64,000 nucleotides of DNA from Speluncibacter jeojiensis (GTDB lineage Bacteria; Actinomycetota; Actinomycetes; Mycobacteriales; Mycobacteriaceae). The stretch is taken from contig NZ_JAAIVF010000002.1 in assembly GCF_029589495.1 (NCBI RefSeq), positions 496,001 to 560,000 on the forward strand. The letters are read 5' to 3'. Below, piece after piece: positions 1-64,000 of this stretch. Each line of letters begins with the position of its first letter. The first letter of the stretch is position 1. A program made the position numbers and the translations under genes. Below the pieces are notes generated by a model. The model saw nothing but the letters and a program-made list of their open reading frames with translations, made no database searches and had not been told where the DNA came from.

Positions 1-285
1 CGGGCCGGGTGCCCGCCGGATCAGGCCTCGCTGTACGCGACGCTCGTGCTGGCCCAGATCCGCGGGCTGCTGCTGCACCTCCTCGCCACCGGCGACCGCG
101 CGCACGTCGACCGGGCCTTCGACCTGTTCGTCGACGAGAACCGCGCGCGGATGCGCCGGTGGCGCGAGGGTCAGCTACCCGAGCTGCCCAGCAGGGTGCC
201 GACCGCGCCGGCGCTCGCGGTGCCGGCACTGCCCGAGACCGACCCGGAGCCGCCCGCGCTGCCGAAGCCCGGCGCCGGGGTCTGA
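1..285 (+). CDS. TetR-family regulator, C-terminal fragment (5' end outside window)
   Basis: The frame is open from the first base, so the gene begins upstream of the window. The visible 94 residues start with a helical segment (LVLAQIRGLLLHLLATGD) like the last helices of TetR-type ligand domains, followed by an Ala/Pro-rich tail. The DNA-binding half is not present, so the family call is inference. The last 115 bp overlap the 3' end of the lipase gene on the other strand, and that tail is low complexity. A regulator of the neighbouring lipase is plausible, because paired palindromes lie in the lipase promoter. Confidence 0.45.
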   Translation, partial: RAGCPPDQASLYATLVLAQIRGLLLHLLATGDRAHVDRAFDLFVDENRARMRRWREGQLPELPSRVPTAPALAVPALPETDPEPPALPKPGAGV

Positions 286-1466
286 CCGGCGAACAGCTTC
301 TGCACGAACGGAACGCTGTCGGGCAGCGACGCGGCCATGGTGCCGCTGTGGTCGGTCGGATAGGTCTTGAACGTCACCGGCTGGTGGTTCGCGACCAGCC
401 GGGTGCCGAACAGCAGCGTCGCCGGCATGACGATGTCGGTGTCCTTGAGGCCCTGGCCGATGAGGAACGGCTTGTCGTAACCGCTCTCCGGCACGCCCAT
501 GTAACTCGAGAGCAGGCCGTTCGCGTTCAGCGACGAGAGCGGCTTGGTCAGCAGCGATGACAGCACCGTGCCCTTGATCTCGTTCTCGAAGGGCTCCAGG
601 CACATCGTCGACGCCTTCTGCAGCCACTGCTTGCCGGTGGCGTTCAGGTAGGACGGGACGTTCAGCTCCGGGTGCGAGACATTCAGTCCGGCAAGGATGT
701 ACATGCCGTAGGCGGTCATGCCCGCGGGCAGCGCGACCGGCGGGAAGCCCGGCGCGAACGTCGCGACGATGCTCTCGATGTAGGCGGGCACTCCGGTACC
801 GACCGCGCCGCGGTAGTCGAGCCCGGGACCGCCGAACTCGGTGGCGTACCGCGCGGTCGTGATGGCCGCGCCGCCGCCCTGCGACTGCCCGATGACGACC
901 CACTTGTTCGACAGGCTCGAGTCGAGGTTGCGCCCGGCCTTGACCATGTCGACCACGTTGTGGGCCTCGACCTTGCCGTCGAGGTACGGCATCACGCCCG
1001 GGTTGCCGACGAACGCGTAGTCGGTGGCGACGATGGCGTAGCCCTTGGACATCCAGGTGCCCAGATAGTCCATGTCGCGGTCCCGCGCGGCCGGTCCGGC
1101 GACCGACGGCGCGCAGTCCGGGGCGAGGCCGACGGTGCCGTGCGCCCACGAGAGCACCGGCCAGCCGCCTGCCGGCGGGGCGCCCTTCGGGACGTACACG
1201 GCGCCGGTCGTCTGCACGGGTGCGCCGTCGGGCCCGGTGGACCAGTAGGTAACCCGATCCGCCTGCCCGGTGCCGGGGATCCACAGGTTGCTCGCGAGCG
1301 GCGTGCTGGAGACGACGGTCCCGGGGGTGGCGTCGGGCGCCGCGGACGCGGTGGTCGCGGGCAGCACGGCACCGGCGACGGCGATCCCCAGGGCCGTGCA
1401 CGCCGTCACGGCGCGCCATCTCAGGGACCGCCCGCCGGCGCGGGGTCTTCCGTGGATACGAGGCAT
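171..1466 (-). CDS. Secreted lipase, alpha/beta-hydrolase fold
   Basis: A 431-residue exported hydrolase. Residues 1-43 form a signal peptide: an Arg-rich n-region, a hydrophobic core and a cleavage site near ASAAPD. The nucleophile elbow GQSQGG places Ser195. Asp342 or Asp344 (LKDTDIV) and His373 (PTDHSG) complete a likely triad. Length and the AHGTVG oxyanion region fit the secretory lipase (LIP) family, which hydrolyses acylglycerols outside the cell. The C-terminus is a Gly/Ser/Ala-rich tail of about 40 residues. The gene is divergent from the M13 peptidase gene, and the shared promoter holds two near-identical palindromes. The exact substrate cannot be told. Confidence 0.85.
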   Translation of the reverse strand: MPRIHGRPRAGGRSLRWRAVTACTALGIAVAGAVLPATTASAAPDATPGTVVSSTPLASNLWIPGTGQADRVTYWSTGPDGAPVQTTGAVYVPKGAPPAGGWPVLSWAHGTVGLAPDCAPSVAGPAARDRDMDYLGTWMSKGYAIVATDYAFVGNPGVMPYLDGKVEAHNVVDMVKAGRNLDSSLSNKWVVIGQSQGGGAAITTARYATEFGGPGLDYRGAVGTGVPAYIESIVATFAPGFPPVALPAGMTAYGMYILAGLNVSHPELNVPSYLNATGKQWLQKASTMCLEPFENEIKGTVLSSLLTKPLSSLNANGLLSSYMGVPESGYDKPFLIGQGLKDTDIVMPATLLFGTRLVANHQPVTFKTYPTDHSGTMAASLPDSVPFVQKLFAGQTPAPGFGSAGGSGSVSGSAGTASAGAVGTLLGSSGS

Positions 1467-1495
1467 GACGCAGCTCTTTTCTCTCTCTGGTCCGA

Positions 1496-1541
1496 ACCGA
1501 TCGGTCGATCGTCACGATAGGAGTTGCATTACCGACCGGTC
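1496..1541. promoter_or_regulatory. Paired palindromic operator candidate
   Basis: ACCGATCGGT at 1496-1505 is a perfect 10-bp palindrome. ACCGACCGGT at 1531-1540 differs from it at one position. Their starts are 35 bp apart in the divergent lipase/M13 promoter region. This looks like a two-site operator, and the TetR-like gene at the window edge is the obvious but unproven candidate. Confidence 0.35.
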
Positions 1542-1604
1542 AAGCAAAATGCCCGGTCCCGTGGGCCGCTGAAAGAATCGGCATCCTGGTGTAAGGATGA
1601 AACG

Positions 1605-3587
1605 GTGACCACCGCAGCGCAGTCCGATTCGATCAAGTCCGGCATCGACCTCACCCACCTCGACCCGGCCACCCGGCCACAGGACGACCTGTTCGTCCAC
1701 GTCAACGGGCGTTGGCTGACCGATCACGAGATCCCCGCCGACCGCGCCGTCGACGGCGCCTTCCGGACCCTCTACGACCGCGCCGAGGTCGACGTGCGCT
1801 CGATCATCGAGTCCGCGGCCGACGCCGACGCCGAGCCCGGTTCGATCACCCGCAAGATCGGCGACCTCTACGCCAGCTTCATGGACACCGACGCGGTCGC
1901 GGCGGCCGGGCTGGCCCCGCTCGAGCAGGAGCTCGCCCAGGTGCGCGCCGTCGCCGACCGCGACGAGCTGGCTGCACTGCTGGGCAGGCTGCAGCGGGTC
2001 GGCGTCGGCGGGCTGGTCGGCAACTTCGTCGACACCGACGCGAAGGACTCCGAGCGCTACCTGGTGCACCTGAACCAGTCCGGTCTGGGCCTGCCCGACG
2101 AGTCGTACTACCGCGAGGACACCTACGCGCCGATCCGCGAGAAGTACGTCGCGCACGTCGCGGCGATGCTCACGCTCGCCGGGTTCGACGACGTCGAGGC
2201 GCTCGCGCAGCGGATCTTCGAGTTGGAGACGGCGCTGGCCGCGGCGCACTGGGACGTGGTGCGCAACCGCGATGCCGACCTGACCTACAACCTGCACACC
2301 CTCGCCGACCTCGACACGCTCGCCCCCGGATTCCCGTGGCGCGCCTGGGCGCTCGCACTGGGCGGCACCGAGGAGTCGTTCCACGAGGTCGTCGCGCGTC
2401 AGCCCGGCTTCCTCACCGGCGCCGCGCAGCTGTGGAGCGAGCGCGGTCTCGACGAGTGGAAGGCGTGGCTGAGCTGGCGCGTCATCCGCTCCCGCGCGCC
2501 GTATCTGACCGACGAGCTGGTGCAGGAGAACTTCGAGTTCTACGGCAAGACGCTCACCGGCACCGAGGAACTGCGCGACCGCTGGAAGCGCGGCGTCTCG
2601 CTGGTCGAGGACCTGCTCGGAGAGGCCGTCGGAAAGCTCTACGTGGAGCAGCACTTCCCGGAGTCCTCGAAGGCCCGCATGGAAGAGCTGGTCGCGAACC
2701 TGATCGAGGCGTATCGCCGCAACATCTCCGTACTCGAGTGGATGAGTCCGGCCACCCGCGAGGCCGCGCTGCGCAAGCTGGACAAGTTCACCCCGAAGAT
2801 CGGCTACCCGGCCAAGTGGCGCGACTACTCGGCCGTGCAGGTGACCCGTGGCGACCTGGTCGCAAACTACCGCAGCGGGTATGCCGCCGAGCACGACCGC
2901 GACCTGGCCAAGCTGGGCGGACCGGTCGACCGCGACGAGTGGTTCATGACCCCGCAGACGGTCAACGCCTACTACAACCCGGGCATGAACGAGATCGTCT
3001 TCCCCGCGGCGATCCTGCAGCCGCCGTTCTTCGACCCCGACGCCGACGACGCCGCCAATTACGGCGGGATCGGCGCGGTCATCGGGCACGAGATCGGGCA
3101 CGGCTTCGACGACCAGGGCGCCAAGTACGACGGCGACGGCAACATGGTCGACTGGTGGAGCGACGACGACCGTGCCGAATTCGGCAAGCGCACAAGGGCG
3201 CTCATCGAGCAGTACGGTCAGTTCTCACCCAAGGGCCTCGACGGGCACAAGGTCAACGGCGAGCTCACCATCGGCGAGAACATCGGCGACCTCGGCGGGC
3301 TGTCGATCGCGCTCGCCGCCTACCGGATCGCGACCGACGGCGCCGAACCGCCGGCCATCGACGGACTCACCGGCATCCAGCGGGTGTTCTTCGGCTGGGC
3401 GCAGGTGTGGCGCACCAAGGCCCGCGAGTCCGAGGCGATCCGCCGGCTGGCGATCGACCCACACTCGCCGCCGGAGTTCCGCTGCAACGGCGTGATCCGC
3501 AACGTCGACGACTTCCACGCCGCGTTCGACGTCGCCGCGGGCGACGCGCTCTACCTCGATCCGGCCGAGCGGGTGCGGATCTGGTGA
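1605..3587 (+). CDS. M13-family zinc metalloendopeptidase (neprilysin/PepO-like)
   Basis: A 660-residue M13 peptidase with the zinc motif HEIGH at residues 495-499 and the third ligand in ENIGD at 558. The family substrate-binding NAYYNP motif lies upstream. No signal peptide is visible, so it probably acts in the cytoplasm or leaves by another route; members cleave small peptides. I chose GTG at 1605 because AAGGATGA precedes it and the preceding in-frame sequence is not M13-like; an upstream TTG at 1524 exists. It overlaps the AroE-like gene by 4 bp (GTGA), so the two are translationally coupled. Confidence 0.92.
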   Translation: MTTAAQSDSIKSGIDLTHLDPATRPQDDLFVHVNGRWLTDHEIPADRAVDGAFRTLYDRAEVDVRSIIESAADADAEPGSITRKIGDLYASFMDTDAVAAAGLAPLEQELAQVRAVADRDELAALLGRLQRVGVGGLVGNFVDTDAKDSERYLVHLNQSGLGLPDESYYREDTYAPIREKYVAHVAAMLTLAGFDDVEALAQRIFELETALAAAHWDVVRNRDADLTYNLHTLADLDTLAPGFPWRAWALALGGTEESFHEVVARQPGFLTGAAQLWSERGLDEWKAWLSWRVIRSRAPYLTDELVQENFEFYGKTLTGTEELRDRWKRGVSLVEDLLGEAVGKLYVEQHFPESSKARMEELVANLIEAYRRNISVLEWMSPATREAALRKLDKFTPKIGYPAKWRDYSAVQVTRGDLVANYRSGYAAEHDRDLAKLGGPVDRDEWFMTPQTVNAYYNPGMNEIVFPAAILQPPFFDPDADDAANYGGIGAVIGHEIGHGFDDQGAKYDGDGNMVDWWSDDDRAEFGKRTRALIEQYGQFSPKGLDGHKVNGELTIGENIGDLGGLSIALAAYRIATDGAEPPAIDGLTGIQRVFFGWAQVWRTKARESEAIRRLAIDPHSPPEFRCNGVIRNVDDFHAAFDVAAGDALYLDPAERVRIW

Positions 3588-4387
3588 ACCACCTGACGAG
3601 GGACACCCGGCTGTGCATCTCGCTGGCCGGGCGTCCCTCGAACCTCGGCACCCGGTTCCACAACTACCTCTACGGCGAGCTGGGGCTGGACTTCGTCTAC
3701 AAGGCGTGCACCACAACCGATCTCGAAGGGGCGATGTTGGGGATCCGGGCGCTGGGGATCCGCGGGTGCGGGGTGTCGATGCCGTTCAAGGAGGACGTGC
3801 TCGACCTCGTCGACGTCGTCGACCCGTCCGCGGCGGTCATCGCGTCGGCCAACACCATCGTCAACGACGACGGGCTGCTGACGGCGTACAACACCGACTA
3901 TCTGGCGGTGCGCGCACTGCTGCCCGCCGTCCAGGGTCCGGCGGCGGTCGCCGGCAGCGGCGGCATGGCCAAGGCCGCGGTGGCGGCGTTGCGCGACAGT
4001 GGATTCGACGATGTGACGGTCGTCGCCCGCAACCCGCAGACCGGGCGGCTGCTGGCCGAGCGATACGGCTTCGGCTGGCGCAGCGAACTGGGCGAGCTGC
4101 GGCCCGCGCTGCTGCTCAATGCCACCCCGGTCGGGATGGACGGCGGCGCGGAGTCCGCGGACCTGGCCTTCTCCGCCGAGGCCGTCGACGCGGCCGCCGC
4201 AGTGTTCGAGGTGGTCGCGGTCCCGGAGCAGACGCCGCTGGTCCGGCGCGCCCGTAAGGCGGGCAAGCAGGTGATCCTCGGTACCGCGGTGAGCGCACTG
4301 CAGGCGGCGGAGCAGTTCGCGCTGTACACGGGTGTGCGCCCCAGCGACGAGCAGATCCGGCGAGCATCGGAGTATTCGCGTTCCTGA
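3584..4387 (+). CDS. Shikimate 5-dehydrogenase-like protein
   Basis: A 267-residue AroE-family protein, normally an NADP-dependent reducer of 3-dehydroshikimate. The catalytic Lys lies in GVSMPFKED, corresponding to the family SVTxPxK motif, and the catalytic Asp in YNTDY. A nucleotide-binding loop AGSGGMAKAA starts the second domain. The GTG start overlaps the stop of the M13 gene. The N-terminal substrate loop diverges from classical AroE, with SLAGRPSNLGTRFHN in place of the usual PxxHSxSPxxHN, so this is probably an AroE-like paralog rather than the housekeeping enzyme. Confidence 0.82.
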   Translation: MNHLTRDTRLCISLAGRPSNLGTRFHNYLYGELGLDFVYKACTTTDLEGAMLGIRALGIRGCGVSMPFKEDVLDLVDVVDPSAAVIASANTIVNDDGLLTAYNTDYLAVRALLPAVQGPAAVAGSGGMAKAAVAALRDSGFDDVTVVARNPQTGRLLAERYGFGWRSELGELRPALLLNATPVGMDGGAESADLAFSAEAVDAAAAVFEVVAVPEQTPLVRRARKAGKQVILGTAVSALQAAEQFALYTGVRPSDEQIRRASEYSRS

Positions 4388-4408
4388 CCGTTCCCGATTG
4401 GAGAGGCA

Positions 4409-4810
4409 ATGGGTGACAAGCAGATTCCGACGACACCGTCGATGATGCCGAACTGGCTGCCGCGCTTCAACAAGGCGACCCACAACCGGCTGCAGAAGTA
4501 CTGGGCACCGTATGTGCCGCCGTGGGCGCTGGTGGTCCACTGCGGGCGCAAGTCCGGCCGCATCTATCAGACCCCGGTGATGGCGCTGCGCAAGGGCGGG
4601 TCGATCGCGATCGTGCTGCTGTACGGGTCGGACAGCGACTGGGTCCGCAACGTCCTCGCGGCGGCCGGCGATCCCGAGGTCCGGTACCGGGGCAGGCAGT
4701 ACCGGCTGACCGAGCCGCGGATCGTCACCGACCCGGCCGATCCCGCCCTGCCGTGGATGGCGCGGCGGGTCGTGCCACGACTCGGCGTGCTGGTCGCCGG
4801 GCTTGGCTGA
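4409..4810 (+). CDS. Nitroreductase/deazaflavin-dependent oxidoreductase family protein (DUF385)
   Basis: A 133-residue split-barrel protein of the actinobacterial DUF385/Ddn type, whose members use coenzyme F420 or related cofactors. The segment HCGRKSGRIYQTPV matches the family G-R-x-S-G-x-x-x-x-T-P pattern for cofactor phosphate binding. GGAGAGGCA supplies the ribosome site before ATG 4409. It lies 21 bp after the AroE-like gene and may be cotranscribed with it. The substrate is unknown. Confidence 0.75.
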   Translation: MGDKQIPTTPSMMPNWLPRFNKATHNRLQKYWAPYVPPWALVVHCGRKSGRIYQTPVMALRKGGSIAIVLLYGSDSDWVRNVLAAAGDPEVRYRGRQYRLTEPRIVTDPADPALPWMARRVVPRLGVLVAGLG

Positions 4811-4830
4811 GCCGGTCCGGTCGTCAGGCC

Positions 4831-4913
4831 TCTCACCACTTCGCAGAACCCGCGTGCACCTCGCACAGCACCGGGGTCATGTGAGGTCCACGCAGGTTGT
4901 GCGAGGTGGCGGG
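4831..4913. repeat. Four-box palindromic intergenic repeat, copy A
   Basis: This roughly 83-bp element contains two outward copies of CACCTCGCA-like boxes (CACCACTTCGCA, GTGCACCTCGCAC) and two inverted boxes (ATGTGAGGT, GTGCGAGGTGG). It fills the gap between the convergent DUF385 and LuxR genes. Closely similar elements lie at 8847-8930 and, inverted, at 51497-51580. Confidence 0.75.
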
Positions 4914-4934
4914 TTGCGGCGGCGTGCGGACGAA

Positions 4935-5696
4935 CTAGCCCGGCCGCAACCCCTGGCGCTGCACGTCGACCGCCAACTGGGTCCGCGACGAACACCCGGT
5001 CGCGGCAAGGATGCGGCTGACATACTTCTTGACCGTGTCCTCGGTGAGCGTGAGCCGGCGCGCGATCGCCGCATTGCTCAGCCCGTCGGCGACCAGCCGC
5101 GCGACCTGGCGCTGACGTTCGGTGAGCGGCGCGAGCACGTCACGCAAGGGCTCCGCGTCCAGGCTCCGGGTCAGCACCGACAGCTGCCGCGCCAGCAACC
5201 GGAGCGCCGCGAGATCGGCTGGGCCGAGCGCGTTCTCGTCGGTATCGAACAGACCGACGATCGCGCGGCCGGTGCCGGGCAGGTCGAGCTGCATCGCATT
5301 GACCGATCTCATCTGGAACGCATCGAGGTAGTCGCGGACGTACGCGGCCGACTCGTCGGGCAGCTCGCGCAGGTCCCGCAGCGAGGCGACCCGCCCCGCA
5401 TCCAGGTGCCGCCGCGCCTCGGGAGTGCCGAAGACGTCGTGCCTGGCCCAGTGCCGGTGATAGTCGGAGCGCTTGCTCTCCCACGACCCCGCCCCGGCCA
5501 AGGTCGCGTCGGGATCCGACAGCTGGGTGTCGAACCTGTCGCCGACGAAGCAGGTCGCCACCCGCATCGGGAACGCCTCGGTCATCGCCGTGACGATCCG
5601 CGACCGGAACTCCGACACCGTGCGGACGCTCTCGCACCGGTCGAGCACCGCGAACACGCGCTGGTAGTCGGCGGTGCGCAACGACACCTCGGTCAC
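4935..5696 (-). CDS. LuxR-family transcriptional regulator
   Basis: A 253-residue regulator. The C-terminal HTH covers about residues 190-245: it starts LTERQRQVARLVADGLSN and includes the recognition helix region LTLTEDTVKKYVSRIL. The N-terminal 180 residues resemble a GAF-like ligand domain and carry no receiver or Walker motif, so it is probably a one-component sensor. It is divergent from the monooxygenase/dehydrogenase operon that starts at 5834, with a 137-bp shared promoter, so control of that operon is likely. The inducer is unknown. Confidence 0.85.
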   Translation of the reverse strand: MTEVSLRTADYQRVFAVLDRCESVRTVSEFRSRIVTAMTEAFPMRVATCFVGDRFDTQLSDPDATLAGAGSWESKRSDYHRHWARHDVFGTPEARRHLDAGRVASLRDLRELPDESAAYVRDYLDAFQMRSVNAMQLDLPGTGRAIVGLFDTDENALGPADLAALRLLARQLSVLTRSLDAEPLRDVLAPLTERQRQVARLVADGLSNAAIARRLTLTEDTVKKYVSRILAATGCSSRTQLAVDVQRQGLRPG

Positions 5697-5833
5697 CTCA
5701 CATCACCACCAGTTCGGGTCGTCACGGCACGGGCGTCGGAGAACTGTCCACCAAAGTGCACTGTCTCCCGGTCGCGGCGAATCCTAACGTCGTTCAGGAC
5801 CGCACCCCATCGGAATCCCGAGGAGCAGAACGC

Positions 5834-7000
5834 ATGGGCAGGCTACGTTTCGGCGCTTTCATCGCACCGCACCACGCCATCGGACAGAACCCGACCGTCG
5901 CACTGCAGCGCGACCTCGACCTCGTCGAACACCTGGACCGGATGGACTTCGACGAGGCGTGGATCGGCGAGCACCACTCCGCCGGCAGCGAGATCATCGG
6001 CAGCCCGGAGATCTTCATCGCCGCGGCTGCGCAACGCACCCAGCGCATCAAGCTCGGCACCGGCGTGACCTCGCTGAGCTACCACAACCCGCTGTGGGTC
6101 GCGGACCGCATGGTCCTGCTCGACCACCTCACCCGCGGCCGCGTCATGCTCGGCGTCGGCCCGGGTTCGCTGCCCACCGACTCCGCGATGATCGGGCTGA
6201 ACCCCACCGAGTGCCGCGAACTGCTCGACGACAACCTCGACATCGTCGTCCGGTTGCTGCGCGGTGAATCGGTGACCGCCACAACCAAGACCCACACGCT
6301 CGTCGACGCGCAACTGCAGCTGCGCCCCTACTCGCACCCGTGCTTCGACATCGTGGTCGCCGGCGTCGCCTCCCCGACCGGACCGCGGCTGGCCGGACGA
6401 CACGGGCTCGGGCTGCTCTCGATCGGCGCGACGCTCACCCCCGAGGGCTTCGACGCGCTCGGCCACCACTTCGGGATCATGGAGGAACGCGCCGCCACCT
6501 ACGGCACCACCGTCGACCGCGACCAGTGGCGGCTGGTGTGCCCGATGCACATCGCGGAGACCGAGGAGCAGGCCCAGCAGGACGTGCGGTACGGGCTCGG
6601 CGAGTGGATCGACTACTTCGGCAAGGTCGCGGCGTTCCCGCACTTCGGCTCCGGCGGAGCCGCGATGGACGACATGATCAAGTACATGAACCAGTCGGGG
6701 ATGGGCATCATCGGCACACCCGCGCAGGCCCGGGAGCTGGTCGACAAGCTGATCGCGCAGTCCGGCGGCTTCGGCTCGATGCTGATCATGGGTACCGACT
6801 GGGCCAACCCGGCCGCCACCAGGCGGTCCTTCGAACTGATCGCGCAGGAGGTGGCCCCGCACTTCCAGGGCCAGTCGCAGCCGCTGTTCGACGCCGCGGC
6901 GCGGGCCGGCGGACGCCGCGACAACGACAACCAGGCGCAACACGCCGCGATCGCGCACATGACCGAGAAGTACGAGGCGGAACTGGCGGCGAAGAAATGA
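5834..7000 (+). CDS. Luciferase-like flavin-dependent monooxygenase, possibly limonene-monooxygenase type
   Basis: A 388-residue LLM-class TIM-barrel oxidoreductase of the bacterial luciferase family; these use reduced FMN and O2. The start FGAFIAPHHAIGQNP, the segment DEAWIGEHHSAG and the block GVGPGSLPTDSAMIGL are typical. Length and N-terminal pattern are close to the limonene 1,2-monooxygenase type, but that is inference. AGGAGCAGAACGC precedes ATG 5834. The stop overlaps the next ATG (ATGA), so it is the first gene of an operon with a zinc alcohol dehydrogenase and an SDR, a set suited to oxygenating a cyclic or terpenoid compound and then oxidising the alcohol. Confidence 0.85.
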   Translation: MGRLRFGAFIAPHHAIGQNPTVALQRDLDLVEHLDRMDFDEAWIGEHHSAGSEIIGSPEIFIAAAAQRTQRIKLGTGVTSLSYHNPLWVADRMVLLDHLTRGRVMLGVGPGSLPTDSAMIGLNPTECRELLDDNLDIVVRLLRGESVTATTKTHTLVDAQLQLRPYSHPCFDIVVAGVASPTGPRLAGRHGLGLLSIGATLTPEGFDALGHHFGIMEERAATYGTTVDRDQWRLVCPMHIAETEEQAQQDVRYGLGEWIDYFGKVAAFPHFGSGGAAMDDMIKYMNQSGMGIIGTPAQARELVDKLIAQSGGFGSMLIMGTDWANPAATRRSFELIAQEVAPHFQGQSQPLFDAAARAGGRRDNDNQAQHAAIAHMTEKYEAELAAKK

Positions 7001-8040
7001 GAGCCGCTGTCCTGCACGGCATCGACGACCTGCGTGTCGAGGAGGTCCCCGAGCCGCGGGTGCAGCCCGGTCATGTGCTGATCGACGTGGCGTACAACGG
7101 GATCTGCGGCTCCGACCTCGGCATGGTCCACGCGTTCGGGATCTCCTCGCAGCCGCATCCGCTGACCGGCGTGTGCGGACCGCAGATCCTCGGTCACGAG
7201 TTCTCCGGCACGGTAAGCGAACTCGGCGCCGATGTGGACGGCATCGCCGTGGGTGACCGCGTCGTCGTGCAGCCGAACTACCACTGCGACACGTGCGTTC
7301 GCTGCCGCGGCGGCCTGGAGCACCTGTGCGAGGTCGCCGCCTTCCACGGCATCAACGCGCCGGGCGGCGGGCTGGCCGAGCGCACAGTGGTCCCCGCGGC
7401 GAACGTGCACGTGCTGCCCGACTCGGTGACGCTCGAACAGGCGGCGGTCGTCGAACCGCTCGCCGTCGCGCTGCACGCCGTCGAGCTGTCGGGCATCGCG
7501 CCGGGGCAGACGGCGCTGATCATCGGGGCCGGTCCCATCGGGATCGCCACCGCGCTGAACCTGCGTGCCGGCGGAGTCGACCGGATCCTGCTCAGCGAGC
7601 GGTCGTCGGAGCGCAGAAAGGTCGCCGCCGCACTCGGTTTCGACGCGATCGATCCGGAGTCGGTCGACCCGGTTGCGGCGGTGCGAGACTCGGGTGCCGG
7701 TGCCGGGGCCGACGCGGTGTTCGAGTGCGCGGGCGTGGCGGTCGCGGTGCATACGGCGCTCGGCGCGGTACGGGCCCGCGGAGCGGTCGTGCTGCTGGCG
7801 ACCTACAAGGAACCGGTGGCACTCGACACCTACGCGATGATGTTCGGCGAGATGAGGCTGATGTCGTCGCTCTGTTATTCGCGCGACGAGTTCCGTACTG
7901 TGATCGACCGGATGGCGGCAGGCGCCTATCCGCTCGACGGCTGGACGTCGAGCGTCCCCCTGGCGGACGTGGTCGACGGCGTGCAGGCGGCGTCCGATGG
8001 TCGCCGCATGAAGGTTCTCGTGGAGGTTTCCCATGGCTGA
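6997..8040 (+). CDS. Zinc-dependent alcohol dehydrogenase (butanediol/sorbitol dehydrogenase-like)
   Basis: A 347-residue medium-chain dehydrogenase. Catalytic zinc ligands are Cys37 (GICGSD) and His67-Glu68 (LGHEFSG). The four-cysteine structural zinc loop is complete (CDTCVRCRGGLEHLC). The Rossmann motif GAGPIG binds NAD(P). It overlaps the monooxygenase by 4 bp and the SDR by 8 bp, so all three are coupled. The likely role is oxidation of the secondary alcohol or diol made by its neighbours. Confidence 0.9.
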   Translation: MRAAVLHGIDDLRVEEVPEPRVQPGHVLIDVAYNGICGSDLGMVHAFGISSQPHPLTGVCGPQILGHEFSGTVSELGADVDGIAVGDRVVVQPNYHCDTCVRCRGGLEHLCEVAAFHGINAPGGGLAERTVVPAANVHVLPDSVTLEQAAVVEPLAVALHAVELSGIAPGQTALIIGAGPIGIATALNLRAGGVDRILLSERSSERRKVAAALGFDAIDPESVDPVAAVRDSGAGAGADAVFECAGVAVAVHTALGAVRARGAVVLLATYKEPVALDTYAMMFGEMRLMSSLCYSRDEFRTVIDRMAAGAYPLDGWTSSVPLADVVDGVQAASDGRRMKVLVEVSHG

Positions 8041-8830
8041 CAACACATTCGACGGTTCGCGCTTTGCCGGTAAGGTCGCCGTCGTGACCGGCGCGGCATC
8101 CGGTATCGGTGCGGCCGTCGCAACGCGACTGATCGGCGAGGGCGCGTCGGTCGTCGGCATCGACATCACCGGCGAGGCGCTGGACCGGATGGCCGGCGAA
8201 CTCGGCGACCGGTTCGTCGGGGCGACCGCCGATGTCACCGTCGAGAGTGAGGTCGCCGCCGCCGTCGGGGTCGCGGTCGAACGATTCGGAGCACTCGACC
8301 TGGCATTCAACGTGGCCGGGGCAGCGCGCGGCGGCAAGATCCTCGACCTCGAGGAGTCGGACTGGGACTTCACAATCGACCTGGTGCAGAAGGGCGTGTT
8401 CCTGTGCACCAAGCACGAGGCGCGGCACATGGTCGAGCGCGGCGGCGCGATCGTCAACGTCGCGTCGCTCAACGCACACGTCCCGATGCACGGCGGCAGT
8501 CCCTACGTGACCGGCAAGGCCGGCGTCGAGATGTTCGGCAAGAACGCCGCGCTCGAGTTGGCCGCGCACGGCATCCGCGTCAACACCGTGCTGCCCGGAC
8601 TCGTCGACACCCCGCTGGTTGCCGGGGTGACCGGCTACGAGCCGCTGCTCACCGGCTTCCTCGAGCGCATCCCGATGGGCCGGCCCGCCACGCCGGACGA
8701 GATCGCCGCGCCGTGCCTGTACCTGGCCAGTGACGACGCCGGCTACATCACCGGCTCGAGCCTGATGGTCGACGGCGGCTGGGAGCTCTCGAACTACCCG
8801 GACATCATGAAGATCGTCGGCGGGGCCTGA
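8033..8830 (+). CDS. Short-chain dehydrogenase/reductase
   Basis: A 265-residue classical SDR. TGAASGIG at residues 19-26 binds NAD(P), the NAG-type motif appears as FNVAGA, and the triad is Ser145, Tyr158 and Lys162 (YVTGK). The C-terminal segment GSSLMVDGGW is typical. It is the last gene of the three-gene operon under likely LuxR control and is followed by repeat copy B. Substrate unknown; a cyclic or terpenoid alcohol is plausible from context. Confidence 0.88.
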   Translation: MADNTFDGSRFAGKVAVVTGAASGIGAAVATRLIGEGASVVGIDITGEALDRMAGELGDRFVGATADVTVESEVAAAVGVAVERFGALDLAFNVAGAARGGKILDLEESDWDFTIDLVQKGVFLCTKHEARHMVERGGAIVNVASLNAHVPMHGGSPYVTGKAGVEMFGKNAALELAAHGIRVNTVLPGLVDTPLVAGVTGYEPLLTGFLERIPMGRPATPDEIAAPCLYLASDDAGYITGSSLMVDGGWELSNYPDIMKIVGGA

Positions 8831-8846
8831 CCTGACCGCCATTGCG

Positions 8847-8930
8847 GTGACCTCACACAGCCTGCGTGCACCTCGCACCGGCCCGGGCTCATGCGAAGTG
8901 CTCGCGGCCTGTGTGAAGTGCGAGGTGGCG
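8847..8930. repeat. Four-box palindromic intergenic repeat, copy B
   Basis: About 84 bp with boxes ACCTCACAC, GTGCACCTCGCAC, ATGCGAAGTG and GTGTGAAGTGCGAGGTGG, in the same order as copy A. It lies between the convergent SDR gene and the acidic hypothetical gene. Confidence 0.75.
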
Positions 8931-8993
8931 GCGGGGGGCGGAGTGGGCGGCGGGGGCGGCTGCGAAGCGCGGGGCTGACGCGCCGGCCCGCGC

Positions 8994-10190
8994 CTACTCC
9001 GCGGACAGCGCGTCAGCGGCGGCGACCAGCCCCCAGTGCACGGCGGGCTTGACCGGCTCGGGCACCGTGTAGGTCTCGCCGATGCGGACGAAGCCCTGGT
9101 CCTCGAGGTCGAGCATGGTCTCCTTGACCAGCGCGACCGTCTCCTCGAACGCGCGGCGCTCGTCGTCCGACAGGTCGGCGAGCGCTTCGCCGTCGACGAA
9201 GCCGACCTCGGCCGGGTCGTCGGTGAACGCGGCCGCGACCAGCGCCATCGCCAGGTCGTCGGCCTCCTGGTACGGATGGCCGTCGTCGTCGGCGGGAGGC
9301 AGCATCGTCTCGGCGAACACCCGCGCCGCCACCGCGCGCAGCAACTCCAGCCGCGCCCCCGGGTCCTGGCCCGACCACGCGTCGGCGCCGGTGCCCCGCG
9401 TGACGGTGCCGTCGGCCACCGCGACCAGTTCGGCGTCCTCGGCGACCGACCACAGCAGGTCGAACTCGGACACCTCGGCGACCGACTGGGCGAGGGTGTC
9501 CACATCGCCGGCCTCCCCCGATTCGACGGCGACGCCCAGCTCACGGGTGACCTCGAGCAACTCCTGCTGCCCGAGCGTGCCCTCCCCGGTCACCGGACGC
9601 CCGGTGCCGATCCATGTCAGCAACGTGTCGAGTTGGAGCACCACCGGCAGCCCGGCGAGCGCCGCCAACTCGGCCTGCTGTTCCACCTCCGGAACGTCCA
9701 GCGCATCCAGGTCGATCAGGCCGGAGTCCGGTTCCAGGTACTCGTCGATGGTCTCCGCGCACACCAGGTAGGACTGCTCGGTGCCTGTCCACCGGCCGGT
9801 CTCGAAAAGGAACCCGAGCAACAGCCCCAGCGGGGCGAACACGTCGCCCAGCACCTCGGCCGGGTCCTCGTAGCCGAGCTGTTCCTCGTCTCCGCCCAGC
9901 GGAACGGCCGCGAGAACCGAATCGAGATCTGCTGCCTTCCAGGCGGTTTCGTCGAATCTGGGATCTGCCGACCGCATCACCCGCAGCCCGTCGAGCGCGC
10001 CCTCGACGGCGAGGTCCTCGTGGCCGTCCAGCTCTGCCTCGGCGCGAAGCCAGTCCCGGAACGGCCCCAGCACATTCGCGAACTCGGGTTCGCGCACCGC
10101 GACGGACGACCGTCCGCGCTCGCGTCGTCGGCTCCCCCGCGGCGCATTGGTCTTGGCCTTGGCGACGTGCTTCTTCCTGCCCACTTCCAT
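8994..10190 (-). CDS. Conserved hypothetical acidic protein
   Basis: About 398 residues, unrecognised. It has a short Lys/Arg-rich N-terminus (GRKKHVAKAK...GSRRRERGR) followed by a strongly acidic, Leu/Ala/Glu-rich helical body with no signal peptide, membrane span or catalytic motif I can name. ATG 10190 sits only one base after GGAGGGA; the GTG at 10184 has better spacing and may be the real start. It is divergent from the YCII/ECF sigma pair and convergent with the SDR. Strand-specific codon bias along its length supports a real gene. Confidence 0.6.
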   Translation of the reverse strand: MEVGRKKHVAKAKTNAPRGSRRRERGRSSVAVREPEFANVLGPFRDWLRAEAELDGHEDLAVEGALDGLRVMRSADPRFDETAWKAADLDSVLAAVPLGGDEEQLGYEDPAEVLGDVFAPLGLLLGFLFETGRWTGTEQSYLVCAETIDEYLEPDSGLIDLDALDVPEVEQQAELAALAGLPVVLQLDTLLTWIGTGRPVTGEGTLGQQELLEVTRELGVAVESGEAGDVDTLAQSVAEVSEFDLLWSVAEDAELVAVADGTVTRGTGADAWSGQDPGARLELLRAVAARVFAETMLPPADDDGHPYQEADDLAMALVAAAFTDDPAEVGFVDGEALADLSDDERRAFEETVALVKETMLDLEDQGFVRIGETYTVPEPVKPAVHWGLVAAADALSAE

Positions 10191-10384
10191 TCCCTCCGCC
10201 GCGGGTGCTGTCGGTAAAATCAAGTCTCCCCCATCGGGGTCGCCCCGCGCCCGAAGTTCCCCAGCCCCGTCGCCACCGCACAGATTCGCACCGATTCTTC
10301 ACCAACTGTCGATTTCCGCCGGGCTCGCACGTCGAGTAATCGAGCGGCCCGGACAGCGGGCCCCGAGACGAAGGGATGATCGTC

Positions 10385-10737
10385 ATGTCGCAGTACCTGA
10401 TCCTCTTGTACGAGGACGAGAACCAGTACGCCAACGCCGACCGGCAGCAGTCGGACCAGATCCTGCAGGACCACGTGACATTCCAGGGCAAGCACGGCGC
10501 GTCGGTGCTCGGTGGCAATGCGCTGCAACCCACCGCCACCGCGACCTCGCTGCGCGGGACCGACGGCAGCGGCGACCTGACCGTCACCGACGGCGCGTTC
10601 GCCGAGACCAAGGAGGCACTCGGCGGCTACTACCTGGTCGAGGCCCCGACCTGGACGCCGCGCTGGCCATCGCCAGGGACGTGCCGTGCCCGTTCGGCGG
10701 CGTCGAGGTGCGCCCCATCCGGGTCTTCGAGAAGTAG
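10385..10737 (+). pseudogene. YCII/DGPF-family protein with a frameshift
   Basis: The first frame starts at ATG 10385 (MSQYLILLYEDENQYA) after GAAGGG and reads through the typical YCII segment GAFAETKEALGGYYLVEA. There the match ends. The expected continuation (PDLDAALAIARDVPCPFGG...VEVRPIRVFEK) is present in another frame and stops at 10737. Restoring one base in the C-run around 10643-10650 joins both parts into a protein of about 118 residues. YCII proteins are the standard genomic partners of ECF42-type sigma factors, which is the gene 11 bp downstream. A sequencing error, a recent mutation or ribosomal slippage would look the same here. Confidence 0.75.
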
Positions 10738-10748
10738 CCTCGCCCACG

Positions 10749-11987
10749 ATGTCGACGATCGTCCCGGACCCGGCCGTCACCGCCGCGGTCGCGCAGGCCC
10801 ACCGCGAGGAATGGGCGTTCGTGCTCGCCGCGACCGTGCGGCTGGTCCGGGACATCGACCTGGCCGAGGAATGCGTGCAGGACGCCTATGCGCAGGCGCT
10901 GACCACCTGGCCGCGCGACGGCATCCCGCGCCGGCCGGGCGCCTGGCTGACCACCGCGGCCCGCCACCGCGGGCTCGACGCGCTGCGCCGCGGCGCGACC
11001 CAGCGGGCGAAGCTGCCGCTGCTGATCGATCCGGAACCTGAGCCGACAGCACGGGACGAGGTGCCCGACGACCGGCTGCGGTTGATCTTCACCTGCTGTC
11101 ACCCTGCGCTGTCGGTGGAGGCGCGGGTGGCGTTGACGCTGCGGCTGCTGTGCGGGCTGACCACCGTCGAGGTCGCAAGGGCGTTCCTGGTGAGCGAGTC
11201 GACCATGGCGGCGCGGATCACCCGCGCGAAGAAGAAGATCGCCGCGGCGCGTATCCCCTACCGGGTGCCGCCGCTGGCCGAACTGCCCGACCGTCTCGAT
11301 GCGGTGCTCGCGGTCGTGCACCTGCTGTTCACGACCGGCCACACCGCGCCGACAGGGGAGGCGCTGATCCGCCGGGACCTCGTCGAGCGCGCGATGGACC
11401 TGGCCCGCATGCTGCACACGCTGCTGCCCCGCGACTCGAACGTGACCGGCCTGCTCGCGCTGATCCTGCTCACCGATGCCCGCCGCGATGCCCGGACCGC
11501 ACCCGACGGGAGTCTGCTGCTGCTGGCAGACCAGGACCGCGCCGACTGGGACCACTCGGCGATCGCGGAGGGGACCGCGCTGGTCCGCGAGGCGCTGCAC
11601 CACCGCCCGCCCGGCCGGTATGCGCTGATGGCGGCGATCGCGGCCGTGCACGACGAGGCGCCGACGTGGTCGCAGACCGACTGGGCCGAGATCGCCGGGC
11701 TCTACGACCTGCTGGTGCAGGTGTGGCCGTCGCCGATCGTCGCGCTGAACCGGGCGGTCGCCGTCGGCGAGGCGCACGGCCCCGGGCGGGGCCTCACCGA
11801 GCTCGACGCGCTGGCCGGCGAGCCCACGCTCGCGACCTATCACTACCTCGCCGCCGCCCGTGCCGACTTCCTGCGCCGGCTCGGCCGCACCGATGAGGCG
11901 CGGCTGGCCTATCAGGAGGCACTGCTGCTGGCGGGCAATGCGGTCGAGCGCGAGTTCCTGGCCGGCCGGCTCGACCAGCTGGGCTGA
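10749..11987 (+). CDS. ECF sigma factor with long C-terminal domain (ECF42 type)
   Basis: A 412-residue extracytoplasmic-function sigma factor. Region 2 covers about residues 10-85 (RLVRDIDLAEECVQDAYAQAL) and region 4 about 110-170 (GLTTVEVARAFLVSESTMAARITRAKKKI). A helical, TPR-like C-terminal extension of about 230 residues, including LYDLLVQVWPSPIVALNRAVAVG, is typical of ECF42. Such factors have no membrane anti-sigma; a YCII protein is the usual partner, and one precedes this gene with a frameshift. ATG 10749 leaves an 11-bp gap. It is convergent with the L,D-transpeptidase, with 11 bp between stops. Confidence 0.88.
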   Translation: MSTIVPDPAVTAAVAQAHREEWAFVLAATVRLVRDIDLAEECVQDAYAQALTTWPRDGIPRRPGAWLTTAARHRGLDALRRGATQRAKLPLLIDPEPEPTARDEVPDDRLRLIFTCCHPALSVEARVALTLRLLCGLTTVEVARAFLVSESTMAARITRAKKKIAAARIPYRVPPLAELPDRLDAVLAVVHLLFTTGHTAPTGEALIRRDLVERAMDLARMLHTLLPRDSNVTGLLALILLTDARRDARTAPDGSLLLLADQDRADWDHSAIAEGTALVREALHHRPPGRYALMAAIAAVHDEAPTWSQTDWAEIAGLYDLLVQVWPSPIVALNRAVAVGEAHGPGRGLTELDALAGEPTLATYHYLAAARADFLRRLGRTDEARLAYQEALLLAGNAVEREFLAGRLDQLG

Positions 11988-11998
11988 ACCCCGGACCG

Positions 11999-13240
11999 TC
12001 AGGCGTGCAGGGCGCTGCCCGCGGCCCACTCGCTCCACGGCACCGACCAGTCGCCGTTCTGCCAGACCTCCAGCGCCGGGCCGCCGGTGTTCTTGACCTC
12101 GACGACGTCACCGGGCTGCGAGAAGTTGTAGAACCACTTCGCGTTGGTCGGGTTGAGGTTCAGGCAGCCGTGCGAGGTGTCGGTGTTGCCCTGCGCCCAC
12201 ACGGTGCTCTCCAGCTCGTGCAGGTAGATGCCGTCGGTGCTGATCCGGGTCGCCCAGTTGATCGACTCCTTGTAGCCGAGCCGGGAGTTGATCGGCAGGC
12301 CGAACGTCGACGAATCCATGATCACCGGGTTCGCCTTGTCCATCACCGTGTAGGTGCCGGGCTGCGTCCAGAAGTGGATGGTCTTGCCGCCGACGACCTC
12401 CTCGCCGCCCATGCCCATCGACGTCGGCATCGTGCGGGCGACCTGGCCGTTCTCGTAGACGGTGACCATCTTGGTGTCGTCGTCGGCGATCGAGACGTGC
12501 GAGTCGCCGATCTGGAAGGCGACGTGTTCGTCCTCCTGGCCGTACAGGCCGTCGCCGACCTTCTTGCCGTACAGCTTGGCGTCGACGGTGACCTTGGTGC
12601 CCGGCTGGTAGTAGTTCTGCGGGCGCCAGTGCGCGTTCTGGTTGTCGAGCCAGTACCACGAGCCCTGCACCGGCGGGTCGGTCTTGACCGTCAGCGTCTT
12701 CTCGGCAGCGGCCTTGTCGTCGATGGCCTCGTCGAAGTGCGCGACCACGACCGTCCCGACGCCGTAGGTTCCGCCGTCCGCGAGCGCCGCCCCACCGGTG
12801 GTGTTCAAGTACACCTTGGTCTGATTGCTTGGCTCGAGCGTCGCGAACGTGGTGCTCTTCGCGGTCGTCAGGCCCTTGCCGTCGATCGCGTTGACCGTCA
12901 GGTGGTAGGTCTTGCCGTAGCCGAGCGGCTCATCGGGCTTCCACGACGTGCGATCCGGGGTGGTGATGCCGGGGACCACCTTGCCGTCCGGGTTGGTGAG
13001 CGTCACCGAGGTCAGCGTGCCCTTGGCGACGTCGACGCGCACCTGGTCGAGCGGGTTGACCGGCTGGTCGTCGTTCGCGGGGGTGACCGTGACGACAGCC
13101 TCGCTCGCGGACTTGGTCGTGGTCTGCCCCGCGACCGCGTTGCCGGTGGTCTTGTCGGCGCCCCCGATCGTGCATCCCGCCACCACCAGGGTCGCCACCC
13201 CGGCGCTGATCAGCCCCAGTGACTTCTGCCAAGCCCGCAT
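11999..13240 (-). CDS. L,D-transpeptidase lipoprotein (LdtMt2-like)
   Basis: A 413-residue cell-wall enzyme that forms 3-3 peptidoglycan cross-links. The N-terminal signal ends in the lipobox VVAGC, giving a lipidated Cys23. Two Ig-like modules (about 45-140 and 141-250) precede the YkuD catalytic domain (about 255-385). Catalytic residues lie in YLHE (His341) and SHGCLN (His357, Cys359). The order Ig-Ig-YkuD and the segment PTNAKWFYNFSQPGDVVEV match LdtMt2. ATG 13240 starts directly at the signal peptide. Two inverted repeats lie about 95-130 bp upstream. Confidence 0.92.
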   Translation of the reverse strand: MRAWQKSLGLISAGVATLVVAGCTIGGADKTTGNAVAGQTTTKSASEAVVTVTPANDDQPVNPLDQVRVDVAKGTLTSVTLTNPDGKVVPGITTPDRTSWKPDEPLGYGKTYHLTVNAIDGKGLTTAKSTTFATLEPSNQTKVYLNTTGGAALADGGTYGVGTVVVAHFDEAIDDKAAAEKTLTVKTDPPVQGSWYWLDNQNAHWRPQNYYQPGTKVTVDAKLYGKKVGDGLYGQEDEHVAFQIGDSHVSIADDDTKMVTVYENGQVARTMPTSMGMGGEEVVGGKTIHFWTQPGTYTVMDKANPVIMDSSTFGLPINSRLGYKESINWATRISTDGIYLHELESTVWAQGNTDTSHGCLNLNPTNAKWFYNFSQPGDVVEVKNTGGPALEVWQNGDWSVPWSEWAAGSALHA

Positions 13241-13333
13241 CCGCCCCGTACCTCTCGAATCGATCGTTTCGATGAACACCATCGTTCCGGTGCCATGGTC
13301 TGTTTCGGACGGCTCACCGGACGACGCCGGCCG

Positions 13334-13374
13334 ATGCCGGCATGCACCGACCACCACAATGCCGAACCGGCATT
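13334..13374. promoter_or_regulatory. Two related inverted repeats upstream of the L,D-transpeptidase gene
   Basis: ATGCCGGCAT at 13334-13343 is a perfect palindrome. AATGCCG-AAC-CGGCATT at 13358-13374 repeats the same arms around a 3-base spacer. Both lie in the 223-bp gap between aspC and the transpeptidase gene. They could be operator half-sites or a small hairpin; nothing shows which. Confidence 0.35.
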
Positions 13375-13463
13375 ACAGGCTGGTCACAGCGCTACGACAG
13401 GTCAGGCATCCACGCCGTTCCCGTGACAGGAATCACGTCCCGATCACCCCTCGCGGGGCGCGG

Positions 13464-14753
<1,290 letters not shown>

Positions 14754-14795
14754 TCACAGGCAAATCGAGGGTGGGCGCAGGGAGGTGAAGACATA

Positions 14796-14887
14796 AGGGG
14801 ACCCCGCGCACCCGCCAGAGCCCGTTGACCCTTGCTGCCTTCCGGCCCTGGGGGAGTTCACAGGATGGACGCCGCGCGGGGTCCGTG
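14796..14887 (-). ncRNA. ffs: Signal recognition particle RNA (4.5S type)
   Basis: On the minus strand the RNA carries the conserved SRP apical loop region GGCCGGAAGGCAGCAAGGGT. The ends pair through GGACCCCGCG (14799-14808 with 14875-14884), giving a single hairpin of about 90 nt of the short bacterial type. Exact ends are estimated from the closing stem. The RNA pairs with Ffh to target nascent membrane proteins. Confidence 0.9.
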
Positions 14888-15010
14888 GTCGAGTGTACCG
14901 GGACCCGCGGACTGCGCACGACTCGGTGCCCCTCCGTCGCCGCTCGGGATGTCGGATGCCCCGTCGAGGCGGCCCGGCCGCGGGTTCGACGGACGGTAGG
15001 GTGCCTTCGC

Positions 15011-15775
15011 GTGATCTCCGGCGCCTCCGTTCCCCTGCTCGCCGTGCTGGCGCTGCTCGGGCTGCTCGGCGGCATCGGCATCACCGCGCTCGGGCCGGGC
15101 GGCGTGCTGCCGACCATCGGCCTGTTCGCGCTCACCGACCTGTCGGCCTCCGCCGTCGCCGGCACCGCGATCGTCACGCACATCGCGACCGGCGCGCTGG
15201 GCACCCTCGCGTACACGCGCTCCGGTCAGCTGCGCCAACCGCACACCCGGCGAACCGCGCTCGTCTTGGCGGGTGCCGCGGTGGTCGGAACGCCGATCGG
15301 CGTGGTGGTCAACACACTGGTCTCGAAGCACGTATTCGGGATCATCCTCGCGGTCATCGTCGGCGGGGTCGCGCTGCTGCTCTGGTATCGCGAGACTCGC
15401 GCGCCCAGTGCAGGACGGCACCCGCATGTCGCGGTCGTCGCGGGTCTCGGGTTCGCCGTCGCGGTCCTGAGCGGGATCGTCGGCATCGGCGGGCCGATGC
15501 TCACCGTTCCGTTGCTGATCGCGTGCGGGGTGCCGGTGCTCGAATCCCTCGCGGCCGCCCAGGCGCAGTCGATCGTGATCGCCACCGTCGGCACGATCGG
15601 CTACGCCGCGCACGGCACGATCGACTGGGCCCTCGCCGCGATCGTCGGCATCCCGGAACTCGCCGGCGTGATCGTCGGCTGGAAGATCGCGCACGCCCTG
15701 CCGACCCGCACGCTGAAATATGCGTTGATCGTCGCGCTGCTGGCGCTCGCGCCCTACCTCGCGCTGTCCGCGTGA
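15011..15775 (+). CDS. TauE/SafE-family membrane permease
   Basis: A 254-residue integral membrane protein with about eight hydrophobic segments in two related halves. The repeated G-G signatures GGIGITALGPGGVLPT near the start and SGIVGIGGPMLTVPLL in the middle are the TauE/SafE duplication. Members export sulfite, sulfonates or related small anions. GTG 15011 was chosen because the sequence upstream overlaps the SRP RNA region and is not hydrophobic. No sulfur gene adjoins it, so the substrate is open. Confidence 0.8.
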   Translation: MISGASVPLLAVLALLGLLGGIGITALGPGGVLPTIGLFALTDLSASAVAGTAIVTHIATGALGTLAYTRSGQLRQPHTRRTALVLAGAAVVGTPIGVVVNTLVSKHVFGIILAVIVGGVALLLWYRETRAPSAGRHPHVAVVAGLGFAVAVLSGIVGIGGPMLTVPLLIACGVPVLESLAAAQAQSIVIATVGTIGYAAHGTIDWALAAIVGIPELAGVIVGWKIAHALPTRTLKYALIVALLALAPYLALSA

Positions 15776-15844
15776 CGCGGCGGTCTCACCGGTCGCCCCG
15801 AGGCGATGTGCATCCGTGCCGGATCACCCGGTATGCTCGCCAGC

Positions 15845-15929
15845 GGAGGATTCGCCTAGTGGCCTATGGCGCTCGCCTGGAACGCGGGTTGGGTTAACGC
15901 CCTCAGGGGTTCAAATCCCCTATCCTCCG
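15845..15929 (+). tRNA. tRNA-Ser (anticodon GGA)
   Basis: An 85-nt class II tRNA. The acceptor stem GGAGGAT pairs with ATCCTCC and the discriminator is G. The anticodon stem-loop is CTCGC-CTGGAAC-GCGGG with anticodon GGA. The long variable arm (GTTGGGTTAACGCCC) and the GGTTCAAATCC T-loop fit serine. Confidence 0.95.
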
Positions 15930-15933
15930 CGCT

Positions 15934-15969
15934 GAGAATGGCCCGGACCGCACGGTCCGGGCCATTCTC
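15934..15969. terminator. Bidirectional hairpin terminator
   Basis: A perfect 17-bp stem, GAGAATGGCCCGGACCG with its complement, around a 2-base centre. It starts 4 bases after tRNA-Ser(GGA) and ends 10 bases before the stop of the convergent rhomboid gene, so it can serve both. Confidence 0.8.
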
Positions 15970-15978
15970 GTCGGTATC

Positions 15979-16719
15979 TCAGGCGGTGCGCTCGTGACCG
16001 ACGGAACGCCGACGCAACCGGCCGATCCAGTCCCGCGCGGTGACCATCGGATCCCACGTGCCCGCGCGCGACCCGATCAGCGGGTAGCAGGCCAGCCCGA
16101 TCAGCACCGCGGTGAAGTGACCGAGATCTGTGAAGTTGCGGTCCTCCACCAGCGGGATCACGACCACGAGGAAGACACCGGCCAGATAGATCCAGCGCCA
16201 CGGCCGCGCGATCCGATACGTCAGGATGCCGACGATCCCCATCAGCCCGTAGCTGACCCCGACGTCGAGCGTGAAGATCGCCCGGTGCGGCGCGTCGTCG
16301 TGCTGGATGGCCCAGTAGAGGACGCCCTCGCTGATGTAGGTGGCGCCGACGTGCGCGATCACCACCACCGCGAGCCAGCGCAGCGTGCCCAGCCACCGCT
16401 CGGCCGGCACGTGGAAGATGTTGTAGATCACCAGGTACGACAGCCACCCGCCGCCCTCGAGCCAAAAGGCACTCAGGACGAGCACCCGCAGCGGATCCTG
16501 GGCCAGGTGATGCAGGTTGGTCGACCGGGCACCGAGGATGTGGTGCTGCACGTGCTCCGGCAGATGCCGCAGCGTCAACGTCGTGGCCAGCAGTATCGCC
16601 AGCCAGATGAAAGTGCCCGGCGCGCGGCGGACGTAGTGCCACAGCGCCGGACCCCACACCACCGGAGCCCACCACCGTCCGGGAGCTCTCCTCGCGGGTT
16701 CCGTCACGTCCACGATCAT
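15979..16719 (-). CDS. Rhomboid-family intramembrane serine protease
   Basis: A 246-residue polytopic membrane protein. The catalytic pair of rhomboids is visible: GVSYG (Ser156, matching GxSxG) and His201 in DLGHFTAVLIG, on separate transmembrane segments. It lacks a typical leading RxxN segment, so it belongs to an actinobacterial rhomboid-like subgroup. Members cleave transmembrane helices; the substrate is unknown. The start at ATG 16719 is 46 bp from the divergent gluQ start, so they share a very short promoter region. Confidence 0.75.
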   Translation of the reverse strand: MIVDVTEPARRAPGRWWAPVVWGPALWHYVRRAPGTFIWLAILLATTLTLRHLPEHVQHHILGARSTNLHHLAQDPLRVLVLSAFWLEGGGWLSYLVIYNIFHVPAERWLGTLRWLAVVVIAHVGATYISEGVLYWAIQHDDAPHRAIFTLDVGVSYGLMGIVGILTYRIARPWRWIYLAGVFLVVVIPLVEDRNFTDLGHFTAVLIGLACYPLIGSRAGTWDPMVTARDWIGRLRRRSVGHERTA

Positions 16720-16765
16720 TCACCGCCTTCGTGAACGATGACTGTGTATCTGCGACGATGCCCCC

Positions 16766-17713
16766 ATGAATGCGGGACGATTCGCGCCGAGCCCGTCCGG
16801 CGACCTGCACATCGGCAATCTGCGCACCGCGGTGCTGGCGTGGCTGTTCTCGCGGTCGACCGGCCGCGGGTTCCTGCTGCGCGTCGAGGATCTCGACCGG
16901 GCGCGCACCGGCGCCGAGGCCCGCCAGCTCGCCGACCTTGCGGCACTGGGCCTGGATTGGGACGGGCCGGTCGTGCACCAGTCGGCCCGGCTGGACCTCT
17001 ACGCCGAGGCGATCGACCGGCTGACCGCCGCGGGCCGCACCTACGAGTGCTTCTGCACCCGGCGCGAAATCCAGCAGGCCACCGAGGCCCCGCACGGGAT
17101 ACCCGGCGCCTATCCGGGAACCTGCCGGTCGCTGACCGCCGACGAGCGCGCCGAGCGGCAACGGTCCGGCCGGGCGCCTGCGCTGCGGCTGCGGTCCGAC
17201 GTCACCGAGTTCACCGTCCGCGACCTGTTGTGCGGCGACTTCACCGGTCCGGTCGACGACCTGGTGCTGCGCCGCGGCGACGGCGCGCCGGCCTACAACC
17301 TGGCGGTCGTCGTCGACGACGCGGCGCAGGGCGTCGACCAGGTGGTCCGCGGCGACGACCTGCTCGCGTCGTCGCCCCGCCAGGGCTACCTCGCCACGTT
17401 GCTCGGCCTGCCGGTGCCGACGTACGCGCACGTGCCGTTGGCGCTCAATGAGCAGGGGCAGCGCCTGGCCAAACGCGACGGCGCGGTCACGCTGGCCGAT
17501 CTCGCGGCGCTGGGGCATTCGCCGTCGGACGTACTCGCGACGATCGCGCGGTCGCTGGGGCTGGCCGGGCCGGGCGAGATGGTCATGCTCGCCGAGCTGC
17601 TCGCGCGGTTCGCCCCGGCGCGGCTGCCGCGCGAGCCGTGGGTGGTCCGGCCGGAACCGATCATGGCCGAACCACAAGGTATTTCGCCGGGCGAACAGTT
17701 GCGACATCGCTAG
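16766..17713 (+). CDS. gluQ: Glutamyl-queuosine tRNA(Asp) synthetase
   Basis: A 315-residue truncated glutamyl-tRNA synthetase paralog that attaches glutamate to the queuosine at position 34 of tRNA-Asp. It keeps the class I signatures: [17 protein letters not shown] (HIGH region) and RLAKRDGA (KMSKS equivalent). The zinc-region cysteines appear as CFC...YPGTC. It lacks the anticodon-binding C-terminal domain of GltX, as expected for GluQ-RS. A queuosine-precursor transporter and tgt lie within 6 kb, which supports a working queuosine pathway. Confidence 0.92.
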
Positions 17714-17814
17714 CACACGCTGGTCACAGGTCCTGCACAAACGGCCGATCCCCACGTAGGGTCGGGGCGGCAAAGTCCGCGTCACGCGGATCCGATTGAC
17801 ACAGAGGGGCCCGA

Positions 17815-18969
17815 ATGACAACCGGTGGAACTGACCCGAACGAGCACGGTCCGGGGGCGAACCCACCTGAGCGCGAGACCCCGCCGCCCGGCGGTGCCGC
17901 ACCGCGGCCCGGCAACTATCCGCCGCCGCCCGGTAACTACCCCCCGCCGGGCAATTACCCGCCGCCGCCCAATTACCCGCCGGCCCCGGGCAGCTACCCG
18001 CCCCCTCCTGGCCGCACGCCCCCGCCGCCCGGTAACTACCCGCCGCCCGGTGGCGCGCGGCCGCCGCAGCAGGGTGGCTATCCGCCGCCCGGCAGCATGC
18101 CGCCGCCCCCACCCGGCAATTACCCGCCTCCGGGGAGCATGCCGCCCCCGCCGCCCGGCAGCTACCCGCCTCCGGGTGGGCACATGCCTCCCCCGCCCGG
18201 TAATTACCCGCCTCCGGGGAGCATGCCCCCGCCGCCCGGTGGCTTCCCGCCGCCCGGATTCGGCGGTCCCGGCTACGGTGGCCCGGGCTACGGTGGCCCG
18301 GGCTACGGCCAGGGCATGCCGCCCGGCCGCCCGCAGCAGCTGAGCGTCGGCGACGCGATCTCGTACGGCTGGCGCAAGTTCAGCGGCAACGCCGGCGTGT
18401 GGATCGGCGTGATGGTGATCGCCGCGATCATCCAGGTGCTCATCGACTGGATCTTCGGGCTCAACCGCGGCGTATCCGGTTTCGGCGACTACTACAGCCC
18501 GATGCGGATCATCGGCACGCTGGTCGGTGCCGTGGTCGGCATCTTCATCCAGGCCGCGTTCGTGCACGGCGCGCTGCGCGAGACCGACGGCCACAAGCCG
18601 GACTTCGGGGCGTTCTTCCAGTTCCGCAACGTGGCCGCGATCGTCATCGCCAGCATCGTGGTCGGCATCGCCACCTGGATCGGCATGATGCTGTTCATCA
18701 TCCCGGGCCTGGTCGTGGTCTTCCTGACCTGGTGGACGATGCAGTTCGTGGTCGACCAGAACATGGATGCGATGACCGCGATCAAGTCGAGCTACCGGGT
18801 GATCTCGCAGAACGTCGGGACGCTGTTCCTGCTGGCGCTGGCGCTGGTCGGTATCAACATCATCGGTGCGCTGCTGTGCCTTGTCGGTCTGCTGGTGACC
18901 ATCCCGCTCACCATGATCGCCTCGACCTACGCGTACCGGGTGGCCTCCGGCCGACCGGTCGCCCCCTGA
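17815..18969 (+). CDS. Membrane protein with proline-rich repeat N-terminus
   Basis: A 384-residue protein. Residues 20-165 are low-complexity repeats of PPPGNYPPPG and PPPGSMPPPP type, ending in GGPGYGGPGYG. Residues about 175-384 hold four to five hydrophobic spans and resemble DUF975-like or glycerophosphodiester phosphodiesterase membrane domains (SVGDAISYGWRKFSGNAGVW). The repeat arm is probably cytoplasmic and may mediate scaffolding, which is inference. The repeats are encoded by near-identical GC-rich units and are likely to vary in number between strains. Confidence 0.7.
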   Translation: MTTGGTDPNEHGPGANPPERETPPPGGAAPRPGNYPPPPGNYPPPGNYPPPPNYPPAPGSYPPPPGRTPPPPGNYPPPGGARPPQQGGYPPPGSMPPPPPGNYPPPGSMPPPPPGSYPPPGGHMPPPPGNYPPPGSMPPPPGGFPPPGFGGPGYGGPGYGGPGYGQGMPPGRPQQLSVGDAISYGWRKFSGNAGVWIGVMVIAAIIQVLIDWIFGLNRGVSGFGDYYSPMRIIGTLVGAVVGIFIQAAFVHGALRETDGHKPDFGAFFQFRNVAAIVIASIVVGIATWIGMMLFIIPGLVVVFLTWWTMQFVVDQNMDAMTAIKSSYRVISQNVGTLFLLALALVGINIIGALLCLVGLLVTIPLTMIASTYAYRVASGRPVAP

Positions 18970-19061
18970 CCGACTCACCCTCGACGGCGCCGTCCGACCC
19001 CTGCGGTCGGGCGGCGCCGTCGTCTGTGCTGGGGCAATGCCTCACAGCACAAGATGCTTGG

Positions 19062-19784
19062 ATGGTCGGCGTGACAGCGACAGACCGGACCGACACCACC
19101 GCACAGCAGGCGACGTTCGCCCAGGTCGGAAAGAGTTTCTATCCGACCATCGTCGCGATCTTCGCGCCCCTGTTGCTGATCTCCAACATCTGCGCGACCA
19201 AGGGCATCGCATTCGGGCCCGTCGTCGGCAACTGGTCGATCCTCACCGATGGCGGCTTCTTCCTGTTCCCGCTCGCCTACGTGCTCGGCGACGTGCTCAG
19301 CGAGGTATACGGCTTCAAGGCCACCCGCCGCGCGATCTACATCGGATTCGGGTTGGCGGTGCTCGGCGGCTTCTCGTTCTGGCTGGCGATGGTGCTGCCG
19401 GCCGCCGACTTCTACCAGAACCAGTCGTCGTTCGAGACCGTCATCCGGGCGTTCCTGCAGGTCCTGCTGGCGAGCCTGGCCGGGTACATGGTCGGGCAGA
19501 CGCTGAACGCGCTGGTCGTGGTGCGGATCAAGGCCCGCACCAAGGAGAAGCACCTGTGGGCACGGCTGGTCGGGTCGACAGTGGTCGGCGAGTTCGCCGA
19601 CACACTGGTGTTCTGCGCCATCGCCGCGGGCGCGATCGGTATCTCGACCGCGAACGACTTCATCACCTACGTGGCGCTGGGCTTCGTCTACAAGTCGCTG
19701 CTCGAGGTGGCGTTGATGCCGATCACCTACCGGGTCATCGCGTACGTGAAGAAGCACGAGCCGACGTACCAGGCCGCCGGCTGA
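19062..19784 (+). CDS. Queuosine precursor transporter (YhhQ/QPTR family)
   Basis: A 240-residue membrane protein of the VUT/ECF-type YhhQ family with six or seven spans. Family landmarks are NICATKGIAFG near the N-terminus, LAYVLGDVLSEVYGFKATRRAIYIGF in the middle (quoted in parts: LSEVYGF is diagnostic) and VGEFADTLVFCAIA in the second half. These proteins import queuine or preQ bases for tRNA modification. ATG 19062 is used; GTG 19071 is an alternative. It lies between gluQ and tgt, fitting queuosine salvage. Confidence 0.88.
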   Translation: MVGVTATDRTDTTAQQATFAQVGKSFYPTIVAIFAPLLLISNICATKGIAFGPVVGNWSILTDGGFFLFPLAYVLGDVLSEVYGFKATRRAIYIGFGLAVLGGFSFWLAMVLPAADFYQNQSSFETVIRAFLQVLLASLAGYMVGQTLNALVVVRIKARTKEKHLWARLVGSTVVGEFADTLVFCAIAAGAIGISTANDFITYVALGFVYKSLLEVALMPITYRVIAYVKKHEPTYQAAG

Positions 19785-19797
19785 CGCCGGGACCCGC

Positions 19798-20250
19798 TCA
19801 CCGCGGCGATGCGGAGCACGATTTGGTGATCACGCCGGCCTGACTGTTCACCCGCAGCGCGGTGCGGATCTCGGAGAGGAACTCGCCCAGCGCGGTCGCC
19901 GAGGCGACCCGCACCAGCATCAGGTAGTCGGCCGTGCCGGCCAGCGAATAGCAGGTCTCCACCTCGGGATACTTGACCAGTTTTTCGGCCAGGTCGGCGT
20001 GGTCGGCCGGGTCGGTCGGCGTGACCGCAACGAACGCGGAGACCGCGAAGCCGAGCTTTTCCGGATTGATCACCGCGCGGTAGCCCTCGATGACGCCGGT
20101 GGCTTCGAGGCGGTGCAACCGCGCGTGCACCGCGGATGCCGAGAGCATGACCTTCGCCCCCAGGTCGCTGAGCTTGGCCCGCCCGTTGCTTAGCAACTCG
20201 TCGACCAACTGCTGGTCCACCTGATCCAGACCATCCCCCACATGTGTCAT
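19798..20250 (-). CDS. Lrp/AsnC-family transcriptional regulator
   Basis: A 150-residue regulator. The HTH lies at about residues 10-55 (LVDELLSNGRAKLSDLGAKV then SASAVHARLHRLEATGVIEGY). A ferredoxin-like RAM ligand domain follows (FVAVTPTDPADH... EVETCYSLAGTADYLMLV). Such proteins sense amino acids as oligomers. ATG 20250 begins at the HTH. It is convergent with the queuosine transporter (13 bp between stops) and divergent from the small-peptide operon across about 390 bp; regulation of either is untested. Confidence 0.88.
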   Translation of the reverse strand: MTHVGDGLDQVDQQLVDELLSNGRAKLSDLGAKVMLSASAVHARLHRLEATGVIEGYRAVINPEKLGFAVSAFVAVTPTDPADHADLAEKLVKYPEVETCYSLAGTADYLMLVRVASATALGEFLSEIRTALRVNSQAGVITKSCSASPR

Positions 20251-20639
20251 GTCGCAGGACGATAACGGGCTGAACCCACACAGCGCCGGTCGTTCGGCAG
20301 AAACACAGCAAAGTCTGTGGTGCGCACGGCATCTACAAGATCGGCTGAGACGCCTCAACCGGCGGATTTCGACTCCGCCCATGCCGGTCCGGAAACTTTT
20401 TCGGCCAGGCGCCGGTCTGCCGAAAGATCTCGTCGCCCGACGTCTCTGCCACTGAACAATCAAGCGAAGTATTTGAAAGTCGCCGAATTGTCTCGACGCG
20501 GCAACACCGGTTATTTATCGTTCTGCGCATCGCCAGGTGGATCACCTGAGTCGACACGCAATTCGGGTGCGCAAACCGGCCACCACCGAACCGCGCAAGG
20601 CAAGTCACAAGACAGCAATACTCTTCACGAGGGGTACGA
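20251..20639. other. 389-bp lower-GC promoter region upstream of the small-peptide operon
   Basis: No convincing coding sequence. The right half (20460-20640) is clearly richer in A and T than the surroundings, with stretches such as GTATTTGAAAG and GGTTATTTATCG that could hold promoter elements. A long untranslated leader for the operon is possible. I see no riboswitch consensus. Confidence 0.4.
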
Positions 20640-21122
20640 ATGCTCCACAGCAGAGCTAGAAGAATCGGCATCGGCGCCATAGCCGTGGCCGGCGCAGCCA
20701 CGCTGACGCTGGCCACGAATGCTGCCGCTGCAACAGCAGTCGAGGGGGTTCCGACTGCCAGTTATCAACTATGCGGAACCGTCTATTCGGGTACCTGGAC
20801 GGAAAACTCCGCTCCGCCCGCTACCTCGCAGGGAATTCCCGGCGTCACTGTGACCGGAACGCTCTACAACAGCGACGGCACCGCGAGTGGGTGGACAGGC
20901 AATGCCACCACGGGTTCGGGAGGCGAGTACTGCGTCCAGGGCACGTCTGCTATGGCAACAACGGTTACCACCGGGGGTTACGTCGTTCTCACTGCAGCTT
21001 CGCCATCTACTCCGAGTCCCTGGGCGTCCGGCGGGAACACCCACATCAACTCGAGCGTGTTCGCCGATCACGGCTATGGCTTCCCCCCGCTGTCCGCGTA
21101 CCACTTCAACTTCGTACAGTGA
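20640..21122 (+). CDS. Small secreted protein, first gene of the small-peptide operon
   Basis: A 160-residue exported protein of unknown function. Residues 1-31 are a Sec signal peptide (RARRIG, a hydrophobic Ala/Leu/Thr core, cleavage near NAAAATA). The mature part is rich in Thr, Ser and Gly. It has two Cys (YQLCGTVYSG and GEYCVQG) that could pair, and a beta-rich pattern like carboxypeptidase-regulatory folds (GIPGVTVTGTLYNSDGTASG). The local GC is lower than in neighbours. The stop is only 9 bp before the first of four tiny ORFs, so it heads that operon. Confidence 0.7.
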   Translation: MLHSRARRIGIGAIAVAGAATLTLATNAAAATAVEGVPTASYQLCGTVYSGTWTENSAPPATSQGIPGVTVTGTLYNSDGTASGWTGNATTGSGGEYCVQGTSAMATTVTTGGYVVLTAASPSTPSPWASGGNTHINSSVFADHGYGFPPLSAYHFNFVQ

Positions 21123-21131
21123 GGTGACCCG

Positions 21132-21251
21132 ATGCTTTTCGATTTCGCGCAAGCATTGTCGCAACTGGTCAACGGCATCGCAGGCCCATTGGGCGGCTCT
21201 GTCAGCGGGCTGAACACACTCTCTTCAAAAGACTATTCAAGCGGGGCATGA
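21132..21251 (+). CDS. Tiny peptide gene 1 (39 aa)
   Basis: It starts MLFDFAQALSQLVNGIAG and ends KDYSSGA. There is no signal peptide. Hydrophobic and polar residues alternate in a pattern expected for an amphipathic helix, followed by a Gly/Ser-rich end. GAGGTGA sits 4 bases before the ATG and overlaps the stop of the secreted-protein gene. Size, composition and tandem arrangement recall PorA/PorH mycomembrane peptides of corynebacteria, but no sequence identity is claimed. Confidence 0.6.
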   Translation: MLFDFAQALSQLVNGIAGPLGGSVSGLNTLSSKDYSSGA

Positions 21252-21252
21252 G

Positions 21253-21384
21253 ATGAACATTCAGGGGTCAGTCGCAGAATCAACGAGCTCGCTTGGGCAG
21301 ACGGTAACGCAGATGCTTCCCATGCTGTTCCAGATGATGTTCCTCCAACCGCTCAATCTTTCCATAGGCTTCCAGGCCCACTAA
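21253..21384 (+). CDS. Tiny peptide gene 2 (43 aa)
   Basis: It starts MNIQGSVAESTSSLGQ, continues with a Met/Leu/Phe-rich hydrophobic stretch (MLPMLFQMMFLQPLNL) and ends GFQAH. It begins 1 base after the stop of peptide gene 1, so its translation is probably coupled; its own ribosome site is weak (GCGGGG). The hydrophobic stretch could insert in a membrane. No homolog recognised. Confidence 0.58.
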   Translation: MNIQGSVAESTSSLGQTVTQMLPMLFQMMFLQPLNLSIGFQAH

Positions 21385-21396
21385 GAAAGGAGCCTC

Positions 21397-21504
21397 ATGT
21401 CGTCACTCCAAATGCTTTCGGTGGACCTACTCGGCGTGTTCGGTAAGTTCTGGTTCACGGGCGGCAAAGAGCCCGTGGGCACATTCCTGCACGCGCTTTC
21501 TTAA
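21397..21504 (+). CDS. Tiny peptide gene 3 (35 aa)
   Basis: It starts MSSLQMLSVDLLGVFGKF and ends GTFLHALS. A strong AGAAAGGAG lies 5 bases before the ATG, the best evidence that it is translated. It has an amphipathic N-terminal half and no signal peptide. It is 12 bp from peptide gene 2 and 13 bp from peptide gene 4. Confidence 0.62.
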   Translation: MSSLQMLSVDLLGVFGKFWFTGGKEPVGTFLHALS

Positions 21505-21517
21505 AAGGAGTTGAAGA

Positions 21518-21649
21518 ATGCTGTCCAAGTTCTTAGACGGATCAGTTAGTATGGGCATGGGCGATTTCGCCGTTGCCGTCCTCGGGTTGTACACCGCCTC
21601 CTCCCAAGGCGCAGGCTGGGGCAGTTTGAATTCGTTGACCGGAGGCTGA
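21518..21649 (+). CDS. Tiny peptide gene 4 (43 aa)
   Basis: It starts MLSKFLDGSVSMGMGDF and ends with a Gly/Ser-rich tail (GWGSLNSLTGG). AAAAGGAG lies 8 bases upstream. The centre AVAVLGLYTA is hydrophobic. It is the last gene before a 14-bp hairpin terminator that begins 17 bases downstream. The length equals that of peptide 2 and of the separate peptide gene at 42665-42796. Confidence 0.62.
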   Translation: MLSKFLDGSVSMGMGDFAVAVLGLYTASSQGAGWGSLNSLTGG

Positions 21650-21665
21650 TCCCGAGCCACTCACA

Positions 21666-22970
<1,305 letters not shown>

Positions 22971-22980
22971 TCAAACCGGC

Positions 22981-23778
22981 TCAGTCGCCGAGCATCGAGC
23001 GGCGACCGGCGGCCAAAGGGCTCTGCGCGGTGAGTCCGCCGTCGACCACGAGGGTCTGCCCCGACACGTACCGCGACTCGTCCGACGCCAGGTAGACCAT
23101 CGCGTAGCCGATGTCCTCCGGGCTGCCCAGCATGTCCAACGCGTTCGCCGCCTGGATGCCCGCGACTACGTCCGCGGGCAGGTTGTCCCGCAGCGCCGGC
23201 GTCATGATCGCGCCCGGCGCGACCGCGTTGCAGCGGATCCCCTGCCGGCCGTACTGGGTGGCGATGTACTGGGTCAGTCGGATCACCGCGGCCTTCGCCG
23301 ACCCGTAGGCGCACTGCAGCGAATCGCCGAGCAGCCCGCCGACCGAGGCGGTATTGATGATCGACCCGCCGCCGGCCTCGATCATGTGCGGGATCGCCAG
23401 TCGCGAGGCGACCACCGTGCTGCGCACGTTGAGCGTCATCGTCCGGTCCCACTCGTCCAGGTCGAGCCGCAGCAGGTCGAGGTCCTTTTTCGGGTTGCTG
23501 CCGCCGACGTGGTTGCTCAACGTGGTGATGCCGCCGAACTCGGCGACCGCGCGGTCGATCATCGCGGCCACCGACGCCTCGTCCATCACGTCCACGCCGA
23601 CGCCGACTGCGGCGCCCCCGCTCGCCCGGATCTCGGCGGCGGCCTGCTGTGCGGCGTCGTCGTGCAGATCCGCGATCAGCACCTGTGCGCCCTCACCGGC
23701 CATCAACTCCGCCGCCGACCGGCCGATTCCGCTGGCCGCCCCGGTGATGACGACCTTCTTGCCCTCGAGCCTGTTCAT
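22981..23778 (-). CDS. Short-chain dehydrogenase/reductase
   Basis: A 265-residue classical SDR. TGAASGIG at 12-19 binds the nucleotide and the triad is Ser145, Tyr158 and Lys162 (YGSAK). The usual NNAG motif reads SNHVGG, and GQTLVVDGG is near the C-terminus. ATG 23778 has AAAGG 9 bases upstream; an ATG three codons earlier has no usable spacing. It lies 38 bp after the membrane-protein gene on the same strand and may belong to that TetR-controlled unit. Substrate unknown. Confidence 0.88.
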   Translation of the reverse strand: MNRLEGKKVVITGAASGIGRSAAELMAGEGAQVLIADLHDDAAQQAAAEIRASGGAAVGVGVDVMDEASVAAMIDRAVAEFGGITTLSNHVGGSNPKKDLDLLRLDLDEWDRTMTLNVRSTVVASRLAIPHMIEAGGGSIINTASVGGLLGDSLQCAYGSAKAAVIRLTQYIATQYGRQGIRCNAVAPGAIMTPALRDNLPADVVAGIQAANALDMLGSPEDIGYAMVYLASDESRYVSGQTLVVDGGLTAQSPLAAGRRSMLGD

Positions 23779-23816
23779 CGTGTGCATCCTTTCGATTCGT
23801 GTTGTGCGGGTGTGGA

Positions 23817-24929
23817 TCACGCCGCGACCGCTTCGTGGCGTCCGCCGTTGCGGTCCCGCTTGAGGTAGACGACCAGCCCGGTCAGCGCCGCCGCCGCGGC
23901 CAGCCACAGGCCGACGATCAGCAGTCCGTGTCCGACGCCCGCTCCGCCGAAGTAGACGACCGAGCGCATCGCCTGCACCACACCGGAACCGATCCAGAAA
24001 TTGTGCAGCCACTCCCAGAACGGCGGCATGAAGCCGGTCGGGATCGCGCCGCCGGCGCTCGGGAAGTTCAGGAAGATCGCGAACGTCATCACCAGGAAGA
24101 TCGCCGCCTGCCCGAGCACCTTGTTGCACAGCATCGCGACCAACCCGACCGCGAACGTGTAGACCATGCCGATCAGCACCATCGCCGTCAGTCCCGCTGC
24201 GGTGGCGCCGTAGCTGCCGACGAAGATCGAGGAGATGCCGAACGCGATCAGCGTGGCGAGCACCGACATCACGCCGAGCACGGTGACCTGGTGCCGCACC
24301 CGCAGCTTCGGTGCGGCCTGGGAGACCACGGTGACGGTCAGGTAGCCGCCAATGGTGCAGACCACCATGAAGTAGAACAGTCCCATACCGGTGCCGTCAC
24401 CGCCTCCGAGCGGGGCGACGTCGTGCACCACCAGTTGGGTGCCGGTAGCCGACGCCAGTTGCTGCCCGACCTTCTCGACCGTCTGCGTCACGGTCATCCC
24501 CGCGCCCGAGGCGACATGCGCAGTGACGGTCGGGCCGAGCTCGATCGCCCCGGCGATCTTCTGGTACTGGAGCTGGTCGAGCGTGGCGGACAGGTCGGTC
24601 GAGGTGCTGACCGCGAACGCGCCGTCGGAGTGCTGACTCAGCTGGTCGGCGACCATCGAGGTCTGCGCGGACGGGCCGACCAGCGCGAGCTTGACGTCAT
24701 GCGGGGTCGGGTGGTGGAACGCGCTGATGTAGCAGAGCGCGAACATGACCACGAAGAAGATCGGGAACACCATCGCCTTGGCGATGCCTCCCCACGGCGG
24801 CGCGCTCGGCGTGTCTGCCGCCGGGGCGGGGCCGGGGCGCTCGTGTTCGAGCGTGACCGCCGGGGCGACCGCGGCGACGTCGGCCTCGAACGCCTCCTCG
24901 AATTCCTCCATGCCGTGATGCTGAGTCAT
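23817..24929 (-). CDS. ABC-2/YhgE-like membrane protein under TetR control
   Basis: A 370-residue membrane protein. After a 60-residue cytoplasmic N-terminus comes one span (about 65-88), a roughly 110-residue external domain, then five further spans to the C-terminus. The layout matches the DUF3533/YhgE-Pip or ABC-2 permease group. No ATPase gene adjoins it. ATG 24929 has GGTGGA upstream. Its promoter contains three identical operator palindromes shared with the divergent tetR gene, so it is probably repressed by that regulator and has an export or stress role. Confidence 0.72.
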   Translation of the reverse strand: MTQHHGMEEFEEAFEADVAAVAPAVTLEHERPGPAPAADTPSAPPWGGIAKAMVFPIFFVVMFALCYISAFHHPTPHDVKLALVGPSAQTSMVADQLSQHSDGAFAVSTSTDLSATLDQLQYQKIAGAIELGPTVTAHVASGAGMTVTQTVEKVGQQLASATGTQLVVHDVAPLGGGDGTGMGLFYFMVVCTIGGYLTVTVVSQAAPKLRVRHQVTVLGVMSVLATLIAFGISSIFVGSYGATAAGLTAMVLIGMVYTFAVGLVAMLCNKVLGQAAIFLVMTFAIFLNFPSAGGAIPTGFMPPFWEWLHNFWIGSGVVQAMRSVVYFGGAGVGHGLLIVGLWLAAAAALTGLVVYLKRDRNGGRHEAVAA

Positions 24930-24960
24930 CGGATCCACCTTCACTGAAGTCACTGCGTGC

Positions 24961-25021
24961 GTCAACAACGTTGACAAAGGGCAGTCAACACCGTTGACGC
25001 CTGGTTGTCAACAGTGTTGAC
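24961..25021. promoter_or_regulatory. Triple TetR operator, GTCAAC-N3-GTTGAC
   Basis: Three copies of GTCAACNNNGTTGAC lie at 24961-24975, 24984-24998 and 25007-25021, with centre triplets AAC, ACC and AGT and starts exactly 23 bp apart. They fill the divergent promoter between the membrane-protein gene and tetR. Each right arm reads GTTGAC and could also supply a -35 element. The regular spacing suggests cooperative binding of several TetR dimers. Confidence 0.8.
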
Positions 25022-25071
25022 GAGCGTCACGTGATGAGGTTGACTCGAAGGCGGACGAAACGGAGGACCCC

Positions 25072-25677
25072 ATGCCCACACGTGATGCAGATGCCGCGCA
25101 GGCAGCGACCGGCGCCGATCCCGGACCGGCGAAGGCGAACGGCACGCAGGCGCACCGGCAGCAGGTTCAGGCAGTGGCCACCGAACTGTTCGCCGCCCAG
25201 GGTTTCGCCGCCACCGGCGTGCGCGAGATCGCGGCCCGGGCCGGTGTGGACCCGGCGCTGGTCATCCGCTGGTTCGGGTCCAAGGAAAAGCTGTTCCTGC
25301 GGACGATGACGATGCCGGACACCTTCACCGCGGTGATCGCCGGACCGCTCGACGACCTCGGCCGCCGGCTGGTCGACTTCCTCGTGCAGCGCACCCGCAA
25401 CGAGGCCACGCACGTCTTCGCGGCACTGCTGCGCGCCTCTGACCGTCCCACCGTCCAGGTGCACCTGCGCGAGGCGGTCGACGAGATGATCGTGGCGAAC
25501 CTGGCACAGCGGCTGCCGGGGACCTCGACGGACCTGCGCTCACGCCTGATCTCGGCACAGGTCACCGGCCTGATGGCCGCGCTGCACGTCGTGCAGGATC
25601 CCGGGCTGGTCTCGGCGCCGGCCGAGGAGCTGGTCGCGTACTACGGCCGCGCGATCCAGCTGCTGGTCGACGGCTGA
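25072..25677 (+). CDS. TetR-family transcriptional regulator
   Basis: A 201-residue regulator. The HTH lies at about residues 28-75 (VATELFAAQGFAATGVREIA then AGVDPALVIRWFGSKEKLF). The C-terminal half (about 85-201) is helical and resembles the TetR_C domain of actinobacterial drug or stress regulators. GGAGGACC precedes ATG 25072. It is divergent from the membrane-protein gene and probably represses both itself and that unit through the triple operator. Confidence 0.9.
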   Translation: MPTRDADAAQAATGADPGPAKANGTQAHRQQVQAVATELFAAQGFAATGVREIAARAGVDPALVIRWFGSKEKLFLRTMTMPDTFTAVIAGPLDDLGRRLVDFLVQRTRNEATHVFAALLRASDRPTVQVHLREAVDEMIVANLAQRLPGTSTDLRSRLISAQVTGLMAALHVVQDPGLVSAPAEELVAYYGRAIQLLVDG

Positions 25678-25717
25678 CCGTTTCAGGCCGGCGGCTCGGT
25701 ATCGCGAGGGCGCGGGG

Positions 25718-26146
25718 TCAGCCGACGCGCTTGCGCAGGCCGTCGGTCGCGGCCTCGAGGATCGACTTCTGCGCCCGCTTGACGAGGAAGCCCGGCACCG
25801 AGGCGCGGATGTCCACCGCCAGCGTGAACGCGACGTGGGTTCCCTTCGGCGTCGCGGTGAGCCGGTATTCGCCGTCCTGGCTGCTCAGCCGCGCGCTCTC
25901 GACCAGCTTCCAGCTGACGCGCTCGTCGCCGTCCCACTCGTACTCCACGACGTGCTCGTCGGAGACGCCCATGACCAGCACCGACTGACGCACCCGCTGC
26001 GGGCGGCCGTCCGGGTGCCAGGACTCGACCGTGACGTCGCGGTGCACCGGCGACCAGCTCGGCATCGACTCGACATCGGCGAGCACCGCCATCACCTGCG
26101 CGGGCGTCGCCGCGATGTCGACCTCACGTCCTCCGGTCACCGTCAT
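25718..26146 (-). CDS. SRPBCC (START-like) family protein
   Basis: A 142-residue single-domain protein of the polyketide cyclase/dehydrase-like SRPBCC superfamily. It has the beta-rich opening REVDIAATPAQVMAVLADVES, the SMPSWSP turn and a long C-terminal helix (VKRAQKSILEAATDGLRKRV). Such proteins bind hydrophobic ligands in a helix-grip cavity. Similar proteins are common singletons in mycolic-acid bacteria. No pathway context here. Confidence 0.75.
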   Translation of the reverse strand: MTVTGGREVDIAATPAQVMAVLADVESMPSWSPVHRDVTVESWHPDGRPQRVRQSVLVMGVSDEHVVEYEWDGDERVSWKLVESARLSSQDGEYRLTATPKGTHVAFTLAVDIRASVPGFLVKRAQKSILEAATDGLRKRVG

Positions 26147-26164
26147 GCCGACGAAACTAGTCGA

Positions 26165-26863
26165 TCACGCCCCGCCGCTCACATCGGCGACCTGCGCGAG
26201 TCGCGCGACCGCGGCGTCGACGACGGCCAGCGCCACGCTGTCGCTGTCGAGCCGCTCCCCCTCCGTGACGGTCGCCGCCCAGCTCCGGCCGTGCGCGTAG
26301 GCGCTGAGCAGGTTCCACTGGGTGAGTACCTCGACCGCAGGGTCGCGGCCGCCGAGCGCGCCCGGCGCCATCAGCAGCCCCGCCTGCGCGACGATGTAGC
26401 TGTCCGAGTCGATCGTGTGGAATCGGCGCTCGCTCAGCTCCGGTCGCAGTGTGCGGGCGGCGGCGGCCAGCTCGTCGCACCGGGCGTCGACAGCGGCCTG
26501 AGCGGTCGGGTCGGCGCGGGCGATCTCCAGGTACTGATGCCTGAACACCTGGTCACGGAACCCGAACTGCAGTGTGCGATAACACTGTTCGTCGACCGGA
26601 CCGGCCATCATCCAGAGGGCGGTGGACGCGGTGGTGATCGCCGAGCGTAGCAACGTCGGGTGCGCGAACTCGTGCGGGTCGCCGTCGCGGGAAGCCAGGT
26701 CCAGGTGGTCGAGTGCGCTGCGCAGGAGTTCGACGACGGTGCCCGACAGCGACAGCCCGGCCGGCTGCAGGGTCCGGTCCGCGTGGTCGGCGTCCGAACC
26801 CGGACGCACCTGGATCCGGCCCAGCCGGTCGCCCAGGTCACCGATCGATACCCGATCGTCCAT
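26165..26863 (-). CDS. Conserved hypothetical protein
   Basis: 232 residues, no signal peptide or membrane span. It is helical and rich in Ala, Leu and Asp. The middle (STALWMMAGPVDEQCYRTLQ...) and the segment QWNLLSAYAHGRSW look conserved, with two His and an Arg, but I cannot match a known enzyme family. ATG 26863 is used because the preceding codons overlap the divergent gene region. It lies 18 bp upstream of the SRPBCC gene on the same strand and may be cotranscribed. Confidence 0.55.
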   Translation of the reverse strand: MDDRVSIGDLGDRLGRIQVRPGSDADHADRTLQPAGLSLSGTVVELLRSALDHLDLASRDGDPHEFAHPTLLRSAITTASTALWMMAGPVDEQCYRTLQFGFRDQVFRHQYLEIARADPTAQAAVDARCDELAAAARTLRPELSERRFHTIDSDSYIVAQAGLLMAPGALGGRDPAVEVLTQWNLLSAYAHGRSWAATVTEGERLDSDSVALAVVDAAVARLAQVADVSGGA

Positions 26864-26903
26864 ACCCGGAATGTAGCCCGATCGCAGGCGGCAGAATTCG
26901 TCT

Positions 26904-27173
26904 ATGGAGCCGCGGCAAGCACTGAACCTGCGCATGGCCTTCGACGTGCTGACCGCCTACGAGGACAGCCGCGTCACCGGCGACTCGCAGTTCCTCGACG
27001 ACGAGCTGTCCCGGCTGGGCACCGACACCGACCCCGCGGTCCCGCTGCACCTGGTCGCCGGGCTGGTGATGCTGGGCCACTACTTGGCCGAGGATGCCGC
27101 CGCACACACCGGGGATACCCTTGATCAGGTGCTGCGGCGGGCCGGCGACCGCATCACCGGCGACACGACGTGA
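26904..27173 (+). CDS. Small hypothetical protein (89 aa)
   Basis: An acidic 89-residue helical protein (MEPRQALNLRMAFDVLTAYE...), with no signal or recognised motif. It is divergent from the hypothetical gene across 40 bp and convergent with tRNA-Ser(CGA). Codon bias fits a real gene. Confidence 0.5.
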   Translation: MEPRQALNLRMAFDVLTAYEDSRVTGDSQFLDDELSRLGTDTDPAVPLHLVAGLVMLGHYLAEDAAAHTGDTLDQVLRRAGDRITGDTT

Positions 27174-27185
27174 GGGTCGCGAAAC

Positions 27186-27221
27186 GAGTGAACCCCCGAC
27201 CGCGGGGTCGAGGGTTCACTC
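27186..27221. terminator. Hairpin terminator after tRNA-Ser(CGA)
   Basis: GAGTGAACCC-C-CGACC pairs with GGTCG-A-GGGTTCACTC, leaving one mismatch. It lies 5 bases downstream of the minus-strand tRNA and 13 bases after the convergent small gene. Confidence 0.7.
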
Positions 27222-27225
27222 TTGG

Positions 27226-27313
27226 CGGTGGCGGAGGGATTTGAACCCTCGGTACGGGGTTACCGCACACAGCATTTCGAGTGCTGCACCTTCGGCCGCT
27301 CGGACACGCCACC
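27226..27313 (-). tRNA. tRNA-Ser (anticodon CGA)
   Basis: An 88-nt class II tRNA. The acceptor GGTGGCG pairs with CGCCACC. The anticodon arm is CAGCA-CTCGAAA-TGCTG. The long variable arm is present, and the T-loop is GGGTTCAAATCCC. Confidence 0.95.
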
Positions 27314-27358
27314 GCCGAGAACTGTACCGGACCGTCGCACCAGGCCGAAATCGGCCCG

Positions 27359-27856
27359 TCAGCGCCGGTCGCGGAAGAAATCTTCGAGCAGCGCAGCGCA
27401 CTCCGGCTCGAGCACACCGCCGCGGACCTCGGGTCGATGGGTGAGCCGACGGTCGCGCACCACGTCCCACAGCGACCCGACCGCGCCGGTCTTCGGCTCC
27501 CACGCGCCGAACACCACGCGCGCCACCCGGGCCAGCACCAGCGCGCCCGCGCACATCGTGCACGGCTCCAACGTCACCGCGATCGTCGCACCCTCGAGCC
27601 GCCAGCCGTCGCCGTGCAGGGGGGCCGCCGCGCGCAGCGCCAGGATCTCCGCGTGCGCGGTCGGATCGGCCAGCTGTTCACGCGCGTTCGACGCGCGTGC
27701 GAGCTCGCGTCCCTGCGCGTCGACGATCACCGCACCGACCGGGACGTCCTCCCCCTTCGCCGCACCGGCCGCCTGGATGGCGCGGCGGACCAGGTCCTCG
27801 TCGCGGCGCAGGTCGGAGCGCAGCGGATCGTCCGGGTGCATCCGGCCGGGCGTCAC
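27359..27856 (-). CDS. tadA: tRNA-specific adenosine deaminase
   Basis: A 165-residue cytidine-deaminase-fold enzyme that converts A34 to inosine in tRNA-Arg(ACG); that tRNA is encoded at 52292 in this window. The zinc/catalytic motif is HAE (His68, Glu70) with PCTMC (Cys99, Cys102). DVPVGAVIVD and the substrate-loop asparagine in SNAREQ are also seen. GTG 27856 is 7 bp from the stop of the TadA-associated gene upstream. An internal ATG at 27841 is possible. The pair matches Rv3752c/Rv3753c order. Confidence 0.92.
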   Translation of the reverse strand: MTPGRMHPDDPLRSDLRRDEDLVRRAIQAAGAAKGEDVPVGAVIVDAQGRELARASNAREQLADPTAHAEILALRAAAPLHGDGWRLEGATIAVTLEPCTMCAGALVLARVARVVFGAWEPKTGAVGSLWDVVRDRRLTHRPEVRGGVLEPECAALLEDFFRDRR

Positions 27857-27863
27857 CGCCGGC

Positions 27864-28394
27864 TCAGTGCGGCAGCTTGTCGAGCACCGCGCGCAGCTCG
27901 GCGGGGAAGCCGAGCCGTTCGGCGATGTCCCCGAGCTGCTCGTCCGGGTACAGCTCGGCGTCGGAGGTGATGATCGTCAGCACCGGCTCGGGCAGTCCCA
28001 GGTCGCTGAGCAGCGCCATGTCGCCCTCGGCCCACGGCTCGACGTCGTCGATCTCGTCGGGGTCGAGGTCGGGGATCTCGATGTTGAGCGCCTCGAGCAC
28101 GTCCGCCGCCAGGTCGTAGTCGATCGCGGCGGTCGCGTCGGAGACCAGCAACTGCGTGCCCGCCGGCGCCGGCCGGACGACGACGAAGAACTCGTCGTCG
28201 ACGTCGATCAGGCCGAATACAGCTCCCGCGCTTCTCAACTCCCGCAGCTCGGTCTCGGCGGCATCCAGGCTGGAGAGCACGGCGGGGGTCAGCGCCGTGC
28301 AGCGCCACTTGCCCTCCTCGCGCACGACAGCAACGCCGAAGCCGTCGAGATCGTCGTCCGGGGCACTGTTGTTGCCCGCCTGCTGTGCAGCCAT
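27864..28394 (-). CDS. TadA-associated protein
   Basis: A 176-residue acidic protein found next to tadA across actinobacteria (tRNA adenosine deaminase-associated family). Typical segments are FGVAVVREEGKWRCTAL and DDEFFVVVRPAP. It has no catalytic motif. Tight linkage to tadA and synteny with Rv3753c suggest a helper role, which is not established from sequence. It is divergent from tyrA. Confidence 0.8.
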   Translation of the reverse strand: MAAQQAGNNSAPDDDLDGFGVAVVREEGKWRCTALTPAVLSSLDAAETELRELRSAGAVFGLIDVDDEFFVVVRPAPAGTQLLVSDATAAIDYDLAADVLEALNIEIPDLDPDEIDDVEPWAEGDMALLSDLGLPEPVLTIITSDAELYPDEQLGDIAERLGFPAELRAVLDKLPH

Positions 28395-28482
28395 GCGGCC
28401 AACGGTAGCCCGGTTTCGCGGCCGATATGAACTCTGTAATCAATCCGAGCGGGACCCACGGCCGGTATGCCAACCTTGACGG

Positions 28483-29382
28483 GTGACTGGCGACGTGAGC
28501 GACTCCGCGAAGGGCGCCGCGGCGCACCCGCAGGAGTTCCCCCCGGTGTGTGTGCTCGGCCTCGGACTGATCGGCGGCTCGCTGCTGCGCGCCGCGGCGA
28601 AGGCGGGCCGCACAGCCTGGGGATACAACCGATCCGCGGCCACCGTCGCCGAGGCGTCGGCCGACGGCTTCGACGTCTCCGCGGACCTCACCGCGACACT
28701 CGCACGGGCCCAGCAGGCCGGTGCCCTGATCGTCGTCGCGGTACCGATGCCGGCGGTCGACCAGGTCCTGGCCGCGGTCGCCGAGCACGCGCCCGGATGC
28801 CCGCTCACCGATGTGGTCAGCGTGAAGGGACCGGTCGTCGAGGCGGTCGCCCGCCACGGTCTGGCCGCTCGGTACGTCGGCGGGCACCCGATGGCCGGGA
28901 CCGCGGACTCCGGTTGGCCGGCCGGGTCTGCGGACCTGTTCCGCGACGCCGTGTGGGTGGTCTGCGACGGCGATCCGGGCAATCCCCCGGTCCGTGCGCT
29001 GGTCGAGCGGCTCGCGCACGACTGCGGCGCACGGATCGTCGCCGCCGCGCCCGACGAGCACGACGACGCGGTCGCGCGCATCTCACACCTGCCGCACCTG
29101 CTGGCCGAGGCGCTGGCGTGCGTCGGAGCCGACGACGGGCTCGCGCTGCAGCTGGCGGCAGGGTCGTTCCGCGACGGCACCCGGGTCGCCGGGACCGCCC
29201 CCGCCCTGGTGCGCGCGATGTGCGAGGCCAACGCCGAATCGCTGCTCGGTGCGCTGGACGAGGCGCTCGAACTGCTCGAGCGGGCGCGCGAGGAGCTGGC
29301 CGGTCCCGGCACGGTCGCCGAGCTGGTCGAGGCCGGGCACCGGGCCCATCGGCGCTACCTGGCCGCCCGGGGGCAGCGATGA
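28483..29382 (+). CDS. tyrA: Prephenate dehydrogenase
   Basis: A 299-residue enzyme of tyrosine synthesis that oxidatively decarboxylates prephenate. The NAD site is VLGLGLIGGS at about residues 24-33. The catalytic region includes VVSVKGPVV and GGHPMAGT, and HLPHLLAEAL lies in the helical domain. GTG 28483 is used, with AACCTTGACG upstream. There is no ACT domain. The stop overlaps the amidase ATG. Position beside tadA matches Rv3754. Confidence 0.9.
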   Translation: MTGDVSDSAKGAAAHPQEFPPVCVLGLGLIGGSLLRAAAKAGRTAWGYNRSAATVAEASADGFDVSADLTATLARAQQAGALIVVAVPMPAVDQVLAAVAEHAPGCPLTDVVSVKGPVVEAVARHGLAARYVGGHPMAGTADSGWPAGSADLFRDAVWVVCDGDPGNPPVRALVERLAHDCGARIVAAAPDEHDDAVARISHLPHLLAEALACVGADDGLALQLAAGSFRDGTRVAGTAPALVRAMCEANAESLLGALDEALELLERAREELAGPGTVAELVEAGHRAHRRYLAARGQR

Positions 29383-30710
29383 CCCTGCGTCAGACGGCGA
29401 CCGCGCTGGCCCGCAAGGAGTTGACGGTCACCGCGCACATCGAGCAGACCCTGACGGCACTCGACGAGCTCAAGGGCACCGCCTGGGAGAACCTGGTCGC
29501 CGCCCGCGCCGACGATGCCGCGCTGTCGCGGGCCGCGCAGCTGGACCGGGAGCTGGCGCGCGACGGATGGCGCGGCCCGCTGCACGGGGTGGCGGTCGCG
29601 ATCAAGGACAACATCGACGTGGTCGGCATGCCGACCCGCTGCGGAAGCGCCGAACTGGCCGATGCCACGGCCGCGGAGAAGAACGCCTGGATCGTCGACC
29701 GGCTGCAGGACGCCGGGGCGATCGTCGTGGCCAAGGCGCACCTTCACGAGTTCGCCTACGGCCCGACCGGCCAGGCCAACGCGGACGGTCCGGCCGCGAA
29801 CCCGCACGACCCCACCAGGATCACCGGCGGCTCGTCGTCGGGCTCGGCCGCGCTGGTCGCCAAGGGAGTGGTGCCGCTGGCGGTGGGCACCGACACCGGC
29901 TGCAGTGTGCGGGTGCCGTCGGCGCTGTGCGGCGTGGTCGGGCTCAAGCCGACGCTCGGAGCACTCTCGACCCGTGGGGTGTTCCCGCTGTCGACCACGC
30001 TCGACCATGTGGGGCTGATCGCCGAGGACGTCGTCGACACGGCGCTGGCGTGGGGCGCGGTCCCCGGGGTGGCGCATCTGCCGACCCCGGTGGTCGGGTT
30101 GCGGATCGGCCGGCTTCGCGGGCCACTCTGGCAGGTGCACGACCCCGAGATCGAGGCGGCGCTCGACCGCGCCTGCACCGCACTGACCGATGCGGGCGCG
30201 ACCGTGCGGGACGTCGAATTGCCACACGCCGCGGAGCTGTCCGCGACCTATCCGGTCGTGGTCGGCTGCGAGGCGCTCGAGACGCACATGGACCGCCTGC
30301 CCGGCGCCTACCAGGCGAGCACGCTCGAGCGACTGGCCGGCAACATCGACTATTCGGCCACCGACTACCTCCGCGCCGCCCGGACGATGGCGCGGATGCG
30401 CGACGAGGCCCTGCACACACTGCGCCGCGACCTCGAACTCGACGCGCTGCTCACCGCGACCACCCCGATCCGTGCCACCGGACTGCACGAGGGCACGGTC
30501 GACGGGCGGCGGGTCGCCTCGGAGCTGCTGCGCATGTGCATCCCGTTCAGCACGCTGGGCATCCCGACGGTCTCGGTGCCGGCCCCGGGTGTCGACGGCC
30601 TGCCGATCGGCCTGCAGCTGGCCGGGCTCGCGACCGCCGGCCCGGGGGTGAGCGGCACCCATCCGGGCGAGTCGACGGCGCTGGCACTGGCGCTCGCCGT
30701 CTCCGGCTGA
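29379..30710 (+). CDS. Amidase signature family hydrolase
   Basis: A 443-residue amidase. The Ser-cisSer-Lys triad is visible: Lys in VAIKDNID (about residue 71), cis-Ser in the TDTGCSVRVPSA segment (about 172) and nucleophile Ser in GGSSSGSAAL (about 148-152). Length is near the lower end for GatA, and no gatB or gatC adjoins it, so a stand-alone amidase is more likely. It is coupled to tyrA by an ATGA overlap. The amide substrate is unknown. Confidence 0.85.
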   Translation: MTLRQTATALARKELTVTAHIEQTLTALDELKGTAWENLVAARADDAALSRAAQLDRELARDGWRGPLHGVAVAIKDNIDVVGMPTRCGSAELADATAAEKNAWIVDRLQDAGAIVVAKAHLHEFAYGPTGQANADGPAANPHDPTRITGGSSSGSAALVAKGVVPLAVGTDTGCSVRVPSALCGVVGLKPTLGALSTRGVFPLSTTLDHVGLIAEDVVDTALAWGAVPGVAHLPTPVVGLRIGRLRGPLWQVHDPEIEAALDRACTALTDAGATVRDVELPHAAELSATYPVVVGCEALETHMDRLPGAYQASTLERLAGNIDYSATDYLRAARTMARMRDEALHTLRRDLELDALLTATTPIRATGLHEGTVDGRRVASELLRMCIPFSTLGIPTVSVPAPGVDGLPIGLQLAGLATAGPGVSGTHPGESTALALALAVSG

Positions 30711-30747
30711 ACCTGGTGGCCGACTGAACCTGGTGGCCGACTGAACC
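30708..30747. repeat. 17-bp tandem repeat over the amidase stop codon
   Basis: TGAACCTGGTGGCCGAC occurs twice in tandem, followed by a partial third TGAACC. The first unit begins with the amidase stop codon, so the duplication adds only untranslated copies. It lies in a 46-bp convergent gap. Confidence 0.85.
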
Positions 30748-30756
30748 CCGGACCAC

Positions 30757-31392
30757 TCAGATCCGCTTGGCAAGCCCCGGGTAGTCGAGCACGAAGCCGT
30801 CCTGGTCGACGGTGATCGTCGAGCTGGACACCGGCGAGATGACGTGGATGCCCTCGGGTCCGCTGATGTAGGTCAGGTGCTCCTCCGAGACCGACAGGTC
30901 GGGCAGGCGCACGTACACCAGCGGCAGCTGCAATTCGGCGGCGTCGTGCGCGAGCGCGTTGCGGCGCACCGCCAGCACGTTGAAGAACGGACTGAGCACG
31001 ACGTCGACGTCGAGCGCCCCGCCGAACGTCGAGCGGGTGGAGCGGTGACCGTCGCTGATCAGCCACTTGCCCTCTCCGTCGCGGCTGATCGACAGCTGCC
31101 GCTCCCCGGCGCGGGTGCTGGTGCGCATCGACAGCCGACGGGTGACCCCGGCCTCGTCGGTGACCAGGTCGTAGGAGGCACTGAACGCCGGGTGCTCCGC
31201 GCAGTGTCCGCCGATGATCCGCCCGGCGGCCTTGATGCGATTACGGTTGAGCGCCACGCGCGCCGACTCCATTCGCGGCGCCTGATGGGCCTGCCAGGTC
31301 AGCATCGCCGGCCACTGCTGCGTGTTCGCCGACGGGCGCGCGTCCGCGGTCGGCCCCTGCTCGGTGGCCCCGGCATCCGGTGAGGCAGTCAC
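30757..31392 (-). CDS. Putative glycolipid-binding family protein
   Basis: A 211-residue protein without signal peptide. The pattern RIIGGHCAEHPAFSASYDLVTDE then RRLSMRTSTR and GKWLISDGH suggests the putative glycolipid-binding family PF06475, which forms a beta-barrel. This assignment is from pattern memory and is tentative. GTG 31392 is chosen; an in-frame GTG at 31410 would add six residues. It is convergent with the amidase and 56 bp upstream of metE's end, on the same strand. Confidence 0.6.
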   Translation of the reverse strand: MTASPDAGATEQGPTADARPSANTQQWPAMLTWQAHQAPRMESARVALNRNRIKAAGRIIGGHCAEHPAFSASYDLVTDEAGVTRRLSMRTSTRAGERQLSISRDGEGKWLISDGHRSTRSTFGGALDVDVVLSPFFNVLAVRRNALAHDAAELQLPLVYVRLPDLSVSEEHLTYISGPEGIHVISPVSSSTITVDQDGFVLDYPGLAKRI

Positions 31393-31448
31393 CCTTCCAC
31401 CGTAGGCCACCGAGCCCGGCTACCACAGGCTCCCGTGATGTCCGGCCG

Positions 31449-33707
31449 TCACAGCCCGGCGCGCACCTCGGCCGCCGCGGCGACCATGTTGGTCAGCGAG
31501 GCCTCGACCTCCTCGGCGGTGCGGGTCTTCAGTCCGCAGTCCGGGTTGACCCAGACCCTTTCGGCCGGCACGGCTTTCAACGCCAGTTTCAGCGATCGGA
31601 CGATCTCGTCACGGCCCGGGATGCGCGGCGAGTGGATGTCGTAGACGCCCGGCCCGACACCGCGGGCGAATCCGACCGCGTTCAGGTCGTCGAGCACCTC
31701 CATCCGCGACCGCGCGGCCTCGATCGAGGTGACATCGGCGTCGAGCCTGTCGATGGACCCGATCACGTCCCCGAACTCCGAATAGCACAGGTGCGTATGC
31801 ACCGCGGTCTCCTCGCGCACCCCGGCGGTCGCCAGCCGAAACGCGTGCACCGCCCAGTCCAGGTAGGCCTGCTGGTCGGCCGCGCGCAGCGGCAGCAGTT
31901 CACGCAGGGCAGGCTCATCGACCTGGATCACCTGGATCCCTGCCGCCTCCAGGTCCACCGTCTCATCGCGGATGGCCAGCGCCACCTGGGCCGCGGTGTC
32001 GGCGAGCGACTGGTCGTCGCGGACGAACGACCACGCCAGGATCGTCACCGGCCCGGTCAGCATGCCCTTGACGGGCTTGTCGGTGAGCGATTGCGCGTAG
32101 CCGATCCAGTCGACCGTCATCGCCGACGTCCGGCGCACGTCGCCGAACAGGATCGGCGGACGCACGCAACGGGTGCCGTAGGACTGCACCCAGCCGGCAG
32201 CGGTCGCGGCGAACCCGTCGAGCAGTTCGGCGAAGTACTGCACCATGTCGTTGCGCTCCGGCTCGCCGTGCACCAGCACGTCCAGCCCCAACCGTTCCTG
32301 CAACGCGACGACCTCGGCGATCTCCTCGCGCATGCGCCGGTCGTACTCGGCCTGATCGATCTCGCCGGAGCGCAACTGCGCCCGCGCCGCCCGGATCCGC
32401 GGGGTCTGTGGGAACGATCCGATCGTGGTGGTCGGCAACGTCGGCAGCGGTATCGCCCGCGCCTGCATCACCGCCCGCTCCTCGGCGGGCGCCCGGGTCG
32501 CGGCTTCCTCACCGAGCGCGGCAACCCGCGCCCGCACGGAGGGCTCGCGCAGACGCGGGTCGCCGCGACGCAGTTCGGCCGCCGCCCGCGACGCGGCCAG
32601 TTGCTCGGCTACCGCGCCGTCGCCGGCGGCCAGTGCCCGGGCGAGCACGACGACCTCGTCGACCTTCTCGGCGCCGAACGCCAGCCACGACCGCAACGCC
32701 GGGTCCAGCCCGGTCTCCGGCACGAGCGAATACGGGACGTGCAGCAGCGAGCAGGAACTCGACACGGCGACCGTGCCCGGCAGCGCGCGCAGCGTTGCCA
32801 GCGCGGCGTCGAGGTCGGTGCGCCACACGTTGCGACCGTCGACCACCCCGGCCACCAGCAGCGTGTCACCCAGTTGCGGAAGCTCCGGCGCCACAACGGC
32901 CGTCAGGTCGACGGACAGCCCCTCGACACCGGACCCGGCCAGCGCCGGCAGTGCCGCGCCGAGGTGCCCGAAGTACGACGCCACCAGGATCGACGGCCGC
33001 ACCTCTGCCGCGGCCAGACTCCTATACACCCTTGCCGCGGCGTCGATTTCGGCCTCGGCGCGATCGCCGACGAGCGCGGGTTCGTCCAGCTGCACCCATT
33101 CGGCACCGGCGGTCGCCAGCTCCGCCAGCAACTCTCGGTACAGCGGCACCAGCTCTTCGATCCGATCGAGCGGCGCCACACCGTCTGTCGACTTCGACAG
33201 CAGCAGGAAGGTGATCGGGCCGATGACGACGGGGCGGGCCGGAATCCCCAGTGCCAGTGCCTCGGTCAGTTCACCTAGCACCTTGCGGGAGTCGAGCGTG
33301 AACCGTGTCTGCTCGTCGATCTCGGGCACCAGGTAGTGATAGTTGGTGTCGAACCACTTGGTCATCTCCAAGGGCGGCACGTCGTCGTCGCCGCGGGCCG
33401 CGGCGAAGTAGCGGTCCCGGTCATCGGCGATGTGCGCGAACCGCGGCGGCAGCGCACCCAGCATGACCGCCGTGTCGAGCACCTGGTCGTAGAACGAGAA
33501 GGTGTTCACCGGCACGGAGTCCAGGCCCGCATCGCGCAACGCAGTCCAGTTCTGCGCGCGCAGTTTTCGGGCGACGGACTCCAACCCGGCACGGTCGACG
33601 CGACCGTGCCAGTAGCCCTCGGTGGCCTTCTTCAGTTCGCGATCGGGTCCGATCCGGGCACTACCCAGAATCGTCGAACGAAACGTCGTCTTCTCTGTTT
33701 GCGACAC
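31449..33707 (-). CDS. metE: Cobalamin-independent methionine synthase
   Basis: A 752-residue enzyme transferring a methyl group from methyltetrahydrofolate polyglutamate to homocysteine. The C-terminal domain holds the zinc/substrate residues in [11 protein letters not shown] and [10 protein letters not shown], plus TIGSFPQT and QVDEPALRE. The N-terminal half has the related fold ([11 protein letters not shown]). GTG 33707 follows GGAGTGAG. A GC-rich leader of about 200 nt precedes it without a recognisable cobalamin riboswitch. Confidence 0.96.
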
Positions 33708-33988
33708 GGTCTCACTCCAGTACCCACGGCGGAGGGACCACCACCGCGGGCGCGTTCTCATCGACCGGAGCCGCGTGCGAGCCCCGGCACGGTGAGATCT
33801 GCGCGCCCCCTCGAGGCGGCGGACCGCCGGGCACGGCGTACCCGGCGCGTCGGCGTGTGACACCCGCCGCGTGGGGCTCCTCGCGACCTGTCGCACGAAC
33901 CGACTGCACCGCCAGCATAGTCCTCGAAGAGCCCCTGTGAAGGTGACGAAGGTCCCGCCTGTGCCGGGCCGCTCCTCCACCGCGGCGA
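33708..33988 (-). promoter_or_regulatory. metE promoter and long GC-rich leader
   Basis: On the minus strand TTCACA (33936-33941) and TATGCT (33914-33919), spaced 16 bases, form a plausible promoter about 200 bases before the metE start. The transcript between them is GC-rich with possible hairpins such as CGGCGGGTG/CACGCCG. I find neither the B12-box GCCACTG nor SAM-I or SAM-IV core motifs. Nothing else is coding here. Confidence 0.4.
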
Positions 33989-34570
33989 TCAGCCAACCCG
34001 CGTGAGCACCTCCAGAATCTCGGCGGTGGTGGCGGTTTCGCCGAGTCGCGGGAAGACCCGTTCGATGCTGTGGCGGTGCGTCACCGGATCCAGGTCGCTC
34101 ATCGCGTCGACAGCGAGGACCACGTGATAGCCGTGCTCGTGGGCGGCGCGTGCGGTGGACTCGACGCCGATGCTCGTCGCGATGCCGGTGAGGACCACCT
34201 GCGTGACCCCGCGCGCCTGCAGGTCCCCGTGCAGTGAGGTGCCGTGGAAGGCGCCCCAGGTCTGCTTGGTCACCCGCAGGTCGTCGGGGTGCGCGTCCAA
34301 CTCCGGGACCAGCTCCGCCCAGTCGGCCGGCCGCTTCGGGGTCTGGGTCTGCGCCTTGGCCTGGGCCTGCGTCGCATCGGTGCGCCCGGGAGCCCCACCG
34401 GTCACATTGACCAGCACGACCGGAAGGCCTCGGTCGCGGAACGCCTTGGCCAGCTCCGCCGACCGCTGCACCACCTCAGCGGTGGGCGGCTCCGTCGTGC
34501 GGGCGACCGTCGCCTTCTGCAGGTCGATCACCACCAACGCGGCGCGCTCGTCCATCACCGTCAACGTCAT
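33989..34570 (-). CDS. Isochorismatase-like hydrolase lacking the catalytic cysteine
   Basis: A 193-residue cysteine-hydrolase-fold protein. Catalytic Asp (VVIDLQK) and Lys ([10 protein letters not shown]) are present, but the nucleophile position reads [13 protein letters not shown] where amidases have GxATDxCVxxTAR, so Gly replaces Cys. EntB/PhzD-type isochorismatases also lack the cysteine. It is therefore more likely a vinyl-ether hydrolase or an unknown enzyme than a nicotinamidase-type amidase. Its start overlaps the end of the MFS gene by 95 bp and it probably belongs to the MarR/MFS operon. Confidence 0.8.
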
Positions 34571-36374
34571 CGTGTCTTACCTTTCCTCGACCATCAACGA
34601 CAACAGCGGAACCGGGCCCCGGGCCCGACCCCGAAACCGACTCCGCACCTTCCACAACCGGCCGGCCGCCCCGCATCAGCGATGCCACCGCGGCGAACAC
34701 GGCCAGGACCGCGGAGAACGCGAACACGATCAGCAGACCCTGATGGAACGGCCCGGAGATCAACTGCGGGAAGAACTCCCGGCCGGTGAGGACCTGTCGG
34801 CTCGCCTCGCCCACCGAGTTCAGCGCCCCGCTCGGTCCGAGCAGGTGCTCGATCGGGTTCATGCCCAGGATCGCCGCGAACAGCGAGGACACCGGCGGCA
34901 GCGCCCCGACCTGGTGCGCGACCTCGGACGGCACGCCGTGCTGCTGCAGCCCGCCGGTCAGCGTGTGCGGCAGGCTGCTCGCCAGCCCGGCGATCATCAG
35001 CGAGAAGAACACCCCGATCGACAGCGCGGTTCCGGAGTTCTGGAACGTCGAGCGCATCCCCGAGGTGACGCCGCGGAACCGCGCGGGGACGCTGCCCATG
35101 ATCGACGACGAGTTCGGCGAGGCGAACATGCCGGTACCGATGCCGTTGACGGCGATCGTCACCGCGAAGGCCCAGTACGGGAAGTCGATCGGCAACAGCA
35201 TCAACGCGACGAAACTCAGCGCGAACAGCCCCATGCCCGCGGACGCCAGCCCCCGCGACCCCAGCCGGTCGGATGCGAACCCGGAGATCGGCCCGGCGAC
35301 GAGGAAGCCGATCGTCATGGGCAGCAGGAAGATTCCCGCCCACAGGGGCGTCTGGTCGTAGTCGTAGCCGTGCAGCGGCAGCCAGATCCCCTGCAGCCAG
35401 ATGATCAACACGAACTGCACTCCGCCGCGCGCGAGGGCAGCGGCGAACCCCGCCAGGTTGCCGGCCGTGAACGCGCGGATCCGCAACAGCGACAGCTCGA
35501 ACATCGGATCCTTCACCCGTAGTTCGATCACGACGAACGCGATCAGCAACGCGACCCCGACCGCCAGCATCGCGATCACCGACGGATTCGACCAGCCCAT
35601 CGCGTGCCGGCGATACGGCTGCAGCCCGTTGGTGATCGCGATCAGCACCGCGCTCAGCCCGACCGCGAACGTGACGTTGCCCCACCAGTCGATGCGCCCG
35701 GGATGCCGCTCGCCGCGGTCACGCAGCTTGAGGTACGCCCACAGCGTGCCGAACACGCCGACCGGCACGTTCACCCAGAACACCGCCCGCCAGTCCCACA
35801 TCGCCAGCAGCCCGCCCGCGACCAGCCCGATGAACTGGCCGGCCAGGCCCGCGACCTGGTTGATGCCCAGCGCGAAGCCGCGGCGTTCGGCGGGGAAGGC
35901 ATCGGTGAGGATCGCGGCCGAGTTCGCGGTGAGCATCGCGCCGCCGACAGCCTGGAGCATCCGCCAGCAGATCAGCCACACCGCACCGTGCCCGCCACTG
36001 AACGGGTCGAACGACAGCAGCACCGAAGCGATGGTGAACACCGCGAAACCGGCGTTGTAGATCTTGACGCGGCCGACCATGTCGCCGAGGCGCCCCAGCG
36101 TGACCACCAGCACCGCCTGCACCAGCCGGTAGCCCATGATCATCCACAGCAGGAAGCCGACGTTGCCGGGCGCGAGCGGGTCCAGGTGGATGCCCCGGAA
36201 GATCGCCGGCAGCGCGATCAGCACGATCGAGCCGTCCAGGGCCGACATGAACACCGCCGCGGTCGTGTTCGCCAGCGCGGACCACGCGTTGCGGTCCGGT
36301 CGCACCGGGCCGCTCGGCGGCAGGGCGGCGGTCGCTGTGTCGGTCCCGCCGCCGATCCCGCCACCGGATGTCAT
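34476..36374 (-). CDS. MFS drug-efflux transporter (DHA2/EmrB-QacA type)
   Basis: A 632-residue protein with about 14 transmembrane spans. Motif A appears as GRLGDMVGRVK and motif C-like glycines lie in span 5. SALDGSIVLIALPAI near the N-terminus is the DHA2 opening. It expels drugs by proton antiport. The C-terminal 70 residues are hydrophilic and low complexity, and their last 95 bp overlap the isochorismatase-like gene. The start overlaps the marR stop, so MarR probably controls it. Confidence 0.88.
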   Translation of the reverse strand: MTSGGGIGGGTDTATAALPPSGPVRPDRNAWSALANTTAAVFMSALDGSIVLIALPAIFRGIHLDPLAPGNVGFLLWMIMGYRLVQAVLVVTLGRLGDMVGRVKIYNAGFAVFTIASVLLSFDPFSGGHGAVWLICWRMLQAVGGAMLTANSAAILTDAFPAERRGFALGINQVAGLAGQFIGLVAGGLLAMWDWRAVFWVNVPVGVFGTLWAYLKLRDRGERHPGRIDWWGNVTFAVGLSAVLIAITNGLQPYRRHAMGWSNPSVIAMLAVGVALLIAFVVIELRVKDPMFELSLLRIRAFTAGNLAGFAAALARGGVQFVLIIWLQGIWLPLHGYDYDQTPLWAGIFLLPMTIGFLVAGPISGFASDRLGSRGLASAGMGLFALSFVALMLLPIDFPYWAFAVTIAVNGIGTGMFASPNSSSIMGSVPARFRGVTSGMRSTFQNSGTALSIGVFFSLMIAGLASSLPHTLTGGLQQHGVPSEVAHQVGALPPVSSLFAAILGMNPIEHLLGPSGALNSVGEASRQVLTGREFFPQLISGPFHQGLLIVFAFSAVLAVFAAVASLMRGGRPVVEGAESVSGSGPGPGSAVVVDGRGKVRHDDVDGDGRARRVGGDRPAEGDGRPHDGAAHR

Positions 36375-36826
36375 CACAGCTCCTGCGCGAGGCGTTCGAT
36401 CAGCGGTGCCGCGGCCGCGAGCCGGCGCAGCTCGTCCTGGGTGAACCCGCTCGTGAGCACCTGAGCCAGCTGCTGGGTGCGCGCGTTGCGCCGACTGCCC
36501 AGCGCCTGACGGCCGGCCTCGGTGACCCACAGCAGCCGGCGTCGCCCGTCGGCGGGGTCCTCGCGCTGCTCGAGCAGGCCCCGCGAGAGCAGCGCCGCGA
36601 CGGTCGCCCCCATCGACTGCGGGCTGATCTGCTCGATCTTCGCCAGTGCGCTCGAGGTGGTGGGCCCGTCCCGGTCCAGCCGGGCCAGCGCCGAGTTCTC
36701 CGGGAGCGTGAGGTCGCCCTCGATGCGCACCTGGCGCAGCCTCCGAACCAGCAGGCCGATACTCAGCCGCAGCTCCGCGGCGACCTGTTCCGCATCGGCC
36801 TCGTCGGCGTCGACCCCGTCAGCCAT
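36374..36826 (-). CDS. MarR-family transcriptional regulator
   Basis: A 150-residue winged-helix regulator. The HTH and wing are PTTSSALAKIEQISPQSMGATVAALLSRGLLE and EDPADGRRRLLWVT in the family order, at about residues 54-103 (cited in parts: DPADGRR is the wing). It is the first gene of an operon with the MFS transporter and the isochorismatase-like gene, joined by stop/start overlap. An inverted repeat immediately upstream is the probable autoregulatory site. Confidence 0.9.
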   Translation of the reverse strand: MADGVDADEADAEQVAAELRLSIGLLVRRLRQVRIEGDLTLPENSALARLDRDGPTTSSALAKIEQISPQSMGATVAALLSRGLLEQREDPADGRRRLLWVTEAGRQALGSRRNARTQQLAQVLTSGFTQDELRRLAAAAPLIERLAQEL

Positions 36827-36827
36827 A

Positions 36828-36861
36828 TGTTCAGGCTAAACTGATAAACCCGACCTGAACA
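36828..36861. promoter_or_regulatory. Inverted repeat upstream of marR
   Basis: TGTTCAGG (36828-36835) and CCTGAACA (36854-36861) form 8-bp arms around an A/T-rich 18-base centre, directly before the marR start. Likely MarR operator overlapping the promoter. Confidence 0.55.
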
Positions 36862-36882
36862 ACTGCTGTGAATGCGACCGCC

Positions 36883-37689
36883 TCAAGCGGTGCCGACCTG
36901 GTGGAAGGTCAGGTCGGTCGCCGACGCATCCGACGTCCACTTGCCCGACGCCGCGGTCCAGGAGTGCCCGGCGAAGCCGACCCGGTCGACACCCAGATCG
37001 TTCGCGTGCGCCACCAGCCACGCGCTGATCGCCCACCCGCGCGCCGGGTCGTGTGGGCCGCTGAGCGTGGTCGTCCCGAGTTCCGCCGACGCGGTGTCGA
37101 CGAGGCTGCCCCGCGGGGTCGTCAGCTTCAGGTCGTGGCACGACAGCGCCGCCGGTGACTCCCCGGTCAGCGCCATCGCCACCGCGCGCGCCTCGCCCTC
37201 CCACTTCGCGTAGGCGGACGGCGCGCCCGAGTTCTGCACCAGCTGCGCCGCGTCGTTCACGCTCAGCTGCGTCCAGTCGGGCTCGGCCTCGAGGTGCTGA
37301 TAGAAGGTCTTCGCCGCGTAGACCGGGTCGCGCACCTGGTCGTACGTGCCCCACCCTTGGCTCGGCCGCTGCTGGAACAGGCCCGCCGAGTCACGGTCGC
37401 CACCGGCCAGGTTGATCAGCTTCGACTCCTGCATGGCGGTCGCCAGGGCCACCGTCACCGCATGGTTCGGCATGCCCATCTGCATCCCGACCGCGGCGAT
37501 GGTCGCGGCGTTGCCCGCCTGCCCCGGCGTCAGCTCGTAGCTGCCCGACCCGCCGTCGGGATCGGCAACCGTGCACCCGGGCGGCGACGGCAGATGGTGG
37601 CGTCCGACGTTCACGAACCACGCGGCGCCGACGGCAACGAGGATCGCCACCACCACGATCCAGCCGCGGCGCCTACCCCGTGACCGCAT
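36883..37689 (-). CDS. Membrane-anchored lysozyme-like (transglycosylase-fold) protein
   Basis: A 268-residue protein with an N-terminal anchor (about residues 9-28, WIVVVAILVAVGAAWFV). The external region contains ALATAMQESKLINLAGG, DSAGLFQQRPSQGWG and DPVYAAKTFYQHL, the glutamate and AGLFQ pattern of goose-type lysozyme/SLT folds (catalytic Glu near residue 88). A roughly 100-residue C-terminal part (ESPAALSCHDLKLTTPRG...) is of unknown fold. It probably acts on peptidoglycan outside the membrane. ATG 37689 has GGAGG about 10 bases upstream. Confidence 0.7.
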   Translation of the reverse strand: MRSRGRRRGWIVVVAILVAVGAAWFVNVGRHHLPSPPGCTVADPDGGSGSYELTPGQAGNAATIAAVGMQMGMPNHAVTVALATAMQESKLINLAGGDRDSAGLFQQRPSQGWGTYDQVRDPVYAAKTFYQHLEAEPDWTQLSVNDAAQLVQNSGAPSAYAKWEGEARAVAMALTGESPAALSCHDLKLTTPRGSLVDTASAELGTTTLSGPHDPARGWAISAWLVAHANDLGVDRVGFAGHSWTAASGKWTSDASATDLTFHQVGTA

Positions 37690-37767
37690 CGCCACCACCC
37701 TCCACACCAGCCCGTCCGACGAACGCCCAGCCTATCCGCCGTCTACGTCGGGGATCTCCGGCGCGCG

Positions 37768-38700
37768 TCAGGGCTCGAGATCGAGCGTCGACTTCGCCAG
37801 CGTCGCGGCGACCCCGCACGGGTCCGAGCGGTCGGCCGGGGCGCGGTAGGCGATCCACCATCCCACGGTGCCGGAATCGGTCTGCACCTCGACGCCGCAG
37901 TCCCCTGGCACCTTGGGGTCACGCAGCGTGACGGCCTGGTCACGGTCGATCCGCAGCGGCGTGGCCGCATAGCCCAGGGCTGCGGTCAGCGTCTTCTCCC
38001 GGTCGAGGGTGTCCTGCACGAACCACGACGACAGCGCGTCGGCCCGGCCGCCGGGCACCGCCAGCGACCACTGGCACACGTCGCCCTCGAACACCTTCAC
38101 TCCCCCGGCCGCGCCGACCTGCCCGGCCACGGTCGACTCGTCGGCGAGGCCGCACGGATAGGCCTCGTCGGGTGTGGCGAACGTCGTGGTGTCGGCGCCC
38201 GACCGCCGGCCCCGGGCCGCACTGATCCCGGCCAGTGCGGTCGCCGCCGTGCAGGCGTCGACCCCCGGCGTGGTCCCGTCGACCGACCACACCACGACGT
38301 CGGGACCCGCGACGACATCGACGTCACAGCGACCGGCGTGGTTTCGGTCGGTCAGCGCGGGCAGGCCGGCCACGGTGAGGTCGGCAACGGTCGCTCGATC
38401 GGCGCCCGCCCGGGTGCGTGCGTCGGCGAGCGGACTGTCCCGGTACCACCAGGTGCGGACCGTCCGGCTCGGCGATTCCCATTGGCACCCATAGGGACTG
38501 GTGATCGTACGGGTGAGCGTGCGGTCGTGCGCCTGCTCCGCCACCTCCGCGTCACCGACCGAATCGCACCGGCCGAAGGCGAAACCCGCCGCGGTGGGCC
38601 CGGTCGCCGCGGCTCCGGTCGACGAGCCGCAGCCGGCGGCCAGCGGCAGCGCCGCGGCGAGCGACACCAGCACCCCCGCCGCCCGACGACGCCGCCCCAT
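37768..38700 (-). CDS. Lipoprotein with tandem DUF3558-like domains
   Basis: A 310-residue exported lipoprotein. The signal ends in LAAGC with lipidated Cys24. Two related halves each hold a paired-cysteine pattern (FGRCDSVGD...YGCQWES and YPCGLADES...VCQWSLAV), as in DUF3558 proteins of mycolic-acid actinomycetes. Their function is unknown. It ends 3 bp from the NRAMP-related gene's stop-side boundary on the same strand and may be transcribed with the magnesium operon. Confidence 0.7.
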   Translation of the reverse strand: MGRRRRAAGVLVSLAAALPLAAGCGSSTGAAATGPTAAGFAFGRCDSVGDAEVAEQAHDRTLTRTITSPYGCQWESPSRTVRTWWYRDSPLADARTRAGADRATVADLTVAGLPALTDRNHAGRCDVDVVAGPDVVVWSVDGTTPGVDACTAATALAGISAARGRRSGADTTTFATPDEAYPCGLADESTVAGQVGAAGGVKVFEGDVCQWSLAVPGGRADALSSWFVQDTLDREKTLTAALGYAATPLRIDRDQAVTLRDPKVPGDCGVEVQTDSGTVGWWIAYRAPADRSDPCGVAATLAKSTLDLEP

Positions 38701-38703
38701 CAG

Positions 38704-40356
38704 TCAGCCCCGTCCCAGCTCGACGGCCTTGACCACCAGCAGGATCGCCCCGATCACCAGATAGCCGCGCAGCGCGAGCATGCCCAGCCGGGTACCGGCG
38801 GACCAGCGCACGGGCTGCAGCAACGCGAGCGGCGGCATCCGCCAGCCGAGCTTCTCCTCCGGCCCGAACTCCGGCGCCGGCACGGCCGGTGCCGTGCCCC
38901 GTCGCCGCTCCGCCAGCTTGATCCCGGCGACCGCGACGACGGCCACCACGATCATGCCGACGGCCAGGTAGGTGGTCACCGTCATGACGTCGAGATCGGG
39001 GAACAGCGTGGTGGCCATCAGGATCCCCGACAGCAACAGCAGCACCCCGACGATGAGCCCGGCGACGACGTTGAGCCACCGCTTGTTCACCCACGGCCCC
39101 AGCACCTCCCGGTCGTTGCACAGCAGCAGCAGGAAGACGCTGGCACTGGGCAGCAGCAGGCCGGCCAGCGCCTGCACCGCGGTCGTGATCAGGCCGAGCG
39201 GGGCGCCGGGGATCAGCACGATCGCGGCGGCGAGCGCGATCATCACGCTGTAGGACACGTAGAACTGCTTGGCGTCCTTGAATCCTCGGTGCAGCGAGTG
39301 CTTGATGCCGAACACGTCACCGAAGGCGTAGCTGGTCGAGAGCGTGACCGCCGCGGCGCCGACGATCGACGCGTCGAGCAGCACGATCGCGAAGATGGTG
39401 CCGAGCGCACCGCTGTGCGCGCCGAGCAGGTGCGCGATCTGGCCCGCGTCAACGAAACCGCCGGACGTGCCGGTCGCCCGCGCGGCGAAGTCCGCGGTCA
39501 TCACCAACGCGGCCGCGCCGATGACCACGACGAACGCGCCCAGGACGGTGTCGGCACGTTCGTAGCCGATGAACCGCGGGGTGATCCGCTTGTCGATGAT
39601 GTTGGATTGTTGGAAGAACAGCTGCCACGGCGCCACCGTCGTCCCGACGATCGCGATGATCAGCAGTACCGCGTCGGAGGTGACGCCGCCCTTGATGCCC
39701 GGCACCACGAAGTCGTGCGCGGCCCGGCCCCAATCGGGGTGCGACATCAGCACCATCGGGATCTGCACCGCACTGATCGCGATGAACACGAACATCGCGC
39801 GCTCCCAGCGCCGGAAGCTTCCGGTGGCCATGATGGCCACCAGCGCGACCGCCGCGGTCGGCACCACCACATACTTCGAGATGCCGAAGTAGCTGGCGGC
39901 CAGCGAGATTCCGATGAACTCGGTGACGATGGTCAGGAAGTTCAGGATGAACAGGTCGCCGACACTGAACCAGCCCCAGCCGCGACCGAAGCGCTCGTTG
40001 ATCAGCCGGGCATGCCCCACGCCGGTGACCGCACCGAGCCGAACGACCATCTCCTGGTTGACGATCAGCACCGGGATCAGCAGCAGCAGCACCCACAGCA
40101 GCGAGTAGCCGTAGTTCTGGCCGGCCTGCGCATAGGTGGCAACGCCGCCTGCGTCGTTGTCGCCGACCATGACGATCAACCCGGGCCCGACGATGGCGGC
40201 CATCGTGAGCAGACGCCGCTTGATGGTGCGCGCGGAGTCGGTCTCGGTGACGCTGATCCGGCCGAACGCGCCCTCGATGTCACCGACGTGCGCCGAATCC
40301 AGTACCGCACCGGTGCGTGTCGTGGTCTTCGACTCAGTCACGGTGGCCGTCTCCAT
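38704..40356 (-). CDS. NRAMP-related divalent metal (magnesium) transporter
   Basis: A 550-residue membrane protein with about 11 spans. The TM1 metal site, DPGN in classical NRAMPs, reads DNDAG (Asp66), and the TM6 MPH motif reads APW (Ala242), so the metal-binding methionine is absent. Loss of that methionine is the mark of NRAMP-related magnesium transporters (NrmT/NRMT). It is the last gene of a unit led by an M-box riboswitch, and its ATG lies 23 bp inside the MgtE-like gene after AAGGAGAAGG. Mg2+ uptake is therefore the best call. Confidence 0.88.
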   Translation of the reverse strand: METATVTESKTTTRTGAVLDSAHVGDIEGAFGRISVTETDSARTIKRRLLTMAAIVGPGLIVMVGDNDAGGVATYAQAGQNYGYSLLWVLLLLIPVLIVNQEMVVRLGAVTGVGHARLINERFGRGWGWFSVGDLFILNFLTIVTEFIGISLAASYFGISKYVVVPTAAVALVAIMATGSFRRWERAMFVFIAISAVQIPMVLMSHPDWGRAAHDFVVPGIKGGVTSDAVLLIIAIVGTTVAPWQLFFQQSNIIDKRITPRFIGYERADTVLGAFVVVIGAAALVMTADFAARATGTSGGFVDAGQIAHLLGAHSGALGTIFAIVLLDASIVGAAAVTLSTSYAFGDVFGIKHSLHRGFKDAKQFYVSYSVMIALAAAIVLIPGAPLGLITTAVQALAGLLLPSASVFLLLLCNDREVLGPWVNKRWLNVVAGLIVGVLLLLSGILMATTLFPDLDVMTVTTYLAVGMIVVAVVAVAGIKLAERRRGTAPAVPAPEFGPEEKLGWRMPPLALLQPVRWSAGTRLGMLALRGYLVIGAILLVVKAVELGRG

Positions 40357-41698
40357 CGCTGCCTTCTCCTTCTGTTCCCTCTTCCCCACTGGGCCCCGGC
40401 TCTGCCGGACGTTCGAACACCGGACGGGGGGCCGGCTCGCGGCGCCGCCAGTCGTCCGGGATGGTCGCCTCGAGGACGTCGTCGACGGTGACCACGCCGA
40501 GCACACGGTCGACCTCGTCGACGACCGGCATGGTGGTCAGGTTGTAGTCGGCCATCAGCAGCGCGACATCAACCAGATCCGCGTCGGCCGCGACCCGCAC
40601 CGGGTCGGTGTCCATCAGCTCGGCGACCGGCAGGTCAGGATCGGCCTGCAGTAGCCGGATCACCGACACGACGCCGAGCAGCCGGCCACCACCGTCGACG
40701 ACCTGCAGTTTCAGCAGCGCCTCCGGCTGCAACGTGGACGCCACCGAGATGATCGACAGCCCCTGCGAGGCAGTCTGCTCGGGCTGGCACACGACGACGT
40801 CCACGCTCATCAGCCCGCCCGCGCTGGACGGGTTGAATCCCATCAGCGTGATCACCTTGGCGCGCTGACCCGCCGGCATCAGGTCGAGCACCCGGCGCCG
40901 ACGCGACTGACGCAGGTCCGCCACCGCGTCCGCCGCATCGTCCGCCCGCATGCGCCCCAGCACGGCGGCGACCTCCCGATCGCTCATGTCGCCGAAGAGT
41001 TTGGTCGCCTTCTCGGGTTCGAGTTCCTCGAAGACGTCGGCCTCGAGTTCCGGGTCGTCATGGACGCGGTCCAGGATCTCGCCGCCCTCGCGCTTGTTCG
41101 CCTCCTCGAGCAGGTCGGCGATCTGCGCCGGCTTGAGGCTGTGCACCGCCCCCGACCGGCGGACCGGCATCGAGTGCCGGTGCCCGATCAGCGGCGCGAA
41201 TGCCCGCCAGTCACGCGCGGCGTGGCCGTCCTGCGGCTTGATCAGGCCGAACAGCCGGGCGGGGCGCCGGGTGTCCACCCGCGCGACGGTCCATTCGGCG
41301 CCGTCCCGCTCGAGTTCGATGTCGTAGGCGTGCACCAATTCCGCCGCCGAGACATCGATCAGCCGGTGATCGAGCACATCGGCCCGCAGCAGCACCTCAC
41401 CCTCGCGCCGTTCGAAGCCACGCAGGTCGATCTTGTTCCTGGTCAACGCGATCTTGTCCTGAAGGAGGTCCTCGACCTGATCGAGCGACACGTAGATCCG
41501 GTGGCCGCCGACCCCGGCGACCAGGCCGGACACCCGCGGCAACGCCTCGCCGTCGGGCAACCGGACGATCACGTCGTCGACCCGACCGACGGTGTCGCCT
41601 CCCTGGGCGACGATCGGGCGGCCGAGCAGGTCGGACAGGTGCACGGTCGTTGGCCGGCCTCCACCGGAAAGCTCACGCGCGGCGTGGGATTCGTTCAT
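40334..41698 (-). CDS. Soluble MgtE-type sensor: PRC-barrel, MgtE N domain and CBS pair, no membrane part
   Basis: A 454-residue protein. A PRC-barrel-like domain (LLGRPIVAQGGDTVGRVDDV, from about residue 8) is followed by an MgtE N domain (about 165-290; MSDREVAAVLGRM and MRADDAADAV) and two CBS domains (about 295-420). It then ends in a charged tail. The transmembrane pore of MgtE is missing. In MgtE the N and CBS domains bind Mg2+ and gate the channel, so here they may gate the NRAMP-related transporter encoded by the overlapping next gene. GAGAAAG precedes ATG 41698. Confidence 0.88.
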   Translation of the reverse strand: MNESHAARELSGGGRPTTVHLSDLLGRPIVAQGGDTVGRVDDVIVRLPDGEALPRVSGLVAGVGGHRIYVSLDQVEDLLQDKIALTRNKIDLRGFERREGEVLLRADVLDHRLIDVSAAELVHAYDIELERDGAEWTVARVDTRRPARLFGLIKPQDGHAARDWRAFAPLIGHRHSMPVRRSGAVHSLKPAQIADLLEEANKREGGEILDRVHDDPELEADVFEELEPEKATKLFGDMSDREVAAVLGRMRADDAADAVADLRQSRRRRVLDLMPAGQRAKVITLMGFNPSSAGGLMSVDVVVCQPEQTASQGLSIISVASTLQPEALLKLQVVDGGGRLLGVVSVIRLLQADPDLPVAELMDTDPVRVAADADLVDVALLMADYNLTTMPVVDEVDRVLGVVTVDDVLEATIPDDWRRREPAPRPVFERPAEPGPSGEEGTEGEGSDGDGHRD

Positions 41699-42011
41699 GT
41701 TGTCACTTTCTCGAGTGGCGTGCTGCAGACAGCCGATCATGCGCACGCCGAACAGAACGCAAGGCGAATTCGGGACGGCCCCGGGGTGTGGGCGGCATGT
41801 CGAATCGACCGGCCGACGACCCCCTCACGGGGCGAGAGCTAGGGGTGGCCGCTCAGCGAGGCCGCGTCGACCACGGTGGGGCCGACCTGGCGGTGGTGAG
41901 CGTCGAGATCGGCGCGTCGATGAAAGACCATCGGATCTCTCCAATCGTCAGGCCCACGACCGTGGCATCACATCGGCGGCGCGCGTCATCGACCGCACAC
42001 AATGCGGCAGA
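41699..42011 (-). other. Leader segment between the M-box leader peptide and the MgtE-like gene
   Basis: 313 bases of transcribed leader without a convincing gene. A short CCCC-GTGA-GGGG hairpin (41821-41832) could pause or end transcription, but it lacks a T-tail. Rho-dependent control is as likely. Confidence 0.35.
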
Positions 42012-42110
42012 TCACAAAGCGCGCGTGACGGATTCGCGTGAAGATGCACCCGGCTGCGGGTGAGCATGGACTGAGCGGTGTTTCGGATACGGACTATGAC
42101 TCGAACTCAC
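42012..42110 (-). CDS. Leader peptide uORF of M-box 1 (32 aa, SPYP motif)
   Basis: GTG 42110 opens VSSSHSPYPKHRSVHAHPQP..., a 32-residue peptide with four prolines. GAGGAGG lies about 10 bases upstream, the only strong ribosome site in the leader. It starts about 90 bases after the M-box core. The same site, spacing and SPYP motif recur after M-box 2, which argues for translation. A role in magnesium-dependent attenuation is inferred by analogy with the proline-rich MgtL leader of Salmonella mgtA. Confidence 0.6.
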   Translation of the reverse strand: MSSSHSPYPKHRSVHAHPQPGASSRESVTRAL

Positions 42111-42199
42111 TCGGTCCTCACCTCCTCGCGGCCAGGGCGCGCGGGGGCGCCGACGTTTGTAAAGCAACACGGGGAGGACGCCCGGGAGAACCCGATGCG

Positions 42200-42368
42200 A
42201 GCACCCCTCTCGTCAGAGCTTCGGCACTGCAGGGCGTATCCGCTTTCGCGGAAGCCACTTGGGCTCAACCCTTAATCCGGGAAGAGCTGTCCTGACCCGG
42301 GGCGTCTCTCGACGTTCGGGGTCAGTGGCCTGTGTCCTTGCAGACGCCTCGCCTAGCGAGGTGCATAC
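42200..42368 (-). promoter_or_regulatory. M-box (ykoK) magnesium riboswitch 1
   Basis: Minus-strand RNA shows the M-box order: CTAGGCGAGGCGTCTGC, ACACAGGCCACTG, CGAGAGACGCC, GGGTCAGGACAG, CCGGATTAAGGG, AAGTGGCTTCCG, CTGCAGTGCCGAAGCTCTG and ACGAGAGGGG. The 5' box deviates from the GTGAGGCTCCT consensus that copy 2 keeps. It lies upstream of the MgtE-like/NRAMP-related pair. M-boxes fold when Mg2+ is high and shut off uptake genes. Confidence 0.88.
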
Positions 42369-42374
42369 CGGAGA

Positions 42375-42404
42375 ATGATGCACCCGGGCGCCCGTGGGCG
42401 TCAA
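42375..42404 (-). promoter_or_regulatory. Promoter of the M-box 1 operon
   Basis: On the minus strand TTGACG (42404-42399) and CATCAT (42380-42375) are 18 bases apart. Transcription would begin about 7 bases later, at the first base of the M-box. Confidence 0.45.
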
Positions 42405-42627
42405 CTCGGGCGAATCGGGCCGATTCCGGTGGACGATGCCGGGAGTCCGGTCAGAGCTGTTGCCCACCAGTGCAATCAATGGCGAGCGTGGGCTGGGTGC
42501 AGCGGCAATCGGGTACGACGGAGGCGAAAGTCCCAGCCAACTCACAGGAGCGTCCACGTTCCGGGCAAGCGTCCGCGACAGCCGGCCGCTTCCCGTCAAC
42601 TCGGGCCGATCGGCCCAACAGAGCGGA

Positions 42628-42658
42628 GCCCGCCCGACAGCAGTGCTGCCGGGCGGGC
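42628..42658 (-). terminator. Hairpin terminator after the tiny peptide gene
   Basis: GCCCGCCCG-A-CAGCA pairs with TGCTG-C-CGGGCGGGC with one mismatch around a 1-base centre. It starts 6 bases after the stop of the peptide gene at 42665, which supports that gene being a transcription unit of its own. Confidence 0.7.
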
Positions 42659-42664
42659 GGACGA

Positions 42665-42796
42665 TCAGATGGCGGAGCCGGTGGCCCCGCCCTCGGGACC
42701 CGAACTCAGTCCCATCGTGGAGGATGTCCCGTTCTGATGGATGAACAGCGGAACCAGCATGTTGGCGATGTTGCCGACGGCGCTGCCGAAGTCCAT
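42665..42796 (-). CDS. Tiny peptide gene 5 (43 aa)
   Basis: It starts MDFGSAVGNIANMLVPLF and ends GGATGSAI. It has no signal peptide; its first half can form a hydrophobic or amphipathic helix and the second half is Gly/Ser-rich. GAAGAGGAG lies 9 bases before the ATG and a terminator lies 6 bases after the stop. Length equals that of peptides 2 and 4 at 21.2-21.6 kb, and it too follows a secreted-protein gene (131 bp upstream). Function unknown; a PorA/PorH-like envelope peptide is a hypothesis. Confidence 0.68.
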   Translation of the reverse strand: MDFGSAVGNIANMLVPLFIHQNGTSSTMGLSSGPEGGATGSAI

Positions 42797-42927
42797 GTCG
42801 CACACTCCTCTTCAGTTGGATTGGTCGACACGATGCGACCATGATCGCGGCTCGGACGCGAGATCACAGTGGCCGGATCATGCTGATTCGCAACTATTTC
42901 GGTGAAGATTCACGGATCGTGCGTCGA

Positions 42928-43476
42928 TCAGCCGAGAATACCCAGCAGTTGCCAGATGCCTGTACCCCCTCCACTGCTTCCGGCACTGCCACTGCTGCTG
43001 CCCGCACTGCCGCTGCTGCCGGCGCTACCGCTTCCCCCCGGCGCACCGCCACCGGAGCCGCCGACGACCACGGTCGACGACTGGGCGGTGACCGTCGGCG
43101 ATCCGGATCCGCCGCCCACACCCGCCGTGCCCCAGAACTGCTGGGGCGCGACCGGCGTACTGCAGACCCATCCGAACTGATACGTCCCGGCGGGCACGTT
43201 CAAGAAGTTCGAGTCATAGGAGGTGCCGGGCGCGATCAGCAGCAGCGGGTTCATGGACTGCGATGCCTGCCACCCACCCGCGCCGGCGAGGTTGCCGGTG
43301 CACTGGATCCACTGGGAACTGTTGTTGACGACATGCACGCCGACCGAGTTTCCGGTGGCCACCGGGGCAGGGATCGACACGTCGGCGGGTGCGGCGTTCG
43401 CCGGCGCGGCCAATGCCAGTGCCATCAGTGGCGCGGACGCGGCGGACACGAATGCCGCAGAAGCAGCTCTCTTCAC
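42928..43476 (-). CDS. Secreted protein with Gly/Ser-rich tail
   Basis: A 182-residue exported protein of unknown function. The signal peptide covers residues 1-28 (KRAASAAFVSAASAPLMALA, cleavage near ANAAPA). The mature domain has two Cys (WIQCTGNLAG and GWVCSTPV) likely to form a disulfide. The C-terminal 60 residues are GGSGSAGSS-type repeats ending IWQLLGILG. GTG 43476 follows AAGGGAGA. The layout resembles the secreted protein at 20640: a small Cys-pair protein followed by a tiny peptide gene. Confidence 0.7.
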   Translation of the reverse strand: MKRAASAAFVSAASAPLMALALAAPANAAPADVSIPAPVATGNSVGVHVVNNSSQWIQCTGNLAGAGGWQASQSMNPLLLIAPGTSYDSNFLNVPAGTYQFGWVCSTPVAPQQFWGTAGVGGGSGSPTVTAQSSTVVVGGSGGGAPGGSGSAGSSGSAGSSSGSAGSSGGGTGIWQLLGILG

Positions 43477-43758
43477 AGGGTCTCCCTTGTCGGTGGTGGC
43501 AGGCACCCGGCTGTGGGAGCCGGGCCGCAACGCGACCGGGAAACCGTTCGACACGGTGATGGTCGGCGCGTCACGCATGGATCTGTACCAATCCGGCACA
43601 CGCGCAGACAGGCCTCACCGCGAAGAACTGTAATTATCAACTATTGAACTAGGCAGCGTCCCAACATGTTTGAATTGGAAACGAGTTGTCCGGCACTGTA
43701 CCTGTCACCAAGTAGGTTGTGAGAACTCATCACCGTGGGGCGGGCGCGGAGCTCCACG

Positions 43759-44142
43759 TCATCCTGCCTTGCCTCGCGACCGCACCCGCTCGACCACCAG
43801 TCCGCCGGTCCCCAGCGCGATCGCGATCGGCCACTCCAAGGTGCCGACGACCGCCAGGGTCGCGAGGCCGCCGTAGTACAGATAGCCGGTCGGCAACGTC
43901 ATCGACACCGGCCCGACCCGCACGTTCGCGCCGGGCTTCGGCAGCGTCACCGATGCGCTGAGAAAAGGAAGTTCGATTGCGGCCGTGGGCTTGACGACCG
44001 GTTCCGCCGCCTCGCCGACCGGCTCCGACCGTCCTGCGGCGGTTGCCTTCGCGGGGCTCCGGGTGGATTTCGCCGGACTGCCCGCGGCCTTCTTCGTAGC
44101 CTTCTTCGCGGGGGCGGCGGATCTGCCGCTCGTCGTTGCCAT
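43759..44142 (-). CDS. Small membrane protein with Lys/Ala-rich N-terminus
   Basis: A 127-residue protein. Residues 1-40 are Lys/Ala/Ser-rich with AKKATKK and SPAKSTRSPAKAT repeats, like histone tails. Residues 68-115 contain two hydrophobic segments (YYGGLATLAVVGTLEWPIAIALGTGGLVV in part). GAGGAAAGG gives a good ribosome site before ATG 44142. It lies 38 bp after ctpI on the same strand, so it may be cotranscribed. Function unknown. Confidence 0.65.
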   Translation of the reverse strand: MATTSGRSAAPAKKATKKAAGSPAKSTRSPAKATAAGRSEPVGEAAEPVVKPTAAIELPFLSASVTLPKPGANVRVGPVSMTLPTGYLYYGGLATLAVVGTLEWPIAIALGTGGLVVERVRSRGKAG

Positions 44143-44180
44143 GTCGTGTCCTTTCCTCGGGGCTCGGCGGACAGGTTCCG

Positions 44181-47100
44181 CTATTCCGTTCGTTCTCCGG
44201 TCGGCACAGGGGTCGGGTCCGAGGCCGGCTCCGGTGCGGATCCCACGGTATGACCGGCGAGCCACCGCGGGGCGAGTACCGACACCGCTCCGGCCCCGGC
44301 CGTGGCGGCGAACACCCCCGTCCAGGCGACCGGTCCGAGCGGCGTACAGCCGAAGAACTGGCTCACGCCGGGGGTCTGGATGATCCCCACCAGCACGGCG
44401 ATGCTGCCCGCGGCGGTCGCGACGACGAGGGGGCTGTGGGTGCGGCCGCGCAGGGTCTGCGCCAGCTGGGTACCCACGAGTGCGGCCAGTCCCATCGTGG
44501 CCGAGCGGCGATAGGTGCCCGGCGTCCAGCGTCCGATCGCCCAGGCGGCGGTCGCGCCGACCGTCGTGACCGCGCCGCGCTCGACGATGTCCCGGACCAG
44601 CGGGCGGCCCAGTGACGGCGCCGGTTCGGACAGCGCCTCCCTGCGGTGCTCGACACGCTGCTGTTCGATGTCCTCGGGCGATGCGCCGTCGGTGACAAGC
44701 TCGGGTGCCGGACGATGCGGCGTGACCGCGACGGCGAGCGCCGGGAACATGTCGGTGAGCAGATTCACCAGCAGCAGTTGACGAGTGCCCAGCGGGGCAC
44801 GCCCGCCGAGCGCGGTGCCGACGACCGTGAACGCAACCTCGCCGGCGTTGCCGCCGAGCAGGATCACCAACGCATCACGCACGCTCTGCCACATGTTCTT
44901 GCCCTCGACGAAGGCATCGAGCATCGTCGTCAGGTCGTCGACGGTGAGTACCAGATCTGCGGCCCCGCGGGCTGCGGTCGAACCCCGACTGGTCACGCCG
45001 ATACCGACGTCGGCCACGCGGATGGCAGCGGCGTCGTTGGCGCCATCGCCGACCATCGCGGTGATCCGTCCCGCGGACTGCAGGGCCGTGACCACCTGCA
45101 TCTTCTGCTCCGGGCTCACCCGCGCGAACACCTGCGCCGACGAGACCAGACCGATCCGCGCCTCCTCGTCGCAGTCGGCCAGCTGCTCGCCGGTGACCAC
45201 ACCCACGTCGTCGGGCAGGCCCAGCCGCCACGCGATCGCGCGGGCCGTGACGGGGTGGTCGCCGGTGATCAGGACCGCGGTGCGACCGGCCGCGGTCAGC
45301 TGTTCGAGCAGCGGACGCGCGCTCGGCCGCGGGGTGTCGGCCAGTCCCACATAGCCGAGCAGTTCGAGATCGTCCGCGGTCTCGGCGAGGCCGTCGGCAC
45401 CGAACTCATCGGCATCGCCGTCCACTGATCTGGCGTGCGGCTCGACCGGCACCCGCGCGACCGCGATCACCCGCAGTCCTTGATCGGCGAGCTCATGCAC
45501 CAGGGCCTCCGCGCGGGCAGGCCCGTCGGGATCGTCGAATCGGCACCGGGGATGCAGTACCTCCGGCGCACCCTTGAGCACCAACATCTTCCGGCTGCCG
45601 TCGCGGTCCGTGTGCATCCCCAGCGCCGCCGCGTAGCCGCGACTCGACTCGAACGGCACCTCGTCGAGCAGCTGCCAGGTGTCCGCGGTTTCCGCTGCAG
45701 CACCCGCCGCGGTGATGACGGCCTCGTCCGTGGCGTGCGCATGCGATTCCTCGGCCTTCGGCCGTGGACACGCGCGCGCGGCCGCCCGCAGCACCGTCGC
45801 GGCCGCGTCACCGGTCGCCCCGTCCGGGTAGCGGGCGACGGTGACCACCCGGAGCCGGTTCTCGGTGAGCGTCCCGGTCTTGTCGAAGCAGACGGTGTCG
45901 ACCCGCCCGAGCGCCTCGAGCGTGCGCGGGGTCCGCACCAGCACGCCCTGGTGGGACAGTCGCCGGGCGGAGGCGAGTTGCGCGATCGTGGCGACCAGCG
46001 GCAGCCCCTCGGGCACGGCGGCGACCGCGATCGCGACGCCGTCTGCGATGGCCTGCCGCAACGGCCGGCGACGCAGCAGCGACAGGCCCGTCACCCCGGC
46101 GCCGCCGGCCAGCACCAGCGGCAGCACCTTCGAGGTCAGTTCGTGCAGCCGGGCCTGGATCCCCGGGGCCGGCCCGATGCCCGAGGCGGCCCAGATCGCG
46201 CGGTGCGCTGCCGTGCCGGTGCCGGTCGCCACCACGATCGCCCGCCCTCGGCCGGCGACCACGGTGCTGCCCTCGAAGACCATGCTGGCGCGGTCTTCGG
46301 ACTCGGTGACCGAGACCGGATCGACCTGCTTGCTCACCGGCACCGACTCCCCGGTGAGTGAGGACTCGTCGACCTCGAGGTCCTCGACGAGCAGCAGTCG
46401 CGCATCCGCCGGAACGACCTCGTTGGCGCGCAGGTCGACGACATCGCCGGGATGCAGGCGGGCGGCGGACACCGTCACGACCCGCTCGGTGGTGCGGGCG
46501 ACCGACAGCCGTCGACGGGTCCCCCCGATGATCGGGACGACCACCCTGCGCGCACGCTGATCCTGCGTGGCGAACAGCTCCGCCGCCGCATTGTCGGCCC
46601 GGACCCGTTGTGCGCCACCGACGAAGGCATTGACCACCATCACCCCACCGACCAGCAGTGCATCGATGCTGCTGCCGAGGATCGCCGATGCGGCGACACC
46701 CACCGCCAGCACCGGCGTCAGCGGATCGGACAGCTCGCGCCGGGTCGCCGCCAGCAGTCGGCCGAGGTTGCGCGCCGGATCCAGCAGCGGCGCCGCCACC
46801 ACACTGTCGGACAGGTCCGTCTGCACTCGACGCCAGAACCCTTGTCCGGCAGGAGCGGTCAACGGCTGTGCCTGTTCGGTGAGCCGCGCATAGACGATGT
46901 CCGGGTCGAGCGCGTGCCAGGCGGTGAGCAGCTGCGGGTCGGGGTCGGGGCGTCGCAACACCTCCACGGCCGCGAGCGCACCCGAGAGCATCGCCATCGC
47001 CGCCGCGGCGTTCACCGGGCTGAGCCACCGACCCAGACCGACCGCACCGCGACTGCCGGACTCCCCCGTCACCAGCAGCAGACCGGCCAGCGTCGTTCCG

Positions 47101-49034
47101 CCCTTGGCCAGCCGCACGGCGGTGGCGCTGGCCCGCCGGGCCGCCGGCAGCGCCGAGATGATCCGCACCGCGGCGGACAGGTCCGACCCGGTCAGCACGT
47201 CGGCCGTCCAGGGTGTCGCCGCACTCGAATCGTCCAGTGCCACGCCGATGTCGGAGATGGCGAGCGCCGCGAGGGTGTCCGCGGAGGCGAAGTCGGGGTG
47301 CAGCGAGGTGACGAGCAAAACGGGGCCTCGGTCCTTGCGCAGTTCGCGCACGACCTGCAGCAGCGGGGTCCCGGCGGGGTGCGTCTCGGACACCGACGCG
47401 GCGAGATCCTCGGTGCCGGCGACGTGGCGCAGCACCACCCGGGTGCCGCTGCGCCGCGCGGTCTCGATCAGCGGCGCCGCGAACTGATCCAGTTCCCAGC
47501 CGACCATGACAGTGCCGACCACCTCACCCGCGCAGACCAGGTCGGCCCGCTCGAGACCCTCCGCCGGCGTCGAGGGTGCCGAGGAACGCTTGCGCCAGTG
47601 CAGTTCCGGGCGATCTGCGTCCGGCTCTTCCGGGCCGGCCGCGGGGGGTGGCTCACGATGGAGCAGCGCATCGGCGACCTCGTAGACGCGATCGTCGTCC
47701 CAGCCGGGCGCGCTCGCCTCGGTCCGCAACACCGCCCGCGCGTCGCCGCGCAGTGCCGCGCCGTCGATGACCACCACCTTCACCCGGTCGAGCCGCCGCA
47801 GGGCGCCCGGGTCGAGCACCAGCTGGCCCGACCGCGCCAGTCCGCGGCCGAGAATCGCCGCGAACATGCCACGCCCCACGTGCGCGGCCTTCGGCACGCC
47901 GGCCAGGATGGAATCGGCGACGTCGTGGAGATGACCGCTGGCGATCAGCGCGCCGGCCGCGGCCAGCAGCGAACCGCTGGCGGCCTGCTCCGTGTATTCC
48001 TCGACCACGCCGCCGCTCGCACCCTTCGCGCTGTCGACGGCCACATCCACCGCGGCATCGACGACGACGTGCGAGATCTCCCCCGCCGCGGCGGCAGCCC
48101 AACTGTGGCGCGGCTCGTCCAGGTCCTCGATCGCCGATGAGGTGATCGGCACGACCGGGGCCTGCGGCCGGGCGGCACTCGCCAGATCCCGTTCGCGACC
48201 GGCCCAGGTGTGCCGGTGCGCGCGCGCCTCGGAGATCTGCGCGACCCGCTGGACCAGGTCCAGCATCGGCGCGGCCGGAGCCCTGCCGAAGCCGTTGGTC
48301 GCGGCGCTCATCGTGGCGAGCACGACGTCGGTGCCCACTCGGCCGAGCCGTGATTCCAGTGCCGCAACAACTCTCGGCTGATGGTGGACCACCGCGGCGG
48401 CCGCGCGGGCCGCACGCGGTGCGGCCGGTACCCGACCGAATCCGGTCGCCAACGAGACCGCCACCGCCGCCACGTCCAACGCGGCGATCACCGCGGGTAC
48501 GACAATGGCCAGCAGGTCTCCCGGATCGGCCACCGGTACAGCACGTTTCGCCGCTCGGAGCGCAGCGCGCGCACGTTCGTCCGCCTCACGATCAGCGGGC
48601 GCGAGGGCGGCGGGTCCTTGTCGCAACCGCGTCGTCGCCTCCCGGATCGCCCGCCGGACCTCCTCGACGTCGAGACCGGACTCGTGCTCGACGACGATCC
48701 GGCCCAGCGTCCCCTCGACGTGCGCGACCGTGACGCCGGGGAGCGCTCGGACCGCGTCCTCGATATCGGCGGTGTGCCTGGAGAGTTGGTGGAACGGCAC
48801 CATCGGCTCGAGGTCGAGGTGCAGCCGGCCGCGAGCGGACCATGCGAGCGCCGGCCCCTGCCCGACCAGTGTCCGGGCGCCGTCGAAGGCACTGCGTCCG
48901 GCGTGCACGGCGGGATCGGTCAGCGCCATCACGGTCCCGGCGCCGATGGCGGTGGCGGTGAAACCCGCCCGGACAGCGGTCGACCCGATGGCTGCGAACG
49001 ACGACAACGCGGTGGACATGCCCAACGGCCCCAT
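44181..49034 (-). CDS. ctpI: Giant P-type cation-transporting ATPase (CtpI-like)
   Basis: A 1617-residue P-type ATPase, close in size to M. tuberculosis CtpI (about 1630). The first 700 residues form an extension with a ferredoxin-like metal-binding-type segment (LPGVTVAHVEGTLGRIVVEH) but no CxxC, and with a decayed, duplicated HAD-like part. The working core follows: TGES at about 893, the phosphorylated Asp in DKTGTL at about 1049 and GDGANDAAAI at about 1327, then C-terminal spans. The ion is unknown; magnesium or calcium have been proposed for relatives. An RBS GGGGAG precedes ATG 49034. Confidence 0.9.
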   Translation of the reverse strand: MGPLGMSTALSSFAAIGSTAVRAGFTATAIGAGTVMALTDPAVHAGRSAFDGARTLVGQGPALAWSARGRLHLDLEPMVPFHQLSRHTADIEDAVRALPGVTVAHVEGTLGRIVVEHESGLDVEEVRRAIREATTRLRQGPAALAPADREADERARAALRAAKRAVPVADPGDLLAIVVPAVIAALDVAAVAVSLATGFGRVPAAPRAARAAAAVVHHQPRVVAALESRLGRVGTDVVLATMSAATNGFGRAPAAPMLDLVQRVAQISEARAHRHTWAGRERDLASAARPQAPVVPITSSAIEDLDEPRHSWAAAAAGEISHVVVDAAVDVAVDSAKGASGGVVEEYTEQAASGSLLAAAGALIASGHLHDVADSILAGVPKAAHVGRGMFAAILGRGLARSGQLVLDPGALRRLDRVKVVVIDGAALRGDARAVLRTEASAPGWDDDRVYEVADALLHREPPPAAGPEEPDADRPELHWRKRSSAPSTPAEGLERADLVCAGEVVGTVMVGWELDQFAAPLIETARRSGTRVVLRHVAGTEDLAASVSETHPAGTPLLQVVRELRKDRGPVLLVTSLHPDFASADTLAALAISDIGVALDDSSAATPWTADVLTGSDLSAAVRIISALPAARRASATAVRLAKGGTTLAGLLLVTGESGSRGAVGLGRWLSPVNAAAAMAMLSGALAAVEVLRRPDPDPQLLTAWHALDPDIVYARLTEQAQPLTAPAGQGFWRRVQTDLSDSVVAAPLLDPARNLGRLLAATRRELSDPLTPVLAVGVAASAILGSSIDALLVGGVMVVNAFVGGAQRVRADNAAAELFATQDQRARRVVVPIIGGTRRRLSVARTTERVVTVSAARLHPGDVVDLRANEVVPADARLLLVEDLEVDESSLTGESVPVSKQVDPVSVTESEDRASMVFEGSTVVAGRGRAIVVATGTGTAAHRAIWAASGIGPAPGIQARLHELTSKVLPLVLAGGAGVTGLSLLRRRPLRQAIADGVAIAVAAVPEGLPLVATIAQLASARRLSHQGVLVRTPRTLEALGRVDTVCFDKTGTLTENRLRVVTVARYPDGATGDAAATVLRAAARACPRPKAEESHAHATDEAVITAAGAAAETADTWQLLDEVPFESSRGYAAALGMHTDRDGSRKMLVLKGAPEVLHPRCRFDDPDGPARAEALVHELADQGLRVIAVARVPVEPHARSVDGDADEFGADGLAETADDLELLGYVGLADTPRPSARPLLEQLTAAGRTAVLITGDHPVTARAIAWRLGLPDDVGVVTGEQLADCDEEARIGLVSSAQVFARVSPEQKMQVVTALQSAGRITAMVGDGANDAAAIRVADVGIGVTSRGSTAARGAADLVLTVDDLTTMLDAFVEGKNMWQSVRDALVILLGGNAGEVAFTVVGTALGGRAPLGTRQLLLVNLLTDMFPALAVAVTPHRPAPELVTDGASPEDIEQQRVEHRREALSEPAPSLGRPLVRDIVERGAVTTVGATAAWAIGRWTPGTYRRSATMGLAALVGTQLAQTLRGRTHSPLVVATAAGSIAVLVGIIQTPGVSQFFGCTPLGPVAWTGVFAATAGAGAVSVLAPRWLAGHTVGSAPEPASDPTPVPTGERTE

Positions 49035-49155
49035 CGCGTCAGCTCCCCGTCACCGCAGGCGACAGCATCACCCCAGTGTGCCCCAGCGGTCACCCCTGCG
49101 GGCCGCATCGAGGTTTCTCCCAGGAAACCTTCTGTTCAGCCGGTGTTCGCCGCGC

Positions 49156-49779
49156 TCAGCGTGCGGCGACCAGCGGGATCAGCACCTGTTCGACGATCTC
49201 TGCGACGTCCTGCCCGGTGACCGGTTCGTTCTGCAACAGCATCCGGTGCAGCAGCATCGCGGGCAGCACGTCGGCCACCAACTGGGTCGCCGCACCCTCA
49301 CGCACCTCGCCACGGTCGACCCCGCGCCGCAGGAGCGCGAGCAGTACCGCCCGGCGCGGAGCCTGGAACCTCTCGTCCACCACCCGCGCGAGGTCCGGGT
49401 CCGAGGCGGATTCGAGTTTGACCGCCCGCATGGCGGCGCCCGCGGGACTCGCCAGGACCGCACTGATGACCATCGCGACGCGCCGGAGCGCCTCCGCCGT
49501 CGCGACCGAGTCGTCGAACTCGACTTCGAGTCCGCACTGCGCCGGGGTCGGCAACTCGGCGCACAACGCGTCGAGGACGAGTTCCTGCCGGGTGGGCCAG
49601 CGGCGGTAGATGCTCGCCTTGCCGGTCCGGGCGCGCGCCGCGACACCCTCGACCGTGAAGGCGGCGTAGCCGACGTCGCACAACTCCGCATACGCGGCCG
49701 AGCGGATGGTGTCCTCCAGGACCGCACCGCGCTTGCGCCGTGTGCCCGCGCCGGGGGCGGCCGGTTCCGTGACGCTCAC
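49156..49779 (-). CDS. TetR-family transcriptional regulator
   Basis: A 207-residue regulator. The HTH covers about residues 20-65 (AAYAELCDVGYAAFTVEGVA, then RTGKASIYRRWPTRQELV). The C-terminal domain resembles TetR_C of the RutR/AcrR-like group with LLRRGVDRGEVR. GTG 49779 is used with GAGGT upstream. It is divergent from the MFS transporter across 153 bp and probably represses it. Confidence 0.9.
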   Translation of the reverse strand: MSVTEPAAPGAGTRRKRGAVLEDTIRSAAYAELCDVGYAAFTVEGVAARARTGKASIYRRWPTRQELVLDALCAELPTPAQCGLEVEFDDSVATAEALRRVAMVISAVLASPAGAAMRAVKLESASDPDLARVVDERFQAPRRAVLLALLRRGVDRGEVREGAATQLVADVLPAMLLHRMLLQNEPVTGQDVAEIVEQVLIPLVAAR

Positions 49780-49932
49780 CGCGACCTCGCTTCTCCCGAT
49801 CCGATTCCAGGTTAGTGCACGGTTGCGTTTCCTACCGGGCGGTTCTACGCTACCGAAATAGAGAACGCGACCGTCCGATATGGTCGGCGACGCGCTCGAC
49901 CGGCATCCCTCGATCATCAGGTGGTCATCGTC

Positions 49933-51459
49933 ATGACCGATCGTCAGGCTCCAGAAGTCCGGGTGGATCCAACTTCATCGGGGACCCCACCAGATCCGCG
50001 TCGGTGGCGGTCGCTCGCGTTCATCTGCCTGGCGCAGTTGATGGTCGTGCTGGACGGGACGGTCGTGAACATCGCACTGCCGCACGCGCAGGCCGATCTG
50101 GGCTTCTCCGATGCCAACAAGCAGTGGGTCATCACGGCATACGCCCTGGCCTTCGGCGGCCTGCTGCTGCTCGGCGGGCGCATCGCCGACATGTGGGGTC
50201 GGCGGCGCACGTTCATCGTCGGGCTGATCGGCTTCGCTGCGGCGTCCGCGCTGGGCGGGGCGGCGCTGAGCACCGGCATGCTGATGGGCGCCCGCGCCGT
50301 GCAGGGCATGTTCGGCGCATTGCTGGCTCCCGCGGCCTTGTCGCTGCTGACCGTCACCTTCACCGAACCTCGTGAGCGCGCAAAGGCTTTCGGCGTGTTC
50401 GGGGCCATCGTCGGCGGCGGCGCCGCGATCGGCCTCATCCTCGGCGGCGTGCTGACCGAATACCTGAACTGGCGCTGGACGCTGTACATCAACGTCGCGT
50501 TCGCCGCCGTCGCGGTGGTCGGCGCGGTGACGGTGGTGCGTGAGCCCCGTACCGGGGCCGGTCACCGTCGGCTCGACGTGGTCGGCGCAACCCTCGCCAG
50601 TGCGGGCCTGGCCGCGCTGGTGTTCGGGTTCAGCAGGGCCGCGACCGACGGGTGGAGCGACACCGGGACCGTTGCCGTGCTGATCGCATCGGCGGTGCTG
50701 CTGGGCGCATTCGCCTACTGGCAGACCCGCGCGCCGGCGCCGCTGCTGCCTTTGCGAGTCGTGTTGGAGCGCAACCGCGGTGGCGCGTTCCTGTCGTTGG
50801 GACTGGCGGTCATCGGCATGTTCGGGCTGTTCCTCTTCATGACGTTCTACCTCCAGGTGGTGCTGCGCTACAGCCCGGTCGTCGCCGGTGTGGCCTTCCT
50901 GCCGATGGTGGTCGGCATGATGATCGGCTCGACGCAGATCGGTGCCCGCCTGACCACCCGGGTCGCGCCGCGCGTGCTGATGACGCCCGGACTGCTGGTC
51001 GCCGCGGGCGGACTCGCGATCCTGGCGCAGATCCGGGTGGACAGTTCCTATGCGGAGGTCGTGCTGCCCGGACTGTTCCTCATGGGCGTCGGACTCGGCA
51101 CGGCGTTCATGCCCGCCATCAACCTGGCCACCCACGGCATCGACGAGCAGGACGCCGGCGTCGCCTCCGCAATGGTCAACACCTCGCAGCAGATCGGCGG
51201 GGCGATCGGCACCGCGCTGCTGAACACGATCGCCACCACCGCGACCGCGTCATACCTCACCGTCCACGCGCATCTGATCACCTCGCCGGCCGCCGGGCGG
51301 ATGCTGCACATGGAGGCGATGGTGCACGGCTTCTCGACCGGGATCTGGTGGGGCGTCGGCGCCGTCCTGCTGGCCGCCGCGGTGTCCTTCGCGCTCATCA
51401 CCACCGACCACCCTGCGGGCGTGCCGAGGGACGAGGAGGCCGCTCCGGTCGCGGCGTGA
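49933..51459 (+). CDS. MFS drug-efflux transporter (DHA2, 14-span type)
   Basis: A 508-residue transporter with 14 predicted spans. Motif D1 appears as MVVLDGTVVNIALP, motif A as GRIADMWGRRRT and motif C as GPxxG-like GGAAIGLILGG in span 5. These features mark the EmrB/QacA proton antiporters that expel drugs or lipophilic compounds. AGGTGG precedes ATG 49933. It pairs with the divergent TetR gene and is followed by repeat copy C. Confidence 0.92.
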   Translation: MTDRQAPEVRVDPTSSGTPPDPRRWRSLAFICLAQLMVVLDGTVVNIALPHAQADLGFSDANKQWVITAYALAFGGLLLLGGRIADMWGRRRTFIVGLIGFAAASALGGAALSTGMLMGARAVQGMFGALLAPAALSLLTVTFTEPRERAKAFGVFGAIVGGGAAIGLILGGVLTEYLNWRWTLYINVAFAAVAVVGAVTVVREPRTGAGHRRLDVVGATLASAGLAALVFGFSRAATDGWSDTGTVAVLIASAVLLGAFAYWQTRAPAPLLPLRVVLERNRGGAFLSLGLAVIGMFGLFLFMTFYLQVVLRYSPVVAGVAFLPMVVGMMIGSTQIGARLTTRVAPRVLMTPGLLVAAGGLAILAQIRVDSSYAEVVLPGLFLMGVGLGTAFMPAINLATHGIDEQDAGVASAMVNTSQQIGGAIGTALLNTIATTATASYLTVHAHLITSPAAGRMLHMEAMVHGFSTGIWWGVGAVLLAAAVSFALITTDHPAGVPRDEEAAPVAA

Positions 51460-51496
51460 AACGCGTCCCGACCGAACCTGTCGGCGCCGCGAGCCG

Positions 51497-51580
51497 CCAC
51501 CCGCGCACCTCACACACCCCGCGTGTACTTCGCATGACCCCGGCACCGTGCGAGGTACGCCGGCGGCATGTGAGGTGCGC
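51497..51580. repeat. Four-box palindromic intergenic repeat, copy C (inverted)
   Basis: Read on the minus strand this matches copies A and B box for box: CACCTCACA, GTACCTCGCAC, then GGTGCCGGGGTCATGCGAAG and GTGTGAGGTGCGCGGGTGG. It occupies the convergent gap between the MFS and DUF488 genes. Confidence 0.75.
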
Positions 51581-51594
51581 AGGTTGCAAGTGCC

Positions 51595-52119
51595 CTACTG
51601 CTCGGGCGGATACGTGATCGTGGTGCCGTCGACGGAGGCGAAGGAGGTCAGCCTCTCCGGTTTCGCCTGAGTCGCGCTGTAGATGTCGAGCACGCAGTGG
51701 CCGCGCACCAGCAATGCGTCGCCGATCATCGACCGGTGACACCGCCACGGCACCGCCTCGGCGCACATGATGGCGGTGACCGACTCGGCCGCGATGGCCT
51801 CCAACTCGGCGACGCCGCGCGCGAAGCCCTCGGTCTGCATGTAGTCGGCGTATCCACGGAAGGAAGTGTTGCGCCAGCCCGTGTTCACCGAATCCTTGCG
51901 CGTGTGGCGCAGTCCACCGAGATCGTCGATGCGCCGGTAGACGATCCCCTCCTCCCGAAGCGACGCCGGCAGTCCGTCCTGCGCGAACTGCGGATTGTGC
52001 CGGGACCTGGGGATGGTCCGCACGTCCGCCAGGGTCTCGATGCCGTAAGCCCGCAAGATCGCAAGGAACTCGGCGATCGGGTGCGTGGAATGCCCGACGG
52101 TGTACACGGTCGCGGCCAC
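51595..52119 (-). CDS. DUF488 family protein
   Basis: A 174-residue cytoplasmic protein. The start VYTVGHSTHPIAEFLAIL, the segment DVRTIPRSRHNPQF and the late CAEAVPWRCHRSMIGD are diagnostic of DUF488. The conserved Arg, Asp and Cys/His residues suggest an enzyme, possibly acting on nucleic acid or a nucleotide, but the reaction is unknown. It is a singleton here. Confidence 0.88.
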   Translation of the reverse strand: MAATVYTVGHSTHPIAEFLAILRAYGIETLADVRTIPRSRHNPQFAQDGLPASLREEGIVYRRIDDLGGLRHTRKDSVNTGWRNTSFRGYADYMQTEGFARGVAELEAIAAESVTAIMCAEAVPWRCHRSMIGDALLVRGHCVLDIYSATQAKPERLTSFASVDGTTITYPPEQ

Positions 52120-52291
52120 ACCGGCCTCCTCCCGCTCGCGTGGGACCAGATCTCGCGTGTGACCAGACTAGGACGCGAACGGGCCGCGGCCGCCCGAGCG
52201 ACCGGATCCACGGTTCGAGCCACCGGACGCCGACCGCACCACAAGACGAAAGCAGGCCCCGGGCGCATTGCCCGGGACCTGCTCTCCTGTG

Positions 52292-52364
52292 TGCGCCCGA
52301 AGGGATTCGAACCCCTAACCTTCTGATCCGTAGTCAGATGCTCTATCCGTTGAGCTACGGGCGC
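52292..52364 (-). tRNA. tRNA-Arg (anticodon ACG)
   Basis: A 73-nt tRNA. The acceptor GCGCCCG pairs with CGGGCGC, with discriminator A. The anticodon arm is CTGA-CTACGGA-TCAG with anticodon ACG, and the T-loop is GGTTCGAATCC. Position A34 is the substrate of TadA encoded at 27359. Confidence 0.95.
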
Positions 52365-52415
52365 ATATTCGGTTGTGCCGACCGAAGTCGGCGTCCGGTG
52401 ACCTGCACCGGATGG

Positions 52416-52502
52416 CGGAGGCGAGAGGATTTGAACCTCCGGTCCCTGTGAAGGGACAACTCATTAGCAGTGAGTCCCATTCGGCCGCTCTGGCACGCCT
52501 CC
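52416..52502 (-). tRNA. tRNA-Ser (anticodon GCT)
   Basis: An 87-nt class II tRNA. The acceptor GGAGGCG pairs with CGCCTCC. The anticodon arm is ACTCA-CTGCTAA-TGAGT. The long variable arm is GTCCC-TTCACA-GGGAC. Confidence 0.95.
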
Positions 52503-52687
52503 TCAGGCCCTTGCGAGCCGCCGAACGGAAACACTACACATCGATCGGCCGATTCGGCAAAACGGCTGGTCAGATGGTCCATCGACCCGCTACCGGACCG
52601 ATCCGGACACCGACTCGCCGGTGATCGGCCACGATCTGACCCGGGTGCGCCACCGAGAGCGGGGCCGACACGACATACTGGGAACCC

Positions 52688-53764
52688 ATGAAGCCGTACA
52701 CGCGCCCCGAGCTCGATTCACTGCCCGCCTACGTTCCGGGCAAGTCGGTGCCGGGCGCGATCAAGCTCGCCAGCAACGAGACCACCGCCGGACCGCTGCC
52801 CAGCGTCGCCAAGGCCATCGCGGAGGCGGTCGAGACCGCCAACCGCTACCCCGACAACGGATGGGTCGAGCTGAGCCGCTCACTCGGCGAGCACCTGGAT
52901 GTCTCGACCGACCAGATCGCGGCCGGCTGCGGATCGGTGAGCCTGATCCAGCAGCTCATGCAGGCCACCTGCAACGCAGGCGACGAGGTCGTCTTCGCGT
53001 GGCGCTCCTTCGAGGTCTACCCGGTGACCACCCAGGCGGTCGGCGCGGTTCCGGTCCAGGTGCCGCTGACCGCCGATCACCGGCACGACCTCGACGCGAT
53101 GGCCGACGCGGTCACCGACCGCACCCGTCTGATCATCATCTGCAACCCGAACAACCCGACCGGCACCGCCGTAGGCCGCGCCGAGATCGAGGCCTTCCTC
53201 GACCGCGTCCCGGACCACATCGCGGTCGCGCTGGACGAGGCGTACTTCGAGTACATGCGCCCCGGCGACCAGCTCGACGAGATCCCGGACGGCGTCGAGA
53301 TCGCCCGCTCGCACCCGAACGTCGTCGTGCTGCGCACCTTCTCGAAGGCGTACGGGCTCGCCGGCGTGCGCGTCGGCTACGCGGTCGGCGACCCGTCGGT
53401 GATCAAGGCCATGCGGGTCGTCTATGTGCCGTTCAGCGTCAGCTCACTCGCGCAGGCCGCCGCGGTGGCCTGCCTGGACGCCCAGCACGAGTTGCTCGAC
53501 CGCACAGACGCGGTCGTCGCGGAGCGGGCGCGCGTCCGGGACGCGCTGATCGCCGCCGGCTACGAGGTTCCATCCAGCGAGGCGAACTTCGTGTGGCTGC
53601 CGCTCGGCGAAGAGACCCAAGACTTCTCGGCACGGTCGACCGAGGCCGGTGTGCTGTTGCGGCCGTACGCCGCCGACGGCGTGCGGGTCACCATCGGCGA
53701 TCCCCACGAGAACGACGCGTTCCTCGCGTTCGCGACCACCGACCGCGCAGCCCACCAGGGGTGA
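52688..53764 (+). CDS. hisC2: Histidinol-phosphate/aromatic aminotransferase (HisC2/Pat)
   Basis: A 358-residue class I/II PLP aminotransferase. The Schiff-base lysine is Lys220 (TFSKAYGLAG), CNPNNPTGT is the classic substrate-site block and ALDEAYFEY holds the cofactor Asp. Short length and LASNETTAGP match the Rv3772 (HisC2/Pat) group, which converts histidinol phosphate or prephenate-derived aromatic keto acids. It is 7 bp from the aldose epimerase gene, forming a likely operon. Confidence 0.88.
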   Translation: MKPYTRPELDSLPAYVPGKSVPGAIKLASNETTAGPLPSVAKAIAEAVETANRYPDNGWVELSRSLGEHLDVSTDQIAAGCGSVSLIQQLMQATCNAGDEVVFAWRSFEVYPVTTQAVGAVPVQVPLTADHRHDLDAMADAVTDRTRLIIICNPNNPTGTAVGRAEIEAFLDRVPDHIAVALDEAYFEYMRPGDQLDEIPDGVEIARSHPNVVVLRTFSKAYGLAGVRVGYAVGDPSVIKAMRVVYVPFSVSSLAQAAAVACLDAQHELLDRTDAVVAERARVRDALIAAGYEVPSSEANFVWLPLGEETQDFSARSTEAGVLLRPYAADGVRVTIGDPHENDAFLAFATTDRAAHQG

Positions 53765-53771
53765 CCACGCC

Positions 53772-54689
53772 ATGACCGTCGTCCCGTCCGGCCACCAGTA
53801 CGAGATCTCCCACGGCGACCAGCGCGCCACGATCGTCGAGGTGGGCGGCGGGATCCGCGACTACGCCGTGGGGACCCGGGACGTGCTCCACCCCTACGCT
53901 CTCGACGCGGTCTGCGACGGTGCGCACGGCGCGCCGCTGATCCCCTGGCCGAACCGGATCGCGGACGGGCGATACCGATTCGACGGTGTCGAGCACCAAC
54001 TGGCATTGACGGAGCCGGCCACCGGCAATGCGATCCACGGGCTGCTGCGGTGGCGGAACTGGGCGGCGGTCGAGCACGTCGAGCACTCGGTGACGATGAC
54101 GACGGCGCTCAATCCGATGACCGGTTACCCGTTCCTGCTGGAGGTGTCGGCGACCTACACGCTCGACGACGGCGGACTGACCGTGCGGACCACCGCGACC
54201 AACCGGGGCGAGCGGACCTGCCCGTATGCGCACGGGCAACACCCGTACCTCTCGCCGGGCCGGGGAGCGATCGACGCGTGCCTGCTGCAGATCACCGCCG
54301 GCGCCCGGATCACAACCGACCCCGACCGGGGATTACCCACCGGCACAACCACTGTCGCGGAGTCGGACCACGACTTCCGGCGATCTCGCCGGCTCGGCGC
54401 GACGGCGCTCGACGACGGCTTCACCGACCTCGCCCGCGACGACGACGGCCGCGCCTGGGTCAGGTTGACAGGCGGGGACGGACGCACCGCGGCGGTGTGG
54501 GTCGACGAGAGCTTCCCGGTCCTGCAGGTCTACACGGCGCACACCCTCGCCGACGGGCGTCGGCGTGCGGGGCTTGCGGCCGAGCCGATGACCGCCCCGG
54601 CGAACGCCTTCGCCACCGGCGACCGGCTCATCCGCCTCGAACCCGGCGAATCCGCCACGACGACATGGGGTTGCCTGCTGACCGGGTGA
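53772..54689 (+). CDS. Aldose 1-epimerase family protein
   Basis: A 305-residue galactose-mutarotase-fold enzyme that interconverts alpha and beta anomers of free sugars. The conserved substrate-site pattern is present: PWPNRIADGRY, NAIHGLLR with a catalytic His, and AHGQHPYLS with the second His. The general-base Glu is probably in GLAAEPMT. ATG 53772 is used and it follows hisC2 closely. The sugar is unknown. Confidence 0.88.
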   Translation: MTVVPSGHQYEISHGDQRATIVEVGGGIRDYAVGTRDVLHPYALDAVCDGAHGAPLIPWPNRIADGRYRFDGVEHQLALTEPATGNAIHGLLRWRNWAAVEHVEHSVTMTTALNPMTGYPFLLEVSATYTLDDGGLTVRTTATNRGERTCPYAHGQHPYLSPGRGAIDACLLQITAGARITTDPDRGLPTGTTTVAESDHDFRRSRRLGATALDDGFTDLARDDDGRAWVRLTGGDGRTAAVWVDESFPVLQVYTAHTLADGRRRAGLAAEPMTAPANAFATGDRLIRLEPGESATTTWGCLLTG

Positions 54690-54730
54690 GCCTGCAGCGA
54701 CGGCCGCGACGCAAACCAACCACACAAAAG

Positions 54731-54762
54731 AGCCCGCCACCTGCAACAGCAGGCGACGGGCT
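54731..54762. terminator. Hairpin terminator between aldose epimerase and tRNA-Ser(TGA)
   Basis: AGCCCG...CCTGC pairs with GCAGG...CGGGCT around a 4-base loop with a three-base internal mismatch. It serves the convergent epimerase gene, the tRNA, or both. Confidence 0.55.
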
Positions 54763-54766
54763 GTGG

Positions 54767-54851
54767 CGGAAGCGGAGGGATTTGAACCCCCGTTGGTGTT
54801 ACCCAAGCTCGCTTTCAAGGCGAGTGCATTCGGCCGCTCTGCCACGCTTCC
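54767..54851 (-). tRNA. tRNA-Ser (anticodon TGA)
   Basis: An 85-nt class II tRNA. The acceptor GGAAGCG pairs with CGCTTCC. The anticodon arm is CTCGC-CTTGAAA-GCGAG. The long variable arm and GGGTTCAAATCCC T-loop are present. Confidence 0.95.
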
Positions 54852-54891
54852 GTGCCGAATCCTACACAGTGGCGGCACGGGCGCCGCACCT

Positions 54892-55404
54892 TCAACCGTT
54901 GCCTGACGCCGCCGCGTTGACCTTCTCGAAGACCTCGGCGACGGTGCGCAACTGATCGGGCGTCAGCGCGTCGACCATGTAGCGGCGCACATCGGCGACG
55001 TGATCGGGGGCCGCCGCGGCCAGCCGATCACGCCCGACGTCCGTGATGACCGCATTGACCCCGCGCCGATCGGAATCACAGCCCCCGCGGGCCACCAGGT
55101 TCTCGCCCTCCATCCGCCGGATCTGGTGGGTCAGCTTGCTGCGCGAGGCGACCACGCCGTCGGCCAGCTCGCTCATCCGCAGCGACCCGTTCGGCGACTC
55201 CGAGAGCATCACCAGAATCCGATAGTCGTCCATGGAGAGCCCGTGCTTGTCCACCAACGCGCGGTTGAGCACCTCGAACAGGCGCTGGCTCCCCTCGATG
55301 AAGGCGCGCCACGCCCGCTGCTCACCAGACGCGAGCCACTCGACTTCGAGGCGATCGTTCACGACCTCGTGGTCCCCGGCACCCCCGACAGCTACCTCAG
55401 TCAC
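54892..55404 (-). CDS. MarR-family transcriptional regulator
   Basis: A 170-residue winged-helix regulator. The DNA-binding part is SMDDYRILVMLSESPNGSLR then MSELADGVVASRSKLTHQIRRM, with the wing DSDRRGVNAVITDVG. GTG 55404 is used. A 14-bp palindrome lies 11 bases upstream of the start. It is divergent from the quinone reductase gene and may control it. Confidence 0.9.
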   Translation of the reverse strand: MTEVAVGGAGDHEVVNDRLEVEWLASGEQRAWRAFIEGSQRLFEVLNRALVDKHGLSMDDYRILVMLSESPNGSLRMSELADGVVASRSKLTHQIRRMEGENLVARGGCDSDRRGVNAVITDVGRDRLAAAAPDHVADVRRYMVDALTPDQLRTVAEVFEKVNAAASGNG

Positions 55405-55414
55405 AGAAATATTC

Positions 55415-55428
55415 TAGACCGGCGTCTA
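55415..55428. promoter_or_regulatory. Palindrome upstream of marR, TAGAC-CGGC-GTCTA
   Basis: Five-base arms TAGAC/GTCTA around CGGC, preceded by AATATTC, in the marR/quinone-reductase promoter region. TAGAC-type half-sites are common for MarR proteins, so autoregulation is plausible. Confidence 0.45.
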
Positions 55429-55574
55429 TCAACCCCCATCCGATCTTGGTTGGGCGCTCGTACAACTCGTCGACAGGCGACAGGGCGGGCCGACCTGCGG
55501 CGACGCACCGCCTACGGGCAGGCAGCGGGCACACGATCCCCACGACGGCCACACCCGTACTAGCGTCGGGAGGC

Positions 55575-56576
55575 ATGTACGCGATCACGCTGTCCGGCTT
55601 CGGCGATCCGGATGTGATGAGCTGGAGCGAGCAACCCGACCCGAGTCCCGGACCGGGCGAGGTGATCGTCGACGTGGCCGCGACCGCGGTCAACCGCGCC
55701 GACGTGATGCAGCGCCTCGGCTTCTATCCGCCCCCGCCGGGCGAAAGCGAGATCCTGGGCCTCGAATGCTCGGGGGTGATCAGCGAACTCGGTGCCGGCG
55801 TGACGCGCTGGCATGTCGGCGACCGGGTGTGCGCGCTGGTCGCCGGCGGCGGCTACGCCGAGCGGGTCGCGGTCCCGGTGACCCAACTGATGCCGATCCC
55901 GGCCGGGCTCGACCTCCACGTGGCGGCGTCGCTGCCGGAGGTGGCGTGCACGGTCTGGTCGAACCTGGTCATGGCTGCGGGTATGCGATCGGGACAACTC
56001 CTGCTGGTGCACGGCGGCGCCGGCGGCATCGGGACCCACGCGATCCAGGTGGCCACCGCACTGGGGGTCCGGGTGGCGGTCACCGCCGGCTCCGACGAGA
56101 AGCTGGCGCGCTGCCGCGAACTCGGCGCCGAGATCACCGTCAACTACCGCACCGAGGACTTCGTCGAGGCGATCAAGGCGGCGACCGCCGGTTCGGCGCG
56201 TCCGGGCGCGGACCTGATCCTCGACAACATGGGCGCGAAGTATCTCGCCCGGAACCTCGACGCATTGGCACCCGACGGTCAGCTGGTGATCATCGGCATG
56301 CAGGGCGGCCGCACCGCCGAGCTCGACCTGTCGGCGCTGATGGCCAAGCGTGCCCGTGTACTCGCGACCGGCCTGCGCACCCGTCCACGAATCGGGCCGT
56401 CCGGCAAGGCGGAGATCGCGGGTGCCGTCGTCGACCGGGTCTGGCCGCTGATCTCCGAGGGCCTGGTCCAGCCGGTCGTGCACGCGGAACTGCCGGTCGC
56501 CGAGGCCGCCGCAGCGCACCGGCTGCTCGACTCGGGTGAGGTCGTCGGCAAGATCGTGCTGGTCGTGCGCAACTGA
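55575..56576 (+). CDS. NADPH:quinone reductase, zinc-independent MDR (Rv3777-like)
   Basis: A 333-residue medium-chain dehydrogenase of the quinone oxidoreductase group. AVNRADVMQRLGFYPPPPG at about 40-58 is the family N-terminal block (the RADVMQR part is diagnostic) and VHGGAGGIGTHAIQ is the NADPH site. No zinc-ligand cysteines are present. It probably reduces quinones or enoyl-type substrates. Place and size match Rv3777. GGGAGG precedes ATG 55575. Confidence 0.9.
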   Translation: MYAITLSGFGDPDVMSWSEQPDPSPGPGEVIVDVAATAVNRADVMQRLGFYPPPPGESEILGLECSGVISELGAGVTRWHVGDRVCALVAGGGYAERVAVPVTQLMPIPAGLDLHVAASLPEVACTVWSNLVMAAGMRSGQLLLVHGGAGGIGTHAIQVATALGVRVAVTAGSDEKLARCRELGAEITVNYRTEDFVEAIKAATAGSARPGADLILDNMGAKYLARNLDALAPDGQLVIIGMQGGRTAELDLSALMAKRARVLATGLRTRPRIGPSGKAEIAGAVVDRVWPLISEGLVQPVVHAELPVAEAAAAHRLLDSGEVVGKIVLVVRN

Positions 56577-56586
56577 CCCGCCCGAC

Positions 56587-56625
56587 TACGTCACCGAGGC
56601 GACGGATTACGTCAGCGAGGCGACG
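56587..56625. repeat. 21-bp-period duplication at the end of the class V PLP gene
   Basis: TACGTCACCGAGGCGACG (56587-56604) and TACGTCAGCGAGGCGACG (56608-56625) differ at one base. The second copy holds the final codons and stop of the minus-strand PLP gene; the first lies just beyond the stop. It is a small duplication of a gene end. Confidence 0.8.
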
Positions 56626-57809
56626 ACCCGCACCAGCTGGTCGATCTCGTAGGCGGTCGTGTAGTGGCCGAGACCGATGGTCACCGCACCGCCGACCTCG
56701 GTGACGCCGATGGCGTCCAGTAGCCGGTTGACCGACCGGGTCGAGCTGAGCGCGCAGATCCCGTTGTCCGCCAGCCGCTGCACGACGTCGACGGCAGGGA
56801 CCCCGGCGACGGTGAAGCTGAGCGCCGGCACACGCTGCTCCGTGCCGCCGAGCACCATCACCGACGGCAGCGCGCGCAACGCCGAGAGCAACTGTTCGAG
56901 CAGCGGCTCGTGGTGGGTGTGCAGCGCGGCCAGCGACTTGACCAGCCGCTCACGCCGGCTGCCGGTCGCCGACTCGTCCAGCCCGGCCAGGTATTCGACC
57001 GAGGTCACCAGCCCGGCCAGCAGCGCGTACTGGTGCTCACCCACCTCGAGCCGCGCCGGCCCGCGCGCGTGCGGGTCCAGCGACAGCGAGCGCAGCCGGT
57101 CGAGCTGGTGCGGGTCGCGGAAGACCAGTGCGCCCAGCGTCGGACCGCCCCACGATGCCGAGTTGAGCACGAGCACGTCGGCCCCGAGTTCGTCGATGTC
57201 CAGCGGCCGGTACGGCGCCACCGCGGCGGCGTCCACGACGACCAGCGCCCCGACCTCGTGGGCGAGCTTCGCGATCGCCGGCACATCCGGCACGACGCCG
57301 ACGGTCGCCGAGGCCGCGGTCACCGCGACGAGCCTGGTCGACGGCCCGATCAGGTCGCCGTACTGCCAGGCGGGCAGCTCACAGGTCTCGATGTCCACCT
57401 CGGCCCACTGGACCTGGGCGCCGTAGAGGTCGGCCGCGCGCACCCACGGCGAGACGTTGGACTCCTCGTCCAGACGCGACAGCACCACCTCGGTCCCGAT
57501 GCCCAGCCTGCGGTGCATCGATTCAGCGAGCACCGACAGCAGCATCGACCGGTTCGGCCCGAGCACCACGCCCGCCGGGTCGGCGCCGACCACGTCGGCG
57601 ACCGCGGCACGCGCCGCGTCGAGGATCGCGGCGCTCCGTCGCGCCGACGGATAAGGCCCCGACGGAGCCGAGACCGATGCCCGGAAGGCCGTCGACACCG
57701 TGGTGGCGACCGTGTCCGGAATCTGCATCCCGGCCTGGGGATCGAGGTGGATCCAGCCGTCCCCCAAAGACGGGAAGAGCCCCCTCACCCGCCAGACGTC
57801 GTAGACCAT
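56607..57809 (-). CDS. Class V PLP-fold protein with degenerate active site (Rv3778c-like)
   Basis: A 400-residue protein with the cysteine-desulfurase/kynureninase-type fold. The fold is clear, but the cofactor residues are altered: the SxHK lysine motif reads SASW at 217-220, the EHHAN motif reads DEESN at 114-118 and DGAQ reads DAAA at 193-196. It may bind PLP poorly or not at all and have a structural or regulatory role. Location beside the quinone reductase and bpa matches Rv3778c. It is divergent from bpa. Confidence 0.78.
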
Positions 57810-57979
57810 GCCGTACAGAGTAGGTGCCCCGTGTTACCGACTGTGATCCACGTCCCCGTTGCCCGAGCGGCCGCCGTGGTCCCCACCCGGGTATCGACAC
57901 GACGCCGCCGCGCCGGGTCCGTCGGGCCGCGGCCGCGCCATCGCGCGCAGCGCCGACCGGTAGGCGGCAGAATGGCCCC

Positions 57980-58525
57980 ATGGCGGATTCCGAGAACGAG
58001 CAAGTCGTGGTCATCGGCCCCAACGGGCAACCGGTGGCGATCCCCGCGAGCCAGGTACCCGGTGGCGCCGCGACGGGCGACGAGACGACCGACAACTCGC
58101 TCGCGGACATGGTCGAGCAGCCGGCCAAGGTGATGCGGATCGGCACCATGATCAAGCAGCTGCTGGAGGAGGTGCGGGCGGCCCCGCTCGACGACGCCAG
58201 CCGCACGCGGCTGCGCACGATCCACCAGTCCTCGATCCACGAGCTCGAACAGGGCCTGGCCCCGGAACTGCGGGAGGAGCTCGAGCGGCTCGCGCTGCCG
58301 TTCAGCGAGGACGCCGTGCCCTCGGATGCCGAACTGCGCATCGCGCAGGCTCAGCTCGTCGGCTGGCTCGAAGGCCTGTTCCACGGCATCCAGACGGCAC
58401 TGTTCGCGCAGCAGATGGCGGCACGGGCGCAACTCGAGCAGATGCGACACGCACTGCCGCAAGGTCCCGGATCGCCGCAGGACGGTCCGGTGAACCCGAT
58501 GGGCGGGACGGGGCAGTACCTCTAG
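57980..58525 (+). CDS. bpa: Bacterial proteasome activator
   Basis: A 181-residue homolog of Bpa/PafE (Rv3780), an ATP-independent ring activator of the 20S proteasome. The helical core runs from about residue 40 to 150 (VMRIGTMIKQLLEEVRAAPL, then WLEGLFHGIQTALFAQQMAA). The C-terminus ends exactly in GQYL, the motif that docks into the proteasome and opens its gate. The N-terminal 35 residues look disordered. It lies directly upstream of the galactan export genes, as in M. tuberculosis apart from Rv3779. Confidence 0.94.
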   Translation: MADSENEQVVVIGPNGQPVAIPASQVPGGAATGDETTDNSLADMVEQPAKVMRIGTMIKQLLEEVRAAPLDDASRTRLRTIHQSSIHELEQGLAPELREELERLALPFSEDAVPSDAELRIAQAQLVGWLEGLFHGIQTALFAQQMAARAQLEQMRHALPQGPGSPQDGPVNPMGGTGQYL

Positions 58526-58544
58526 ACCGGTACTCTTGGCGTCC

Positions 58545-59414
58545 GTGTCAGCTGATGTGAGCCCTGCCGTCGCCGAGCAGCGGCCCGTCGTGTCGGATTC
58601 GCGGACGTTCAAGCGGGCCTTCCAGGACCTGCGTGACGGGTGGCAGCAGCGCGAGCTGTGGCTGCACCTCGGATGGCAGGACATCAAGCAGAAGTACCGC
58701 CGCTCGGTGCTCGGCCCGTTCTGGATCACCATCGCGACCGGCGTCATGGCGCTGGCGTTGGGCCTGCTCTACTCGGTGATCCTCGACCAGCAGATGTCGT
58801 ACTTCCTGCCGTACCTGACGGTCGGGCTGATCATCTGGACGCTGATCCAGGGCTGCATCCTCGAGGGCTCCGAGGTGTTCATCGCCAATGAGGGCCTGAT
58901 CAAACAGTTGCCGTCGGCGCTGAGTGTGCACGTGTACCGGTTGGTGTGGCGGCAACTGCTGCTGTTCGCGCACAACCTGATCATCTACGTCATCCTGATC
59001 CTGGTGTTCCTGGGCAGCCACCACCTGTCGTGGAGTTCGCTGATGGCGATCCCGGCGCTCGCGCTGCTGGTTCTCAACGGGGTGTGGGCGTCGCTGCTGT
59101 TCGGCATCTTCGCCACGCGCTACCGCGACATCGCCCCGCTGCTGAACAGCATGGTGCAGTTGCTGTTCTACGTGACCCCGATCGTGTGGACCACCAAGGT
59201 GATCACCGACCGCGGCGGCAAGGCGGCCGACCGCGCGAAGCTGGCCGAGATCAACCCGCTGTACCACTATCTCGACATCATCCGCGCGCCGATGCTCGGC
59301 GAGCCGCAGCAGGCGTACCACTGGTACATCGTCATCGGCTGCACGGTCGTCGGCTGGGCGCTGGCCCTGCTGGCGCTGCGCAACTACCGGGCCCGCGTGC
59401 CCTATTGGGTGTGA
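58545..59414 (+). CDS. wzm: Galactan export ABC transporter, permease (Wzm/RfbD-like)
   Basis: A 289-residue ABC-2 permease with about six spans and a cytoplasmic N-terminus (YRRSVLGPFWITIATGVM is the family start). It forms the channel that carries lipid-linked galactan across the membrane for arabinogalactan assembly, as Rv3783 does. GTG 58545 is preceded 8 bases upstream by TACTCT, a good -10, so the message could be leaderless. An alternative TTG lies at 58536. It is followed by wzt after 7 bp. Confidence 0.92.
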   Translation: MSADVSPAVAEQRPVVSDSRTFKRAFQDLRDGWQQRELWLHLGWQDIKQKYRRSVLGPFWITIATGVMALALGLLYSVILDQQMSYFLPYLTVGLIIWTLIQGCILEGSEVFIANEGLIKQLPSALSVHVYRLVWRQLLLFAHNLIIYVILILVFLGSHHLSWSSLMAIPALALLVLNGVWASLLFGIFATRYRDIAPLLNSMVQLLFYVTPIVWTTKVITDRGGKAADRAKLAEINPLYHYLDIIRAPMLGEPQQAYHWYIVIGCTVVGWALALLALRNYRARVPYWV

Positions 59415-59421
59415 GGCTCAC

Positions 59422-60222
59422 ATGACATCGACCGTCAGCATCGACACGTACCAGGCGTGCGTCGACTTCCCCATCTTCGACGCCAAGTCCCGCTCGCTGA
59501 AGAAGGCGTTCCTGGGCAAGGCCGGCGGCGCCATCGGCCGCACCGACTCGAACACCGTCGTGGTCGAGGCGCTGCGCGACATCACGCTCTCACTCAAGGA
59601 GGGCGACCGGATCGGCCTGGTCGGGCACAACGGCGCGGGCAAGTCGACGCTGCTGCGGTTGCTGTCGGGGATCTACGAACCGACCCGCGGCAGTGCGGTC
59701 GTGCGGGGCCGGGTCGCGCCGGTCTTCGACCTCGGCGTCGGCATGGACCCGGAGATCTCCGGCTTCGAGAACATCATCATCCGCGGACTGTTCCTGGGCA
59801 TGACCCGCAAGCAGATGCAGGCCAAGATCGACGAGATCGCGGACTTCACCGAGCTCGGCGAGTACCTGCACATGCCGCTGCGCACCTATTCGACCGGCAT
59901 GCGGGTGCGCCTGGCGATGGGCGTGGTCACCAGCATCGACCCGGAGATCCTGCTGCTCGACGAGGGTATCGGCGCAGTCGACGCGGAGTTCATGAAGAAG
60001 GCGCGGATCCGCCTGCAGGAGTTGGTCAAGCGCTCCGGGATCCTGGTGTTCGCCAGCCACTCCAACGAGTTCCTCGCCCAGTTGTGCGACTCGGCGATGT
60101 GGATCGACCACGGCACCATCCGGATGCACAGCAGCATCGACGAGGTCGTCGGCGCTTACGAGGGTCCCGACGCCGCCGCACACGTGCGCCGGGTGCTCGC
60201 GGAGACCGGTGACCGTGCCTGA
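59422..60222 (+). CDS. wzt: Galactan export ABC transporter, ATPase (Wzt/RfbE-like)
   Basis: A 266-residue nucleotide-binding subunit. Walker A is GHNGAGKST at about 74-82, the signature is YSTGM (the polysaccharide-exporter form), Walker B is EILLLDE and the switch His lies in SHS. It lacks the C-terminal carbohydrate-binding domain of O9a-type Wzt, so export is not terminus-gated in that way. It overlaps glfT1 by 14 bp. Equivalent to Rv3781. Confidence 0.95.
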   Translation: MTSTVSIDTYQACVDFPIFDAKSRSLKKAFLGKAGGAIGRTDSNTVVVEALRDITLSLKEGDRIGLVGHNGAGKSTLLRLLSGIYEPTRGSAVVRGRVAPVFDLGVGMDPEISGFENIIIRGLFLGMTRKQMQAKIDEIADFTELGEYLHMPLRTYSTGMRVRLAMGVVTSIDPEILLLDEGIGAVDAEFMKKARIRLQELVKRSGILVFASHSNEFLAQLCDSAMWIDHGTIRMHSSIDEVVGAYEGPDAAAHVRRVLAETGDRA

Positions 60223-61129
60223 CGAGGTCCAGCCTGACCGGGTCGTCGCGGTCGTCGTCACCCACAAGCGGCGCGAACTGCTCGAACAGTCGCTCAAGGT
60301 GCTGGCCGGACAGTCGCGGCCGGTCGACCACCTGGTGGTCGTCGACAACGCCGACGAGCCCGAGGTCAAGGCGCTGGTCGAGGCCTTCCCGGTGCCGACC
60401 AGCTACCTCGGCTCGCGCCACAACCTCGGCGGCGCAGGCGGTTTCGCGCTGGGCATGCTCTACGCGCTCTCGCTCGGCGCGGACTGGGTGTGGCTGGCCG
60501 ACGACGACGGCCGGCCCGAGGGCCCCGAGGTGCTCGCCACGCTGCTGGATTGCGCTGCGCGGCACGGACTGTCGGAGGTCTCGCCGGTGGTCTGCGACAT
60601 CGACGACCCGGACCGGCTGGCGTTTCCGCTGCGCCGCGGGACCGTCTGGCGCCGGCGGCGCTCGGAACTGCACACCGAAGGGTCGGGCGACGACCTGCTG
60701 CCCGGCATCGCGTCGCTGTTCAACGGCGCACTGTTCCGCGCCGAGTCGATCGACGCGGTCGGCGTGCCGGACCTGCGCCTGTTCGTCCGCGGCGACGAGG
60801 TCGAGGTGCACCGCCGACTGGTCCGCTCGGGTCTGCCGTTCGGCACCTGCCTGACCACGGCCTACCTGCACCCGAACGGCGCGGACGAGTTCAAGCCGAT
60901 CCTCGGCGGCCGGATGCACACCCAGTACCCGGACAACGACACCAAGCGGTTCTTCACCTATCGCAACCGCGGCTACCTGATGGCACAGCCCGGGATGCGC
61001 AAGCTGCTCCCCCAGGAGTACGCCCGGTTCGGCTGGTTCTTCCTTGTCCAGCAACGTGATCCGCGCGGATTCCGGGAGTGGATGCGACTGCGCGGCCTGG
61101 GCCGCCGGGAACGGTTCGAGCGGCCCTAG
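60209..61129 (+). CDS. glfT1: Galactofuranosyltransferase GlfT1
   Basis: A 306-residue GT2-family enzyme. VVVTHKRRELLEQSLK opens the nucleotide-sugar fold, DDDGRP provides the metal-binding DxD and RGDEVEVHRR contains the acidic base region. GlfT1 adds the first galactofuranose residues to the rhamnosyl-GlcNAc lipid linker before GlfT2 extends the galactan. GTG 60209 lies inside wzt, so translation is coupled. Equivalent to Rv3782. Confidence 0.93.
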   Translation: MTVPDEVQPDRVVAVVVTHKRRELLEQSLKVLAGQSRPVDHLVVVDNADEPEVKALVEAFPVPTSYLGSRHNLGGAGGFALGMLYALSLGADWVWLADDDGRPEGPEVLATLLDCAARHGLSEVSPVVCDIDDPDRLAFPLRRGTVWRRRRSELHTEGSGDDLLPGIASLFNGALFRAESIDAVGVPDLRLFVRGDEVEVHRRLVRSGLPFGTCLTTAYLHPNGADEFKPILGGRMHTQYPDNDTKRFFTYRNRGYLMAQPGMRKLLPQEYARFGWFFLVQQRDPRGFREWMRLRGLGRRERFERP

Positions 61130-61162
61130 CTCTTCGGACGCCCCCAGGCTTCTCGAGCGACC

Positions 61163-62431
61163 TCAGGTCCCGAGGATGCCCATCACCGCGGAGTAGACGC
61201 CGAGCCCCGCGGTCGCCGCGATGATCGCGAGCACGATCCACCGGTACGCGCCGGCCAGCCGGAACCGGCCGGACAGCGCCTTGCGGGCGAGCAGGTAGAG
61301 GAACGTCAGCACCGTGGGCAGCAGCAGCGCGTTCATCACCTGCACCCACAAATTGAGCTGGATCAGGTTGACGCCCGACAGCACGATCATCGCGCCGGCG
61401 AGGATCACGACGAAGAACACCGCGTAGAACCACGGCGCCTCGCGCGGCGAATGCTCGAGCGAACGCTTGTAGCCGGTGACCTCGCCGAGCCCCCACGCGG
61501 CGGTCAGGCTGGCGACGATCGCGGCGATCAGCGAGGCGCCGACCATCCCGAGGGAGAACAGCACGCGGCCGGCGAAGTCGCCGAGGTGTGGGGTAATCGC
61601 GTCCGAGATGTCCTGCACGGTGTTCAGGCTCGCGTTCTGTTGACCGTGCGCCCACAGCGTGGCCGCGACGGTGACCAGCATCCCTACCATGACCAGCTGG
61701 GTGATGACCGACCCGACCGCGGTGTCCCAGCGGGCGATGCGCAGATGCTTGACGGTCAGTCCCTTGTCCACCACCGCGGACTGCTGATAGAAGATCATCC
61801 ACGGCATGACCACCGCGCCGATGTTCGCGGCGATCAGGAACATGTAGTCGGAGTTGCCGATCGGGAATGTGGCCAGACCCCGCACGATCTGGTGCGGATC
61901 GGGACCGGCCAGGAACATCGTCACCAGGAACACCAGCTCGAACAGGCCGACGGCGATGGCGACCCGCTCGACGCGGCGGTAGCTGCCGGTGACGACCATG
62001 ATCGCGAGGAACGCGACCACCGCGAGTGTGCCCACCCACTTCGGGAGGCCCCACATCATCCCGACGCCCGCTATGCCGCTCATCTCGGTGACGATCGCTC
62101 CCGCGCACGCGAGCACCAGCGTCGACACCGACAGCCACGCCCACCCGGTGCCGAACCGTTCCCGGATCAGCTCGCCGTGCCCCTTGCCGGTGACCAGCCC
62201 GAGCCGAACGGTCAGTTCCTGCACCACGAACACGATGGGGATCAGCACGAGCTGCGCGAGCAGCAGCGAGTACCCCCAGGTGGCGCCGCTCTGCGCGGCG
62301 GTGATCAGGCTGCCGGCGTCGGTGTCGGCGAGCATGACCGCCAGGCCCGGTCCGGCGGTCGCCAGCCACATCAGCAGCGCGGTCTTGGGTGTCACCCGGC
62401 GCGGGGTCCGGCGCGGTGCGGTGTCCAGCAT
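61163..62431 (-). CDS. NRAMP-related divalent metal transporter, second copy
   Basis: A 422-residue, 11-span transporter. The TM1 site reads DTDAG (Asp36) instead of DPGN, and TM6 reads MPW (Met209) instead of MPH. It therefore keeps the metal-site methionine that the copy at 38704 has lost. An M-box riboswitch about 0.7 kb upstream on the same strand points to magnesium uptake, but manganese or mixed transport is possible. There is no long N- or C-terminal extension. It is convergent with glfT1. Confidence 0.88.
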   Translation of the reverse strand: MLDTAPRRTPRRVTPKTALLMWLATAGPGLAVMLADTDAGSLITAAQSGATWGYSLLLAQLVLIPIVFVVQELTVRLGLVTGKGHGELIRERFGTGWAWLSVSTLVLACAGAIVTEMSGIAGVGMMWGLPKWVGTLAVVAFLAIMVVTGSYRRVERVAIAVGLFELVFLVTMFLAGPDPHQIVRGLATFPIGNSDYMFLIAANIGAVVMPWMIFYQQSAVVDKGLTVKHLRIARWDTAVGSVITQLVMVGMLVTVAATLWAHGQQNASLNTVQDISDAITPHLGDFAGRVLFSLGMVGASLIAAIVASLTAAWGLGEVTGYKRSLEHSPREAPWFYAVFFVVILAGAMIVLSGVNLIQLNLWVQVMNALLLPTVLTFLYLLARKALSGRFRLAGAYRWIVLAIIAATAGLGVYSAVMGILGT

Positions 62432-62671
62432 CCTGGCCGCCTCTCGGGAAGTGATTTGGGCAGGCTCACCTTAGATCCGGAACCTGTCAGCTTCCTGGCG
62501 GTCGACGCTCCGCTACCGCTTTCGTCTTCGGCGGCCGAGGCCGTCCCGTCCCGTCCCGTGCTCATCGCGCCGGGGCGGTCGCGGGCGGGGTGCTCCGGTC
62601 CTGGACGAACAGAATGCCCGAGACCACCGCGACCGTCGCAGCGACGGTCGCGGACGGCCCGACCCGGGCAT

Positions 62672-62860
62672 TCACCAGTGCGTACCGCCGCCGAGGGAGG
62701 CCGCGACGATTGCGGTCGGCGCGCACGCCGCACGCAGGTTCGCACGCTCCTGCGGAGTCAGGTTGCGACGAGCCCGGATACGTCGCAAGTGATTGCGGCA
62801 CACCGTGATCGACAACAATGCGACCGGGTTGTGGACACGACGGGACAGAACGAAGGCCAT
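62672..62860 (-). CDS. Small basic protein between M-box 2 and the NRAMP-related gene
   Basis: A 62-residue Arg-rich protein (MAFVLSRRVHNPVALLSITV...) with a run of hydrophobic residues near its start and Ala/Gly-rich end. GAGGAGAAG lies 6 bases before ATG 62860, a strong site. Another frame overlapping its end encodes a hydrophobic segment (ATVAATVAVVSGILFVQ), so a frameshifted longer gene is possible. No homolog recognised. Confidence 0.4.
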   Translation of the reverse strand: MAFVLSRRVHNPVALLSITVCRNHLRRIRARRNLTPQERANLRAACAPTAIVAASLGGGTHW

Positions 62861-62961
62861 GATGCTTCTCCTCACGGGGAAGGTCGCGGCAGGCCGATCA
62901 GCCGTCACCTGACCACGGCGACGCGATGCGACGAGGACACACCCCGCGCATCACGCTGCGT

Positions 62962-63039
62962 TCAGGATCGGAGGGCCGGCACCGGGCCGCGACCGAGTGG
63001 GAACAATTCGATACTCGGATAAGGACTATCGCCACTCAT
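62962..63039 (-). CDS. Leader peptide uORF of M-box 2 (25 aa, SPYP motif)
   Basis: ATG 63039 opens MSGDSPYPSIELFPLGRG..., with five prolines in 25 codons. GAGGAGGTGGGG lies 9 bases upstream. The DNA around the start is conserved with the M-box 1 leader (GCGAGGAGGTG and ATAGTCCNTATCCGA in both), while the 3' parts differ. It begins about 90 bases after the M-box core. A magnesium-sensing attenuator role is inferred. Confidence 0.65.
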   Translation of the reverse strand: MSGDSPYPSIELFPLGRGPVPALRS

Positions 63040-63126
63040 CGTGTTCCCCACCTCCTCGCAGCCGAGACGCACGCGGGCGTCGTGTCGATGCACACGGGGA
63101 GGCGCCCGGATTCAGATTCCCGGGCG

Positions 63127-63293
63127 GGCACCCCTCTCGTCAGAGTTTCGGCACTGCACGACGTGATCCCTTGGCGGGAAGCCACTTCGGGTCACCCCTT
63201 AATCCGGGGAGACCTGTCCTAACCTTGGGCGTCTCTCGACGTCGTCAGATCAGTGGCCTGTGTTCGTGCAGGAGCCTCACCTAGCGAGGTGCT
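63127..63293 (-). promoter_or_regulatory. M-box (ykoK) magnesium riboswitch 2
   Basis: Minus-strand RNA keeps nearly all M-box consensus blocks: CTAGGTGAGGCTCCTGC, ACACAGGCCACTG, CGAGAGACGCCCAAGG, TTAGGACAGG, CCGGATTAAGGGG, AAGTGGCTTCCCGCC, GTGCAGTGCCGAAACTCTG and ACGAGAGGGG. It aligns block for block with copy 1. It should lower expression of the downstream NRAMP-related gene when Mg2+ is ample. Confidence 0.9.
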
Positions 63294-63302
63294 TGCCTGA
63301 AA

Positions 63303-63351
63303 ATAGTGAGCGTGTTCGCGCGTCGTGTCAAATCGAAAACGATGCGAACAC
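63303..63351 (-). promoter_or_regulatory. Promoter of the M-box 2 operon with an overlapping inverted repeat
   Basis: On the minus strand TTGACA (63331-63326) and CACTAT (63308-63303) are 17 bases apart, and transcription would start just before the M-box. GTGTTCGC (63312-63319) and GCGAACAC (63344-63351) form an inverted repeat that brackets the -35 element, so a protein operator is likely in addition to the riboswitch. Confidence 0.55.
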
Positions 63352-63429
63352 ACTCGTCCTTACGTGATCTTTACGAGTACATCACCTTGACCCGCAATAC
63401 ATTTCATTCGACCGATACTCGTCTTCCCA

Positions 63430-64000
63430 CTACTTAACACAGGGGATTCCGGTGCCGCCGAGCTGTGTCAGGTCCGTGGGGCCCGGGGCCTGATCGCCGG
63501 ATCCGGTGGCCGACACCGGCGCGACCGGGGAGGGCGCCGTCGACGGATCCGAGGAGTCGGTCCCGACCGGGTCGTTTGAATCCGATCCTGCTGTGCCACT
63601 GACAGTGTCACCGCCTGAGTCACCTCCGAGCCCGGGTGGCATGCCGAAGTCGGTACCGACCGTCAACCGGACGGTACCGGCGGGCACGGCCGACTCCGGT
63701 GCCGCGGAGGCGTCGATGCCGAGGAGCTTCGCGAGCTGTTGCGCGGGTTGCTCAGCGCCCTGGCCGTAGTCGACGGCCGTGCCGGCACGCACCGCCCCGG
63801 TGGACGCTGATCCCTGGGTGAAGCCCAGCGCCGACAGGTCGGCCTCGAGCTCGCCGGCCAGTCCGTTGCGCCCGGAGCCGTTGACGACGTCGAGCACGAC
63901 GCCTTCGGCACCCGCCACCGAGGTCGGCACCGGTGGCGTCGGCGAGGGGGTCGGTGTCCGTGTCGATGTCGGCGTGCCCTCCGGTACACCGAGGAGTTGC
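63430..64000 (-). CDS. LytR_C-domain protein, 3' part (5' end outside window)
   Basis: The frame is open to the window edge, with 190 residues visible. A Thr/Pro-rich linker (TSTRTPTPSPTPPVPTS) leads into a LytR_C-like domain: GVVLDVVNGSGRNGLAGELE, DLSALGF and TAVDYGQGAEQPAQQLAKLLG, the usual DVLNGSG start and YGPG-type turn. A Ser/Thr/Pro/Gly-rich tail ends in GTGIPCVK. It is either a stand-alone LytR_C protein or the end of a LytR-CpsA-Psr ligase that attaches polymers to the wall. Confidence 0.8.
   Translation of the reverse strand, partial: QLLGVPEGTPTSTRTPTPSPTPPVPTSVAGAEGVVLDVVNGSGRNGLAGELEADLSALGFTQGSASTGAVRAGTAVDYGQGAEQPAQQLAKLLGIDASAAPESAVPAGTVRLTVGTDFGMPPGLGGDSGGDTVSGTAGSDSNDPVGTDSSDPSTAPSPVAPVSATGSGDQAPGPTDLTQLGGTGIPCVK

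Follow-up and report, generated by a model that had tools for sequence, protein, structure and literature searches.

Does a row of four very short open reading frames behind the gene of a secreted protein constitute a genuine operon and, if so, could it encode a counterpart of the PorA/PorH channel peptides outside Corynebacterium, as was originally predicted? In the window, by which we mean the whole stretch of 64,000 nucleotides under analysis, an ORF for a protein of 160 aa (S, 20640-21122) is followed on the same plus strand by ORFs for peptides of 39 (P1, 21132-21251), 43 (P2, 21253-21384), 35 (P3, 21397-21504) and 43 aa (P4, 21518-21649), all of them open and separated by the expected gaps of 9, 1, 12 and 13 nt. 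Judged from their sequences S is Sec-secreted and the peptides are signal-less, both in line with the original prediction. At least three good ribosome sites had been foreseen, and those of P1, P3 and P4 are indeed clear whereas that of P2 is weak; likewise, the reported drop in GC content is found (0.57-0.61 in the cassette as compared to 0.65-0.77 in neighbouring genes). The proposed terminator is borne out in part, as a strong inverted repeat lies 3' of P4 between the convergent cassette and tgt (21665-21708; arms of 18 nt at 21665-21682 and 21691-21708, 94% complementary; the stretch folds at -40 kcal/mol, z -6.4), but this possible terminator has no real T-run and is not listed by the terminator scan. 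A promoter scan of the cassette came out empty and Rfam gave no match at gathering score. The flanking genes, both on the opposite strand, encode an Lrp/AsnC regulator and TGT, and in the window no immunity or exporter gene adjoins the cassette, just as had been stated; a sub-threshold ABC2-like match lies two genes beyond it (23817-24977).

A chain of ORFs like this one is by itself not beyond chance. In a Markov simulation 9 of 30 windows contained a chain of at least four ribosome-site-led ORFs of 25-70 codons, and the same scan missed the window's own chain, probably because the ribosome site of P2 is weak. What makes this chain more than chance is its conservation elsewhere: hidden Markov models recovered the complete set P1-P2-P3-P4, in fixed order and on one strand, in 15 loci, namely the window, 12 other genomes and two plasmids. 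The models were seeded from ten of these loci, the remaining five being L083 (a near-duplicate of L094), L085, L086 and the plasmids L099 and L100, and the weakest assignment is that of P3 in L082 (E 0.001). All 60 peptide frames are open and 31-44 aa long, 52 start with ATG, and the gaps between them range from -1 to 39 nt. Since sequence, order, spacing and starts are all conserved at 14 further loci, chance ORFs are ruled out, and a lack of conserved starts, ribosome sites and peptide sequence, which had been named as evidence against the operon, is excluded by the loci of the relatives. Most relatives of P2 begin three residues later, so that its true start may differ. Pooled dN/dS values are 0.22-0.38 in the six informative of seven chosen locus pairs, a rough range because dS exceeds 1 in five pairs. 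P1-P4 are conserved genes whose order is kept and which are under purifying selection.

The four families have distinct signatures, approximately GGSLxGLNTMSxxxYSS in P1, GSxxxxTxSLGQTVxQMLPxLFxxLxxxPLxLSxG in P2, a terminal FLxxLS in P3 and GLxTASxxGxGWxSL in P4. Besides the first Met, residues L27, N28 and S31 of P1, S6, T11, S13, L14, G15, P23 and G39 of P2, D10, F30, L31, L34 and the C-terminal S35 of P3, and G23, A27, S28, G31 and G33 of P4 are invariant in 15 rows, and each family holds an invariant Ser. Cys is absent from all 60 peptides and the mean net charge of the families is -1.1 to -1.7. The peptides had been described as Leu/Gly/Ser-rich, which does not hold for P2 (Leu, Ser, Gln, Thr and Met, not Gly, over 15 loci), and the amphipathic stretches noted at the same time are present but modest (mean z 0.8-2.1 against shuffles, 15 loci). 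The Kyte-Doolittle maximum over 19 residues reaches a transmembrane-grade value of at least 1.6 in 8 of the 60 peptides; by the same measure C. glutamicum PorH and PorA score 1.08 and 1.26. For P4 a helix at residues 2-30 and a further short helix are predicted with low confidence (pLDDT 69). Apart from a weak P1-P4 score of 33% in hhalign the families are mutually dissimilar. None of the five window proteins matched a Pfam model at E<=1, which covers ESX/WXG100 and PE/PPE for the peptides (35-43 aa as opposed to about 100 or more) and MspA (PF09203) for S. Nor did any NCBIfam model score above its cut-off for the window proteins or the 60 peptides, sub-cut-off scores being those of a polyprenyltransferase model for the window P3 (E 0.11) and of TatB_1 for S (E 0.64). 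P1-P4 and S thus apparently represent new protein families, and such a cassette is not described in the titles and abstract openings of the mostly non-subscription literature on porins, the mycomembrane, small proteins and prophages. In Tomitella, P4 (L081, reverse complement, 7506-7632) switches to a different frame, in which the usual Trp/Ser-rich end is encoded; this frameshift may be natural or due to assembly.

How widespread is the cassette? A seven-row profile of P2 matched 21 of 401 genomes of the family at E<=0.05, 13 of them at E<=2.4e-11, and a P4 profile matched 38 at E<=0.05, with the same 13 at E<=2.1e-9; the matches in the other eight (E>=0.007) and 25 genomes (E>=0.0048), respectively, were set aside as false. 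This leaves 13 carriers of P1-P4 among the 401 genomes, spread over five genera (g1, g10, g14, g22 and g24). Seven of them had supplied profile rows, while G062, G100, G106, G120, G131 and G206 had not; G106 and G268 are identical at 1770 of 1773 bases of the cassette locus. Among 239 genomes of the order, the own family included, P2 was found in its own genome only, one further poor match (E 0.005) lying inside a 396-codon frame. P1-P4 have so far been seen in one bacterial family only, whose members are mycolic-acid bacteria. Two plasmids carry the cassette as well, p1-WH99 of Prescottella equi (L099) and RQCS_2 of Rhodococcus qingshengii (L100), both Rhodococcus-type megaplasmids. The incomplete tables of PLSDB list one of the four peptides for each of these plasmids, and in relatives of Rhodococcus the cassette is mostly unannotated. 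The annotation of the P. equi plasmid shows a C39 family peptidase at 2.3 kb upstream of S, and also a sigma-70 family factor upstream of that cassette (L099 1976-3974).

The distribution of S closely matches that of the peptides. A search of 61 genomes with S gave three positives, the own genome included; in one of these, G013, several tiny ORFs stand in line downstream of its S. With a two-row profile 19 of the 401 family genomes matched at E<=0.01, and the same four peptides lay downstream at several loci; with an 18-row profile 29 matched at E<=0.001, 18 of them at E<1e-19. The matches in the other 11 genomes (E 2e-5 to 1e-3) were set aside as false, as was L004, judged by its surroundings. 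Of the 13 peptide-carrying genomes 12 have S in the vicinity of the cassette, and all 12 are among the 18 with a strong S match. The hypergeometric probability of this co-occurrence (8e-18, 401 family genomes) overstates the link because the peptides were first found beside S; S is present in five of the six genomes that gave no rows to the peptide profiles. G131 has the peptides but no S within the 14 kb read, the S frame of G062 is broken by stops, that of G098 is open but without a start, and G282 has S and no evident cassette. Where S comes first it lies 9 to 687 nt upstream of P1 (ten measured loci); in G120 it is located downstream of the cassette instead.

The model of S is a beta-sandwich (pLDDT 83.5, pTM 0.74), and the protein has two invariant cysteines, C45 and C98. 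In its mature part the ten-residue blocks from 31 to 160 have mean pLDDT values of 85-97 except for 121-130 (53). Among solved structures its fold neighbours comprise transthyretin, SdrD, pilin domains of SpaD/SpaA and allergens of the Ole e 1-like type, with Z <=8.8 and a best Foldseek E of 1.5e-3. Z values below about 8-9 can mean no more than a common beta-sandwich, and a CnaB/transthyretin-like domain is a possible assignment. A sorting motif is not seen at the C-terminus. Some S genes are irregular. That of Tomitella cavernea (L003 1468-1510) lacks ATG, GTG or TTG before most of the signal peptide, and a CTG start or a sequence error is possible; G188 has a second, partial S-like frame (L091 1421-1879, minus strand) that looks decayed, about 5 kb from the intact S; and on the R. 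qingshengii plasmid there is an S gene on either side of the cassette, the two being different (L100 5282-5746 and 6830-7261).

There are also more distant versions of the cassette. G153 contains two further four-peptide sets (30-36 aa) beside S homologues (L089, L090), and each of the two-row families built from them (C1-C4) scores best with the P family of equal position (hhalign probabilities of 63% for P1-C1, 88% for P2-C2, 25% for P3-C3 and 1.9% for P4-C4). Since reversed controls reach 21%, only P1-C1 and P2-C2 stand clear alone, and the agreement position by position is a better argument for the putative kinship than the single scores. Sets of five peptides, the extra one being 62-65 aa long, are present in G013, G064, G186 and G216; their first peptide scores 25% against P1 (hhalign), near the largest control, and the remaining peptides score lower.

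The original observation of a row of genuine small genes has thus been confirmed, but it missed the variable and mobile nature of the cassette and its conserved link to S. In four of six same-site comparisons, which represent three sites, the cassette is unrelated, diverged or deleted between flanks of 86-97% DNA identity. The Tomitella genomes G100 and G064 carry a four-peptide and a five-peptide cassette, respectively, between flanks that are 87-95% identical, and the flanks of G100 are 90-97% identical to those of the five-peptide genome G013. In G153 and G206 the flanks share 91-94% but the peptides only 32-53% (P1 19/36, P2 16/39, P3 12/33, P4 12/37) and S 52/138 positions. Finally, where G098 has the full P1-P4, G131 retains only the later part of P4 between sides of 92% and 95% identity; G131 has another cassette elsewhere (L086), and G188 a lone second P4. 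By contrast, at two sites, in G186/G216 (L095/L096, five-peptide) and in G106/G268 (L083/L094), the cassette is as conserved as its flanks. At some sites, not all, the cassette is therefore swapped, diverging or decaying faster than its surroundings.

Mobility is evident from prophage-related sequences. A scan of IMG/VR with the P2 alignment gave nine pattern matches, and the cassette was confirmed in four contigs of 42-47 kb, always within 2.5 kb of an end; three of these contigs are about 97% identical there. In L155 an endolysin gene resembling that of several Rhodococcus and Gordonia phages is followed, as far as position 7932, by segments akin to the tail genes of Rhodococcus phage REQ2 and their neighbours (the regions of gp20-21 and gp27-31). 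Next come S, P1-P4, an Lsr2 homologue and, at the contig end, a gene which we read as that of a tyrosine recombinase; its DNA matches that of a 'site-specific integrase' from a plasmid. L156 shares S, P2-P4, Lsr2 and the integrase with L155, and neither L154 nor L157 extends beyond P3. The cassette of G062 (L079) occupies, together with the decayed S, lsr2 and an integrase remnant, about 3.9 kb between perfect 23-bp repeats, one of which is the 3' end of tRNA-Lys. L157 shows the same integrase (97%), then the 3' half of tRNA-Lys with the 23-bp core and then the cassette, an order which suggests that there the cassette may lie just outside the prophage. Six of the 17 complete loci (L079, L082, L084, L100, L155 and L156) have an Lsr2 homologue no more than 1.6 kb from P4; as L079, L155 and L156 are close relatives, they do not count as six separate cases. 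In the passages available from PMC8612146, phage-encoded Lsr2 proteins are postulated to maintain lysogeny; the cassette shares with such systems an lsr2 gene, here near P4, and differs in that this gene stands beside an envelope-type cassette. The postulated role would fit a silenced low-GC cargo. Two S proteins and one P2 had no match in 50,697 records of isolated phages, and relatives of the L155 integrase were not found in stretches of at least 11 kb from 12 of the 13 carrier genomes. By tblastn neither this integrase nor two Lsr2 proteins have a relative in the 64-kb window itself, and convincing flanking repeats are absent (19600-22000), which leaves a recent insertion there unproven; two tRNA-Ser genes lie 5-6 kb from the cassette. 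Taken together, the cassette is linked to S, is replaced, diverged or deleted at some sites, and occurs on plasmids and prophage-related elements.

Are the peptides then analogues of PorA and PorH outside Corynebacterium? The general build agrees with this idea, the peptides being signal-less, tandem, Cys-free, acidic and Ser-containing, but a relation in sequence is not supported. With PorA/PorH (NF033925, NF033937, NF033938) and PorACj (NF038022) the cassette shares signal-less products of about 34-62 aa, tandem genes and mycolic-acid hosts, and PorA and PorH of C. glutamicum are Cys-free and acidic, like P1-P4. Nevertheless, none of the five window proteins matches a Por model of NCBIfam at E<=1, only one of the 60 peptides does so at E<=0.1 (P4 of L093, 16 bits for PorACj with a cut-off of 28), and in hhalign the P families score no better against PorA/PorH than reversed controls; with these models and alignments homology was not detected. 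Among 22 genomes the PorH model matched two, both of genus g3, and missed all 19 that have S or the cassette. Of 29 genomes the PorACj model matched 10 at E<=1, two of them, again both of g3, over the cut-off, and P4 of G206 reached 15 bits, below it. The systems differ also in that PorA/PorH comprise one or two peptides as opposed to four, single-peptide channels of Corynebacterium being described as well in the parts of PMC3792995 and PMC5944148 drawn on here. According to the same passages the Por locus lies between groEL2 and ppk2, whereas the cassette occupies varied sites and in the window adjoins Lrp/AsnC and TGT. In the literature consulted no partner of the S type is mentioned.

What is reported for the corynebacterial proteins nevertheless offers a model. 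In the available passages of PMC12632848, PorA, PorH and ProtX of C. glutamicum are devoid of signal sequences, and how they cross the plasma membrane is described as unclear; display of PorH is independent of the type VII genes tested and requires PorA, Cmt1 and mycoloylation of PorA or PorH. O-mycoloylation is found mostly at Ser in flexible stretches with a slight enrichment of Gly, Ala and Ser (PMC11066868, in part), a setting that P1 and P4 resemble; the invariant Ser in each of P1-P4 would be compatible with such a modification. The target Ser of PorA has been modelled between two helices (excerpt of PMC11927696). Phage Cog uses ProtX for adsorption and PorA afterwards (PMC9671496, in excerpt). 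As described in parts of PMC9671496 and PMC12632848, ProtX is signal-less, mycoloylated, located at the surface and serves the adsorption of Cog; unlike the four peptides it is a single protein, and the likeness is drawn from these descriptions. MspA porins (PF09203) are outer-membrane channels of related hosts too but are Sec-exported beta-barrels, and channels of this type are reported in Rhodococcus (PMC9233653, as far as available). An MspA porin is encoded in 17 of the 19 genomes with S or cassette, which makes a role of P1-P4 as main porin unneeded and speaks for an accessory surface system rather than the sole porin. The MspA family looks strongly expanded in two genomes (19 matches in G087, 10 in G104), some of the matches being fragments of one frame.

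We believe, with a probability of roughly 55%, that S and P1-P4 work together as a unit of the mycolic-acid outer membrane which functions like PorA/PorH/ProtX and is exchanged under pressure from phages. The peptides would leave the cytoplasm without signal sequences, as PorA, PorH and ProtX do in Corynebacterium glutamicum, some of them may be O-mycoloylated at the invariant serines, and together they could build a hetero-oligomeric helical assembly, a pore or a coat, in the mycomembrane, with the Sec-exported S as its periplasmic or surface partner. But why would such cassettes be traded and diversified? Phage pressure is a plausible cause because peptides of this kind serve phage infection in C. 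glutamicum, and temperate phages may carry some cassettes as lysogenic-conversion cargo with Lsr2 as the likely silencer. It is from the fit in size, composition, host range and variability that we infer a phage-driven, exchangeable assembly; the surface location, export, lipidation, assembly and pore formation of P1-P4 are likewise drawn from this analogy. Against it count the absence of homology to PorA/PorH, the presence of MspA, the small number of carriers (13/401), the two conserved site pairs, the low pLDDT of the P4 model (69) and the missing or decayed S in three carriers. More speculatively, and with less confidence than the above, the cassette might be a mobile lysogenic-conversion module that re-coats the mycomembrane, with temperate phages and plasmids of mycolic-acid bacteria as carriers of interchangeable four-peptide sets and S perhaps being the missing periplasmic carrier, so that swaps would change phage receptors and permeability.

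The association with mobile elements can also be read differently. P1-P4 could be cargo of phages or other mobile elements that acts in the inner membrane or the cytoplasm, for instance in superinfection exclusion or as small membrane-active toxins, with S as decoy or passenger. The position of the cassette beside lsr2 and integrase, at prophage ends and on plasmids and its accessory distribution would suit such a role, which we nevertheless consider rather unlikely, for relatives of the L155-type integrase are missing from the stretches of 12 of the 13 genomes, a transmembrane-grade hydrophobic window is restricted to 8 of the 60 peptides, and four co-conserved families with a Sec-secreted partner would seem to exceed the usual needs of an exclusion system. 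Somewhat less probable still is a structural or adhesive surface layer without a pore, of which S would be the main part and P1-P4 the mycomembrane anchor. Pilins and surface adhesins do contain CnaB/transthyretin-like folds, the fold neighbours of S include the SpaD/SpaA pilins and SdrD, and S and the peptides are conserved together; however, Z values of up to 8.8 may reflect only the common beta-sandwich, the C-terminus of S shows no sorting motif, and G131 has the peptides without S in the stretch read.

Finally, the four leaderless peptides of one operon recall aureocin A70 and PSM-alpha, and the variability and mobility of the cassette, as well as the C39 family peptidase of the P. equi plasmid, whose domain occurs in bacteriocin exporters too, would be in keeping with a secreted multi-peptide antagonist, either a leaderless bacteriocin or phenol-soluble-modulin-like. 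Aureocin A70 and PSM-alpha likewise comprise four short leaderless peptides per operon, yet these are cationic or toxin-like and have dedicated exporters, and leaderless multi-peptide bacteriocins are a cationic class. The cassette peptides are mildly acidic, the mean net charge of each family being below zero. For the most part they bear no relation to each other (the weak P1-P4 score aside), and they are accompanied by a secreted partner; moreover, the direct neighbours of the window cassette are Lrp and TGT, and the incomplete PLSDB tables list no exporter next to the plasmid copies. Hence we regard an antagonist as improbable.

If the reading as a phage-driven, exchangeable mycomembrane unit is correct, these bacteria would possess an outer-membrane system that is modular and transferable and for which no relation in sequence to known porins was detected. 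The surface locus would be a variable one, and both it and the phage cargo can escape gene callers. As the cassette comprises four peptides and a Sec-secreted protein in about 1 kb and could be moved into C. glutamicum as a single piece of DNA, the question of signal-less export would become directly testable.

Some features of the surroundings are worth recording. G098 (g10, L080 1-11379) and G131 (g22, L087 341-10418), which are labelled as belonging to different genera, share a block of roughly 11 kb with genes of degradation type (FAD/2Fe-2S reductase, AMP-ligase, TetR, LysR and dehydrogenases) at 86-95% identity, possibly as a result of horizontal transfer. In the window, the cassette sits amid probable queuosine genes (16766-22970), which comprise tgt (21699-22970), a Glu/Gln-tRNA-synthetase-like protein (16766-17713) that we take to be of the gluQ-RS type and a frame at about 19037-19784 which is presumably YhhQ-like and has no Pfam match. 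A homologue of the Lrp/AsnC regulator of the window, 66% identical to it, is encoded near S of G087 (L098 4654-5022).
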